46,369 nucleotides of DNA from the NCBI GenBank assembly GCA_902634515.1, contig CACPKH010000009.1:1-46369 (forward strand), read 5' to 3'. Below the pieces are notes generated by a model. It was not told the DNA's origin, did not search any database, and saw nothing but the letters and a program-made list of their open reading frames with translations. A program made the translations under genes and the position numbers. Of this stretch, positions 1 through 46,369 are shown piece by piece (position 1 is the stretch's first letter; every line of letters begins with the position of its first letter). Origin of the DNA: an uncultured Prochlorococcus sp. (GTDB lineage: Bacteria; Cyanobacteriota; Cyanobacteriia; PCC-6307; Cyanobiaceae).

Positions 1-1971
1 ATATTTGTTAGCTGAAGTACTATTTGCTATCGGTTCTAATTCTTGAATAATTTTAAGTAATTGATTTTCACTAGCCTTTTCGAAAAGGCTTGCATCAATA
101 AAATTATTAGGTCCTAGAATATCTTTTGCTAAATCTGATTTTTCCGCTAATTTCACAACCCTAGTAAAAACGGACTGTACTGACTTAAGTTGGCCCGACA
201 CTCTTAATGAAGTAAGCAATTTAGCTCTCTTATATATATCATTAGGATTATTAAGTAATCTATCTATATCTGCAGTTTCTCCAACTAATGATGATGCTAT
301 ATCTATATCTGTTCCTTTCTCCTCTAGCAATGAAAGAATTCTAATTCTAAAGAAGTCTTTCATATCCTTTAATAGTTTTTTATCATTTAAATCAAAATCT
401 GGGAAAAGAGTTGATATATTTAGAAGATAGTTTAGGTTAAATTCAATATTTATGTTTTCTAAAATAAGAAAAATTCCATTAGCAGCTCTTCGTAGAGCAA
501 ATGGATCAGATGATCCACTAGGCCTTATCCCTTTCGAAAATATACTAAGCAACAATTCTAGTTTATCGATTAATGCTAACAAAGAACCTAATAATGAGGT
601 TGGCAACTCTGCTGTAGATGACTCAGGTTTATATTGCTCCAACACGGCTAAAGCTATTTCTGAATCAAAACCTTCTGCCAATAGATATTTAGATCCTATA
701 ACCCCTTGAAGTTCTGGAAACTCAGAAACCATTTGACTTACTAAATCATTTTTAGAAAACAAAGCAGCTTCTTCTAAAAAGGAAGTTTCTTTAGAAGATA
801 ATTTTAATAATTCAGATACTTTTCTAGATAACCACATAATTCGTTGAACTCTTTCAAATAATGAACCTAAGCCTTCAGAGAATGTGACCTTATTTAATAG
901 TTTATTTCGTTCAAGAGATTTAACTGACTGATCTGTTTGATAAAAATATCTAGCATCTGAGAATCTAGCTTTAATGACTTTTTCATTACCCTTTCTGATG
1001 TTATTTGTTGCTGTTTCTAATCCATTGCTAATACAAAGAAACTTAGGGTTTAATACATCATAAGAAGTTAATGAGAGGGGATCATCTACAAAGTTTTGCA
1101 AGCGCAAGGGGATATAACGTTGATGTTGTCTCATTACAATAGAAAGAACTTCAGGAGGTAATGAGAGAAAAGAAGAATCAAAGTCACATTCAATCAAAAA
1201 AGGTGATTCAACTAAATCAGTCAATTCTTCTAAAAGTGAGCTTGGATTCTCTGGTATTGCATTTAGTCTTAAACTAGCATTTAGAATAAGTTCATTAATA
1301 AGATCTCTTCTTATATCTCTATCTACAATAACTCCAATATCTTTTAGAGTCTCATGATATTTTTCTATGGAATTAATAGTAACTGAACTTTTAATTAAAC
1401 GATGACCCTTAGTCGTATTACTAGATTGAATCCTAGAATCAGTCCCTAAAATTTCTAATGGTAATACTTGATCATTAAGCAAGCACAAGATCCATCTAAT
1501 AGGTCTTGAAAAGCGTAAGTCGCCATTTGCCCACCTCATAAATCTTTTGCCTTGAAGATTATTGACCCATTGGGGGATCAAATCAGCTAACAAAATAGAT
1601 ACATCTTCCCCTTCCTCTAATTTGGTTGCAAAGACAAAGGGACCTTTAGGCGTTTCTCTAATCTCTAGTTGATTAGTAGAAACATTATATCTTTTTGCAA
1701 ATCCAATAGCTGCTTGAGTTGGCTTGCCATCGTTGAATGCCAGAGAAGAGGGAGGGCCTTTTATTTCAATAGAACAGTCTTTAGCCTTCTCAGCAAGGCC
1801 TGAGACTGACAAAACTAGACGCCTAGGAGTGCTTGAACATGCAATATTGTCATAAGAAACCTTTCTCTTGCTAAAATCAGCTTTGACAAGTGATTTTAGT
1901 TGGGGTGCGATAACGCTTGCAAAATGAGCTGGTAGTTCTTCAGTACCTATCTCCAACAAAAAATTTGGCAC
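1..1971 (-). CDS. glyS: Glycyl-tRNA synthetase beta subunit (3'-truncated by window edge)
   Basis: This is the beta subunit of the heterotetrameric bacterial glycyl-tRNA synthetase, which charges tRNA-Gly in the cytoplasm. Reading the minus strand from a GTG at 1971 gives an N-terminus with the family hallmark FLLEIGTEELPAHFA, followed by the conserved TPRRLVLSVSGL stretch. The frame stays open for 657 codons to base 1. The family is usually about 700 to 720 residues, so roughly the last 60 residues (part of the anticodon-binding region) lie outside the window. The gene is divergent from sir, with an 89-base spacer that must hold both promoters. The identity is secure from the N-terminal motif; the GTG start is the only sensible one before that motif. 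Confidence 0.95.
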   Translation of the reverse strand, partial: MPNFLLEIGTEELPAHFASVIAPQLKSLVKADFSKRKVSYDNIACSSTPRRLVLSVSGLAEKAKDCSIEIKGPPSSLAFNDGKPTQAAIGFAKRYNVSTNQLEIRETPKGPFVFATKLEEGEDVSILLADLIPQWVNNLQGKRFMRWANGDLRFSRPIRWILCLLNDQVLPLEILGTDSRIQSSNTTKGHRLIKSSVTINSIEKYHETLKDIGVIVDRDIRRDLINELILNASLRLNAIPENPSSLLEELTDLVESPFLIECDFDSSFLSLPPEVLSIVMRQHQRYIPLRLQNFVDDPLSLTSYDVLNPKFLCISNGLETATNNIRKGNEKVIKARFSDARYFYQTDQSVKSLERNKLLNKVTFSEGLGSLFERVQRIMWLSRKVSELLKLSSKETSFLEEAALFSKNDLVSQMVSEFPELQGVIGSKYLLAEGFDSEIALAVLEQYKPESSTAELPTSLLGSLLALIDKLELLLSIFSKGIRPSGSSDPFALRRAANGIFLILENINIEFNLNYLLNISTLFPDFDLNDKKLLKDMKDFFRIRILSLLEEKGTDIDIASSLVGETADIDRLLNNPNDIYKRAKLLTSLRVSGQLKSVQSVFTRVVKLAEKSDLAKDILGPNNFIDASLFEKASENQLLKIIQELEPIANSTSANKY

Positions 1972-2060
1972 CTATAAAATGAAGTATTTGTTTCTCACTT
2001 TATTAAAAACCTGCGAAAAAAGTATGATTCCTATATCAGAATTATATTAAACAGGGATTC

Positions 2061-3854
2061 GTGAAAAAAGGACCAATAGAAACAAGTGATATAGATAAAC
2101 AGGATCTTTTCCCTTGTTTAGTAAATGGCGGCGATAAAAGTAGGTTTGAGCAATTTAAAGCTAGTAGCAATTATTTAGAGGAGCCTCTCTTTAATGAACT
2201 AAAAAACGATTCTGACCACTTCACCAATGATGCTGTTCAATTACTAAAATTTCATGGCAGTTATCAACAAGACAATAGAGAGAATAGACAAAAGGGTAGT
2301 AATAAAGACTGGCAATTGATGCTAAGACTTAGAAGTCCTGGAGGAACAATCCCTTCATCTCTTTTTATTGCCTTAAATGATTTATCAAACAGATTAGGGA
2401 ATCAAACTCTTAGGGCAACAACTAGGCAAGCATTCCAAATGCATGGAATTAGAAAAGAGAATCTCAAGGAGGTTATAGGGATCATAATTAAATCAATGGG
2501 TTCAACCCTCGCAGCCTGCGGAGATATAAATAGAAATGTAATGGCTCCAGCTGCTCCATTCAGTCATGGTGGTTACCCTATTGCACGAAAACTTGCCAAT
2601 GACATAGCTGACTTGCTAACGCCTATAAAGGCAGAAGAAACTTATTTAGACATTTGGGTTGATGGAGATTTGACCTATAGGATTAAATCCTCTGAAAAAG
2701 TTAAACGAGTTAAAGAACGTCAATTGAAAGGTGGTATCTTTAGTGGAGATACAAAAGAACCGCTATATGGGAAAACATATCTTCCAAGAAAATTCAAGTG
2801 TGGAGTTACTGTACCTGGAGATAATTCTATAGATATTTTAACGCAAGATATTGGGCTAGTAGCATTTACTAGTAAAAGTGGTCAGCTAGAAGGTTGTAAT
2901 GTCTATATAGGGGGAGGGATGGGAAGAACACATAACAATGATGAAACTTTTGCAAGAATTGCAGATCCACTTGGATACGTTTCAGCGGAACATATATTAG
3001 ATCTTGTTCAATCCATTTTAGCCCTACAAAGAGATTACGGTGACCGGAAAACAAGACGCCATTCTCGAATGAAATACTTAATACATACAAAAAAAATAGA
3101 CTGGTTTACAAAAACATTAAAATCAAAATACTTTAAATATACAATAAATGAACTGAGAACAGAGCCTACGCCACAGTTAGTTGATTACCTTGGTTGGCAT
3201 AGACAAACTACTAACCTATCCTTTGTAGGTATTCCCTTATTATCTGGCAGGTTAGACAACAAACTTAAAACAAATCTTGTTAAAATTGTTGATAAATTCA
3301 AGCTTGAAATTCGTATTACCCCGAATCAGGACTTGCTACTCTGCAATATAGGGAATTTTCAAAAGAACGCCGTAAGGCATTCCTTAATGGAAATGGGTAT
3401 TTCAAATCCAGAGAACCCAAATCCAATAAGAAGACACGCATTAGCATGTCCTGCACTACCTTTATGTGGTTTAGCAATAACAGAGGCTGAGCGATCGTTA
3501 CCTGACATTCTTGATCGTATAGAGAATCAATTAAAAATAAAGAAAATTAATAAAACTATTTTAGTAAGGATGACTGGCTGTCCAAATGGATGTGCTAGAC
3601 CTTACATGGCTGAATTAGCATTAGTAGGAAGCGGTGTAGATCAATATCAACTTTGGCTTGGTGGAAGTAGAAATCTTCAACGTTTAGCTAAGCCATATAT
3701 TCAAAAAATGCCTTTAGAAAAATTGGAACTAACTCTTGAGCCGTTATTGACGAGTTGGAAAAGTGCTTCTAAAAGTATTAGTTTTGGAGACCACATAAAT
3801 GAGATGGGAGATCAATTAGTAAATCAATTATTATCTGGTGCCCAAGAACCATAA
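2061..3854 (+). CDS. sir: Ferredoxin-dependent sulfite reductase
   Basis: The enzyme reduces sulfite to sulfide with six electrons from ferredoxin in assimilatory sulfur metabolism. The 597-residue protein has the duplicated nitrite/sulfite reductase fold. The siroheme-[4Fe-4S] ligands are visible as C463-x5-C469 (CPALPLC) and C507-x3-C511 (TGCPNGC). The segment TGCPNGCARPYMAEL is typical of sulfite reductases; nitrite reductases carry GCPNSC-type sequences. It starts at GTG 2061 with an AGGG-type Shine-Dalgarno a few bases upstream. It is divergent from glyS, and its last 31 bases overlap the convergent dipeptidase gene. I see no NtcA box upstream, which fits a sulfur rather than a nitrogen role. 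Confidence 0.93.
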   Translation: MKKGPIETSDIDKQDLFPCLVNGGDKSRFEQFKASSNYLEEPLFNELKNDSDHFTNDAVQLLKFHGSYQQDNRENRQKGSNKDWQLMLRLRSPGGTIPSSLFIALNDLSNRLGNQTLRATTRQAFQMHGIRKENLKEVIGIIIKSMGSTLAACGDINRNVMAPAAPFSHGGYPIARKLANDIADLLTPIKAEETYLDIWVDGDLTYRIKSSEKVKRVKERQLKGGIFSGDTKEPLYGKTYLPRKFKCGVTVPGDNSIDILTQDIGLVAFTSKSGQLEGCNVYIGGGMGRTHNNDETFARIADPLGYVSAEHILDLVQSILALQRDYGDRKTRRHSRMKYLIHTKKIDWFTKTLKSKYFKYTINELRTEPTPQLVDYLGWHRQTTNLSFVGIPLLSGRLDNKLKTNLVKIVDKFKLEIRITPNQDLLLCNIGNFQKNAVRHSLMEMGISNPENPNPIRRHALACPALPLCGLAITEAERSLPDILDRIENQLKIKKINKTILVRMTGCPNGCARPYMAELALVGSGVDQYQLWLGGSRNLQRLAKPYIQKMPLEKLELTLEPLLTSWKSASKSISFGDHINEMGDQLVNQLLSGAQEP

Positions 3855-4552
3855 ATTGCATAAGAAGAATGTGTTAACCAAGCCCACAATTGATCTCCAT
3901 AGCTAAAGTGCCACCATTCATTGGGGTGCTGAACAAATCCAGCTCTTATCATCACATCGCAAAGAAGCATCCTCCTTGAATGAAATAACAAATATTTAGG
4001 ATTAGATGAATTAATAGATAATTCCTTATAAAAGTTGGGAGTTGAGATGTCTCCAAGCTCATCAATTTCGCCTCCCATTTCCAAAGGTCCAGAATTATCT
4101 GCAAGTGTTAGATCAATAGCAGCACCGGTACTGTGAGGAGGTGGCGTTAACGGATTTACACTTGGAGGGGCCCAAAACTGTTCAACTTCATTAATTAAAG
4201 ACAAAAATTCCTTCGATTGATCATCTGAATTAGGTTTAATTCCCCTTACTTTGCATTCTGTTTTTATTACATGATTAACCATAAATTCCTGAACACTTAT
4301 AGGACGCCAAGCATCAAAGATTGCAAGTCTTAAGTCATTACACTCCGCTTTAAGTAAGTTTTGAGCTATTTCAAGGAATTTTATAACTTCATTACGGAGC
4401 ATCCAGGGATTTGCAATGCTTCCATAAGGTGCACCAATTGATAAATAAGGATGAGGTTCTAATCTATGGAAATTTACAGGAATCTCTAAGAGAGGTTCAC
4501 TTAATGGTTTTATAGGTATTTGAGACCAAGGTCTATTCAAGATAAACTCCAT
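3824..4552 (-). CDS. VanX/DdpX-like D-alanyl-D-alanine dipeptidase (peptidase M15D)
   Basis: This is a predicted zinc dipeptidase cleaving D-Ala-D-Ala, the peptidoglycan precursor dipeptide. From the ATG at 4552 the protein has 242 residues. The VanX zinc motif is present as PPHSTGAAID (H140, D147), followed by the EWWH motif (E212 catalytic base, H215 third zinc ligand). An arginine in DAWRP (R83) matches the transition-state arginine of VanX. A start at ATG 4594 would add 14 residues (MWKNLPILWKEFFI) with no homology I recognise, so I prefer 4552; neither start has a clear Shine-Dalgarno. No signal peptide is evident, so it is probably cytoplasmic, and with no vanA/vanH nearby recycling of wall dipeptide is likelier than glycopeptide resistance. 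Its end overlaps sir by 31 bases. Confidence 0.85.
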   Translation of the reverse strand: MEFILNRPWSQIPIKPLSEPLLEIPVNFHRLEPHPYLSIGAPYGSIANPWMLRNEVIKFLEIAQNLLKAECNDLRLAIFDAWRPISVQEFMVNHVIKTECKVRGIKPNSDDQSKEFLSLINEVEQFWAPPSVNPLTPPPHSTGAAIDLTLADNSGPLEMGGEIDELGDISTPNFYKELSINSSNPKYLLFHSRRMLLCDVMIRAGFVQHPNEWWHFSYGDQLWAWLTHSSYAIYGSWAPDNN

Positions 4553-4879
4553 TATAAAAAATTCTTTCCACAGGATGGGGAGATTTTTCCACAATTATAA
4601 TCTCGTTTTTTAAAGCAAATAAAAGCTCTCTCATATGTTTTTAAAAAGAATCTATAATTAATTTAATGTTTTCTCCTAGTTTGATTTAACAACTTAAACC
4701 TATAGTGATTTTTCCAAAACCTTTATGATCATTGACTTTAATAGAGTGTAGATTAATCTAGTTTCTTTTATTATTTTTTTATCATTCAAACGTTTTTAAA
4801 CTCATAATGTTCTAAATTATACAAAACCCAACATGAGTCTCAAATGAATCTCGTTCGAGACTCATTTTTGTGGAAAACT
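4553..4879. other. Gene-free stretch between recG and the dipeptidase gene
   Basis: These 327 very A+T-rich bases contain no open frame longer than a few codons on either strand. The recG-proximal end holds a strong hairpin (separate entry). On the plus strand a possible promoter is TTGACT at 4732-4737 with TAATCT at 4754-4759 (16-base spacing). It points toward the hairpin, so a plus-strand transcript of about 100 bases ending at the T-run near 4869 is conceivable. The promoter of the minus-strand dipeptidase gene must also lie here, but I cannot single it out. Confidence 0.5.
4833..4869. terminator. Hairpin with T-run, candidate terminator after recG or of a plus-strand small RNA
   Basis: A perfect 9-bp stem pairs ATGAGTCTC (4833-4841) with GAGACTCAT (4857-4865) around a 15-base loop. 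On the plus strand the stem runs directly into TTTTT (865-869 of this kilobase), the textbook intrinsic-terminator arrangement. On the minus strand it begins 14 bases after the recG stop codon, but only a weak GTTGGGTTTT tract follows. TCTC at 4849-4852 offers the GAGA at 4857-4860 an alternative, shorter pairing. The canonical orientation is plus, yet the nearest plus-strand gene (sir) ends almost 1 kb earlier. Confidence 0.6.
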
Positions 4880-7207
4880 TTAGTTTAGTTGTACTTCTTG
4901 ACTAAAACGATTCTTATACGATTCCATGCACCCTTTAATTAAATCATTTTTCTCAAGAAAAGGGTCTGAGTTTAAAATATAAATTGCTTCATTTCTTGCA
5001 AGATCAAGCATCGATACATCATCAATTAAGTTAGCCAAGGCAAAATCAGGCAACCCAGACTGCCTAGTACCAAGAATTTGACCGGGTCCTCTTAAACGAA
5101 GATCTAATTCTGAGATTTCAAACCCATCATTCGAATTTACTAATACTTCTAAACGTTTTTTAGATTGTGGAGTTTTCCCTGTATCAATTAACACGCACTC
5201 AGAGAAATTAGTGCCCCGACCAACACGTCCTCGCAATTGATGTAATTGGGCAAGTCCAAAGTGATCAGCATTATCAATAATGATAACTGTAGCTTCGGGG
5301 ACATCTATACCAACTTCTATAACAGTTGTAGAAACAAGAATTTTTAAACGTCCTGAATGAAAGTCATCTAAAACTAATTTCTTTTCCTTAGATTTCATTC
5401 TTCCATGCAATAAACCAATATTTAAATCTGTAAAAATCTCTTGAGACAATTCATTAAAAACGTCAACAGCCGATCTTAAGTCTACATTCTCTGACTCCTC
5501 AACTAAAGGTAAAACGTAATATGCTTGTTCGCCTAATGATATTTTGTGTTTTATTATCTCAAATGCTTTATTGCGTTGAGATGATTTCAACAAAGTAGTT
5601 TTTATAGGAGTTCTACCAGGAGGAAGTTGATCAATTTGACTAACATCAAGATCACCATGAACTGACAATGCAAGTGTTCTTGGTATAGGAGTAGCTGTCA
5701 TTGATAAAAGATGAGGTTGAAGACCTTTACTTAACAATTGATTCCTTTGATTTACACCAAATCTGTGTTGTTCATCTACTACAACTAAACCTAGACGAAA
5801 GAAATTTACTCGGTCTTCAATTAACGCATGAGTACCAACAATAATATCAACATTGCCAGAAGATAAATTATTAAGAATCTCAACACGTTTGCCAGGATTA
5901 GTTGAACCTGTTAGCAATTCAACTCTTACATTTAACTGAGGCAGCCATTTACATAGGTTCTTATAATGTTGTTGAGCTAAAACTTCAGTTGGAGCCATTA
6001 AAACTCCTTGCCATTTTGATTGTACTGCTTTTAACAAAGTTGCTATTGCTATAATCGTTTTTCCACTTCCAACATCACCTTGAACCAATCGAGTCATAGG
6101 CTCAGTTAAAGAAAGGTCATTGTTTATTTCGTCAAGGACTCTAATTTGTGCATCAGTTAATGAAAATGGTAGTAATTTAAAAAATTCGTTTACAAGGAAA
6201 TTGTCTACTTGGGTAATTGATATTTTAGGGGCGATCCTACTCTTAAGTTGATTACGTCTTAGTAGTAGTCCCAATTGCATAAAAAGAAATTCATTAAAAA
6301 TGATTCTTTTACGAGCGGAATCAAGTAAAGCTTTATTAGTAGGCCTATGAATCTGAAGCAGGGCTTGATTGATAGGCACAAGAGATAGATAACTCAAACG
6401 TTCTTGAGGTAATGGATCTGGCCAATCCTTAACTAAGGGTAAGCATAAAGAAATTAGCGATCTGATTCTTTCAGCTGTAATACCCTTTGTAAGGGAATAA
6501 ATAGGCAATATCCTTCCTATAGAGGCAGACTTAATTATTGAATATGAATTATCTAGTATTTCTATTATTGGATCTACAAATGTTTTACCATAAGAACTTT
6601 CCTTTACTAATCCACTAACGGCAATAAGTGAACCTTTGGTATAAAGACTTTCCTGCTTTTTAAGGAAGGACTTATTAGATAACCTTTTACCCGCAAAAAA
6701 CTTAGTAATCTTAATTTTGCCGCTTATATCTTGAATATTGATATTTAAAATTGAAAGGTTTTTATTTCGAGGACTTATAAAAGATCCTACGCTACGTACA
6801 TAAGCAAGTATAGTGGCTGTCTCTCCAGATTTTAATTCAGAAATTCGCTTGATAATTGAATAATCTATATAATCCTTTGGGAAATAAAGTATTAAATCCT
6901 TTATAGTTAATATTCCAAGTTTTGATAAAGAATCTGTTATTTTAATGCCAATACCTTTAACAGAACTTATTGCACTATCTATTTTTAGTAAAGAGTCTTT
7001 CTTCTCTATAGTTAAATCAATATCTCCATTTATCCTTAGCTTTGGCGCATTAAAAGTCTCTTCATCTTTATTTAAATTTGTTATCTTATAAAGTAGCTTT
7101 CTTGTTCTAACAACTAAAAAGCGTCTTTTCTTATTAGTTAATGTAGAATATTCTTTGAATTGTTGAGATAAATAGTTTAGTTGGCTATGAATTTCCTGAG
7201 TTATCAT
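4880..7207 (-). CDS. recG: ATP-dependent DNA helicase RecG
   Basis: RecG remodels stalled replication forks and Holliday junctions. The 775-residue reading from ATG 7207 has an OB-fold wedge region (about residues 80-230). The superfamily 2 helicase core has Walker A GDVGSGKT (377-384), DEQH (478-481), motif III SMTATPIPRTLAL, and motif VI RGRVGRG near the C-terminal TRG part. The coding frame continues upstream of 7207 (see the 7208..7372 entry), and the first in-frame ATG probably cuts off the N-terminal extension that I recall in cyanobacterial RecG. No ATG, GTG or TTG exists in that extension. The preceding gene ends at 7368, so translational coupling is likely. The function is certain; the start is not. 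Confidence 0.95.
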   Translation of the reverse strand: MITQEIHSQLNYLSQQFKEYSTLTNKKRRFLVVRTRKLLYKITNLNKDEETFNAPKLRINGDIDLTIEKKDSLLKIDSAISSVKGIGIKITDSLSKLGILTIKDLILYFPKDYIDYSIIKRISELKSGETATILAYVRSVGSFISPRNKNLSILNINIQDISGKIKITKFFAGKRLSNKSFLKKQESLYTKGSLIAVSGLVKESSYGKTFVDPIIEILDNSYSIIKSASIGRILPIYSLTKGITAERIRSLISLCLPLVKDWPDPLPQERLSYLSLVPINQALLQIHRPTNKALLDSARKRIIFNEFLFMQLGLLLRRNQLKSRIAPKISITQVDNFLVNEFFKLLPFSLTDAQIRVLDEINNDLSLTEPMTRLVQGDVGSGKTIIAIATLLKAVQSKWQGVLMAPTEVLAQQHYKNLCKWLPQLNVRVELLTGSTNPGKRVEILNNLSSGNVDIIVGTHALIEDRVNFFRLGLVVVDEQHRFGVNQRNQLLSKGLQPHLLSMTATPIPRTLALSVHGDLDVSQIDQLPPGRTPIKTTLLKSSQRNKAFEIIKHKISLGEQAYYVLPLVEESENVDLRSAVDVFNELSQEIFTDLNIGLLHGRMKSKEKKLVLDDFHSGRLKILVSTTVIEVGIDVPEATVIIIDNADHFGLAQLHQLRGRVGRGTNFSECVLIDTGKTPQSKKRLEVLVNSNDGFEISELDLRLRGPGQILGTRQSGLPDFALANLIDDVSMLDLARNEAIYILNSDPFLEKNDLIKGCMESYKNRFSQEVQLN

Positions 7208-7372
7208 ATCATTATCAATAAGCTTAAGTTTATTAGAAAGAAAAGTATTGAAATTCTCATTTCTTCCTAAAATATTTACAAAACCTTTTTCTGCCTCTAA
7301 TGTTAGAGACTTTTGAAGTAATCTGAGTAGAGTATTAAAATCTTTAGTTTTATCAGAGTTTGTTGATTTAAT
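7208..7372 (-). other. recG: Probable N-terminal extension of RecG lacking a canonical start
   Basis: In frame with recG, these 55 codons are free of stops and read as a plausible amphipathic helix plus turn (LLRLLQKSLTLEAEKGFVN, then ILGRNENF). This resembles the N-terminal segment of cyanobacterial RecG proteins as I remember them. The frame stays open back to a stop at 7454-7456 but contains no ATG, GTG or TTG. The possible initiators are ATT at 7370-7372, which overlaps the upstream gene's TAA as ATTAA, or ATC at 7373-7375. An A8 run (minus strand, 7375-7382) just before the upstream stop could instead allow slippage from the preceding gene into this frame (a +1 shift). Confidence 0.55.
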
Positions 7373-8510
7373 GATTTTTTTTAATTTTACTGGACCACCA
7401 ATTATTTCTAAGGTGATCCTGTAGTTTCCTGTTTTTCCAATATGACTCCTTTCTTACAAGATTATTTAAAAGCTTTTTATATTTATTGAGGATGTTTCTA
7501 GATTGACGTAATTCAAATTCATCAAATTCTAATTCAGAAGGAGTTATAAATAAACAAAATATATCGACTATATTTTCTATTTCATTAATAGGCAACCTAA
7601 TTCTAAGTAAGTTAGTAGGAGAGTCTAATGTAGGAATTTGATTAGTAATTACAGCATCTAAAAGACTTGTGGGTATAAAGGTATGAATTAACCCTACCCT
7701 TAGCAATTCAATATTTATAAGATGTGAAGTATTCCTCAACCTTCTTTGGAGTGCGTTTTCAAGAGAATTAATCCAATACAGAATCTCCTGAGGAGACTCT
7801 GGAGTGATTAAATTTTTATTGTATTCATTTGAATAATTTAAATTATTCTCTTCTAAATCAGATGAATCTTCTTTACTTTGTATGTTTTTTTTAAAAGGTT
7901 TGAATGAAATTGCCTTTTCCGCTAGAGCTAATACCGAATTAAAAATATCGGCCTTCTCATCTCTTAGGGAAAGATCTTTATTATCCTTATCAATATTATC
8001 GAAGGTATCATCTGAATCAATGTTTCTGTAACTATCATCTGACAAACTTGAGTTTAATGGAACATACCAAGGCTCTAAATTTAATTCACTTTCCAGTGGT
8101 AATGACAGTCCAAGTTCGATAGATTTATCCTTATAGCCTAAATTAACGTTAGTCTGAGTATCATCAGATTTAAGCTTGTCTTTAATAGACTGCCTTGACT
8201 TTTCTATCAAAGCATCATTTTCATTTTCAATTGTTTTTGAAAGATCTAATAAGTGCTCTATTGTTATAAGTGAATTAGTTTCTAAAAGTATTCCCCTGAT
8301 TTTATCTTGGAATATATCTTGCTCACTCTCTAATGGTAGTTGTGATAATTCACTCTTAGTTGATGTTATTAATTCTAAAATAGCTTTCTGGGTTGATCTG
8401 TGAATAGATTCTCTTAGATGTCGCAAATATAAAGCGTAGGTCTTGTAAATTTCTGGATAAACAGTTTTACCTTGGGATTGTAAAAGGTCTAATTGTTTCT
8501 GAGGTTCCAA
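7368..8510 (-). CDS. Cyanobacterial protein of unknown function between tsf and recG
   Basis: I do not recognise a characterised family in this 380-residue protein. The N-terminal half (about 1-130) is predicted helical and possibly coiled-coil (TYALYLRHLRESIHRSTQKA). The middle (about 145-225) is low-complexity and rich in Asp, Ser and Asn (DSDDTFDNIDKDNKD), probably disordered. The C-terminal third (about 235-370) looks folded and helical, with a basic, tryptophan-containing tail ending WWSSKIKKNH. No membrane segment or signal peptide is evident. It lies 24 bases after tsf and its stop touches the start region of recG, so it is probably co-transcribed with rpsB-tsf and coupled to recG. Confidence 0.85.
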   Translation of the reverse strand: MEPQKQLDLLQSQGKTVYPEIYKTYALYLRHLRESIHRSTQKAILELITSTKSELSQLPLESEQDIFQDKIRGILLETNSLITIEHLLDLSKTIENENDALIEKSRQSIKDKLKSDDTQTNVNLGYKDKSIELGLSLPLESELNLEPWYVPLNSSLSDDSYRNIDSDDTFDNIDKDNKDLSLRDEKADIFNSVLALAEKAISFKPFKKNIQSKEDSSDLEENNLNYSNEYNKNLITPESPQEILYWINSLENALQRRLRNTSHLINIELLRVGLIHTFIPTSLLDAVITNQIPTLDSPTNLLRIRLPINEIENIVDIFCLFITPSELEFDEFELRQSRNILNKYKKLLNNLVRKESYWKNRKLQDHLRNNWWSSKIKKNH

Positions 8511-8534
8511 GATCTTACCAAGCTTAAAAACTAA

Positions 8535-9191
8535 TTAATTCGACGAAATAGAGGCTACTTCCTCTGCAAAGTCAACATTTTTAACTTCAATACCCTCTCC
8601 AAGAGTGTATCTAGTAAATCTTCTTACTTTTAGGTTTTCTCCAATTTGGCCTGATACTTCTTTAATTAACTCTTCAACTGAAACTGAACTATCTTTTATA
8701 AAAGGTTGGTCCAAAAGTGCTAATTCTTTTAATCTCTTTCCAATTCTTCCTTCTACAATTTTTGATTTAATTTGTTCAGGCTTGCCTTCTAAGTCATCTC
8801 TTCCCATTTCAATGCTCTTTTCTCTATTAACTATTTCATCTGGGATTTCTTCAACTGAAACATATTCAACATTTGGACAAGCTGCTATTTGCATAGCAAC
8901 ATCCCTTAAAAGGCCCTTAAAAATGTCTCCTCTAGCTACAAAATCAGTTTCACAATTAAGTTCTAAAAGAACTCCCACTCTAGATCCAGTATGGATATAG
9001 CTTCCTATTGACCCTTCTGCAGCCACTCTACTTGATTTCTTTTCTGCACTTGCTATACCTTTTTGACGAAGCCATTCAATCGCTTTTGTAAGATCTCCTG
9101 ATGTTTCTGAAAGAGCCTTCTTACAGTCCATCATTCCTGCACCTGTTTTATCTCGAAGATCTTTAACAAGTTTTGCTGTTATGTCAGCCAT
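8535..9191 (-). CDS. tsf: Translation elongation factor Ts
   Basis: EF-Ts is the GDP/GTP exchange factor for EF-Tu. The 218-residue protein begins with the UBA-like N-terminal module carrying [13 protein letters not shown] and an IEWLRQKG helix, followed by the core with [12 protein letters not shown]. It lacks part of the C-terminal dimerisation insert of the E. coli protein (about 283 residues), as is usual for the short cyanobacterial form. It follows rpsB on the same strand after a 114-base spacer, the conserved bacterial rpsB-tsf arrangement, so the rpsB leader probably also affects tsf. Confidence 0.97.
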
Positions 9192-9305
9192 GTTTTTAAT
9201 GAGTTGTTAATGAATTTTAAAGTTGAAAAGACACCTAATAAGACCTAAGGCCAAATGTTTGCAAAAAAAGTAGATAGATTATGCTAGCGATTTCTATCAA
9301 GCAGA

Positions 9306-10022
9306 TTATCTATTACGTCCTCCAGAACGTTGTTCATTAGCGCCATGTCTACCTTCATTAATAGCATCTGCAAGCCTGCCTAAGACTAACTGTACAGATC
9401 TAACTGCATCATCATTACAAGGAATTGGCACCTCGCAAAGATCTGGGTCGCAATTTGTATCAAGCATGGAGATTAAAGGTATATCTAATTTTCGAGCCTC
9501 TAATACTGCATTGGACTCCCTTCTTTGATCAACAAGCACAACAACGTCAGGTAGTCTTTTCATTCCTTTAAGACCGCCTAAATATTTTTGAAGTCTCTCA
9601 AGTTCATGCCTAAGAACAGAAGCCTCTTTTTTAGGCCTCATTGCAATGGCTCCACTTGATTCCATCCTCTCAAGGTCCTTTAGACGATCAATGCGAGCTT
9701 TCATAGTCGTCCAATTAGTAAGCATGCCTCCTAGCCACCTTTGATTTACATAGGAGGAACCACATCTAAGTGCCTCTTGAGCTACTACTTCAGAAGCCTG
9801 CTTTTTAGTACCTACAAATAAAAAGCGTTTACCGCTTTTTGCTGCGTTTCTTGTCCACTTATATGCATTATTCATGCATAAAGCTGTTTTTACAAGATCA
9901 ATTATATGAACGCCATTTCTCGCACAGTATATGTAGCGAGACATCTTGGGGTTCCATCTACGTGTTTGGTGACCAAAATGGGCACCTGCTTCCATCATCT
10001 CAGAAAGACTTACTACAGCCAT
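9306..10022 (-). CDS. rpsB: 30S ribosomal protein S2
   Basis: S2 is a small-subunit protein needed for S1 binding. The start is ATG 10022, giving 238 residues that begin [20 protein letters not shown], the typical S2 N-terminus. The frame is open 15 codons further upstream, but that part overlaps the leader RNA helices and is not conserved protein sequence. Hallmarks are [15 protein letters not shown], the FVGTKKQA loop and the [12 protein letters not shown] stretch. The last residues are basic and Arg/Gly-rich. No strong Shine-Dalgarno sits right at the ATG; a GGTGGAGG stretch lies inside the leader helix A' region about 25 bases upstream, so leader folding could directly control ribosome access. 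Confidence 0.97.
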
Positions 10023-10031
10023 GTTGTTAGG

Positions 10032-10116
10032 GTTTCGGGTTGGCCTCCACCTGACAGGGAAAAACAAACCTAGTCAAAATTTGATTAAGTTTGTTCTCAC
10101 CCGAAACAGTCAGGTG
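10032..10116 (-). promoter_or_regulatory. Predicted pseudoknot in the rpsB mRNA leader
   Basis: Read 5' to 3' on the minus strand, four segments occur in order. A is CACCTGAC (10116-10109), B is GTTTCGGGT (10107-10099), A' is GTCAGGTG (10055-10048) and B' is ACCCGAAAC (10040-10032). A pairs perfectly with A' (8 bp) and B with B' (9 bp). Because they interleave, both helices together form an H-type pseudoknot with linkers of 1, 43 and 7 bases. The structure ends 9 bases before the rpsB ATG, and a GGAGG-like element lies at the A'/linker. In E. coli S2 represses its own rpsB-tsf message through a leader; an analogous function here is inference. Confidence 0.7.
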
Positions 10117-10156
10117 TGTGGAGTTAATTACTTAGATAATTTAACAAAGAATTGAA

Positions 10157-11089
10157 TTAACGTATAGCTAATCGCTTTGCCTCCCGAAAAATTTCCCTAA
10201 CACCTATCAAATTTAAAGGTATTCGTAATATTTCCATAGCAATAGAAGGGTGGCCGTTATTGATCAATAAATTCAGCAAGGGCTTCAAGGTATTTGTATT
10301 AATAATTCCGCCGAGAGTTAAAAACTCCCATAGGAAACGATGAATATAAGTATATTGAGTTATAAGTCTTACTCTAAATGTAGGATGCTTAAGGTAAAAG
10401 ATAAGAGCCATCTTTGCTCGTTCTCTTTCTATTCTAATTAAGTCAGGTATTTGTTTTATGGTTAATGCAGGGTGCCAATGATAACCCTTTGCTTCGTAAG
10501 ATTTAACAAGCTTTACACCCATCATTTTGAGGCGCTCACCAAGTTCGAGATCCTCCCATCCATATAATTTAAATGCAGGATCAAATAAACCAGCCTGCTC
10601 TAAAACACCTCTATCAATCGCAACATTCCCAGTGGCAAAATATGCCCATGAAGTATCCCTTAACTTATGACGTTCAGTAGTTGGATCAGTAAAATTTGCA
10701 GTATTTATTACTGGACCATAAGTAAAGCAAAGCTTGTTATTAAAATTCTTCCAAGCATTTTTTAGAGATCTTATATGAGAAGAAAGGAATGTTTTAGTTA
10801 CAACCAAATCACTATCGATGAAAACTATCACATTGCCTTTAGCATTTTGCACACCATTGTTTCTTGCTTGGCCAGGACCAGCATGATTCTGCTTAATCAA
10901 GCGAACATGAATGAATTCTTGAGATTTTTCATATAAAAAGTCAATAGTGCCATCTGTTGATCCATCATCAACAACGATAACTTCATATCCATCTATCTCA
11001 TTAGACAGTTCTTGTTTTTCAAGTGCTGATAAGCACTTCCTCAATATAGGAAGTCTATTATATGTGGGTATTACAACGCTTATAAACAT
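10157..11089 (-). CDS. Family 2 glycosyltransferase
   Basis: This is a GT-A fold glycosyltransferase of 310 residues. The N-terminal nucleotide-sugar domain starts ISVVIPTYNR and has the D41-D42 pair (VVDDGSTDGT). The metal-binding DxD is at D92-S-D94 (VFIDSDLV), and a later acceptor-side motif GWEDLELGERL also carries galactosyltransferase-like acidic residues. No transmembrane segment is obvious. The donor and acceptor cannot be deduced; a role in lipopolysaccharide or another surface glycan is typical of such genes. It sits between the 49-residue gene and rpsB on the same strand, with 134 bases before rpsB. Confidence 0.88.
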   Translation of the reverse strand: MFISVVIPTYNRLPILRKCLSALEKQELSNEIDGYEVIVVDDGSTDGTIDFLYEKSQEFIHVRLIKQNHAGPGQARNNGVQNAKGNVIVFIDSDLVVTKTFLSSHIRSLKNAWKNFNNKLCFTYGPVINTANFTDPTTERHKLRDTSWAYFATGNVAIDRGVLEQAGLFDPAFKLYGWEDLELGERLKMMGVKLVKSYEAKGYHWHPALTIKQIPDLIRIERERAKMALIFYLKHPTFRVRLITQYTYIHRFLWEFLTLGGIINTNTLKPLLNLLINNGHPSIAMEILRIPLNLIGVREIFREAKRLAIR

Positions 11090-11159
11090 CCTTAATTAAA
11101 TCCTATTGGCAAAGTAAAAAACATTCATATATCAGAAATATTTGGCTGGGAAAAAATCC

Positions 11160-11309
11160 TTAGTCTGCTGCTCCACCATTATTTGCAGTTCCTGTAACTC
11201 CATTACCTGCACCCTCACCTGCGGAACGTAATTTACGTTTTTTAAATTTGCGAGCATATGCTCTATTTCTCTCATGTTTTTCCTTTTTTAGATTCCTTCT
11301 TTTAGACAT
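11160..11309 (-). CDS. 49-residue, strongly basic small protein
   Basis: This short open frame starts at ATG 11309 and ends at TAA 11160. The first 28 residues are extremely basic (MSKRRNLKKEKHERNRAYAR, then KFKKRKLR) and would form a charged helix resembling small ribosomal or RNA-binding proteins. The last 21 residues are a Gly/Ala/Asn/Thr-rich tail. The split composition and the in-frame position between devA and the glycosyltransferase argue for a real gene. A nucleic-acid or ribosome role is only a guess from charge. I believe similar short basic proteins exist in other picocyanobacteria, but I cannot verify this here. Confidence 0.7.
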   Translation of the reverse strand: MSKRRNLKKEKHERNRAYARKFKKRKLRSAGEGAGNGVTGTANNGGAAD

Positions 11310-11345
11310 AGTTCAAATTAATCATTACAAGTGATACTAATCTAC

Positions 11346-12032
11346 TCAATCATGGGGAACTATTGAACCATCTTCCATTTTTAAGAGACGATCTGCCACA
11401 TCAAGAATTCTTTGATCATGAGTAACCATAAGAACTGCACAAGATTGTTCTAAGGCCAAGCGTTTCAATAATGAGACTATTTCTCTACCTGTAACACTAT
11501 CTAAAGCTGCTGTAGGTTCGTCTGCAAGTAAAAGTTTTGGACGAGCAGCAAGAGCTCTGGCAATGGCTACACGTTGTTTTTGTCCACCTGAAAGATCATT
11601 AGGTAATTTATGAAGTTGGTCTGACAAACCTACTTCTCTCAACCATTCTCTTGCCTGATCTCTTCGTGATCTATACGAATAACCATTTAATAAATCAGCT
11701 CCCATTTGAACATTTTGTTCAGCTGTTAAACATCTGAGTAGATTATGACCTTGGAAAATCATTCCAATTTGTTTTCGTAACCGTTGTCGAGTTTTTCTAG
11801 AGGAATTTCTTAATTGATTACCTAAAACAACCAAATCACCTTCTTGAATGTGTCTTAAAGCCCCAATTAATGTTAATAAAGTTGTTTTGCCACATCCAGA
11901 AGGTCCAGTCAACAAGACAACTTCTCCTGGTTGGATGTTCATAGAAATTGAATGAAGTACTTTTCTTCTCATATGGCCAATACCGAACCAATGAGATAGA
12001 CCATTGATTTCCACTGCGGAGTCTTCTGTCAT
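11346..12032 (-). CDS. devA: DevA-family ABC exporter ATP-binding subunit
   Basis: This is the cytoplasmic ATPase of a DevBCA-type exporter. The 228-residue protein has Walker A GPSGCGKTT, a Q-loop (IGMIFQGHNLL), the ABC signature LSGGQKQRVAIARAL, Walker B LLLADEPTAALD and the H-loop VMVTHD. It belongs to the LolD/MacB/DevA group, which pairs with MacB/FtsX-like permeases. It follows devC by 29 bases and devB further upstream, and the three are almost certainly one operon. In heterocyst formers DevBCA exports envelope glycolipids; the substrate in a unicellular picocyanobacterium is unknown. Confidence 0.92.
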   Translation of the reverse strand: MTEDSAVEINGLSHWFGIGHMRRKVLHSISMNIQPGEVVLLTGPSGCGKTTLLTLIGALRHIQEGDLVVLGNQLRNSSRKTRQRLRKQIGMIFQGHNLLRCLTAEQNVQMGADLLNGYSYRSRRDQAREWLREVGLSDQLHKLPNDLSGGQKQRVAIARALAARPKLLLADEPTAALDSVTGREIVSLLKRLALEQSCAVLMVTHDQRILDVADRLLKMEDGSIVPHD

Positions 12033-12061
12033 TTATGAGAATTACAAAGTTTCATCATTAA

Positions 12062-13234
12062 TTAAAAGATTTCAGCTGGATCAGCATCAACAAGTCTTTT
12101 CATTGCTAAAGAAGCGGAGGCCATGCACATAAATAAAATCAAAGAGAAGACTAATAATGCTCTTTCAGAATTCATAGCTACAGGTAACTTAGTTGATGTT
12201 CTAACTAATGCATACAAGCATTGGCCCGTTAAATAGGCCGGTAAGTATCCTAATATGGAAAGGAATAAACCTTCTCTTGCTACAACAGCTAACAAATCTT
12301 TTAATTTATATCCCATAGCAAGTAGAGTTGCATATTCTGGCAAATGATCGCTAACATCGCTATACAATATCTGATAAACAATTACACAACCAACGACAAA
12401 ACCCATTGCGGCTCCTAGTGTAAAAATAAAACCAATAGAAGTACTATTCTTCCAATAATTTTTTTCAAATTCTATAAAATCATTTAAAGTTAAAACGGTT
12501 ACATCGTTGGGTAAGCTTTTAGTTAATGACAAAGCAACTTTATTAACATCACTATTATCCTTTAATCGTATTAGTCCTATCTCAATACTGCCTTTAGGAT
12601 TACTAGGAAGTAATTTTAAGAATGTTTCTCTGCTTGTAATTATATTACCGTCAGCTCCAAAAGAAGGTCCTAAACTTACTAATTCAGCTACTCGTATTCT
12701 CTTACCTGCTACTTCAGTTTCAACAGATCTTCCTTTCAAGAACCAATCCTCTATTGGTCCAAACTCTTTTCTAGAAAGAGTGTCAAATAATACTCTTCCT
12801 TGAATCTTTAATAGTTGAGATTTCTTGTTAAAATCTTTATTAATTAACAAAGGATCATTTGGTTCAAAACCTAATGCGAGAATAGAACGAGTAACAAGAG
12901 TTTTAGGGTTTCGCCAAAGCAAGAAATTCCAATTGACTGGAGTAATTCCATCGACTTGATCATGAGCCATTGATTGAATAAGCCTTCTACGAGGAAAGCC
13001 ACTCATTGCAATAGAACTCATTGAACGTGGACTAACTAAAACCAAATCAGCGTCAAAAGACTTATGAACAGTAACACTTGCATCAAACAAACCATCTCTA
13101 AAACCTAATTGCATGAACATAAGAATTCCAGCAAAGCAAATACCAGCCAAAGCAACAAACAAACGTAATGGTTGCCTAGTTAATAACAACCAAGATAATG
13201 GAATTCTTCTCGACTCAATAAATCTAATTCTCAT
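12062..13234 (-). CDS. devC: DevC-family ABC exporter permease
   Basis: This 390-residue inner-membrane protein has an N-terminal transmembrane segment (about 22-45, LFVALAGICFAGILMFMQLG). A long periplasmic domain follows, then three C-terminal segments (about 268-288, 318-340 and 355-375), as in FtsX/MacB-type permeases. The C-terminal VDADPAEIF ending is typical of DevC proteins. Its ATG overlaps the devB stop as TAATG, indicating translational coupling, and devA follows after 29 bases. It forms the membrane channel partner of the DevA ATPase and the DevB adaptor. Confidence 0.92.
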   Translation of the reverse strand: MRIRFIESRRIPLSWLLLTRQPLRLFVALAGICFAGILMFMQLGFRDGLFDASVTVHKSFDADLVLVSPRSMSSIAMSGFPRRRLIQSMAHDQVDGITPVNWNFLLWRNPKTLVTRSILALGFEPNDPLLINKDFNKKSQLLKIQGRVLFDTLSRKEFGPIEDWFLKGRSVETEVAGKRIRVAELVSLGPSFGADGNIITSRETFLKLLPSNPKGSIEIGLIRLKDNSDVNKVALSLTKSLPNDVTVLTLNDFIEFEKNYWKNSTSIGFIFTLGAAMGFVVGCVIVYQILYSDVSDHLPEYATLLAMGYKLKDLLAVVAREGLFLSILGYLPAYLTGQCLYALVRTSTKLPVAMNSERALLVFSLILFMCMASASLAMKRLVDADPAEIF

Positions 13235-14133
13235 TAGGGATTGAACCTAGCTATAACTTTCATACCAGTATAATTTGAGACTTTTTCAGAAGAAATAGGA
13301 TCTAGAGTAACTCTTACTTCAACAATTCTTGCATCAGCATCTCCTGTAGGATCAGTAGACAAGACTCTTCTTTGTTGAATTTGTGGACTAATTCTAGTAA
13401 CTGTGCCATTAATATATCCTTGGAATCCTCCATTTTCACTAATTAAAGATACTACCTGTCCAATTCTTACTCGACTAATATCTGATTCATAGACTTCGAT
13501 TAACGCTTCCATAGATTTATTTCGGCCTACTTCTAATACACCATCTGAGCCAGGTCTTTCACCTTGACGATAATTTAATTTCAGGACAATTCCATCAATA
13601 GGACTTAAAAGTTGACTACTTTTTATGTCTATTTTTATTCTTGAAATTTCAGATTTAAGCTCATTTTCCCTACCAATTAATTTATTTAAGTTGTCCTGTT
13701 CCATGTCAAGAACAGAAAGTGGGGCTGCTCCCTGCAATGCTGCTTTCTCGTACCGACTGACCTGACGACTTTGAATGATTATATTATTCTGGATAGTATT
13801 TAAACGCGCAGTAAAAATATTTAAGTCAGCCAAAAGTGCTTCTCTATTATCAAATATTGCAAGAACTTGTCCAACCTTAACCTCATCTCCTTCTTCGACC
13901 AAAATCTTTGAAATCCTAGGTATTCCTCCTGTTCTTAATAATGGAGCGGCTAGCATTCTGGTCTCGCCATTGGGTGTGATTTGACCTAATGCTGCTACTG
14001 ACTCAATTGGTCTTTCTGAATCTTCTAAAGACAATGGCGTAATGGTCTTAGTTGAATTAATAGATTGGTTTAGGAAAATAATGCCTATTGATAATCCAGC
14101 TAAAGTTATAACAAGTCCTTTTTTGTATTTCAA
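13234..14133 (-). CDS. devB: DevB-family membrane fusion protein (HlyD-like adaptor)
   Basis: This is the periplasmic adaptor linking the DevCA transporter to an outer-membrane channel. It has an N-terminal membrane anchor (GLVITLAGLSIGIIFLNQSI), a lipoyl half-motif (VEEGDEVKVGQVLAIFD), a helical hairpin with coiled-coil character (ARLNTIQNNIIIQSRQVSRY), the second lipoyl half (LLSPIDGIVLKLNYRQGE) and a beta-barrel domain. I prefer the TTG at 14133, which overlaps the pcyA stop as TTGA and puts the anchor at the very N-terminus. An ATG at 14238 is in frame and would add 35 residues, but those lie entirely inside the conserved C-terminus of pcyA in another frame. The stop overlaps the devC ATG. 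Confidence 0.9.
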   Translation of the reverse strand: MKYKKGLVITLAGLSIGIIFLNQSINSTKTITPLSLEDSERPIESVAALGQITPNGETRMLAAPLLRTGGIPRISKILVEEGDEVKVGQVLAIFDNREALLADLNIFTARLNTIQNNIIIQSRQVSRYEKAALQGAAPLSVLDMEQDNLNKLIGRENELKSEISRIKIDIKSSQLLSPIDGIVLKLNYRQGERPGSDGVLEVGRNKSMEALIEVYESDISRVRIGQVVSLISENGGFQGYINGTVTRISPQIQQRRVLSTDPTGDADARIVEVRVTLDPISSEKVSNYTGMKVIARFNP

Positions 14134-14789
14134 TTCTGAAAAATTTTTGGGCAATCGAACAGTACCAATTCTATATACTGCTCTGCCCAAGTAGCTCCAA
14201 AGATTTTTGTTAGTACTTGCCTTGTCTTTTCGTTGCATTTTTGTTGCTTACAATAGTAAAGCTGCCTTTTGTATCTTTCAATCGTAGTAGGGGATTGAGA
14301 TGAGTTAGGTTGAATAGTTAAGGAGTGAGATATAAGAATATCAATAAAGTTCTCTACTATCAATAAGAATTGATTAGATTCCTCTAGATTATCTGGTCTT
14401 ATAAATTGCACATAAGGAGAAAAGATATCTCCCCATTCAGGAAGTTGCCTAATATTCTTAAAATCATACTTCAATAAATTACTTAAATTTTTATCTATAA
14501 AGTATGGAAGCTTTTCTTCAACTGGAGATAAATCAACAATTGCAGCTGAAATTCCATCAAAAGATCCGACAATATCTACACCAAAGATAGGAAGTTCATA
14601 TAAAGGGTCAGGGAAGAAAACACAATGCAAGATTTCTAGTGAAGATCCCAACTGAGCCATCTCTAAATGAATTTTACGAAAACCTCTAGCCTTATGGAAC
14701 TGATTAACGATAAAAACTTTGTCACCACCTAAGTCTCCGTATATATTTTGCAAAGTAGGATCTAATTCAAGCGCTATAAGACCTGACAA
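14130..14789 (-). CDS. pcyA: Phycocyanobilin:ferredoxin oxidoreductase
   Basis: PcyA reduces biliverdin IXalpha by four electrons to phycocyanobilin, the bilin chromophore, using ferredoxin. Conserved segments include FRKIHLEMAQLG (catalytic-pocket Glu), ILHCVFFPDP (His) and IFGVDIVG (the key Asp), corresponding to E76, H88 and D105 of the Synechocystis enzyme, followed by ISAAIVDLSPV. The canonical TTG start at 14789 omits the first helix of the family. The frame continues upstream as LQPLFESVKDLIRQKTNS, similar to known PcyA N-termini, back to a TAG at 14856-14858. The only conceivable start there is CTG at 14841-14843. Prochlorococcus lacks normal phycobilisomes, so the product probably serves residual phycoerythrin or a sensor. 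Confidence 0.93.
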   Translation of the reverse strand: MSGLIALELDPTLQNIYGDLGGDKVFIVNQFHKARGFRKIHLEMAQLGSSLEILHCVFFPDPLYELPIFGVDIVGSFDGISAAIVDLSPVEEKLPYFIDKNLSNLLKYDFKNIRQLPEWGDIFSPYVQFIRPDNLEESNQFLLIVENFIDILISHSLTIQPNSSQSPTTIERYKRQLYYCKQQKCNEKTRQVLTKIFGATWAEQYIELVLFDCPKIFQN

Positions 14790-14914
14790 GCTATTAGTCT
14801 TTTGCCTAATAAGATCTTTAACTGACTCAAATAAAGGTTGCAGAGGGAAACTTAACTAAACAAGTAATCAACAATATGCGAAAAAGGAACAGAATGGTAC
14901 TTTGATTAGAAAAG

Positions 14915-16159
14915 TTGGTTCAAGAACCTAAAAAAGAAAAATGGATTCTTAAAAATGGAGTCCAATGCATAGCTGCCTTAATTCCTAATGCACCTTTGAC
15001 TTGTATAGATCTTTGGTGCCGAGCAGGTAGTGTTTTAGAGAAAGCTGGTGATGAAGGATTAGCTCATTTTCTAGAACATATGATTTTTAAAGGTAGTAGC
15101 AAGCTAAAAGAAGGTGAATTTGACCTAAAAGTAGAGGCCTGTGGTGGTAGTAGTAATGCTGCTACAGGGTATGATGATGTGCACTTTTACGTTCTCATCC
15201 CACCTGATAAATTAGTTGAAGCGATAAACTTATTAACCAATCTAGTTCTTACTCCAGAAATAAATAAACATGCGTTCGTTTCAGAAAGAGATGTTGTATT
15301 AGAGGAGATTGCTCAACATAATGATCAACCCGACGAACGAATCTTTCAAACCCTATTAGAAAACTGTTGGAAAGATCATCGCTATGGGAAATCTATTTTA
15401 GGCAATGAAAAAAGCCTAAGATCAATCTCTCCTGAAAAGATGAGATTATTTCATAAGAAATTTTATTCATCACAAAACATAGTTATTTCCATAGCCGGCT
15501 CGATACCTAATGATATTAAAGATCTTGTTCAGAATAGTGAATTGGCAGAAATAGATATCGCTTCCGGTAATAATGATACAAATAAAACTAATGCTAATAT
15601 CTTTAATAAAGGAAACCTTGAAATAGAGGACAAAAGATTAGAATTATCAAGACTTTTGATGGTATGGCCATTACCACCAGCGAAGGAAGTATCAATGATA
15701 ATTGGCGCAGATATTGTAACTTCTCTTTTAGCAGAAGGAAGAAGAAGTAGATTAGTTAATCGTTTACGAGAAGAATTAGAAATTGTTGAAAGTATAGATA
15801 TGGATATAACTCCTCTAGAACAAGGAGGAATAATAACACTAGAAGCAACAAGCTTAAAGAATGAGGTCAAGGTTGTTGAAGAAGAAATAAATAACATCCT
15901 ACAAAAAACATATTTTGAAGAAATTAATTTGATAGAACTAAGAAGAGCTAAGAAGCTTGTTACAAATGGATTATGTTTTGGCTTAGAAACTGCTAGTCAG
16001 GTTGCAGGACATTATGGTTATTCAACACTTTGGGGTCGGGAAGATAAGCTACAGAATTCTATTGACATTATAGAAGGTTGGACAATAAAAGACTTAAAAC
16101 AAAAGATATTTAGAACGTTACTTCCTGAGAATAGCTTTACAGTAATAGCAAATCCATAG
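14915..16159 (+). CDS. M16 family zinc peptidase, catalytic member
   Basis: This is a processing-peptidase/pitrilysin-type metalloprotease of 414 residues. The inverted zinc motif is intact: H51-F-L-E54-H55 (GLAHFLEHMIFKG), with the third ligand E131 in VVLEEIAQHND, exactly 76 residues after H55. The second half carries the usual pseudo-symmetric domain. The start is a TTG at 14915; an upstream ATG at 14894 is blocked by an in-frame TGA. It is followed after 16 bases by a second M16 gene, and the two proteins probably form one heterodimer. It is divergent from pcyA. The substrate is unknown; degradation of signal or transit-like peptides is a family-based guess. Confidence 0.92.
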   Translation: MVQEPKKEKWILKNGVQCIAALIPNAPLTCIDLWCRAGSVLEKAGDEGLAHFLEHMIFKGSSKLKEGEFDLKVEACGGSSNAATGYDDVHFYVLIPPDKLVEAINLLTNLVLTPEINKHAFVSERDVVLEEIAQHNDQPDERIFQTLLENCWKDHRYGKSILGNEKSLRSISPEKMRLFHKKFYSSQNIVISIAGSIPNDIKDLVQNSELAEIDIASGNNDTNKTNANIFNKGNLEIEDKRLELSRLLMVWPLPPAKEVSMIIGADIVTSLLAEGRRSRLVNRLREELEIVESIDMDITPLEQGGIITLEATSLKNEVKVVEEEINNILQKTYFEEINLIELRRAKKLVTNGLCFGLETASQVAGHYGYSTLWGREDKLQNSIDIIEGWTIKDLKQKIFRTLLPENSFTVIANP

Positions 16160-16175
16160 AAGATTTAAAGTATTT

Positions 16176-17429
16176 ATGACACCACTAAAGATAGTTACAC
16201 AACCTAAATATAGTCCTAAAATGGTAGAAGTGAAAGTTTGGATCAAAGAAGGAAGTCGCTCTGATCCTGAAAACAAGAAAGGATTACATTACATCTTAGG
16301 AAATTTATTAACTAGAGGTAGCGGTTCTTATAACAGTATAGAGTTTGCCGATTTAGTAGAGGGTTGTGGAGCAGGTATTAGATGTGATGTAAATGAAGAT
16401 GGTATTTTAATAAGTTTAAAATGTGCAAAAGAAGACCAGTCTTTGCTTGTTCCTCTTATAGGCTTAATAATTACAGAGCCTAAAATTGATATAGAGCAGG
16501 TTAGGTTAGAGAAAGACTTAACATTTCAAATACTAAAAAAGCAAAAAGAGAGTTCGTTTCAAAATGCTTTTTTAAATTGGAAGTCTATCGCTTATAAAAG
16601 CTCATATTATAAATATGACACTACAGGAAAGAGGGAAGATATTCGTGGAATTTCTAGAGAAGATATTCTTACCTTATCAAAGGGACTAAAGAATAGAGAT
16701 ATCTCTATGGTGATAGCAGGATCAGTAGAAGAGCAAGAAGTTTTAGAGTACCTTAAAACAAATGAGTTCAAGACGATTATGGACTCCTCACTAATAGATT
16801 ACTCAGATGATAAAAGAAAATCGATATCATGTAAGAGTAAAAATAATAAAAAAGTAATTACAGAAATACAAAATACATCACAAGTCGTAATTATGTATGG
16901 AAATCCTACGGTGTCACACAATAGTATCGAAGATTTAAAGCTTAAACTCCTTTGTTGTCACCTAGGTAATGGTATGTCAAGTGTTTTATTTAAAAGGCTT
17001 AGAGAAGATAATGGACTTGCATATGATGTTGGAATATATAACCCTATAAGAGAATATGAAACTCCATTTATTATTCATGCCTCTACGACAGAAGAAAAAA
17101 CATTTCAAACGTTGTCAATAATAAAAGAATCCCTTAATAAAACACTTTCTACAAAGTTAACAGCAACAGAAATGAATCTTGCTAAAGCAAAATTGAAAGG
17201 TAATTTTGCACATAATATACAAACTATATCTCAACAAGCTGAAAGAATAGCTATTCTTCTAGGGTTCAAGATGCATAAGGATCATGATAAAAGATGTCTT
17301 GAAATCCTAGAAGATATAACTAGTGAAGATCTTATCAATACAGCACAAGATTATCTAAATAGTCCCTACCTTAGCTTATGTGGACCTAAAGAAACAATCA
17401 ACAGAATTAACGAGCTTTATAAAGAATAA
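16176..17429 (+). CDS. M16 family peptidase homologue, non-catalytic partner
   Basis: This 417-residue M16-fold protein lies 16 bases after the catalytic member. Where the zinc motif should be, the sequence is H38-Y-I-L-G42 (KGLHYILGNLLTRGSG), so the catalytic Glu and second His are lost and it cannot be an independent peptidase. It keeps the region LFKRLREDNGLAYDVG, whose Arg and Tyr are the substrate-binding R/Y pair contributed by inactive M16 subunits. Together the two genes match the two-gene active/inactive arrangement known from mitochondrial processing peptidase and many bacteria. It ends 16 bases from the convergent sipA gene. Confidence 0.9.
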   Translation: MTPLKIVTQPKYSPKMVEVKVWIKEGSRSDPENKKGLHYILGNLLTRGSGSYNSIEFADLVEGCGAGIRCDVNEDGILISLKCAKEDQSLLVPLIGLIITEPKIDIEQVRLEKDLTFQILKKQKESSFQNAFLNWKSIAYKSSYYKYDTTGKREDIRGISREDILTLSKGLKNRDISMVIAGSVEEQEVLEYLKTNEFKTIMDSSLIDYSDDKRKSISCKSKNNKKVITEIQNTSQVVIMYGNPTVSHNSIEDLKLKLLCCHLGNGMSSVLFKRLREDNGLAYDVGIYNPIREYETPFIIHASTTEEKTFQTLSIIKESLNKTLSTKLTATEMNLAKAKLKGNFAHNIQTISQQAERIAILLGFKMHKDHDKRCLEILEDITSEDLINTAQDYLNSPYLSLCGPKETINRINELYKE

Positions 17430-17445
17430 GTGTCTTTATAAACTA

Positions 17446-17658
17446 TTAATTTGTCTTTCCAAGATTACTAGCAGGGATTAAGAAGGTACCTCTTCTAAAC
17501 TTAACCTCAATATATTCGTTTGGCCTTATGCCTAAAACATCTCCAACCTCCTCTAAAGCAACCAAGTCTGGAGGTCTAAGCATTGGCATAGGTTCAGATG
17601 TTTTTAAGAAAGCCATAGGAACCTTCAACGCAACTTTTTCTCCAACAGTAAAATCCAT
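17446..17658 (-). CDS. sipA: SipA-like regulatory protein (DUF3148)
   Basis: This 70-residue single-domain protein has an SH3-like beta fold. The diagnostic stretch KTSEPMPMLRPPDLV near residues 19-33, followed by RPNEYIEVKFRRGTFLI, matches the cyanobacterial DUF3148 family. SipA of Synechococcus elongatus binds the NblS histidine kinase and stimulates its activity in the high-light and nutrient stress response. It is convergent with the M16 gene and divergent from bioY across 144 bases, so it has its own promoter. The family assignment is strong; the partner in this organism is inferred. Confidence 0.85.
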   Translation of the reverse strand: MDFTVGEKVALKVPMAFLKTSEPMPMLRPPDLVALEEVGDVLGIRPNEYIEVKFRRGTFLIPASNLGKTN

Positions 17659-17802
17659 ACTAATTACTAATAAGTTTTAGAGGAGACTAATCAAGATATT
17701 ATATTAACTGTATAGTAAGAAATGTATTTAAAGACTTTTATAATTTTTATAGGTAGCAATATAATTACAATTGTTGCAAGGTAGAGTTATCTTAACAAGC
17801 TA

Positions 17803-18378
17803 TTGAAGAAACTGGTTACATACTCGGCAGCTTTCACTGGCTTAATGCTGCTTATCCTAGGAGGTCTTGTGCCTTCAGCTTTTTTAATACCAAATACAGA
17901 TCTAAGTTTACGAATTCTTGACATGCCAAGTACATGGCAAGTGGCTTCGATACTTTATTGTTCATTAGTATTTTCTTCAGATAGTGCTGTTATATCTGCT
18001 ATTGCATATATTGTTATTGGTACATTTTATCTTCCGGTATTTCACGGAGGTGGAAGTTCGGGTTACATTACAACTCCAGAATTTGGATATTTAATTGGCT
18101 TTATTCCTTCTTCATTTATCACTAGTTTTATTTGCAGAGCGAGGAAAAGGAAAACATATTTAAATCTACTCTATTCAAGTATCATTGGACTTATGGTCAT
18201 ACATATGACAGGAATCATTAATTTAATACTTGGCTCTTTCGCCAACAGGTGGTCATCAGATATTATAACTATGTTATTTACGTATACATTAGGTCCATTG
18301 CCTTTTCAATTATTGCTATGTACTAGTATCGCTCTATTTGCAAGAATATCCCGAATCCTAATCTTATACAATGAATAA
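17803..18378 (+). CDS. bioY: BioY-family biotin transporter S component
   Basis: This 191-residue integral membrane protein has about six hydrophobic segments. BioY-like landmarks are the first helix with GLMLLILGGLVPSAF, the PVFHGGGSSGYI loop after the third helix, and EFGYLIGFIPSSF, corresponding to the GYLLGF motif of the family. BioY captures biotin alone or with an energy-coupling factor module; no EcfA/T genes are nearby. The start is TTG 17803; the next ATG lies after the first hydrophobic residues and would remove part of helix 1. The end overlaps lspA by 8 bases, so the two are translationally coupled. Confidence 0.8.
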   Translation: MKKLVTYSAAFTGLMLLILGGLVPSAFLIPNTDLSLRILDMPSTWQVASILYCSLVFSSDSAVISAIAYIVIGTFYLPVFHGGGSSGYITTPEFGYLIGFIPSSFITSFICRARKRKTYLNLLYSSIIGLMVIHMTGIINLILGSFANRWSSDIITMLFTYTLGPLPFQLLLCTSIALFARISRILILYNE

Positions 18379-18898
18379 GTTCTTTATAACTCGTAGAATA
18401 ACATTTACCATTACTTTAATAATTGTTACTCTAGATCAATTATCTAAATATATAATAAGCAATATACTTTTAAATACAGAGCCTATTATTATAATACCCC
18501 GATTTATACAATTAACTTTTGTCACTAACTACGGAGCTGCCTTTAGCCTCTTTAATAATTATACAAGTTTGCTCAAATACATAAGCTTAATCGCCTCATT
18601 AATACTTTCTTTATTAGTTTTAAACAATTATTATAAATCTAATTACGAAAGAATAGCTCTTTCACTATTGTTAGGAGGAAGTATTGGCAACGGCATAGAC
18701 CGTTGGGCGTTTGGATATGTAAGAGACTTTATAGATTTTAAAATAATTAACTTCCCTATTTTTAATGTAGCAGATATCTCTATAAATATAGCAATACTTT
18801 TAATATTAATATATCAGCTAACTAAATCTAATAGGAAGAAAGGTATTAATAACCCAATAAAGGAAAATATAAAAATTCCATCACCTAATAAATATTAG
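18371..18898 (+). CDS. lspA: Lipoprotein signal peptidase (signal peptidase II)
   Basis: LspA cleaves signal peptides from diacylglyceryl-modified prolipoproteins in the inner membrane. The 175-residue protein has four transmembrane segments. It carries the family sequences TNYGAAFSLF, GGSIGNGIDR, VRDFIDF and NVADISI, with the catalytic aspartate dyad at D119 and D135. The C-terminal tail is unusually long and basic (SNRKKGINNPIKENIKIPS). Its ATG overlaps the end of bioY by 8 bases and the GTPase gene starts 4 bases after its stop, so the three probably share a transcript. Confidence 0.95.
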   Translation: MNKFFITRRITFTITLIIVTLDQLSKYIISNILLNTEPIIIIPRFIQLTFVTNYGAAFSLFNNYTSLLKYISLIASLILSLLVLNNYYKSNYERIALSLLLGGSIGNGIDRWAFGYVRDFIDFKIINFPIFNVADISINIAILLILIYQLTKSNRKKGINNPIKENIKIPSPNKY

Positions 18899-18902
18899 CT
18901 AT

Positions 18903-20429
18903 ATGAGAAAATATAAAAGCATTATTACTATAACGATTGGGGTATTTACTATTTTATTAATATCTATATTCATTTCTGAAACTATAAAACTTCTCAGTTT
19001 TCAATCAATACTAATATTTGCGTTATTAATAATAATATTTTTTAGGTCTAATAAATTTATCCTCTTGTTAAGAAAAACCTTAATAAAAAGCATTAAATAT
19101 AAAAAAACATCAATGACTAGAAATAGCAGAATCGCTGCTCAAAGAAGTATTCAAAGTCTAAAAAGCTTAATCGATAAGATACATAATGATGTTTCTGTTA
19201 AAGCCTTATTAGAAAGTAAAGAGCGTATAGAGAAAGACCTATTAAGGGGAGACCTTTGTGTTGTAATCTTTGGTACTGGTTCTACAGGTAAAACATCAAT
19301 AGTTAGATGTCTTATAAATGAAATTGTTGGAGAAGTTGGTCCAATTTTAGGGTCTACAAAATCAAGCAGCACTTATAGAATGCGCTTAATTGGAATAGAG
19401 AGAGGTATACAAATAATCGATACACCTGGTATTTTTGAAAGTGGATATGAAGGTAATAAAAGGAAGAAAGAATCACTAATAAAAGCTAGTCAGGCAGACC
19501 TAATTATTATTGTAGTTGACAATGATCTTCGCTCAATAGAAATTGAATTAATATCAAATCTTTCTAAAGCTGGCAAAAAAATCTTGATTGTATTAAATAA
19601 ATGTGACTTAAGGGGAGAGAAAGAAGTTTATAGACTTCTAGCCGTTATAAAGGACCGAACTAAATCTTATGTAAATCCAGAAGATGTAATTGAAGCAACT
19701 GCTTCACCACAGACAATACCCAGAAAAGGTGAAAATCCTTTACAGCCTAGACCAGAAATTGACAAGTTAATAAGAAGAATTTCTAAGGTATTGCATGATG
19801 AAGGAGAAGAACTTTTAGCAAATAATATATTGATTCAATGTAGGAATCTTGGTATCTCTGGGAGGAGATTATTGAATAAACAGAGAAAATATTCTGCTAT
19901 TAAGTGTGTAGATCGTTTCTCATGGATCAGCAGTGGAGTGGTAATAATAACACCACTTCCTGGAATAGATTTACTTGGGACTGCTGCTGTTAATGGTCAG
20001 ATGGTTATGGAAATATCACGAATATATGGAGTTAAGTTAACAAAAGAAAGGGCTAAAGAACTAGCTTTGTCAGTAGCCAAGACTTTGGCTGGTTTAGGTA
20101 TTGTAAAAAGCGGCATATCAATTGTTGGAAATGCATTGAGTCTAAGTGTTCCAACATTACTAGTTGGCCGTATTATCCAAGGAGTTTCTGCAGCCTGGCT
20201 AACAAAAGTTGCAGGTGAGAGCTTTATTACATATTTCAGCCAAGATCAAGATTGGGGAGATGGAGGAATTCAAGAAGTTGTTCAACATCATTTTAATTTA
20301 AACAAACGAGAATCAAGTCTCAAGAAATTTGTAGAAACAGCACTAGAAAAAGTAATTGATCCAATCAAAAGAAAGGAAGACAAGCAATTACCACCACGCC
20401 GAAGGCCTCAGGTGGAGGAGGAAGAATAG
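18903..20429 (+). CDS. Membrane-associated GTPase with C-terminal DUF697 domain
   Basis: This is an Era/Obg-like P-loop GTPase of 508 residues. It has two N-terminal hydrophobic segments (about 8-25 and 33-48) and a basic linker. The G domain has Walker A GTGSTGKTS (124-132), G3 DTPG (173-176) and G4 NKCD (232-235). The C-terminal region (about 330-445, with SSGVVIITPLPGIDLLGTAA and VKSGISIVGNALSLSVP) is the hydrophobic DUF697 domain found in YcjF and cyanobacterial GTPases. The C-terminus is highly charged (PPRRRPQVEEEE). The cellular role is unknown. The last 65 bases overlap a small gene on the opposite strand. Confidence 0.88.
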   Translation: MRKYKSIITITIGVFTILLISIFISETIKLLSFQSILIFALLIIIFFRSNKFILLLRKTLIKSIKYKKTSMTRNSRIAAQRSIQSLKSLIDKIHNDVSVKALLESKERIEKDLLRGDLCVVIFGTGSTGKTSIVRCLINEIVGEVGPILGSTKSSSTYRMRLIGIERGIQIIDTPGIFESGYEGNKRKKESLIKASQADLIIIVVDNDLRSIEIELISNLSKAGKKILIVLNKCDLRGEKEVYRLLAVIKDRTKSYVNPEDVIEATASPQTIPRKGENPLQPRPEIDKLIRRISKVLHDEGEELLANNILIQCRNLGISGRRLLNKQRKYSAIKCVDRFSWISSGVVIITPLPGIDLLGTAAVNGQMVMEISRIYGVKLTKERAKELALSVAKTLAGLGIVKSGISIVGNALSLSVPTLLVGRIIQGVSAAWLTKVAGESFITYFSQDQDWGDGGIQEVVQHHFNLNKRESSLKKFVETALEKVIDPIKRKEDKQLPPRRRPQVEEEE

Positions 20430-20529
20430 GACCCCTTGAGTCAAGAATAAAAGTAATTGCCAGATAAATTACTCCAATCAACACAGAGAAAAAGCATGCT
20501 AAAACAGCTATTACATTTTTTTTGTCCAT
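20365..20529 (-). CDS. 54-residue single-span membrane protein
   Basis: The frame runs from ATG 20529 to TGA at 20365-20367. A short MDKKN start is followed by one strong transmembrane helix (about residues 6-29, VIAVLACFFSVLIGVIYLAI) and then DSRGPILPPPPEAFG, a proline-rich juxtamembrane motif. I believe DSRGP-PPPP-type small proteins recur in cyanobacteria, but this is from memory. It lies 8 bases after the decarboxylase start region on the same strand and overlaps the end of the convergent GTPase gene by 65 bases. That overlap may have hidden it from gene callers. Transcription probably comes from the short interval before 20538 or from within the decarboxylase reading, as the decarboxylase is upstream on this strand. 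Confidence 0.6.
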   Translation of the reverse strand: MDKKNVIAVLACFFSVLIGVIYLAITFILDSRGPILPPPPEAFGVVVIACLPFF

Positions 20530-20537
20530 TGTGTGTC

Positions 20538-21941
20538 CTAAAGAGAGTTATTTAGTAGGTTTGCCAACGAATCAAGATCGCTAACTTGTGTATGAGGATT
20601 ACCAAAAACAACTTTTAAATAATACCTATTCTGATAAATTGGCCTAGATAGCATAAAATTTTGCTTAAGAAGTAAATCTTTAGTTTTTTTGGTCCAATCT
20701 AATGCTTGTGAAACTGTAAGTTTTTTTGGAGTCAAAGCAGCAATATGTAAGGGACCGCTTTTTATAATAAATTTATCTGAACTTAGCCTTTCAAGAAAAT
20801 ATTTTTTTCTATTAATAGAATTCATTAATATCGAATTAATTCCCTCTATTCCTAATTGCCTTAATCCAAGCCAAAGTTTTAATATTTCTGGAGATCTAGA
20901 TCCCTGAATCCCAAGTTCACCTCCCTGAAATTCAATATCATTTGATGGTTCTATATATGGGAATCCAGTAGAGAAGCAATTATATAGATCATTAATATCT
21001 GAAACGAGCAACAACGAAGATGTCTTTGTAATACCAAGGATTTTCTGAGGATTAATTGTAATGGAACTGGCTAATGAAATGCCTTTTAATAAGTTCATAG
21101 TAGAGGTTGAAAGAGCAAATACACCTCCTATTGAGGCATCGACATGAAGCCAAATTCCTTTAAAAGAGCAAATCTTAGCGATTTCTTCTATCGGGTCTAT
21201 AGCTCCAGAGAATGTAGTACCCGCAGTGGCTACAATTGCTAGGCATTTGCGACCATCAGATTCAATTTGATTCAAAGATTCTTTTATTTCATTAACTAGT
21301 AATTCTCCAGATTGATTTGGATTTATTTCATATAGTGCAGCTTCAGGTAGACCCATAATTAGTAAGGCTCTTGCTATAGAAATATGTGCATCAGAATTGG
21401 AAATTATTGCAAGCTTTGTGTCAAATGAGAGGTTTGCTTTATGTCGAGCCAAAACTAGAGCCATAAGGTTGCTCAAACTACCTCCACTAGCGGCAACTCC
21501 TCCAGAAGTTTCAGGCATACCTAAAGAAGTCGCCATCCACTTGCATAATTTTCTCTCTAAGACTGTCAAAGATGGAGAAAGCTCTTTAGCTAATAAATTA
21601 TTATTCAATCCCGCTGAAACCAAATCGCCAACAATTGATGCAGTTAAGGGAGGTGGGTCAAGGTGAGCCAATGCTCCTGGAGAAGATGGCTGATAAGAAC
21701 CTTGAATGATCTTCTTAAGATCATTCAACAAATGTTCTCTGTTAATACCTTTTTGTAATGGCGCAACTTCTAAGCAATCAACAAAGTCAGGTAAAGGTGA
21801 GGTTCTACCAGCATTAGCGAACCATTCACAAAGCAAAGATGAAACATCATCAAGTAAAGACCTAAGCTTTGGATCTAGTTTGCTTGGTGAAGCAAAAAGA
21901 TCCAAATCAGGATCTTGGCCTATTTTTCTTATTTCAATCAA
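20538..21941 (-). CDS. Group II PLP-dependent amino acid decarboxylase
   Basis: This 467-residue fold-type I enzyme is related to diaminobutyrate, aspartate and glutamate decarboxylases. Visible elements are the substrate-side HLDPPPLTAS region, ASGGSLSNLMAL (phosphate-binding), DAHIS with H186 stacking on PLP, HVDASIGG with D268, and the Schiff-base lysine K300 in NPQKILGITKTSS. Most relatives have His before that lysine (HK); here it is Gln299. The substrate cannot be assigned. The start is TTG 21941; no ATG lies near the family N-terminus. It precedes the 54-residue gene on the same strand and is divergent from tadA with a 65-base spacer. Confidence 0.85.
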   Translation of the reverse strand: MIEIRKIGQDPDLDLFASPSKLDPKLRSLLDDVSSLLCEWFANAGRTSPLPDFVDCLEVAPLQKGINREHLLNDLKKIIQGSYQPSSPGALAHLDPPPLTASIVGDLVSAGLNNNLLAKELSPSLTVLERKLCKWMATSLGMPETSGGVAASGGSLSNLMALVLARHKANLSFDTKLAIISNSDAHISIARALLIMGLPEAALYEINPNQSGELLVNEIKESLNQIESDGRKCLAIVATAGTTFSGAIDPIEEIAKICSFKGIWLHVDASIGGVFALSTSTMNLLKGISLASSITINPQKILGITKTSSLLLVSDINDLYNCFSTGFPYIEPSNDIEFQGGELGIQGSRSPEILKLWLGLRQLGIEGINSILMNSINRKKYFLERLSSDKFIIKSGPLHIAALTPKKLTVSQALDWTKKTKDLLLKQNFMLSRPIYQNRYYLKVVFGNPHTQVSDLDSLANLLNNSL

Positions 21942-22006
21942 TAGTCAAGAACATTTGTTTTATTTTCCATCTAGAAAGTTTTTTGTTCAATGGTTAAGTT
22001 CTAATT

Positions 22007-22507
22007 ATGCAAATAAGCAAACTAGCAGATCTCACTTGCCAAGAAAAACATACATGGATGCAAAGGTTGATCGACAGAGCTTATATTCTTGGTGAGCAAG
22101 GTGAGGTTCCTGTTGCAGCAGTTGTTCTCAACAACAAGGGTCATTGTATAGGTCATGGCCGTAACACAAGAAATAAAAATTTCGATCCCCTTGGGCATGC
22201 AGAGTTAGTTGCCATTCATCAAGCGTCATTGATTAAAAGTGATTGGCGATTTAATGATTGCACTTTGATTGTTACTCTTGAGCCTTGTCAGATGTGCGCA
22301 GGTGCACTAGTACAAGCAAGAATGGGCAAAGTCATCTTTGGTACTAAAGATTTGAAAAGGGGGGGGTTAGGAGGAACTATTGATTTGTCGCTACACAAAA
22401 GTGCTCATCACAAAATGATAGTAGAAGGAGGTGTATTAGAAAATCAAGCAAAGAAACAACTGCAATCTTGGTTTAAAGATCAGCGTTTAAAGATCAATCA
22501 AGATTGA
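22007..22507 (+). CDS. tadA: tRNA-specific adenosine deaminase
   Basis: TadA converts A34 to inosine in tRNA-Arg(ACG), which is essential for decoding CGN codons. The 166-residue protein has the cytidine-deaminase zinc motifs HAE (H64, E66) in GHAELVAIHQAS and PCxxC (C94, C97) in EPCQMCAGALVQAR. The family stretches GEVPVAAVVL and FGTKDLKRGGLGG are also present. The start at ATG 22007 puts 22 residues before the first conserved helix, in line with E. coli TadA. Its last 10 bases overlap the convergent aminotransferase gene. Confidence 0.93.
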   Translation: MQISKLADLTCQEKHTWMQRLIDRAYILGEQGEVPVAAVVLNNKGHCIGHGRNTRNKNFDPLGHAELVAIHQASLIKSDWRFNDCTLIVTLEPCQMCAGALVQARMGKVIFGTKDLKRGGLGGTIDLSLHKSAHHKMIVEGGVLENQAKKQLQSWFKDQRLKINQD

Positions 22508-23670
22508 AATTTCGACAATTCAGTTTTAAAGATTTCAAGAATTTTATTTACGTTTTCCATTTTTGAGTTATATCCCATTAGCCCAATTCTCCAAACCTTA
22601 CCTCCCAAGCTCCCAAGCCCACCTCCAATTTCAATCCCATGGTTATTTAAAAGATGAGATGAGAAAGCTTTTCCATCAACACCCTCTGGGATTTGAACAG
22701 TTGTAAGAGTTGGTAATCGAAATCTTGCATCAACATGTAATTTCAAACCTAGGTTTTCTAAGCCTTGCCATAAAGCTTCAGCATTGGATCTGTGCCTATT
22801 CCAGGAGGCTTCCAAGCCTTCCTCAAGAAGTAAGCGAAGAGCTTCTCTCATTCCAAAATTCATATTTACTGGAGCTGTGTGGTGATAAACACGATCACTA
22901 CCCCAATATTTATTTAAAAGAGAAACATCTAAGTACCAATTAGGCACTTTGCCTTGTCTATTATTTAACTTTTCTTCAGCACGTTCATTCATAGTAAAAG
23001 GACCTAAGCCAGGAGGACAACTTAAACCTTTTTGACTACAACTATAAGCAAGGTCTATTTTCCATTCATCAATCAATAGAGGCACCCCTCCTAATGAAGT
23101 GACAGTATCCAGGATAAGAAGACAATTATATTTGCGACACAGATCTCCAATACCATCCATTGGCTGACAAACTCCCGTCGATGTTTCTGCATGAACAAGC
23201 GCTAATACAGATGGTTTAATTTCTTTTAAAGCAATTTCTAATTCATTTAAAGAAAAGGCTTCACCCCATCTTTTTTCTATGGTCTTGACGTTGGCTTTAT
23301 ATCTACTGGCCATATCAGCCAACCTATGACCGAAATAACCTTTGATACCAACTAAAACAGTATCCTCAGGTTCAACAATATTTGCGATTGTGGCCTCCAT
23401 AGCAGCACTACCAGTACCACTCATTGGTAGGGTTAAACGATTTTTTGTTTGCCAAGCAGTCCTAAGCAAATCCTGTACTTCGGCCATTAGCTGTATATAA
23501 AATGGATCTAAATGACCAACGGGTTGCAAGGCTAGTGCCTTCAATACGTTTGGGTGTGAATTTGAGGGACCTGGGCCTAATAAAAGTCGATCTGGGACAC
23601 TAATTGGAGATAAAGTGTCGCCAGAGGCTTTGTCAATTGAAGAAAAGGCTTGTGTAGTCGTCAAGACCAA
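22498..23670 (-). CDS. Class V aminotransferase, serine/alanine-glyoxylate type
   Basis: This 390-residue PLP enzyme has the fold-type I features of alanine-glyoxylate and serine-glyoxylate aminotransferases. These are LLLGPGPSNSHPNVL at the N-terminus, MSGTGSAAMEATI, VHAETSTGV, LILDTVTSLGG, and the PLP lysine in CSQKGLSCPPGLG. It probably removes glyoxylate made in photorespiration by transferring an amino group from serine or alanine. The start is TTG 23670, with a second TTG two codons later. It is divergent from glnA, and the shared 224-base spacer carries the NtcA box. Its end overlaps tadA by 10 bases. The exact amino donor is not readable from the sequence. Confidence 0.9.
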   Translation of the reverse strand: MVLTTTQAFSSIDKASGDTLSPISVPDRLLLGPGPSNSHPNVLKALALQPVGHLDPFYIQLMAEVQDLLRTAWQTKNRLTLPMSGTGSAAMEATIANIVEPEDTVLVGIKGYFGHRLADMASRYKANVKTIEKRWGEAFSLNELEIALKEIKPSVLALVHAETSTGVCQPMDGIGDLCRKYNCLLILDTVTSLGGVPLLIDEWKIDLAYSCSQKGLSCPPGLGPFTMNERAEEKLNNRQGKVPNWYLDVSLLNKYWGSDRVYHHTAPVNMNFGMREALRLLLEEGLEASWNRHRSNAEALWQGLENLGLKLHVDARFRLPTLTTVQIPEGVDGKAFSSHLLNNHGIEIGGGLGSLGGKVWRIGLMGYNSKMENVNKILEIFKTELSKFQS

Positions 23671-23830
23671 AAAAAGCTTGTATAAGTGTGAGCCTAAACA
23701 CCTAAAGGTAAGGTCGTGAAAATTAAGTTAGGTATTGCAATGGGTAATTACTTTTTTCACAATTTTTTTCAATCCAAAATATTCGTAATTAATTGGAGAG
23801 ACAGACTTCTAGTCAACAGTGTCTAAAAAA

Positions 23831-23872
23831 GTACTTATTGATACAAAACTAGTTTCAAGCGCTAATTAATTT
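23831..23872 (+). promoter_or_regulatory. NtcA-activated promoter of glnA
   Basis: GTA at 23831-23833 and TAC at 23842-23844 are separated by exactly 8 bases, a perfect GTA-N8-TAC NtcA box. A -10-like TAATTT follows at 23867-23872, 22 bases after the box. That is the spacing of class II NtcA-activated cyanobacterial promoters, where NtcA replaces the -35 element. Transcription would start near 23879, leaving a leader of about 16 bases before ATG 23895. glnA is a classic NtcA target, activated by 2-oxoglutarate under nitrogen limitation. Confidence 0.85.
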
Positions 23873-23894
23873 GATAAACAAGCTTAAAAAATCC

Positions 23895-25316
23895 ATGAGC
23901 AAGACTCCAAAAGAAATCCTGAATCAAATCAAAGACGAAGGAATCGAGCTAATTGATCTGAAATTCACTGATATTCATGGCAAGTGGCAACATTTGACAG
24001 TCACATCAGACATGATTGAAGAGAGCTCTTTTCAAGAAGGACTTGCCTTTGATGGATCTTCAATAAGAGGCTGGAAAGCCATTAATGAATCAGACATGGC
24101 TATGGTTCCAGATGCATCTACAGCTTGGATAGATCCTTTTTATAAGCATAAAACCTTAAGCATGGTTTGTTCTATTCAAGAACCAAGAAGTGGAGAACCT
24201 TACTCAAGATGCCCACGCTCATTAGCGCAAAAGGCATTGAAATATCTTGAAAGTACTGGCCTAGCCGACAGTGCATTTTTTGGTCCAGAACCAGAATTTT
24301 TTATATTTGATGATGTTCGTTATAACTCAACTGAAGGTACGTCTTTTTATAGTGTTGATAGTATTGAGGCACCTTGGAATACAGGGAGAGTTGAAGAAGG
24401 TGGAAATTTAGCTTATAAAATTCAATACAAAGAAGGATACTTCCCAGTCTCTCCAAACGATACTGCTCAGGACCTTCGATCAGAAATGCTCTTGTTAATG
24501 GGTGAATTAGGAATACCTATAGAGAAACATCACCATGAAGTAGCAGGGCCTGGTCAACATGAATTAGGCATGAAATTTGCATCATTAATTCAAGCTGCAG
24601 ATAATGTTATGACATACAAATACATAGTCAGAAATGTAGCAAAGAAATATGGAAAGACTGCAACGTTTATGCCTAAACCTGTTTGGAATGACAATGGTAC
24701 TGGCATGCATGTTCACCAAAGTCTGTGGAAAAATGGACAGCCATTATTCTTTGGTCAGGATGGATATGCAAACCTATCTCAGACTGCAAAATGGTATATA
24801 GGAGGAATACTTAAACATGCTCCTTCTTTCTTAGCTTTTACAAATCCAACGACAAATAGTTATAAGCGATTAGTTCCAGGCTTTGAAGCCCCAGTTAATC
24901 TTGTCTATTCGCAAGGAAACAGATCAGCTGCTGTTCGAATTCCCCTTACTGGTCCAAGTCCAAAAGCCAAAAGGCTGGAATTTAGATCAGGAGATGCTTT
25001 GGCTAACCCTTACATAGCTTTTTCTGCAATGATGATGGCTGGAATTGACGGTATTAAAAATCAAATAGATCCCGGAGATGGAGTAGATGTTGACTTGTTT
25101 GAATTACCAAGTGAAAAACTGGAAAGAATCGCTACAGTACCTTCATCATTGAATGATGCATTAGAAGCTCTAAAGAATGACAATGAGTATTTAACAGCTG
25201 GAGATGTTTTTGACAAAGACTTTATAGATAATTTTATTGAGTTAAAATACGAGGAAGTTCAACAACTAAGGCAGAGACCTCATCCTCATGAGTTTTTTAT
25301 GTACTATGATGCATAA
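23895..25316 (+). CDS. glnA: Glutamine synthetase type I
   Basis: GlnA makes glutamine from glutamate, ammonium and ATP, the entry point of nitrogen assimilation. From ATG 23895 it has 473 residues, the standard cyanobacterial length. An in-frame TTG at 23871 would add 8 residues but falls inside the -10 element. Hallmarks are [20 protein letters not shown] with metal ligands, [30 protein letters not shown], and NRSAAVRIP. The loop that carries the adenylylation tyrosine in enterobacteria reads LFELPSE, with F402 at the tyrosine position. This enzyme therefore cannot be adenylylated there, consistent with cyanobacterial control by small inactivating factors. No such factor gene is nearby. Confidence 0.98.
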
Positions 25317-25322
25317 CTTCTC

Positions 25323-25369
25323 ATTAAGAATAGATTGACTAGCAAAGACACATAGCTTTGATTCTTAAT
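25323..25369 (+). terminator. Hairpin between glnA and the next gene
   Basis: ATTAAGAAT (25323-25331) pairs perfectly with ATTCTTAAT (25361-25369). Inside it, CAAAG (25343-25347) pairs with CTTTG (25356-25360), continuing the stem on the 3' side with an 11-base bulge on the 5' side. It begins 6 bases after the glnA stop codon and ends 2 bases before the ATG of the next gene. There is no U-tract, so it may be an mRNA 3'-end or processing structure, or a translation-control element, rather than a true intrinsic terminator. Confidence 0.45.
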
Positions 25370-25371
25370 CT

Positions 25372-25716
25372 ATGTACTCACTAAAATTAGATTTTCTAAA
25401 GAAGTTTCAAAGAAGTAATAAATTTAATTTAATTATTTACTTTATTATATCGATTGGACTTATTATCTTTTTACATCAAATTAATGATATAGATGATTCA
25501 AGGGCTAGAAGAATCCTTACAAAGATAAACAACTCATTTGAAAGAATAGAGACATTTATTCAAGAAGGAAACTACAAATATGCCTGTAGGGAATCAACTT
25601 ATGCAGATAAATTGATAATGCAAAATATAAAACCTCTACAAGAGATTGAACCTAATTACTCATGGACTGAAATATCTAAATTACTTAAATTTATTCCTAA
25701 ACAACTCTGCATATAG
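25372..25716 (+). CDS. Small membrane-anchored protein of unknown function
   Basis: I do not recognise this 114-residue protein. It has a basic N-terminus (KLDFLKKFQRSNKF), one transmembrane segment (about residues 19-37, NLIIYFIISIGLIIFLHQI) and a helical, probably periplasmic C-terminal domain. That domain has two cysteines: one in the ACRES stretch (about residue 71) and one at the penultimate position. These could form a disulfide. The start ATG lies right after the glnA hairpin. No family-level function can be assigned. Confidence 0.7.
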   Translation: MYSLKLDFLKKFQRSNKFNLIIYFIISIGLIIFLHQINDIDDSRARRILTKINNSFERIETFIQEGNYKYACRESTYADKLIMQNIKPLQEIEPNYSWTEISKLLKFIPKQLCI

Positions 25717-25825
25717 AAGTCTAATTAATACTAAAAGAAAATATAGTGTCAAAACTAGGTACAGATATTAGTTTTCAAGGACAAGATTATCTTCTAATTC
25801 CTCTTACATGTAATATCATTTGCTA

Positions 25826-26887
25826 ATGACAGAACATGACCTTACAAAACTTGCTTATAAAACTCTTCAGCAAGGCAAAAGCCTCGCTGGACTAGCACAT
25901 AAAGGAATCAGTACAAAGTTGATGGAGGTTTTCGCTCCAGATTCCATGCCCAATACATCTGAAATAACTCAGGACTTATTGATAGAGCTAAAAAAATCAA
26001 TGGAAGCATTAGAACAAACTGATTGGGAAGATGCTTCAGAAGGCCTATATCCCAAGAAGCAATTATTCCAGGCTCCTTGGCTTGAATGGTTTGCTAAATA
26101 CCCATTGATATGGCTTGACATGCCATCCATTTGGAAAAGAAGAGTAAAAAGGGATGTAAGAGATATTCCGAAAGAAATTAACAAAGAAAAATATCCAGAT
26201 TACTATTTACAGAATTTTCATCATCAAACTGATGGCTACCTCAGCGAACATTCAGCTGAAATATATGACATTCAAGTAGAAATTCTTTTTAATGGAACAG
26301 CTGACTCAATGAGAAGGAGGATATTATCTCCTTTGAAGAATGGTTTGAAAAGATTTGAAGGTAGAGATATGGCTGATTTAAAAGTTCTTGACGTTGCTAC
26401 CGGGACGGGTAGAACATTAGAACAAATTAGAACAGCTTTCCCAAATATCGAACTATTTGGTATTGACCTATCAAGTTCATATCTAAAGCAGGCAAGCAAA
26501 TATCTAAACAATGCAAATGGACAATTAGTTCAACTTATAAGAGGAAATGCAGAATGTATGCCATTCTCAAGTGGTTCATTTCAAGCCTTGACTTGTGTTT
26601 TCCTGTTTCATGAGTTACCCAAGGAAGCTAGGCAAAACGTTATTAATGAATGTTATAGGCTTATAGAGCCTGGAGGAACTTTTATATTAGCTGATTCAAT
26701 TCAATTTAATGACTCTCCTCAATTTGCTCCAGTTATGGATAATTTCAGGAAGTTCTTTCATGAGCCTTACTACCTTGATTACGTAAAAGACAATATAGAC
26801 CTGAGATTAAAAGAAGCTGGTTTTACTGATATAAAGGCTCATTCCCATTTTATGACAAGAGTCTGGAGTGCTTATAAACCCTGCTAA
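25826..26887 (+). CDS. Class I SAM-dependent methyltransferase
   Basis: The start at ATG 25826 gives 353 residues; an in-frame TTG two codons earlier is less likely. The N-terminal 150 residues form an accessory domain rich in aromatic residues (QAPWLEWFAKYPLIWLDMPS). The Rossmann methyltransferase domain follows, with motif I LDVATGTGRTLEQI, an acidic residue after the second strand (LFGIDLSSSYL) and motif IV region ALTCVFLFHELP. The layout resembles UbiE-like methyltransferases with a cyanobacterial N-terminal extension. The substrate is unknown; lipid or quinone methylation is a family-level possibility only. Confidence 0.85.
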   Translation: MTEHDLTKLAYKTLQQGKSLAGLAHKGISTKLMEVFAPDSMPNTSEITQDLLIELKKSMEALEQTDWEDASEGLYPKKQLFQAPWLEWFAKYPLIWLDMPSIWKRRVKRDVRDIPKEINKEKYPDYYLQNFHHQTDGYLSEHSAEIYDIQVEILFNGTADSMRRRILSPLKNGLKRFEGRDMADLKVLDVATGTGRTLEQIRTAFPNIELFGIDLSSSYLKQASKYLNNANGQLVQLIRGNAECMPFSSGSFQALTCVFLFHELPKEARQNVINECYRLIEPGGTFILADSIQFNDSPQFAPVMDNFRKFFHEPYYLDYVKDNIDLRLKEAGFTDIKAHSHFMTRVWSAYKPC

Positions 26888-26974
26888 TTAATACTGTTAT
26901 ATATATCTCCTAACATCATTAATCAAAAGTCAATAATAAGCATAAATTTATTTATAACAAATACATTTTTCTAC

Positions 26975-27208
26975 ATGAATAACCCCTTCTATTTGTGGTG
27001 GTTAGGAGAATGGAAGTTTCAACTTGTTTTAATGGAGGGGAAAGTAAACATAGAAGGTTATGGGTTAGGCATATGCCTTAGCACCTCCCTTCAGCCAGGA
27101 GAAAGCCCTAAGACTGCTGCTGACAGGCTAGTCCTCACAGAAAATACAAAAAGAAAGTCAATGTATAAGGCTTGGAAAAATAACCAAAACAATAGAAACT
27201 TGTTGTGA
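26975..27208 (+). CDS. Small conserved-looking protein of unknown function
   Basis: This 77-residue protein has an aromatic N-terminus (MNNPFYLWWLGEWKFQLVLM) that could sit at a membrane surface, and a C-terminal half with LQPGESPKTAADRLVLTEN. The ending is basic and Asn-rich. I know of no characterised family. The open frame uses the same A+T-biased codons as its neighbours and stops one base before the acs stop on the other strand, so the two genes are convergent with no room for a terminator. Confidence 0.65.
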   Translation: MNNPFYLWWLGEWKFQLVLMEGKVNIEGYGLGICLSTSLQPGESPKTAADRLVLTENTKRKSMYKAWKNNQNNRNLL

Positions 27209-27209
27209 T

Positions 27210-29186
27210 TTAATTCCTTAATTTATCTAGAACACTTACGTCTTCAAGGGTGCTTGTATCACCACTAACCTCTTTCCCAGAAGCAAGAGATCTAAGTAGC
27301 CTTCTCATAATCTTTCCACTACGAGTTTTAGGTAATGCGTCTGTAAAAATTATTTTATCTGGTTTTGCTATTACTCCTATTTCTGCTTTTACATGATTTA
27401 CCAATGTAGTCAATAAGAGATCGGATGATTCAACTCCATTCTCTAAAGTGACAAAGGCGACTATGGCTTCTCCTTTTAGATCATCTGGACGACCAACAAC
27501 TGCAGCCTCTGAAACGCTCTGATGACTGACCAATGCAGATTCTATCTCCATAGTTCCGAGTCGATGTCCAGAAACATTAATAACATCGTCTACTCTGCCC
27601 ATAACCCAAAAATATCCTTGTGAATCTCTACGAGCTCCATCTCCAGCAAAATAAATTAACGACCCATCTTTAGGCTTAATAAATTCCCAATAGCTCTCTC
27701 GAAATCGGTTTGAGTCTCCATGAACAGTACGCATCATGCCTGGCCATGGTTTTCTGATAACTAAATATCCTCCTTCATTATCCCTAACTGATATTCCTTC
27801 AGAATCAACAACATCTGCCTGTATACCAGGCAAAGGGAACGTAGCCGAACCTGGTTTAGTGGATGTTACACCTGGCAGAGGGCTAATCATCACTCCACCA
27901 GTTTCTGTCTGCCACCAAGTATCAACAACAGGACAGTTCTTACCTCCTATAACGTCTCGATACCACATCCATGCTTCTGGATTTATCGGTTCACCAACTG
28001 TGCCAATCAATCGCAAACTACTTAAATCATATTTGTCTGGGAGTTCGCGTCCTGTTTTCATAAAAGCTCTTATTGCGGTGGGAGCTGTATAAAATATTGA
28101 TACGCTATGTTTTTGAATTACATCCCAAAAAGCACCTGGATTCGAAGGACGAGGCACGCCCTCATACATCAAAGTTGTCGAGCCATTAGAAAGAGGACCA
28201 TAAACTATGTAACTATGACCAGTAATCCAACCAACATCAGCTGTACACCAATAAATATCTTCACTTCGAATATCAAAAATCCACTTAAAAGTTAAGTGAG
28301 CCCAGAGATTATATCCAGCGGTTGTATGAACGACTCCTTTTGGCTTGCCTGTTGATCCAGAGGTATAAAGAACAAACAGTCTATCTTCACTATCAATAGG
28401 CAAAGCAGGACACTCAGTTGATTGAGAAGGAATTAGGTCGTGCCACCAAATGTCGCGACCAGGCTGCATCTCTATATTCTCGTTAGTCCTTCTTACTACT
28501 AAAACTTTCTGTACAGTAGGGCATGAATTATTGGAAAGAGCATCATCTACTGCGGGTTTTAGTGAAATAATCTTGTCTTTTCGAAATCCTCCATCAGCCG
28601 TTATCACTGCTTTTGCTTCTCCATCAACCAAGCGATCACGTAAAGCCTCTGCGGAAAAGCCACCAAAAACTACAGAATGAGGAGCGCCAATTCGAGAGCA
28701 AGCAAGCATAGATATTGCAGCCTCTGGGACCATAGGCATATAAAGAGCAACAAGGTCTCCCTTCTTAATCCCTAATTCCTTTAAAGCATTTGCTGTCTTA
28801 CAAACTTCAGAATGAAGTTCCTTATAAGTAAAACGTCTAATTTCTCCAGTTTCACCCTCCCAAATAATTGCTTGTTTATCTCCATTACCATTTTGCAAAT
28901 GGCGATCCAAGCAGTTATAAGAAATATTTGTTTTTCCTCCTACAAACCATTTTGCGAAAGGAGGATCAGACCAATCAAGTACCTTATTAAATGGTTCAAA
29001 CCAATGTAATTCTTCTTTAGCTGAATTTCCCCAGAAGTCATCAGGATTGGAATTTGCATAATCAACCATTTTTTTATATTCATGAAAACCTTTTATTCTT
29101 GCTTTCTCAGTAACTTCTGTTGATGGTGGAAAGATTCGATCTTCCTGAAGAACAGATTCAATCTTTATATCGCTTTCTAAAGTCAT
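27210..29186 (-). CDS. acs: Acetyl-coenzyme A synthetase
   Basis: Acs activates acetate to acetyl-CoA via acetyl-AMP. From ATG 29186 the protein has 658 residues, the family length; an in-frame TTG at 29219 would add 11 unconserved residues. Core motifs are [19 protein letters not shown] (A3, phosphate-binding), [36 protein letters not shown], and the C-terminal [11 protein letters not shown] whose lysine is the catalytic and acetylation-regulated residue. The N-terminal ACAS domain starts about residue 25. It is divergent from the HAD phosphatase gene. Confidence 0.97.
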
Positions 29187-29280
29187 GGAAATAACTAATA
29201 GTTGATTTTTTATATTCAAGCTATTAGAGGCAAAATAGAAACCTAACTGAACGGATTCTTAAAAGTTTTTCTAAATCAAC

Positions 29281-29967
29281 ATGAATATCCCAAAAGCTTG
29301 TTTGTTTGATCTTGATGGAGTTCTTTTAGACACTGAACCTATTCATGAAAAAGCATGGCAAGAATCAGCAATGGTATATGGAAATAAATTGACCAAAAAT
29401 CAATTGAACAGTCTAAAAGGAAAAAGAAGAGTGGATTGTGCAAAAGAAATCGTTAACTTACTTGATAAATGCATTTCTATTAATAGTTTTTTAGAAACAC
29501 ACCAGTCAATTGTTTCAAACTTAATGAGAAGTCCTAATACAATAGAAGGGGCTGAGAACCTAGTCAGATCTTTTATTAAATATAAAATACCAGTTGCGCT
29601 CGTAACCAGTAGTAGCAGGACTTCCTTCAACATTAAAAGTCAGAGTCATAATTGGCTAAATATTTTTGAGATTAAAGTTTTAGGCGATGATCCTGAAATA
29701 AAGGAAGGGAAACCCTCTCCTGATCCATATTTATTGGCAGCTAAAAGGCTATCAGTAAATGCATTAGAAACATGGGCTATAGAAGATTCAATATCAGGCA
29801 TGAAATCTGCTATTGATGCTGGTTGCTTAGTTTGGTATCTTAAAAATAAAAAAGATTTTAATTCAGATCAAAATCATAAGATTTATAATATAGATAATAA
29901 ATTAAAAAACGTCACAAGCCTTAATTCAATAGAGAAAGAACTTGACTTATTAATACAATCTTTGTAG
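29281..29967 (+). CDS. HAD-superfamily phosphatase/phosphomutase
   Basis: This 228-residue protein is of the beta-phosphoglucomutase-like subgroup. Motif I is FDLDGVLLDTEP, with nucleophile D10 and acid/base D12. A helical cap (about residues 18-80) follows, then motif II LVTSSS, motif III lysine in EIKEGKPSPDPYL, and motif IV WAIEDSISGMKSAIDAG. The substrate is a small phosphorylated metabolite that cannot be predicted. Its last 18 bases overlap the convergent prenyl transferase gene. Confidence 0.88.
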   Translation: MNIPKACLFDLDGVLLDTEPIHEKAWQESAMVYGNKLTKNQLNSLKGKRRVDCAKEIVNLLDKCISINSFLETHQSIVSNLMRSPNTIEGAENLVRSFIKYKIPVALVTSSSRTSFNIKSQSHNWLNIFEIKVLGDDPEIKEGKPSPDPYLLAAKRLSVNALETWAIEDSISGMKSAIDAGCLVWYLKNKKDFNSDQNHKIYNIDNKLKNVTSLNSIEKELDLLIQSL

Positions 29968-30921
29968 AACATATTGTGGCAATTCAAGAAGAGATTCTTT
30001 AGCAGGTGATTCTGGCAACCAATCTATAGACTCAGAAGCCTCTCTAGAGAAGTTCTCAGCTAATTCTTGTGAACGTTTAATTGCTTTTGAATCTCTAATT
30101 AGGCTTAATGCTTGTTCAAGATCTCCTTCTTGTGAGAATTCTCTTTTTATAATGATCTGGAGATAATTGTGTTCCTCTAATGCAAATAATGCTGGTGCAG
30201 TTAAGTACCCACTAGCCAAGTCTGACAATGCTGGCTTACCTAATTGTTTATCATTACCTGTAAAATCTAATATATCATCAACAACTTGAAAAGCTAATCC
30301 AAGTTGTTTACCAAAAGTATATAGTGACTTCAAATGACTACCAGAAATATTACTTAAAACACCAGCAGCCTGGCAACTATTTGCCATTAGCGAAGCCGTC
30401 TTACAATAACTTTTTTGAATATATGTTGAAAAAGATTGATCCAAATCAAATCTATATAAACCTTGTTTTATTTCACCTTCAGCTAAATCCATTATTACTT
30501 TACTAAGAAGCTTAACTACATCTAGGTTATTTAAATTTGCAAGGTGCCAACTTGCTTGAGCAAAAAGGAAGTCTCCAGCAAGAACAGCCACACGGTGATT
30601 AAAACGACTATGCACAGTTGGAACTCCCCGTCTGGTAGAAGCTTCATCCACGACATCATCATGAACAAGAGATGCTGTATGAATCATTTCGGTAATTTCG
30701 GCCAATTTTCGATGTCGTTCTGTTAATTCATTCTCAGGAGATAGTGCTCTAGAAATCAAAAGTACAATGCCTGGTCTTAATCGCTTTCCACCAGCACTAA
30801 ATAAATGTTCTGCTGCAGCTTGAAGGATGGGATGCCCTGCTCCAATAAGGTTTCGGAGATCACTGAGCAAGTACTCAAGATCAACTTCGACAGGTTGAAG
30901 CAGCTCAGTTACTGTTGGCAT
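29950..30921 (-). CDS. sds: Long-chain all-trans polyprenyl diphosphate synthase (solanesyl type)
   Basis: The enzyme extends allylic diphosphates with isopentenyl diphosphate to make the plastoquinone side chain. The 323-residue protein has the first Asp-rich motif LVHDDVVDEASTRRG (D88, D89, D92) and the second QVVDDILDFTGND. It also has the GGKRLRP substrate-binding stretch near residue 45. The small residues before the first motif (TAS at 82-84) are compatible with a long product. It is the last gene of the minus-strand run beginning with comB, 22 bases after murI. The exact chain length is inferred from cyanobacterial homologues. Confidence 0.9.
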   Translation of the reverse strand: MPTVTELLQPVEVDLEYLLSDLRNLIGAGHPILQAAAEHLFSAGGKRLRPGIVLLISRALSPENELTERHRKLAEITEMIHTASLVHDDVVDEASTRRGVPTVHSRFNHRVAVLAGDFLFAQASWHLANLNNLDVVKLLSKVIMDLAEGEIKQGLYRFDLDQSFSTYIQKSYCKTASLMANSCQAAGVLSNISGSHLKSLYTFGKQLGLAFQVVDDILDFTGNDKQLGKPALSDLASGYLTAPALFALEEHNYLQIIIKREFSQEGDLEQALSLIRDSKAIKRSQELAENFSREASESIDWLPESPAKESLLELPQYVLQRLY

Positions 30922-30943
30922 ATGAATTATTAATCATTAGATA

Positions 30944-31756
30944 TTAGAAGATACAAGCCTTAGATTGTAGAGAAATCAACTTAACTTCTGGTCGAATCCC
31001 CAGCCAATATTGCGCTCGTGTAGCAAAACCATCTCTATCAGAAGTTACATAAAACTGTGTATTAGAGAAACTAGGCATTTTTTGATTAACAAATTTTGGA
31101 AGACCTAAATGATCATCTAATTTCCTTGCAAGGGTTTTGGAAGGGTCTATAAGTCTGACTCTATCAGGAAGTAATTCCCTAATAAGTGGTTCTATAAGAG
31201 GGTAATGGCTACAGCCTAGAACAATTGCTTGAATGTCATTGTCCAAAAGAGGTTGAATATAGGCTTCAACAGCATTCCTAAGGTCATTACTGCTTAATTG
31301 ACCTGTTTCAATAAGTGGCACCAAAGATGGACAACCTTGTTCAAAAACAGACATATATGGCCTGAAGAGTTGAATATTTCTTTTATATGCTCCAGAAAGA
31401 GCAGTAGATGGAGTAGCTAATACACCAATTCTAGTTTCGAATTCCCCAAAAGCCTCATAAACTGACTCAATGAGACCAAAAACAGGAACCGTTGATTGCT
31501 CGTTAAGCAAATCAATGGCTAAAGAGTTTGTTGTATTACAGGCAACTATCAAAGCGGAAATTTCTTGAGCTTTAAGCCAATCCAATACCTCTGTTGCTAT
31601 TTCCCTTATTTCTGATCTGCTTTTCTTTCCATAGGGAACTCTTTGCAAGTCTCCTAAATAAATAGTAGATAAATCGCCATGTCTAGTAAGGATGCTTTTA
31701 AGGACTGTAAATCCTCCAACACCACTATCAAAAAAGCCTAGCTTTAAGTTCTTCAA
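30944..31756 (-). CDS. murI: Glutamate racemase
   Basis: MurI makes D-glutamate for peptidoglycan. The 270-residue protein has the two-fold racemase layout with both catalytic cysteines, C73 in VACNTTNS and C182 in LGCSHYPLI. It also has the N-terminal FFDSGVGGFTVL motif and LGDLQRVPYGKKS. It overlaps the amidase gene by 4 bases (ATGA-type), so translation of the two wall genes is coupled, and sds follows after 22 bases. Confidence 0.96.
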   Translation of the reverse strand: MKNLKLGFFDSGVGGFTVLKSILTRHGDLSTIYLGDLQRVPYGKKSRSEIREIATEVLDWLKAQEISALIVACNTTNSLAIDLLNEQSTVPVFGLIESVYEAFGEFETRIGVLATPSTALSGAYKRNIQLFRPYMSVFEQGCPSLVPLIETGQLSSNDLRNAVEAYIQPLLDNDIQAIVLGCSHYPLIEPLIRELLPDRVRLIDPSKTLARKLDDHLGLPKFVNQKMPSFSNTQFYVTSDRDGFATRAQYWLGIRPEVKLISLQSKACIF

Positions 31757-32856
31757 TCGAGATCCTTCAGATAACTGAGTATGCCTTTAGAAATTGCAAA
31801 GGCAAGTTTTTTCCTATGGTCGGCTCTAGATAGATCCCTTGAATCATCTAAACCAGTTACAAAACCTATCTCTACAAGAGCTGCTGGCATATTAGTTCTT
31901 CTAATGACAAAAAACCTACCTTTACGAACTCCTCTGTCTGGTGAATCTGGTGATGCTTTTAGAATCTCATCTTGAATTTCTTTGGCTAATGGAAGGCCAC
32001 CGCTATAACTAGAGAAATAATATGTTTCTAATCCATTTATATCCCTTCTAAAACCTCTTGAAGCATTTGCATGAATGCTAACAAACGCATCTGCCCTTAG
32101 ATTATTAGCCAAAATCACTCTGGGTGGTAGATCTAAATCTTTTTCACTTGATCGTGTTAAACGAACTTTTACGCCTTTTTCTAAAAGATAAGTTTTAACT
32201 TGTTGAGATACATCTAGAACAACCTCAGACTCTCTTAATCCATTTACTCCAATAGCGCCAGGATCTGGACCGCCATGGCCAGGATCTATAACAACAAGGT
32301 ATTTGCCGCGTATAACATTAGGCAAATTGGATATATTTAGATCATTGTATAGAGAAGATTCTTTTAATTCTCTACTAGAAGACCACTTCTTAGATATTGA
32401 CTTATTAACATCGCCTTCGCCAATAGAATTTAATCCTCTTAAAGGTAAACCAAAAATTTTCAGCTCCCACTTATCTGATGCTGTACCAATTAATTTAAGT
32501 TCAGAAGGATCAATCGAAATATATGGATTAAACTCAATGACAAATCTTGTATAGCCATCCATAGGTTTACCAAGTCTTATCTCATGAATTGGACCATTCG
32601 AAGGAAGAGTTCTGGGACGAGATAATTCTCCTTCAAAATCAATCCAGATCCTATCGCCAATCTCATTATCGCCTGCCTTATAAAAAGCTTTTAATTTAGC
32701 TTTTGGGGAAGTTCTAAATAGGAGCACACCATCTGATCTAATAACCCAAGCAGCCAAAGAACTTGCTGCATAAGAAGGCAAAGATAATAAAAATGAGGAT
32801 ATAGTCAACGCACAAAATAATCCTCTAAAGAAATAATTGTTTGGTACTGAACTCAT
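31753..32856 (-). CDS. amiC: N-acetylmuramoyl-L-alanine amidase with AMIN domain
   Basis: This is a periplasmic zinc amidase that cleaves the sugar-peptide bond of peptidoglycan during cell separation. The 367-residue precursor has a signal peptide (hydrophobic core FCALTISSFLLSL, likely cleavage after SYA near residue 30). An AMIN-like targeting domain follows (about 40-140). The Amidase_3 catalytic domain (about 185-365) has VVIDPGHGGPDPGAIG (first zinc His), RESEVVLDV (zinc Glu), FVSIHANAS (second His) and MPAALVEIGFVTG (catalytic Glu). It lies 4 bases after the nitrilase gene and overlaps murI by 4 bases. Confidence 0.93.
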   Translation of the reverse strand: MSSVPNNYFFRGLFCALTISSFLLSLPSYAASSLAAWVIRSDGVLLFRTSPKAKLKAFYKAGDNEIGDRIWIDFEGELSRPRTLPSNGPIHEIRLGKPMDGYTRFVIEFNPYISIDPSELKLIGTASDKWELKIFGLPLRGLNSIGEGDVNKSISKKWSSSRELKESSLYNDLNISNLPNVIRGKYLVVIDPGHGGPDPGAIGVNGLRESEVVLDVSQQVKTYLLEKGVKVRLTRSSEKDLDLPPRVILANNLRADAFVSIHANASRGFRRDINGLETYYFSSYSGGLPLAKEIQDEILKASPDSPDRGVRKGRFFVIRRTNMPAALVEIGFVTGLDDSRDLSRADHRKKLAFAISKGILSYLKDLD

Positions 32857-32860
32857 TAAA

Positions 32861-33682
32861 TTAAAAGAGTTCTGGCTTCCTATGTTTAATGCTTGGCATT
32901 TGGTCTCTTACTCCCTTAACTCTGGCTGTATCGACAGGAGCGATTGCAGCTCCTTGAAGCAACCCAGCATCTGCCAATACAGTCCCCCAGGGATCAATAA
33001 CCATTGCATGACCATGGCTTTGCCTGCGTCTGTAATGCAAACCAGTTTGAGCAGGTGCTAATACATAGGATGTGTTCTCTATAGCTCTAGCTTGAAGCAA
33101 AATCTGCCAATGATCCTTACCAGTAAATGCAGTAAATGCAGCTGGTATCATTAATAATTCGGCTCCATTATCTACAAGGTGACGATAAAGTTCAGGAAAG
33201 CGTACGTCATAACAAATAGAGAGGCCGACTTTACATAAACCTGGAACATCAATTACTGAAGGCAATTCCTTGCCAGAAACAATAGTTTCAGATTCTCTAT
33301 ATTTGTTTCCATCAGGCAAATCAACATCAAAAAGATGAATCTTGTCATATCTACCAAGCAGTTGGCCATCTCGACCTATTAATTCGGCTCTATTAAGTGT
33401 TCTATTATTATCTTCAGCCGGCACTGGAAACCCACCACCTAAAAGGACAATTTGATATCGCCTTGCCATAGTTACTAAAAAACGATTGCACTTTTCAGCA
33501 AGTGAAGAAGATATCTCGAGCCTCTTTTTATCGTCACCTATAAATGCAAAATTTTCTGGCAGACCTATGAAATCAGCTCCTCTTCTAGAAGCTAATTCAA
33601 TTTGTTCTTCAGCAGCAGAAAAATTTGAATCTACATCAGAAGTGCTTGTTAGTTGTAAGGCCGCAGCTAAAAAGTCCGTCAA
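32861..33682 (-). CDS. Nitrilase-superfamily carbon-nitrogen hydrolase (Nit1/Nit2-like)
   Basis: This 273-residue protein has the complete Glu-Lys-Cys catalytic triad: E43 (GLPENFAF), K114 (YDKIHLFDVDLPDG) and C157 (LSICYDVRFPELYR). The KIHLFDVDLPDG and CYDVRFPELYR wording is typical of the branch containing deaminated-glutathione and omega-amidases, so metabolite repair is the likeliest role, though the substrate is not proven. The start is TTG 33682 with a normal family N-terminus right after it. It lies between comB (27-base gap) and the amidase gene (4-base gap). Confidence 0.88.
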   Translation of the reverse strand: MTDFLAAALQLTSTSDVDSNFSAAEEQIELASRRGADFIGLPENFAFIGDDKKRLEISSSLAEKCNRFLVTMARRYQIVLLGGGFPVPAEDNNRTLNRAELIGRDGQLLGRYDKIHLFDVDLPDGNKYRESETIVSGKELPSVIDVPGLCKVGLSICYDVRFPELYRHLVDNGAELLMIPAAFTAFTGKDHWQILLQARAIENTSYVLAPAQTGLHYRRRQSHGHAMVIDPWGTVLADAGLLQGAAIAPVDTARVKGVRDQMPSIKHRKPELF

Positions 33683-33709
33683 AATAATAAATCCAAGGAA
33701 ATTTAAGGT

Positions 33710-34441
33710 TCAGAAAGAACGAATTACTCCAAGATCTGACTGAGTTGGTACGACATTAATTTTATCGAGCTCTGAACAGCAAGCAAAATCTTCGTCATGA
33801 TTTCCTATTGCTGTAAGCCTTTGCCCATGAGTTGATTTATGCAAACAACCTAATAAATTGTCTTTCCAATATGACCAAAGTGCTAAGGCAGAATTAAGTT
33901 CATCATTAATGATATGAACAGGATCAGGTCCATGTTCAATTAAGAATGAAGCCAATGAGCCAGCTGCTAAAGAATCTTCTAAAGAATAAGACCCTTCCCA
34001 TCCACTTCCTAGAATTAAAACATCAGAAAAATTTTCTATTATTAATTTCTCAGCGACTGCTCTCCTATTAATAAGAGCCATAGTATAAAGAGCCTTTGAA
34101 TTTTTTACTCGCTCTAAAGCTCTTGTCCCATTTGTAGTACTCATAAAAAGTCTTTTACCTTTAACCAATTCGGGTACTACATCAATAGGAGAATTCCCTA
34201 AGTCAAATCCTTCTATCTTTTTGCCTCCTCTTTCACCCAATAGAAGTTTTGAAGAAGCTGGCCAATTAGATGAATCTTTCTTAAGCTTCCCTAAGTCTGA
34301 AAAAGTCTGAACTGCCTCAGCACCATTATTCAAGGCACAAGCAATTGTTGTTGTTGCTCTAAGCACATCAATCACAACAGCAGTCTCAGCTATCAAGTCT
34401 GATGGAACATCATCTGCTACATGAAAATAGGAAAGTTTCAT
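33710..34441 (-). CDS. comB: ComB-like 2-phosphosulfolactate phosphatase
   Basis: ComB dephosphorylates 2-phosphosulfolactate to sulfolactate, known from archaeal coenzyme M synthesis. The 243-residue protein from ATG 34441 begins [13 protein letters not shown]. It carries [42 protein letters not shown] and [20 protein letters not shown], all characteristic of the family. An in-frame ATG at 34459 would add six residues. Cyanobacteria do not make coenzyme M, so the physiological product is uncertain; a sulfolactate-type compatible solute or sulfonate is possible. It is the first gene of a five-gene minus-strand run and is divergent from ubiD. Confidence 0.87.
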
Positions 34442-34506
34442 CAAATGTTGGGCAAACATCTTTTATCAGATTAACTAAAAACAATTAACAGAATGGCTTC
34501 AATCAT

Positions 34507-36069
34507 ATGAATTTATTTCGGAAAGGACCCGGAGCTCAAGATCTGAGAGACTTTATTTCTCTCTTGGAGAAGAAAGGTCAACTTAAGAGAATTACCAAGC
34601 CAGTAAGTACTGATCTTGAATTAGCAGCAATAAGTAATCGCGTTATTGGTATAGGCGGCCCTGCTTTAATATTTGAGAATGTGATTGGGTCGAAAACACC
34701 TGTAGCAATAAATCTATTAGGCACAATTGAAAGAGTTGCATGGAGTATGGGCCTTGAGAAGGCAGAAGAACTTGAAAAACTCGGTAAAAAGTTAGCTTTT
34801 CTACAACAACCAAAACCACCTAAAGGGGCAAAAGATACTTTTCAATTAGGAGGAATACTTTGGGATCTAATAAAAGCAAAACCAGATTATGACCTAACGC
34901 CTCCTTGTCACCAAGAGGTACTAGAAGGGAATGATGTAGACCTTGATTCATTACCTTTAATAAGGCCATGGCCAAAGGATGCTGGAAGTATAATTACCTT
35001 GGGATTGGTAATAACAAAAGACCCAGAGACACATATACCAAACGTAGGGATATACAGACTCCAAAAACAATCTTCTACAACGATGACAGTTCATTGGCTG
35101 AGTGTTAGAGGAGGTGCTGGACATTTGCGAAAAGCTGCTGACATGGGTAAAAAGCTTGAAGTAGCCGTAGCAATTGGAGTTCATCCATTAATATTGATGG
35201 CAGCCGCAACTCCAATACCTGTTGAACTAAGCGAATGGTTATTTGCTGGTTTATACGCTGGAGAAGGAGTAAGACTAACCCGTTGCAAAACATTAGATCT
35301 AGAAGTTCCAAGTCATAGTGAAATTGTCTTAGAAGGTACTATCACACCAGGTGATGTCATGATTGATGGGCCTTTTGGAGACCATATGGGTTTTTATGGA
35401 AGCGAAGAACCATCTCCTCTAATAAAGTTCCATTGCATAACCAAAAGGAAATCTTCAATATATCTAACAACCTTCAGTGGGAAGCCTCCAAAAGAAGAAG
35501 CAATATTAGCCATTGCGTTAAACAGAATATATACACCTATTCTTCGGAGACAAGTTACAGAGATTGTCGATTTTTACCTTCCAATGGAAGCTTTGAGTTA
35601 TAAGTTAGCCATCATTTCAATAGACAAGACATATCCAGGACATGCAAAAAAAGCAGCCATGGCATTCTGGAGCGCACTTCCACAATTTACTTATACTAAA
35701 TTTATTATTGTTGTGGATCAAAGTATAAATGTAAGAGATCCTCGACAAGTTGTATGGGCCATTGCAAGTCAAGTTGATCCGCAAAGAGACTTAGTCGTTG
35801 TAGACAATACTCCTTTCGATAGTCTTGACTTCGCTAGTGAGTACATTGGATTGGGTGGTAGATTGGCTATTGATGCAACGACAAAAGTTGGTCCTGAAAA
35901 GCGTCATGACTGGGGTGAGCCTCTTTCACATTCTAAAGAACTTTTAAAAGAAATTGAATCTAAATGGAATGAACTTGGACTAAGCGACCTTGAGAACAAA
36001 GAACCAAATCCAGAATTATTTGGCTATGTAATAGATGAACTAATAAAATATAAGCAAATGACAAAATAA
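34507..36069 (+). CDS. ubiD: UbiD-family prenylated-FMN decarboxylase
   Basis: UbiD decarboxylases act on aromatic acids using prenylated FMN. In cyanobacteria the homologue is linked to decarboxylation of the prenylated 4-hydroxybenzoate intermediate of plastoquinone. The 520-residue protein is of normal length. It has the N-terminal DLRDFISLLEKKGQLKRI, the central NVGIYRLQ and GPFGDHMGFYG stretches, EIVLEGTITPGD, and the C-terminal WGEPLSHS region. No ubiX flavin prenyltransferase is in the window. It is divergent from comB, and aroA follows after 75 bases. Confidence 0.92.
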   Translation: MNLFRKGPGAQDLRDFISLLEKKGQLKRITKPVSTDLELAAISNRVIGIGGPALIFENVIGSKTPVAINLLGTIERVAWSMGLEKAEELEKLGKKLAFLQQPKPPKGAKDTFQLGGILWDLIKAKPDYDLTPPCHQEVLEGNDVDLDSLPLIRPWPKDAGSIITLGLVITKDPETHIPNVGIYRLQKQSSTTMTVHWLSVRGGAGHLRKAADMGKKLEVAVAIGVHPLILMAAATPIPVELSEWLFAGLYAGEGVRLTRCKTLDLEVPSHSEIVLEGTITPGDVMIDGPFGDHMGFYGSEEPSPLIKFHCITKRKSSIYLTTFSGKPPKEEAILAIALNRIYTPILRRQVTEIVDFYLPMEALSYKLAIISIDKTYPGHAKKAAMAFWSALPQFTYTKFIIVVDQSINVRDPRQVVWAIASQVDPQRDLVVVDNTPFDSLDFASEYIGLGGRLAIDATTKVGPEKRHDWGEPLSHSKELLKEIESKWNELGLSDLENKEPNPELFGYVIDELIKYKQMTK

Positions 36070-36144
36070 TAAATAGATTTAACTTATTGATTTTAAAATC
36101 ATCTAATGATAATAAGATTCAATTACTAAATATTATTCAGTTTA

Positions 36145-37470
36145 GTGTTAAGCAAAGAGCCAAAATCTTTTAGGACAATAACAAGTGGAGGAAAGTTAAT
36201 AGGGACAGTAAAAGTGCCAGGAGATAAATCAATTTCACATAGAGCTCTTATTTTTGGAGCAATCGCAGAAGGAGAGACAGTAATAAAAGGTTTGCTTCCT
36301 GCGGAAGATCCAATCAGCACAGCAAGTTGTTTAAGAGCCATGGGGGTGAGAATTAGTCCTATAGATAACAATCAAATGGTAAAAGTTGAAGGGGTAGGTT
36401 TAGACGGACTAAGAGAACCTGATGCAATATTAAATTGCGGAAATTCTGGAACAACTATGCGACTTTTGCTTGGATTATTAGTTGGTTGTAAAAATAGACA
36501 TTTTGTACTTATAGGTGATAGTTCTCTTCAAAGAAGACCTATGCAAAGAGTTGGTCAGCCATTGAGACTAATGGGTGGAAAAGTAAATGGACGCTCCAAT
36601 GGTAATTTCGCTCCATTATCAGTATCTGGTCAACAACTGCATGGTGCTGTTGTTGGAACACCAGTTGCGAGTGCTCAAGTTAAATCTGCGATCTTACTAG
36701 CAGCATTAAATGCAGAAGGATCGACTAAAGTAATTGAACCATCGAGTTCTAGGGATCATAGTGAGAGAATGCTAAAAGGATTTGGTGCTAATATTGAAAT
36801 TAGCGGAGAACTTGGTAGACATATAACTGTTAATCCGGGAGCTAATCTAAAAGCTCAACAAATAGTTGTTCCTGGCGATATAAGTTCTGCAGCTTTTTGG
36901 CTGGTTGCAGCAACATTAATACCTAACTCAAATATAACCATAGAAAATGTTGGGTTAAATCCAACTAGGACTGGAATACTTGAAGTCATGAAACAAATTG
37001 GTGCTAATTATAAAATATTCAATACTAAAGATATTGCTGGTGAACCCATCGGAGATATCAAAGTAGTTCATACCTCAAATCTCAAGCCATTTAAGATTGA
37101 TGGAGAACTAATGCCTAGGTTGATCGATGAAATACCAATATTAACCCTAGCTGCCTGCTTTTGTGATGGTGTAAGCCATATCAATGACGCATCTGAATTG
37201 AGAATTAAAGAAACAGATCGGCTAACAGTAATAACAAGGCAGTTAATTAAAATGGGTGCAAATATAATTGAACATCCAGACGGATTGACTGTGCATGGAG
37301 TCCATAAGCTTAATGGAGCTTCTCTTGACAGTGAAACAGATCACCGCATTGCAATGACATTAGCAATTGCATCAATAATTGCTAATCATGAGTCGACAAT
37401 TACAGGAAGTGATGCATCTTCAGTCTCATACCCAGCTTTTTGGGAAGATCTTGAAAGACTTAGAACTTAG
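36145..37470 (+). CDS. aroA: 3-phosphoshikimate 1-carboxyvinyltransferase (EPSP synthase)
   Basis: AroA joins shikimate-3-phosphate and PEP in aromatic amino acid synthesis. The 441-residue protein has [12 protein letters not shown] (shikimate-phosphate binding), [13 protein letters not shown] (PEP binding, signature 1), [11 protein letters not shown] and RIKETDRL (signature 2). The start is GTG 36145, about 19 residues before the conserved [14 protein letters not shown] segment. The upstream 75 bases contain A+T-rich palindromes but no clear promoter. The end overlaps the next gene by about 20 bases. Confidence 0.97.
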
Positions 37471-38401
37471 TAGTAAAGAAAACAATAGCCTTGGAGAGTT
37501 AGCTATATGTGATACTGATGATGGAACAGTAACTCTTTATAGTCATAACTACAAAGAATCATTTCACAGTAATTCAGGTGCTCTAAAAGAAGCTACTGAG
37601 AAATATATAAATCCGGCTGAATTATATCGTTTTAAAAAAGGTAAAAAAATAGTTTTGCTAGATGTTTGCTTAGGACTAGGTTATAACACTGGATGCTTCC
37701 TTGAATACTTCAAAAAAAACGAACTACATGTCGAATGGTGGGGCCTAGAATTAGATAAAAGACCATTAAAATTTGCTATCAACAATAATGCTTTTAATTC
37801 ATGTTGGTCCGAGGATGTATTAAGAATCTTCCACTCAATCAATAACAATGATAATTGGAATGAACACCTTGGGAAAGGGAGAATTCTTTGGGGAGATGCC
37901 CGAAAAAAACTTCAGGAAATTCCTAATTCAAAAAAATTTGACATAATCCTACTTGATGCATTTTCCCCTCAAAAATGTCCACATTTATGGACATCAGAAT
38001 TCCTTAATGCACTCTCAAGAAAACTAGCTTTAAAAGGTAGGTTGATAACCTATTGCACAGCATCAGCGGTAAGGAAAAGCTTAAAAGATTCTCAGCTTGA
38101 AGTTTTATCTACAGTACCGATCGATAGGAATTCTTCTCTATGGAGCATAGGAACGGTAGGGATTGCAAGCGATGCAAGAACAAAATTAAACTTAAACTCA
38201 GGATTACTGAGGCCGTTAAGTAGAATGGAAGAAGAACATCTCCTAACGAGAGCTGCTATACCTTATAGAGATCCCAATGGTACAGATGATATTAAAGAAA
38301 TCATAAAAAGAAGATTAAAGGAACAGCAAAAAAGTTTGTTAGAGAGTACTAGTGCTTGGAAAAATAAATGGATATCAGCAAAAAGTACCTTTATTGATTA
38401 G
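37451..38401 (+). CDS. MnmC-like (DUF752) tRNA methyltransferase domain protein
   Basis: This protein corresponds to the methyltransferase half of MnmC, which completes the 5-methylaminomethyl-uridine modification at tRNA position 34. The TTG at 37451 gives 316 residues and only 20 bases of overlap with aroA. The longer in-frame option from ATG 37388 would overlap aroA by 83 bases with unconserved sequence. Visible elements are [19 protein letters not shown], the SAM-binding [38 protein letters not shown], and [14 protein letters not shown]. The FAD-dependent oxidase half of MnmC is absent, as in many cyanobacteria. Confidence 0.85.
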
Positions 38402-38425
38402 ATTTGCTTTGAGCGAATTAAGTAA

Positions 38426-39775
38426 ATGCTTGCAATTGCAATATTAGCTGCCGGCAAAGGCACTCGAATGAAAAGCGCCATACCTAAGGTGCTTCATAAA
38501 GTTGCAGGGAAGACACTTGTTGAAAGAGTATTAGATTGTTCGCTAAACATCAAACCAGACAAATGCATACTTGTAATTGGTCATAAAGGTGAACAAATAA
38601 AAAGCTCTTTAGCGCATATACCTAATATTGAGTTTGTCCTTCAAGAGCCTCAGAATGGGACTGGACACGCTATCCAACAGTTAATACCTACTTTAAAAGA
38701 TTTCACAGGTGACTTACTAGTTTTAAATGGTGATGTTCCATTAATAAGGGAATCAACAATCAAACAACTTCTTAATAAGCACTTTGCTTCTAGAGCAAGC
38801 GTTACTTTCCTTACGACATACTTGGAAAATCCTACTGGCTATGGACGAGTTTTTTCTGATAATCAAGGGAATGTAAAAGAAATTATTGAGGACAAAGACT
38901 GTTCTAAAGAACAACTTAAAAATTGTTTAACAAATGCAGGCGTATATTGTTTTAATTGGAAAAGCCTACTAAATATTCTCCAAGAATTATCTTCCAATAA
39001 CAAGCAAAATGAAGTCTACCTTACTGATGCAATAGCTAAATTATCAAATGCTTTTCATCTTCAGGTAGATAATTCAGATGAGCTGATGGGCATTAATGAC
39101 AAAATACAGTTGTCACGGTGTGAGGCAATTCTTCAACAACGTTTGAGAAGCTTTTGGATGAGCAATGGGGTAACATTCATTGACCCATCAAGTTGCACTC
39201 TAAGTGATTCCTGTAAAATTGGAGTAGACGTTATAATAGAGCCTCAAACACATATAAGAGGAAGTTGTATTATTGGTGATAACAGTAAGATAGGTCCTGA
39301 TAGCTTACTATCAAATTCAACATTAGGGAGTAAAGTTTTAGTCATAAAATCAGTAATTGAAGATTCAATAATAATGAATAATGTACACATAGGGCCTTTT
39401 GCCCACATAAGGCCAAAAACCGAGATATCTGATGATTGCAAAGTTGGGAATTTTGTTGAAATAAAAAAAAGCCAAATTTCAAAAGGTACAAAAATTAATC
39501 ATCTAAGTTATATAGGAGATTCAGTGCTTGGTAAACAAGTAAATATAGGTGCTGGAACAATAACAGCTAACTTTGATGGTAAACGAAAAAACAAAACAGT
39601 GATTGGTGATTACTCAAAAACAGGTGCGAACTCAGTGCTTGTTGCACCAATTGTACTTGGGGAGCGAGTAACTATAGGGGCCGGTTCTACAATTACTAAA
39701 AACGTTCCAGAAGCTTCTTTAGCAGTAGAGAGATCAAAGCAACTTAATAAAGAAAAATGGAATAGCGTCAATTAG
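38426..39775 (+). CDS. glmU: Bifunctional GlcN-1-P acetyltransferase / GlcNAc-1-P uridyltransferase
   Basis: GlmU makes UDP-GlcNAc for peptidoglycan and surface polymers. The 449-residue protein has an N-terminal uridyltransferase domain with [19 protein letters not shown] (residues 7-25) and [10 protein letters not shown] left-handed beta-helix acetyltransferase domain of hexapeptide repeats follows from about residue 250 ([25 protein letters not shown]-like, [18 protein letters not shown]). The end overlaps the convergent murF by 8 bases. It follows the mnmC-like gene after 24 bases. Confidence 0.97.
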
Positions 39776-41177
39776 GTTTATTTGGAGAGTCAATTAAATG
39801 TATTAATCTTTCTAAACCCATAACTCTACTACCCTTAAGCAATAGATTGTCTCCTGGTCTCAAGATGTTTTTTAATTCATTGGCTACTTCAGAGAGTGTA
39901 TGATGAACTGAACAATAAGGTAGTTTAGACCCTTCCTCCAGCATCACTTCAGCCTCTAAACCTTCAGAAAAAATAATTAACACATCAAGGCCAACTGCAA
40001 CAGCCTTGCGCACAATCTCTCGATGAAGTTCAATACTTTTTTCTCCCAACTCCATCATGGTTCCAAGTACAGCAACTTGTCTACCTGACTTTGTAGACAA
40101 AAGCTCTAATGATGCCTTAACGGATTCAGGTGAAGCATTATAAGACTCATCAAGTATTGTGATCTGACCTTTTCTAAAGCATCTATTCCTTCCTGTGGAA
40201 CCTACTGAATAAATTTTTTTTAGACTAGATATCGGATAGCCAAGTTCAATAGCAACGGTTAATGCAAACATAAAGTTTTTTGCTATATGCATTCCAGGAA
40301 AAGGCAATTGAAAGGTTTTGTCTTGAAAAACAAGAGAGGTTTGAGACTTGTCTAATATTCCTAGATAATTAGCGTGATGGCTTTTAGTTGTTCCATCATT
40401 GAAAGCAGATAGAGTATTCTCAGACAGTGAGTTCCTAACATCTACTCTTAGTACTTTGCCATCCCAGCAAGTTTTGAGAGCATCCTCTAGTAGAGGGGCA
40501 TTGGCGGGGATTATAACAGTACCTTCTGGATTTAAAAACGAAGTAATTTCTGTTTTTGCAATTGCTATGTTTCGAAGAGACCCTAAACGGCCAATATGGG
40601 CATTACCTATATTCGTAATAATTGCTATGTCGGGATTGGCACAATATGATAAACGTTTTATCTCACCTAATCCTCTCATCCCCATCTCAATAACAGCTGC
40701 AATATGATTAGATGTTGCTTGAAGCAAAGTCAAAGGGACGCCAATATCATTATTGTTATTATCTTTTGTTGATATAACTGATCCAAATAAACTTAAAGAA
40801 GCACTTACTAATTCCCTAGTTGTTGTTTTACCAACAGAACCTGTAATAGCAATAACTGGCATATCTAGAGTACTTCTGTGCAACAAAGCGAGTTGTTGAT
40901 AAGCCTTTAAGGTGTCCTCTACCCTCCAATAGGTTAACTGTTCAGGAAGAGGTGATGAATAATTTAGTGAAACGATGCCTACTTGAGCTCCTGCATGGAA
41001 TGCATCAAAAATAAATTGATGACCATCAAAATTTTTACCAATTAATGGAACAAAGAAACATCCTTTTGTAGCTAATCTACTATCAGTACAAACAGGGCCT
41101 AATGGTTCATTTAAACTTGAATTGCAACAAGTAGGTTCACCCCATAATTTCTTTAGATCATTTAAATGAAGGCTCAT
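39768..41177 (-). CDS. murF: UDP-MurNAc-tripeptide--D-Ala-D-Ala ligase
   Basis: MurF adds the D-Ala-D-Ala dipeptide to UDP-MurNAc-tripeptide, the last cytoplasmic step on the peptide stem. The 469-residue Mur ligase has an N-terminal UMP-binding domain ([17 protein letters not shown]) and the ATP-binding [12 protein letters not shown]. It also has the conserved [16 protein letters not shown], the [12 protein letters not shown] stretch and [15 protein letters not shown] near the C-terminal domain junction. It makes a functional link to the D-Ala-D-Ala dipeptidase at 4 kb. It is last in the menD-menB-glgA-murF run, 42 bases after glgA. Confidence 0.96.
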
Positions 41178-41219
41178 GAGTATAGATCAGAGAAATTTTT
41201 TGTCTTTAGCAATATTCTC

Positions 41220-42668
41220 TTATGTTTTTAAAGAAGGGTCAGCATCCTGTCCTACAGAGAATTTCTCAATTTCTTGAGCATCAGGAGATGGTTCTTTGAT
41301 ACCACAGACCTCTTTATACATGAGCTCATAATCCTGTGCAGATCGATCCCAGCTATATTTTTGTCTCATCGCTCTAGATTGAAGTTTTTCCCAACTTTCT
41401 TTGTGCCTAAAAGCTTCCCAAGACCTTACTAATGCAGTGTAGAAATCAATAGGCTCAAATCTATCGAAACAGAAACCTGTACCTTTGTTATTAATTGGAT
41501 CATGTGGAATAACTGTATCTACAAGTCCACCAACATTTCTGACAACAGGAATTGAGCCATATCTCATAGCAAGTAGTTGACTAATGCCACAGGGCTCAAA
41601 CTTACTAGGCATAAGGAAAGCATCACTGCCTGCATAAATCAAACGAGAGAGGGAATCGTCATAAGTAAGGAAAACAGCAAACCGACCAGGGTATTCAGTA
41701 GCCAAATGCCATAATGCAGATTCTAAAAAAGCTTCACCAGTTCCTAGGACTAGGATCTGAGAGTCAGTATATGCAAGTAAACGTCTAGAAACTTGTATTA
41801 AAAGATCGACTCCTTTTTGATCTACTAATCTACCCACCATACCTAGCAAATAGCTATCAGGGTTAACTTCTAGACCCATTTGACGCTGTAAATACTCTTT
41901 GTTTACTGCTCTTCCAGAGATATCATTGGAATCAAAATTACAAGGCAAGGATTTATCAGTAGAGGGATTCCATTCTTCAAGATCAATACCATTCAATATA
42001 CCTCTTAATTTCCCAGAAATATAATTCAATAAACCTTCTAGTTTCTCACCATATTCTGTCGTACAAATTTCTTTAGCATAGGTTGGAGAGACAGCATTTA
42101 CTCTATCCGCATAAAGCATTGCTGCAGCCATTGTGTGATCACCATGCATATACCAAGGACACCACGTCATTCTCTCTAACTTCCAACGCCAAGGTCCTTG
42201 ATATTTGAGATTATGAATAGTAAAGACTGTGCTTATTTCAGGATCTTGATGCATCCAAACTGGAATCATCCCTGTATGCCAATCATGACAATGTAAGACT
42301 TGTGGCTTCCAAAAGTTCCAGGCAAATTCGGCAGTTGCATTCGCAAAAAAAGTAAATCTCCAATCCTCATCATCTCCTCCATATATTCTTTCTCGATCAA
42401 ATACAGGATGACCTACTAAATATATAGTCAATCCATTAGAAGGATGCAGTGTCTCGTAAACAGAAAAATCACAGCCCATTGCTTGAGCCTGAAAGACAGG
42501 TTCTTCTGAAATCTTAAGCTGGCCCCAAAGCTTCCCATAGCCTGGAATAATTAATCGGACATCATGACCAAGTTTGGCTAAAGCAGGAGGCAAAGAAGAA
42601 ACAACATCCCCCATACCACCGACCTTTATCATCGGGGCGCATTCGGCTGCAGCAAAAAGAACGCGCAT
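41220..42668 (-). CDS. glgA: Glycogen synthase (ADP-glucose type)
   Basis: GlgA extends glycogen with ADP-glucose. This 482-residue GT5 enzyme has the K15-V-G-G18 motif that binds ADP-glucose ([15 protein letters not shown]), [14 protein letters not shown], an internal [15 protein letters not shown] and the C-terminal [19 protein letters not shown] catalytic segment with Glu. The length is normal. The last 30 residues are a charged extension ([19 protein letters not shown]). It sits 50 bases after menB and precedes murF on the same strand. Confidence 0.97.
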
Positions 42669-42718
42669 ATAGAGAGTTGCTAAAAGAAGAAATTAAAGTT
42701 GATTGTGATCCTAGTCCT

Positions 42719-43606
42719 TCAAGGTAACCATTGAGTTTCTGAAAAATCAGGATTTCTTTTTTCTAAGAAAGCATTTTTACCCTCAATTGATTCATCTGTT
42801 CTATAAAAAAGATGTGTTGCATGACCCGCGAGTTCTTGTAAACCTGCCATACCATCTGTTTCAGCATTAAAAGCTGCTTTTAAGCAACGGATAGCTGTAG
42901 GACTATGTTGAAGAATTTCCTTGGCCCATTTTACTCCTTCTATCTCTAATTCATTAATGGGAGTTATAGCATTGATCAGTCCCATCTTTAAAGCTTCTTC
43001 GGCGCCATATTGCCTACATAAGAACCATATTTCACGAGCCTTTCTTTGGCCGACAAGCCTAGATAAGAATGCTGTTCCAAAACCAGCATCAAAACTTCCA
43101 ACTTTTGGTCCAGTCTGTCCAAAAACTGCGTTATCAGCGGCCAAACTTAAATCGCACAAAAGATGCAAAACTTGACCACCGCCAATCGCGTAGCCTGCAA
43201 CTAAAGCAATAACAACCTTAGGAAGGCTTCTAATAATCCTCTGCAAGTCAAGAACATTTAGTCTTGGGATTCCAGAATCATCTTGGTAACCTCCATCAAC
43301 TCTTAAACTTTGATCTCCTCCAGCACAGAAAGCATATTTACCATCTGCTGATGGACCTACACCTGTAAACAAAACAACCCCTATGCTCTTTTCTTCCCTA
43401 ATTCTTGTGAAGGCATCGCAAAGTTCAAAAACAGTTTGAGGTCTAAAGGCATTCCTTTTCTCAGGTCTATTAATAGCAACTCTAGCTATTCCTATTTGGG
43501 ATTTATCAAGATATATATCTTGATAATTTCTCCAAGGCTCCCAATTAATAGAACTGTTTCCCGGCAAAACAACTCTAGAAGGAAAAGAATTTGATTTGTC
43601 AATCAT
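42719..43606 (-). CDS. menB: 1,4-Dihydroxy-2-naphthoyl-CoA synthase
   Basis: MenB closes the naphthoate ring of the phylloquinone precursor from O-succinylbenzoyl-CoA. The 295-residue crotonase-fold protein has [25 protein letters not shown] (oxyanion hole), [40 protein letters not shown] and the C-terminal [15 protein letters not shown]. All of these are MenB-specific within the family. Its ATG overlaps the menD stop by 8 bases, so both steps of the pathway are translationally coupled. Phylloquinone serves photosystem I. Confidence 0.97.
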
Positions 43607-45440
43607 GATTAAGAGATTCTTTGTTGATAGAGGAATTTATATATTTTTTTAACTCATAAGAAATACTCTTTCTTAAAAGAACATCCTTTGCCGAGTTAGT
43701 TGAAACTCTAATCAAAACAGGACAGGAGTACTTCATAGCCCATGCAATTGCTTCTTGTAATTCATCAATAAAGGATACATCTCTTGTTGGTATTTGATAG
43801 GCCGAAGCAATGTTTTTTGGGTTTACTGATTGTGGCATAATAAAAAGTTTTTCGAAATCACCTCTATAAAGTTTTTCAATTCCTAGCTGTTTGAAGATTC
43901 CTCCACCTGCATTATCAATTAACAAAACAATTAAAGGTGGAGATTGTGAATTAGCAAATAACCAACCATTCGAATCATGCATTAATGATAAATCGCCTGA
44001 AACTAATACAAGACGTCCAATGGCATTAGATAAACCTATCGCTAATGACAAGGTTCCATCTATTCCTGAGGCGCCTCTAAACCCAAAACATCTATTAGAC
44101 AAAGCATCGGTTCCAGCAAAACTTATCCAATCTCTTATAGGACTACTAGCTGAAAGCATTATTGGGATATCCGACGGTAATAACTTAGGAAGCCAATGAG
44201 CTAATGAAGGTTCAGAAATCTCACTTTTATTCATAAAATTCGTCTTCATCCAACTATCGATAAGATCATCAATCTTAAAAAGTTTGTTAAATAAGCCTGT
44301 TAACTTTTGTTTTTTCTTGGTCAGACCTAAAGAACTATTTTTTTGCATTAATTCCTCATACCAGATGCTTAATCCTGAAGAATATTGATAAGACTTTTTA
44401 AGTGGATCTATAGGCCTCGCATCTCCTTCTGTTATTAATACTTGATCACCATTGATAGTATTTAGCCATTCTTCCAAAATTCGGCTAGAAGGCATTGGGC
44501 CGAGTCTCAAAACTTGTATTTCTTTTTTTATAGATGAACAGCCTATTAAAAGTAAAAATTCCCAATATCTAATTAGCCCAGGAATAGTTGCTTGTAATCC
44601 AGACAATGGGTCTGCAAATATTGGCCATCCTGAAAGTAATTGTATTTTTGTTAGGGCTTTATTAAATGAAGGTAATTCTTTACTACTTCCTCTCCAAGGA
44701 CCAACAAGGATAATTCCATCAGAATCAAAGTTTAAATCATAAAGTTTTTCTCTTTTAGAGGTTTCAAGTTTTTGATTATCCAAAGCGGAGTCGTTCTCTT
44801 TATAAGACTTAGGTTCCCAACCGTTAAATACCGCCTTTTGATCTAAGAAAGAAGCATGCAATGGTTCTTCAATAGGAACATTAAAATGAACTGGTCCAGG
44901 AAAAGAATGAGCTGAATTCCATATAGCTTCAACAAGATGATTTAATTTCTTTTCATTTAATAGGTGAATACCTTCCTCTGGACCTTGCTGAATAGAACGG
45001 CATGCTGGTAAAAGAAATTCCTCCTGATTGACGGTTTGATTTGAGCCACAATTCTTAAGTCTTTCAGGCCTATCTGCAGTAATAAAGATTATTGGCTGGC
45101 AAGAGCGATCAGCTTCGATTGCCGCTGGCAATAGATTGCTAACAGCTGTTCCTGATGTTGTTATTACAACAGTTGCTTTACCAATAGCAGTACTTATTCC
45201 TAACCCCATAAAAGCTGCTGACCTTTCATCAATTGCCGTGAAGAGCTTTAAGCCGCTAGTACTAGCCAAAGCACCTGCAGCCAAGGCGATTGGGCCAGAT
45301 CGACTGCCTGAGCAAAGGACGATATTATCCATACCTTTTTTTTGCAAAGCCGTTAAAAGCTTTAAGCAAATAAAGAAATTAGATCTTGGTAGAGACAGAG
45401 AAAGAGAAATAACTAATACAATCCTCGGATAAAAACTCAC
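43599..45440 (-). CDS. menD: 2-Succinyl-5-enolpyruvyl-6-hydroxy-3-cyclohexene-1-carboxylate synthase
   Basis: MenD is the ThDP enzyme joining isochorismate and 2-oxoglutarate in phylloquinone synthesis. The 613-residue protein has [15 protein letters not shown], the cofactor-activating Glu in [13 protein letters not shown], the [17 protein letters not shown] stretch, and the ThDP/Mg motif from [12 protein letters not shown] to IDNAGGGIF. The start is GTG 45440. A relatively hydrophobic N-terminal stretch ([11 protein letters not shown]) precedes the conserved domain, and a slightly later start cannot be excluded. It is divergent from lepB with only 29 bases between the two starts, so their promoters must extend into each other's genes. 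Confidence 0.95.
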
Positions 45441-45469
45441 AAAATTGACTAACTCACAAAAAGGTTTAA

Positions 45470-46054
45470 ATGTCTTCTCCTAAATCAACAGATTCTGCAA
45501 ACAAAAAATTTGAATGGGTAAACCTCATAATATTTCTTTTAGCTGCTCTTTTACTGAGATGGCTAGTAATAGAACCTAGATGGATACCTTCAGGATCAAT
45601 GCTTCCAACCCTAGAAATTAAAGAAAGAATATTAGTTGAGAAAGTCAGCCCAAAGATTAACAAATTTGCAAATAGATCAGAAACGCGTCAATCAATAATT
45701 GTTTTCAAACCGCCAATTTCATTAATAGAAGCTGGCTTTGATAAGAACTCTGCTCTAATTAAAAGAATAATTGGTATACCAGGGGATCAAATCGAAATAA
45801 AAGAAGGAAAACTAATAATCAACGGAAAGTCAGTGTCCGAACCCTGGCTAGAATCTCCAATGAAATATGAAATAGACTTATTTGAAGTGCCTGAAGATTC
45901 ATATTGGGTATTAGGTGACAATCGTAATAACAGTTTGGATTCTCATATCTGGGGGGCATTACCAGCTAAGAATGTAATTGGGAAGGCTGTTTTCAGGTAT
46001 TGGCCTTTAAATAAAATTGGAAGTATTCGGTTCTCTCCATCTCGTAAAGCTTAA
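45470..46054 (+). CDS. lepB: Signal peptidase I
   Basis: LepB removes signal peptides from exported proteins. The 194-residue protein has one N-terminal membrane anchor (about residues 17-33, VNLIIFLLAALLLRWLV). The catalytic Ser is S43 in PSGSMLPTL, the Lys base is K98 in LIKRIIGIPGDQ, and GDNRNNSLDSHIWGALP is the conserved C-terminal box. The shorter-than-E. coli length is usual for cyanobacterial and Gram-positive-like enzymes. A DUF760 gene follows on the same strand after about 50 bases. Confidence 0.96.
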   Translation: MSSPKSTDSANKKFEWVNLIIFLLAALLLRWLVIEPRWIPSGSMLPTLEIKERILVEKVSPKINKFANRSETRQSIIVFKPPISLIEAGFDKNSALIKRIIGIPGDQIEIKEGKLIINGKSVSEPWLESPMKYEIDLFEVPEDSYWVLGDNRNNSLDSHIWGALPAKNVIGKAVFRYWPLNKIGSIRFSPSRKA

Positions 46055-46080
46055 AAAAAAGACCGTAATACGATATGGTC
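46053..46080 (-). terminator. Weak hairpin preceded by A8, terminator-like on the minus strand
   Basis: GACCGTA (46061-46067) pairs with TATGGTC (46074-46080), 7 bp with one G-U on one strand and a 6-base loop. A8 at 46053-46060 precedes it, so on the minus strand the stem is followed by T8. It lies directly after the lepB stop codon. No minus-strand gene is visible in the remaining window, so its target, if any, is an antisense transcript entering lepB. Confidence 0.3.
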
Positions 46081-46105
46081 ATAAATGAATAGAGAGCACA
46101 CTGGG

Positions 46106-46369
46106 ATGTTTAACCCGGAGTTTCTTACTACAGATAACAATGACGGCAATGAGGTTAATGCTCTCATTGAGTACCTTCAGGAGCAGTCTCCAGACGTTTT
46201 GCAACGAGTGGCGAAATCAGCTAGTACAGATATTCAAGATATTATTAGACATAATGTTCAAGGATTACTAGGCATGTTGCCTGGAGAACAATTTGAAGTC
46301 AAAGTAACCTCTTCAAGGGATCAGTTTGGAAACTTATTAGCATCAGCAATGATGACTGGTTATTTTTTA
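46106..46369 (+). CDS. DUF760 family protein (3'-truncated by window edge)
   Basis: The first 88 codons of a small protein of the DUF760 family, found in cyanobacteria and plastids. Visible conserved segments are ALIEYLQEQSPDVLQRVA, DIIRHNVQGLLGMLPG and LLASAMMTGYF. The start at ATG 46106 (MFNPEFLTTDN) matches the N-terminus I recall for homologues. An in-frame ATG at 46085 would add seven residues (MNREHTG) and cannot be excluded. The function is unknown. The remaining C-terminus lies outside the window. Confidence 0.85.
   Translation, partial: MFNPEFLTTDNNDGNEVNALIEYLQEQSPDVLQRVAKSASTDIQDIIRHNVQGLLGMLPGEQFEVKVTSSRDQFGNLLASAMMTGYFL

Follow-up and report, generated by a model that had tools for sequence, protein, structure and literature searches.

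The window analysed here, the whole stretch of 46,369 nucleotides from contig CACPKH010000009.1 of an uncultured Prochlorococcus sp. (assembly GCA_902634515.1), originates from a genome of 1.19 Mb (L001) that is distributed over 41 contigs and is 65.7 percent complete. Base composition and gene content suggest a Prochlorococcus-like marine picocyanobacterium. The minus strand of the window carries a recG gene, the identity of which was established over the whole protein with the NCBIfam profile NF008170 (1183.3 bits against a cut-off of 975), and Pfam matches to RecG_wedge and to helicase domains were also obtained. An in-frame TAA at 7456-7454 is followed by 82 codons (7453-7208) that include no ATG, GTG or TTG, such that the first canonical start in a frame open from 7453 is an ATG at 7207-7205. 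The preceding gene, an ORF for which no match was found in Pfam or NCBIfam, terminates within this lead (Table 1). A preliminary description of the locus had placed the open lead, its bounding stop, the first ATG and the upstream TAA (7370-7368) exactly, and the ATTAA overlap (ATT 7372-7370) and the run of eight adenines at 7382-7375 that it had described were likewise present.

Table 1. Features of the recG locus in the window
Feature	Positions	Strand	Basis
recG coding sequence if the start is ATT 7372, 830 aa plus stop	4880..7372	-	NCBIfam NF008170, Pfam, alignment
ATT, best candidate recG start, overlapping the upstream TAA as ATTAA	7370..7372	-	sequence; beside the stop, as are the candidate ATA codons in L012, L014 and L101
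ATC, alternative recG start, immediately 5' of ATT 7372	7373..7375	-	sequence; ATT ATC in the same two codon slots of L002
ATT, rival recG start lying in the upstream gene and preceded at 4 nt by AAGGAG (7451-7446)	7439..7441	-	Shine-Dalgarno energy
N-terminal block conserved in RecG, with its first helices, 5' of ATG 7207	7208..7327	-	pN/pS, invariant residues, model helices
First canonical recG start, ATG, residue 56 counted from ATT 7372	7205..7207	-	sequence
A8 run, proposed slippage site	7375..7382	-	sequence; run-length test
Upstream ORF, 380 aa from TTG 8510, ending at TAA 7370-7368	7368..8510	-	ORF reading

Positions 5-826 of NF008170 aligned to residues 36-857 of the open recG frame, which indicates that a typical RecG of this type would begin near the upstream stop and not at 7207. 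In an alignment of 34 RecG proteins, residues E26, F31, G36 and F41 (numbered from ATT 7372) were invariant and Q20, L23, N33 and R37 nearly so, and all of these precede M56, the residue encoded by ATG 7207. Signed nucleotide positions hereafter are counted from the invariant Glu (E26). Mismatches between genomes of the sister genus g39 in the block from -30 to +90 were distributed over the three codon positions as 15/5/22, 15/6/21 and 12/4/20 of 40, the latter two being comparisons of L016 with L012 and L014, respectively, whilst the pattern was weaker in g1, the genus of the window genome (L001-L002, 13/8/18; L001-L003, 19/10/21; L002-L003, 15/15/24). Across the N-terminal region, pN was 0.21-0.26 and pS 0.63-0.74 among the g39 genomes, and the N-terminal block gave 0.25 and 0.63 for L001-L002; these measures were used since many dN/dS values (0.000) reflect saturated synonymous sites. 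An AlphaFold2 model built on the 34-row alignment (mean pLDDT 81.8, pTM 0.62) predicted a four-helix N-terminal domain with helices at residues 5-28, 41-50, 59-73 and 80-100, the first of which starts 4 residues past the proposed start; pLDDT was about 90 from residue 11, with residues 1-4 of low confidence. A solved RecG chain, 1gm5 of Thermotoga maritima, aligned from query position 40 onward.

The 55 residues between ATT 7372 and ATG 7207 belong to RecG, given the four columns invariant among 34 relatives, the codon-like divergence and the two predicted helices that a start at residue 56 would delete. The stretch following the upstream stop had been read in the preliminary description as RecG coding sequence, and the constraint, the invariant residues and the profile alignment bear this out. 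It is accordingly very improbable that RecG begins at ATG 7207, the open frame ahead of it being an evolutionary relic: this ATG is the first canonical codon and the choice of gene finders restricted to ATG, GTG and TTG, but coding constraint and invariant residues lie upstream of it, and the same logic would strip 109 open-frame codons from the relative G040. A start at the residue matching this ATG, which the preliminary description had set against its own reading, is contradicted by the conserved upstream portion of RecG in the relatives.

Searches were conducted across 300 genomes of the family and 41 of genus g17, and 118 distinct genomes were examined, comprising 30 taken by best score, 30 of g17, 39 chosen from the list and 19 further genomes; several genera, mostly low in the search list, lie outside this sample. 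L080, the fortieth genome chosen from the list, is cut by a contig end and was dropped, and L229, which repeats G121, was not counted. A canonical recG start before the conserved domain was found in 109 of the 118; it is usually GTG or ATG and falls within the gene upstream. In the common arrangement this codon lies about 100-125 nt before the Glu among the final codons of the upstream gene, often in a Trp-Trp pair (TGGTGG). In other instances, the start was a GTG at -72 or -75 (the g17 group, with one TTG at -69) or, in a few genomes, a TTG at -66 that overlaps or follows the upstream stop. The frame of the upstream gene relative to recG also varied among the relatives (f1 or f2).

No ATG, GTG or TTG precedes position -33 in the remaining nine genomes (9 of 99, and none of the 19 further genomes), namely L001, L002 and L003 of g1, L012, L014 and L016 of g39, L030 and L087 of g52, and L101 of g33. 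Four of these have no canonical codon before the Glu at all, the first occurring at +90 (L001), +24 (L003), +258 (L016) and +18 (L101). In the other five (L002, L012, L014, L030 and L087) the first TTG or ATG falls between -21 and -9, in the part that encodes the first helix, and a RecG with a short start might conceivably be produced there. Every sampled member of g1 (3/3) and g39 (3/3) is start-less, and in a RecG tree of 99 rows inferred by a quick method these six formed one clade (SH-aLRT 95). L030 and L087 fell into a group that was not resolved and L101 sat on a long branch, so that at least three separate losses are suggested if the tree holds. A scan of the wider genome contigs returned two unrelated helicase loci only, and a scan of viral contigs for the recG locus gave no match.

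The start-less state of a whole clade and of three other genomes indicates that it is inherited and repeated and not the error of one genome. A normal start hidden by an assembly or sequencing error, for which the fragmented assembly of L001 and the single base separating AUH from ATG might be invoked, is therefore barely credible, given that all six genomes of the clade are start-less, that two of these, G040 and G078, are single contigs that are 99-100 percent complete, and that altering the adenine run to A5, A6, A7, A9, A10 or A11 leaves the 5' end of recG without a canonical start. A canonical recG start is truly absent here, and its absence is inherited in two sister picocyanobacterial genera.

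Such leads are rare: among the 314 ORFs of at least 150 aa in 446 kb of the window genome (the window and 20 stretches of 20 kb), recG alone is preceded by 50 or more start-less codons, and the second-longest lead counts 45. The 264 ORFs of this size in 400 kb of G040, a single-contig relative, gave the same picture, with recG (109 codons) alone reaching the threshold and the runner-up at 40. Given the codon usage of recG, the probability of 82 codons without ATG, GTG or TTG was 0.056 in L001, such that gap length by itself is not decisive, and that of 109 codons was 0.0016 in L016. The decisive point is instead that a conserved domain has no canonical start at its beginning: the domain is under coding constraint, and no canonical start precedes it. 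Avoidance of start codons in the N-terminal region of RecG was considered separately and rejected, with means of 3.0 and 2.9 canonical codons per 100 in the nine start-less and 90 other genomes, respectively.

The preliminary description had also proposed that slippage of the ribosome or RNA polymerase on the A8 run fuses the upstream protein to RecG. When run lengths from A5 to A11 were evaluated, the frames were fused by A7 or A10 only, so that a transcript of either length would open one frame across both genes, and an A8 run is present in L014 too. Among the start-less relatives, however, L014 alone has a similar run, with none in the leaders of L016, L012 and L003, and the relative frame of the gene pair is not conserved. 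Furthermore, the open frames of the two genes do not overlap in L016 and L002: in L016 the TAA that closes the upstream gene at -91 precedes two successive TAG codons read in the recG frame, whilst L002 has a recG-frame TAA after the upstream stop, and stops so placed mean that a single shift cannot fuse the frames in these genomes. The proposal does not hold across the start-less relatives, and we regard slippage as highly unlikely.

Candidate start codons were instead found among near-cognate triplets close to the upstream stop. An ATA at -63 is common to all three g39 genomes and the distant L101. In L016, where it lies behind AGGGA, no other AUN codon occurs from the last in-frame stop (-72) to -33; in L012 it lies behind AAGGA and overlaps the upstream TAG as ATAG, with an ATC also present at -54; and in L014 further ATA codons occur at -72 and -81. 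The preceding codons (CTT, ACC, ACC and AAC in L016, L012, L014 and L101) and the following codons (GAA, GAC, ACT and GAC) differ, so that the shared ATA stands out, albeit among related genomes and in a slot found by inspection. Within g1, L001 carries ATC ATT and L002 ATT ATC at -78/-75, whilst L003 offers CTG at -81 or ATA at -72 or -63, and the candidate codon is not alignable across the three genomes. The candidates in L030 are limited to ATC at -90 or TTA at -66. AUH codons are common, accounting for about 10 percent of the codon total in L001 and for 5 to 9 percent in L101 and the five remaining clade members, so that the occurrence of one close to the upstream stop is expected by chance. 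The distance of start minus stop was -2 in L001, -1 in L012, -5 in L014, +8 in L101 and +4 in L003 (if ATA -72 is taken), and looser in L016 (+28) and L002 (+17).

Shine-Dalgarno energies were -5.1 kcal/mol in L012 (p 0.09), -4.5 in L016 (p 0.18), -0.4 in both L014 and L101, and +0.8 in L001, in which energy scoring detected no Shine-Dalgarno before ATT 7372; the canonical GTG of four g17 genomes was likewise without one. The best value among the candidates belonged to a second ATT of L001, at -144 (7441-7439), which is preceded by AAGGAG (-8.5 kcal/mol, p = 0.01). A start at this codon, conceivable in the window genome only, would lengthen RecG by 23 codons and overlap the upstream gene as the ancestral GTG does; the frame is open from 7453, and recG starts within the upstream gene in most relatives. 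We nonetheless consider it improbable, as in-frame stops exclude it in L002, L003 and the g39 genomes, the AAGGAG is accounted for by the upstream codons Arg-Lys-Glu, and the added residues have no match to the RecG model, to which the frame aligns only from its residue 36. As judged from the sequence, ATT 7372 and ATC 7375 are the most likely recG starts in the window. The rare start codon put forward in the preliminary description is retained as the best reading, whilst its specific choice of ATT 7372-7370 is a plausible candidate.

Taken on sequence evidence, the likely explanation is that recG is translated from a near-cognate AUH codon beside the upstream stop, probably by translational coupling. 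The start would be AUU or AUC in the window genome and AUA in g39, and ribosomes that have just finished with the preceding gene would initiate recG at the AUH by its stop. The ancestral start, a GTG or ATG within the tail of the preceding gene, may have been lost in the ancestor of g1 and g39 through stop codons and changes in the relative frame of the two genes, and replaced by a weak start closer to the conserved domain. Along with the AUH codon and the coupling, we infer a low level of RecG. A broader proposal, that a ribosome finishing the upstream gene restarts immediately on recG and is nearly indifferent to the start codon (AUA, AUU or AUC, and perhaps CUG in L087 and UUA in L030), with the start absent throughout two genera and lost in at least two further lineages, is speculative and has a small chance of being correct. 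An additional initiator tRNA was also sought in G040 and discounted, its 39 tRNAs including three with anticodon CAU, an ordinary set.

The infC gene of Escherichia coli, encoding IF3, starts at the rare AUU, and the AUU candidate of recG would resemble it in placing such a start in a housekeeping gene. Among the relatives, infC was located at 13 loci in 15 genomes searched and starts with ATG in all 13, so that the lineage offers no precedent through an IF3 loop; infC autoregulation is mentioned in the available part of PMC13009471. In the same part of that source, AUA and AUU starts of ccpN, cvfC1, citZ and infC of Staphylococcus aureus were mapped by ribosome profiling, those of ccpN and cvfC1 being kept among staphylococci and that of ccpN also shared with Bacillus subtilis. 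Reporters of such starts gave about 10 percent of the AUG yield in poor medium, and infC, cvfC1 and ccpN carry an extended Shine-Dalgarno (PMC13009471, available part). As far as that text describes them, these four genes parallel the predicted recG arrangement in having a near-cognate AUH in place of AUG, and differ in that the recG start is predicted, lacks a Shine-Dalgarno in L001 and is situated at an upstream stop.

The pncA product of Borrelia burgdorferi is truncated in databases because its true start is AUU, and the structure shows that its N-terminus is needed (PMC13398362, abstract). Canonical-only start calling would similarly truncate the recG product, although the pncA start was shown by experiment and that of recG is predicted, and the pncA abstract is silent on an overlapping stop. 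Stop/start overlaps between neighbouring genes, associated with translational coupling, are reviewed in PMC12548453, and the recG candidates resemble such pairs in lying within a few bases of the upstream stop (ATTAA, ATAG); in the available part of this review, the coupled examples are not described as AUH starts, unlike recG. A literature search, largely of titles and abstract openings, found no report of such a start for recG or for cyanobacteria and none that dealt with how cyanobacterial recG begins; Prochlorococcus and recG are absent from the first 300,000 characters of PMC5009743, and the available part of PMC11497404 holds nothing on AUH starts.

From the sequence comparisons, recG is probably a further case of a known but uncommon mode of near-cognate translation start. 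If this is correct, gene finders restricted to ATG, GTG and TTG truncate the recG of this clade, by 55 residues in the window genome, whilst the open frame of G040 runs for 109 codons before a canonical codon is reached. It would also represent a conserved cyanobacterial AUH start in a DNA-repair gene, in hosts whose own IF3 gene starts with ATG. The repeated loss of the start beside an upstream stop would provide a natural test of how far stop-coupled reinitiation tolerates a bad start codon.

The open reading frame (ORF) that precedes recG, placed between a tsf-like gene and recG itself, matched no Pfam or NCBIfam model. An ORF likewise preceded recG at this position in the relatives inspected, often with a pair of tryptophan residues near its end, and the codons for this pair (TGGTGG) are the source of the GTG that serves many relatives as the recG start.

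Coordinates of the features in the window
Feature	Coordinates	Strand
ORF without family assignment	7368-8510	-
tsf-like gene	8535-9191	
Long ORF	2061-3854	+
Long ORF	3824-4594	-
Tail-to-tail overlap of the two long ORFs (31 bases)	3824-3854	

In genus g17 (loci L049-L078), recG starts at a GTG located at -72/-75 relative to the invariant glutamate of RecG, and a Shine-Dalgarno-like site was absent from all four of the starts that were tested in this genus. The RecG of this genus is very divergent, with an identity of about 50 percent to that of the window and a long stem branch (1.58) in the RecG tree. A search of the family genomes returned no RecG-level match from one relative, G026 (95 percent complete), its best E value (4e-69) being comparable to that of the helicase ranked second in other genomes; this may reflect gene loss or an assembly gap.

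The ancestral in-frame GTG was retained in the recG leaders of four relatives (L030, L087, L002 and L012), with a stop 1 to 8 codons later, as in GTG GAA GGA CCC TAA of L030, and may constitute a mini-ORF ahead of recG.
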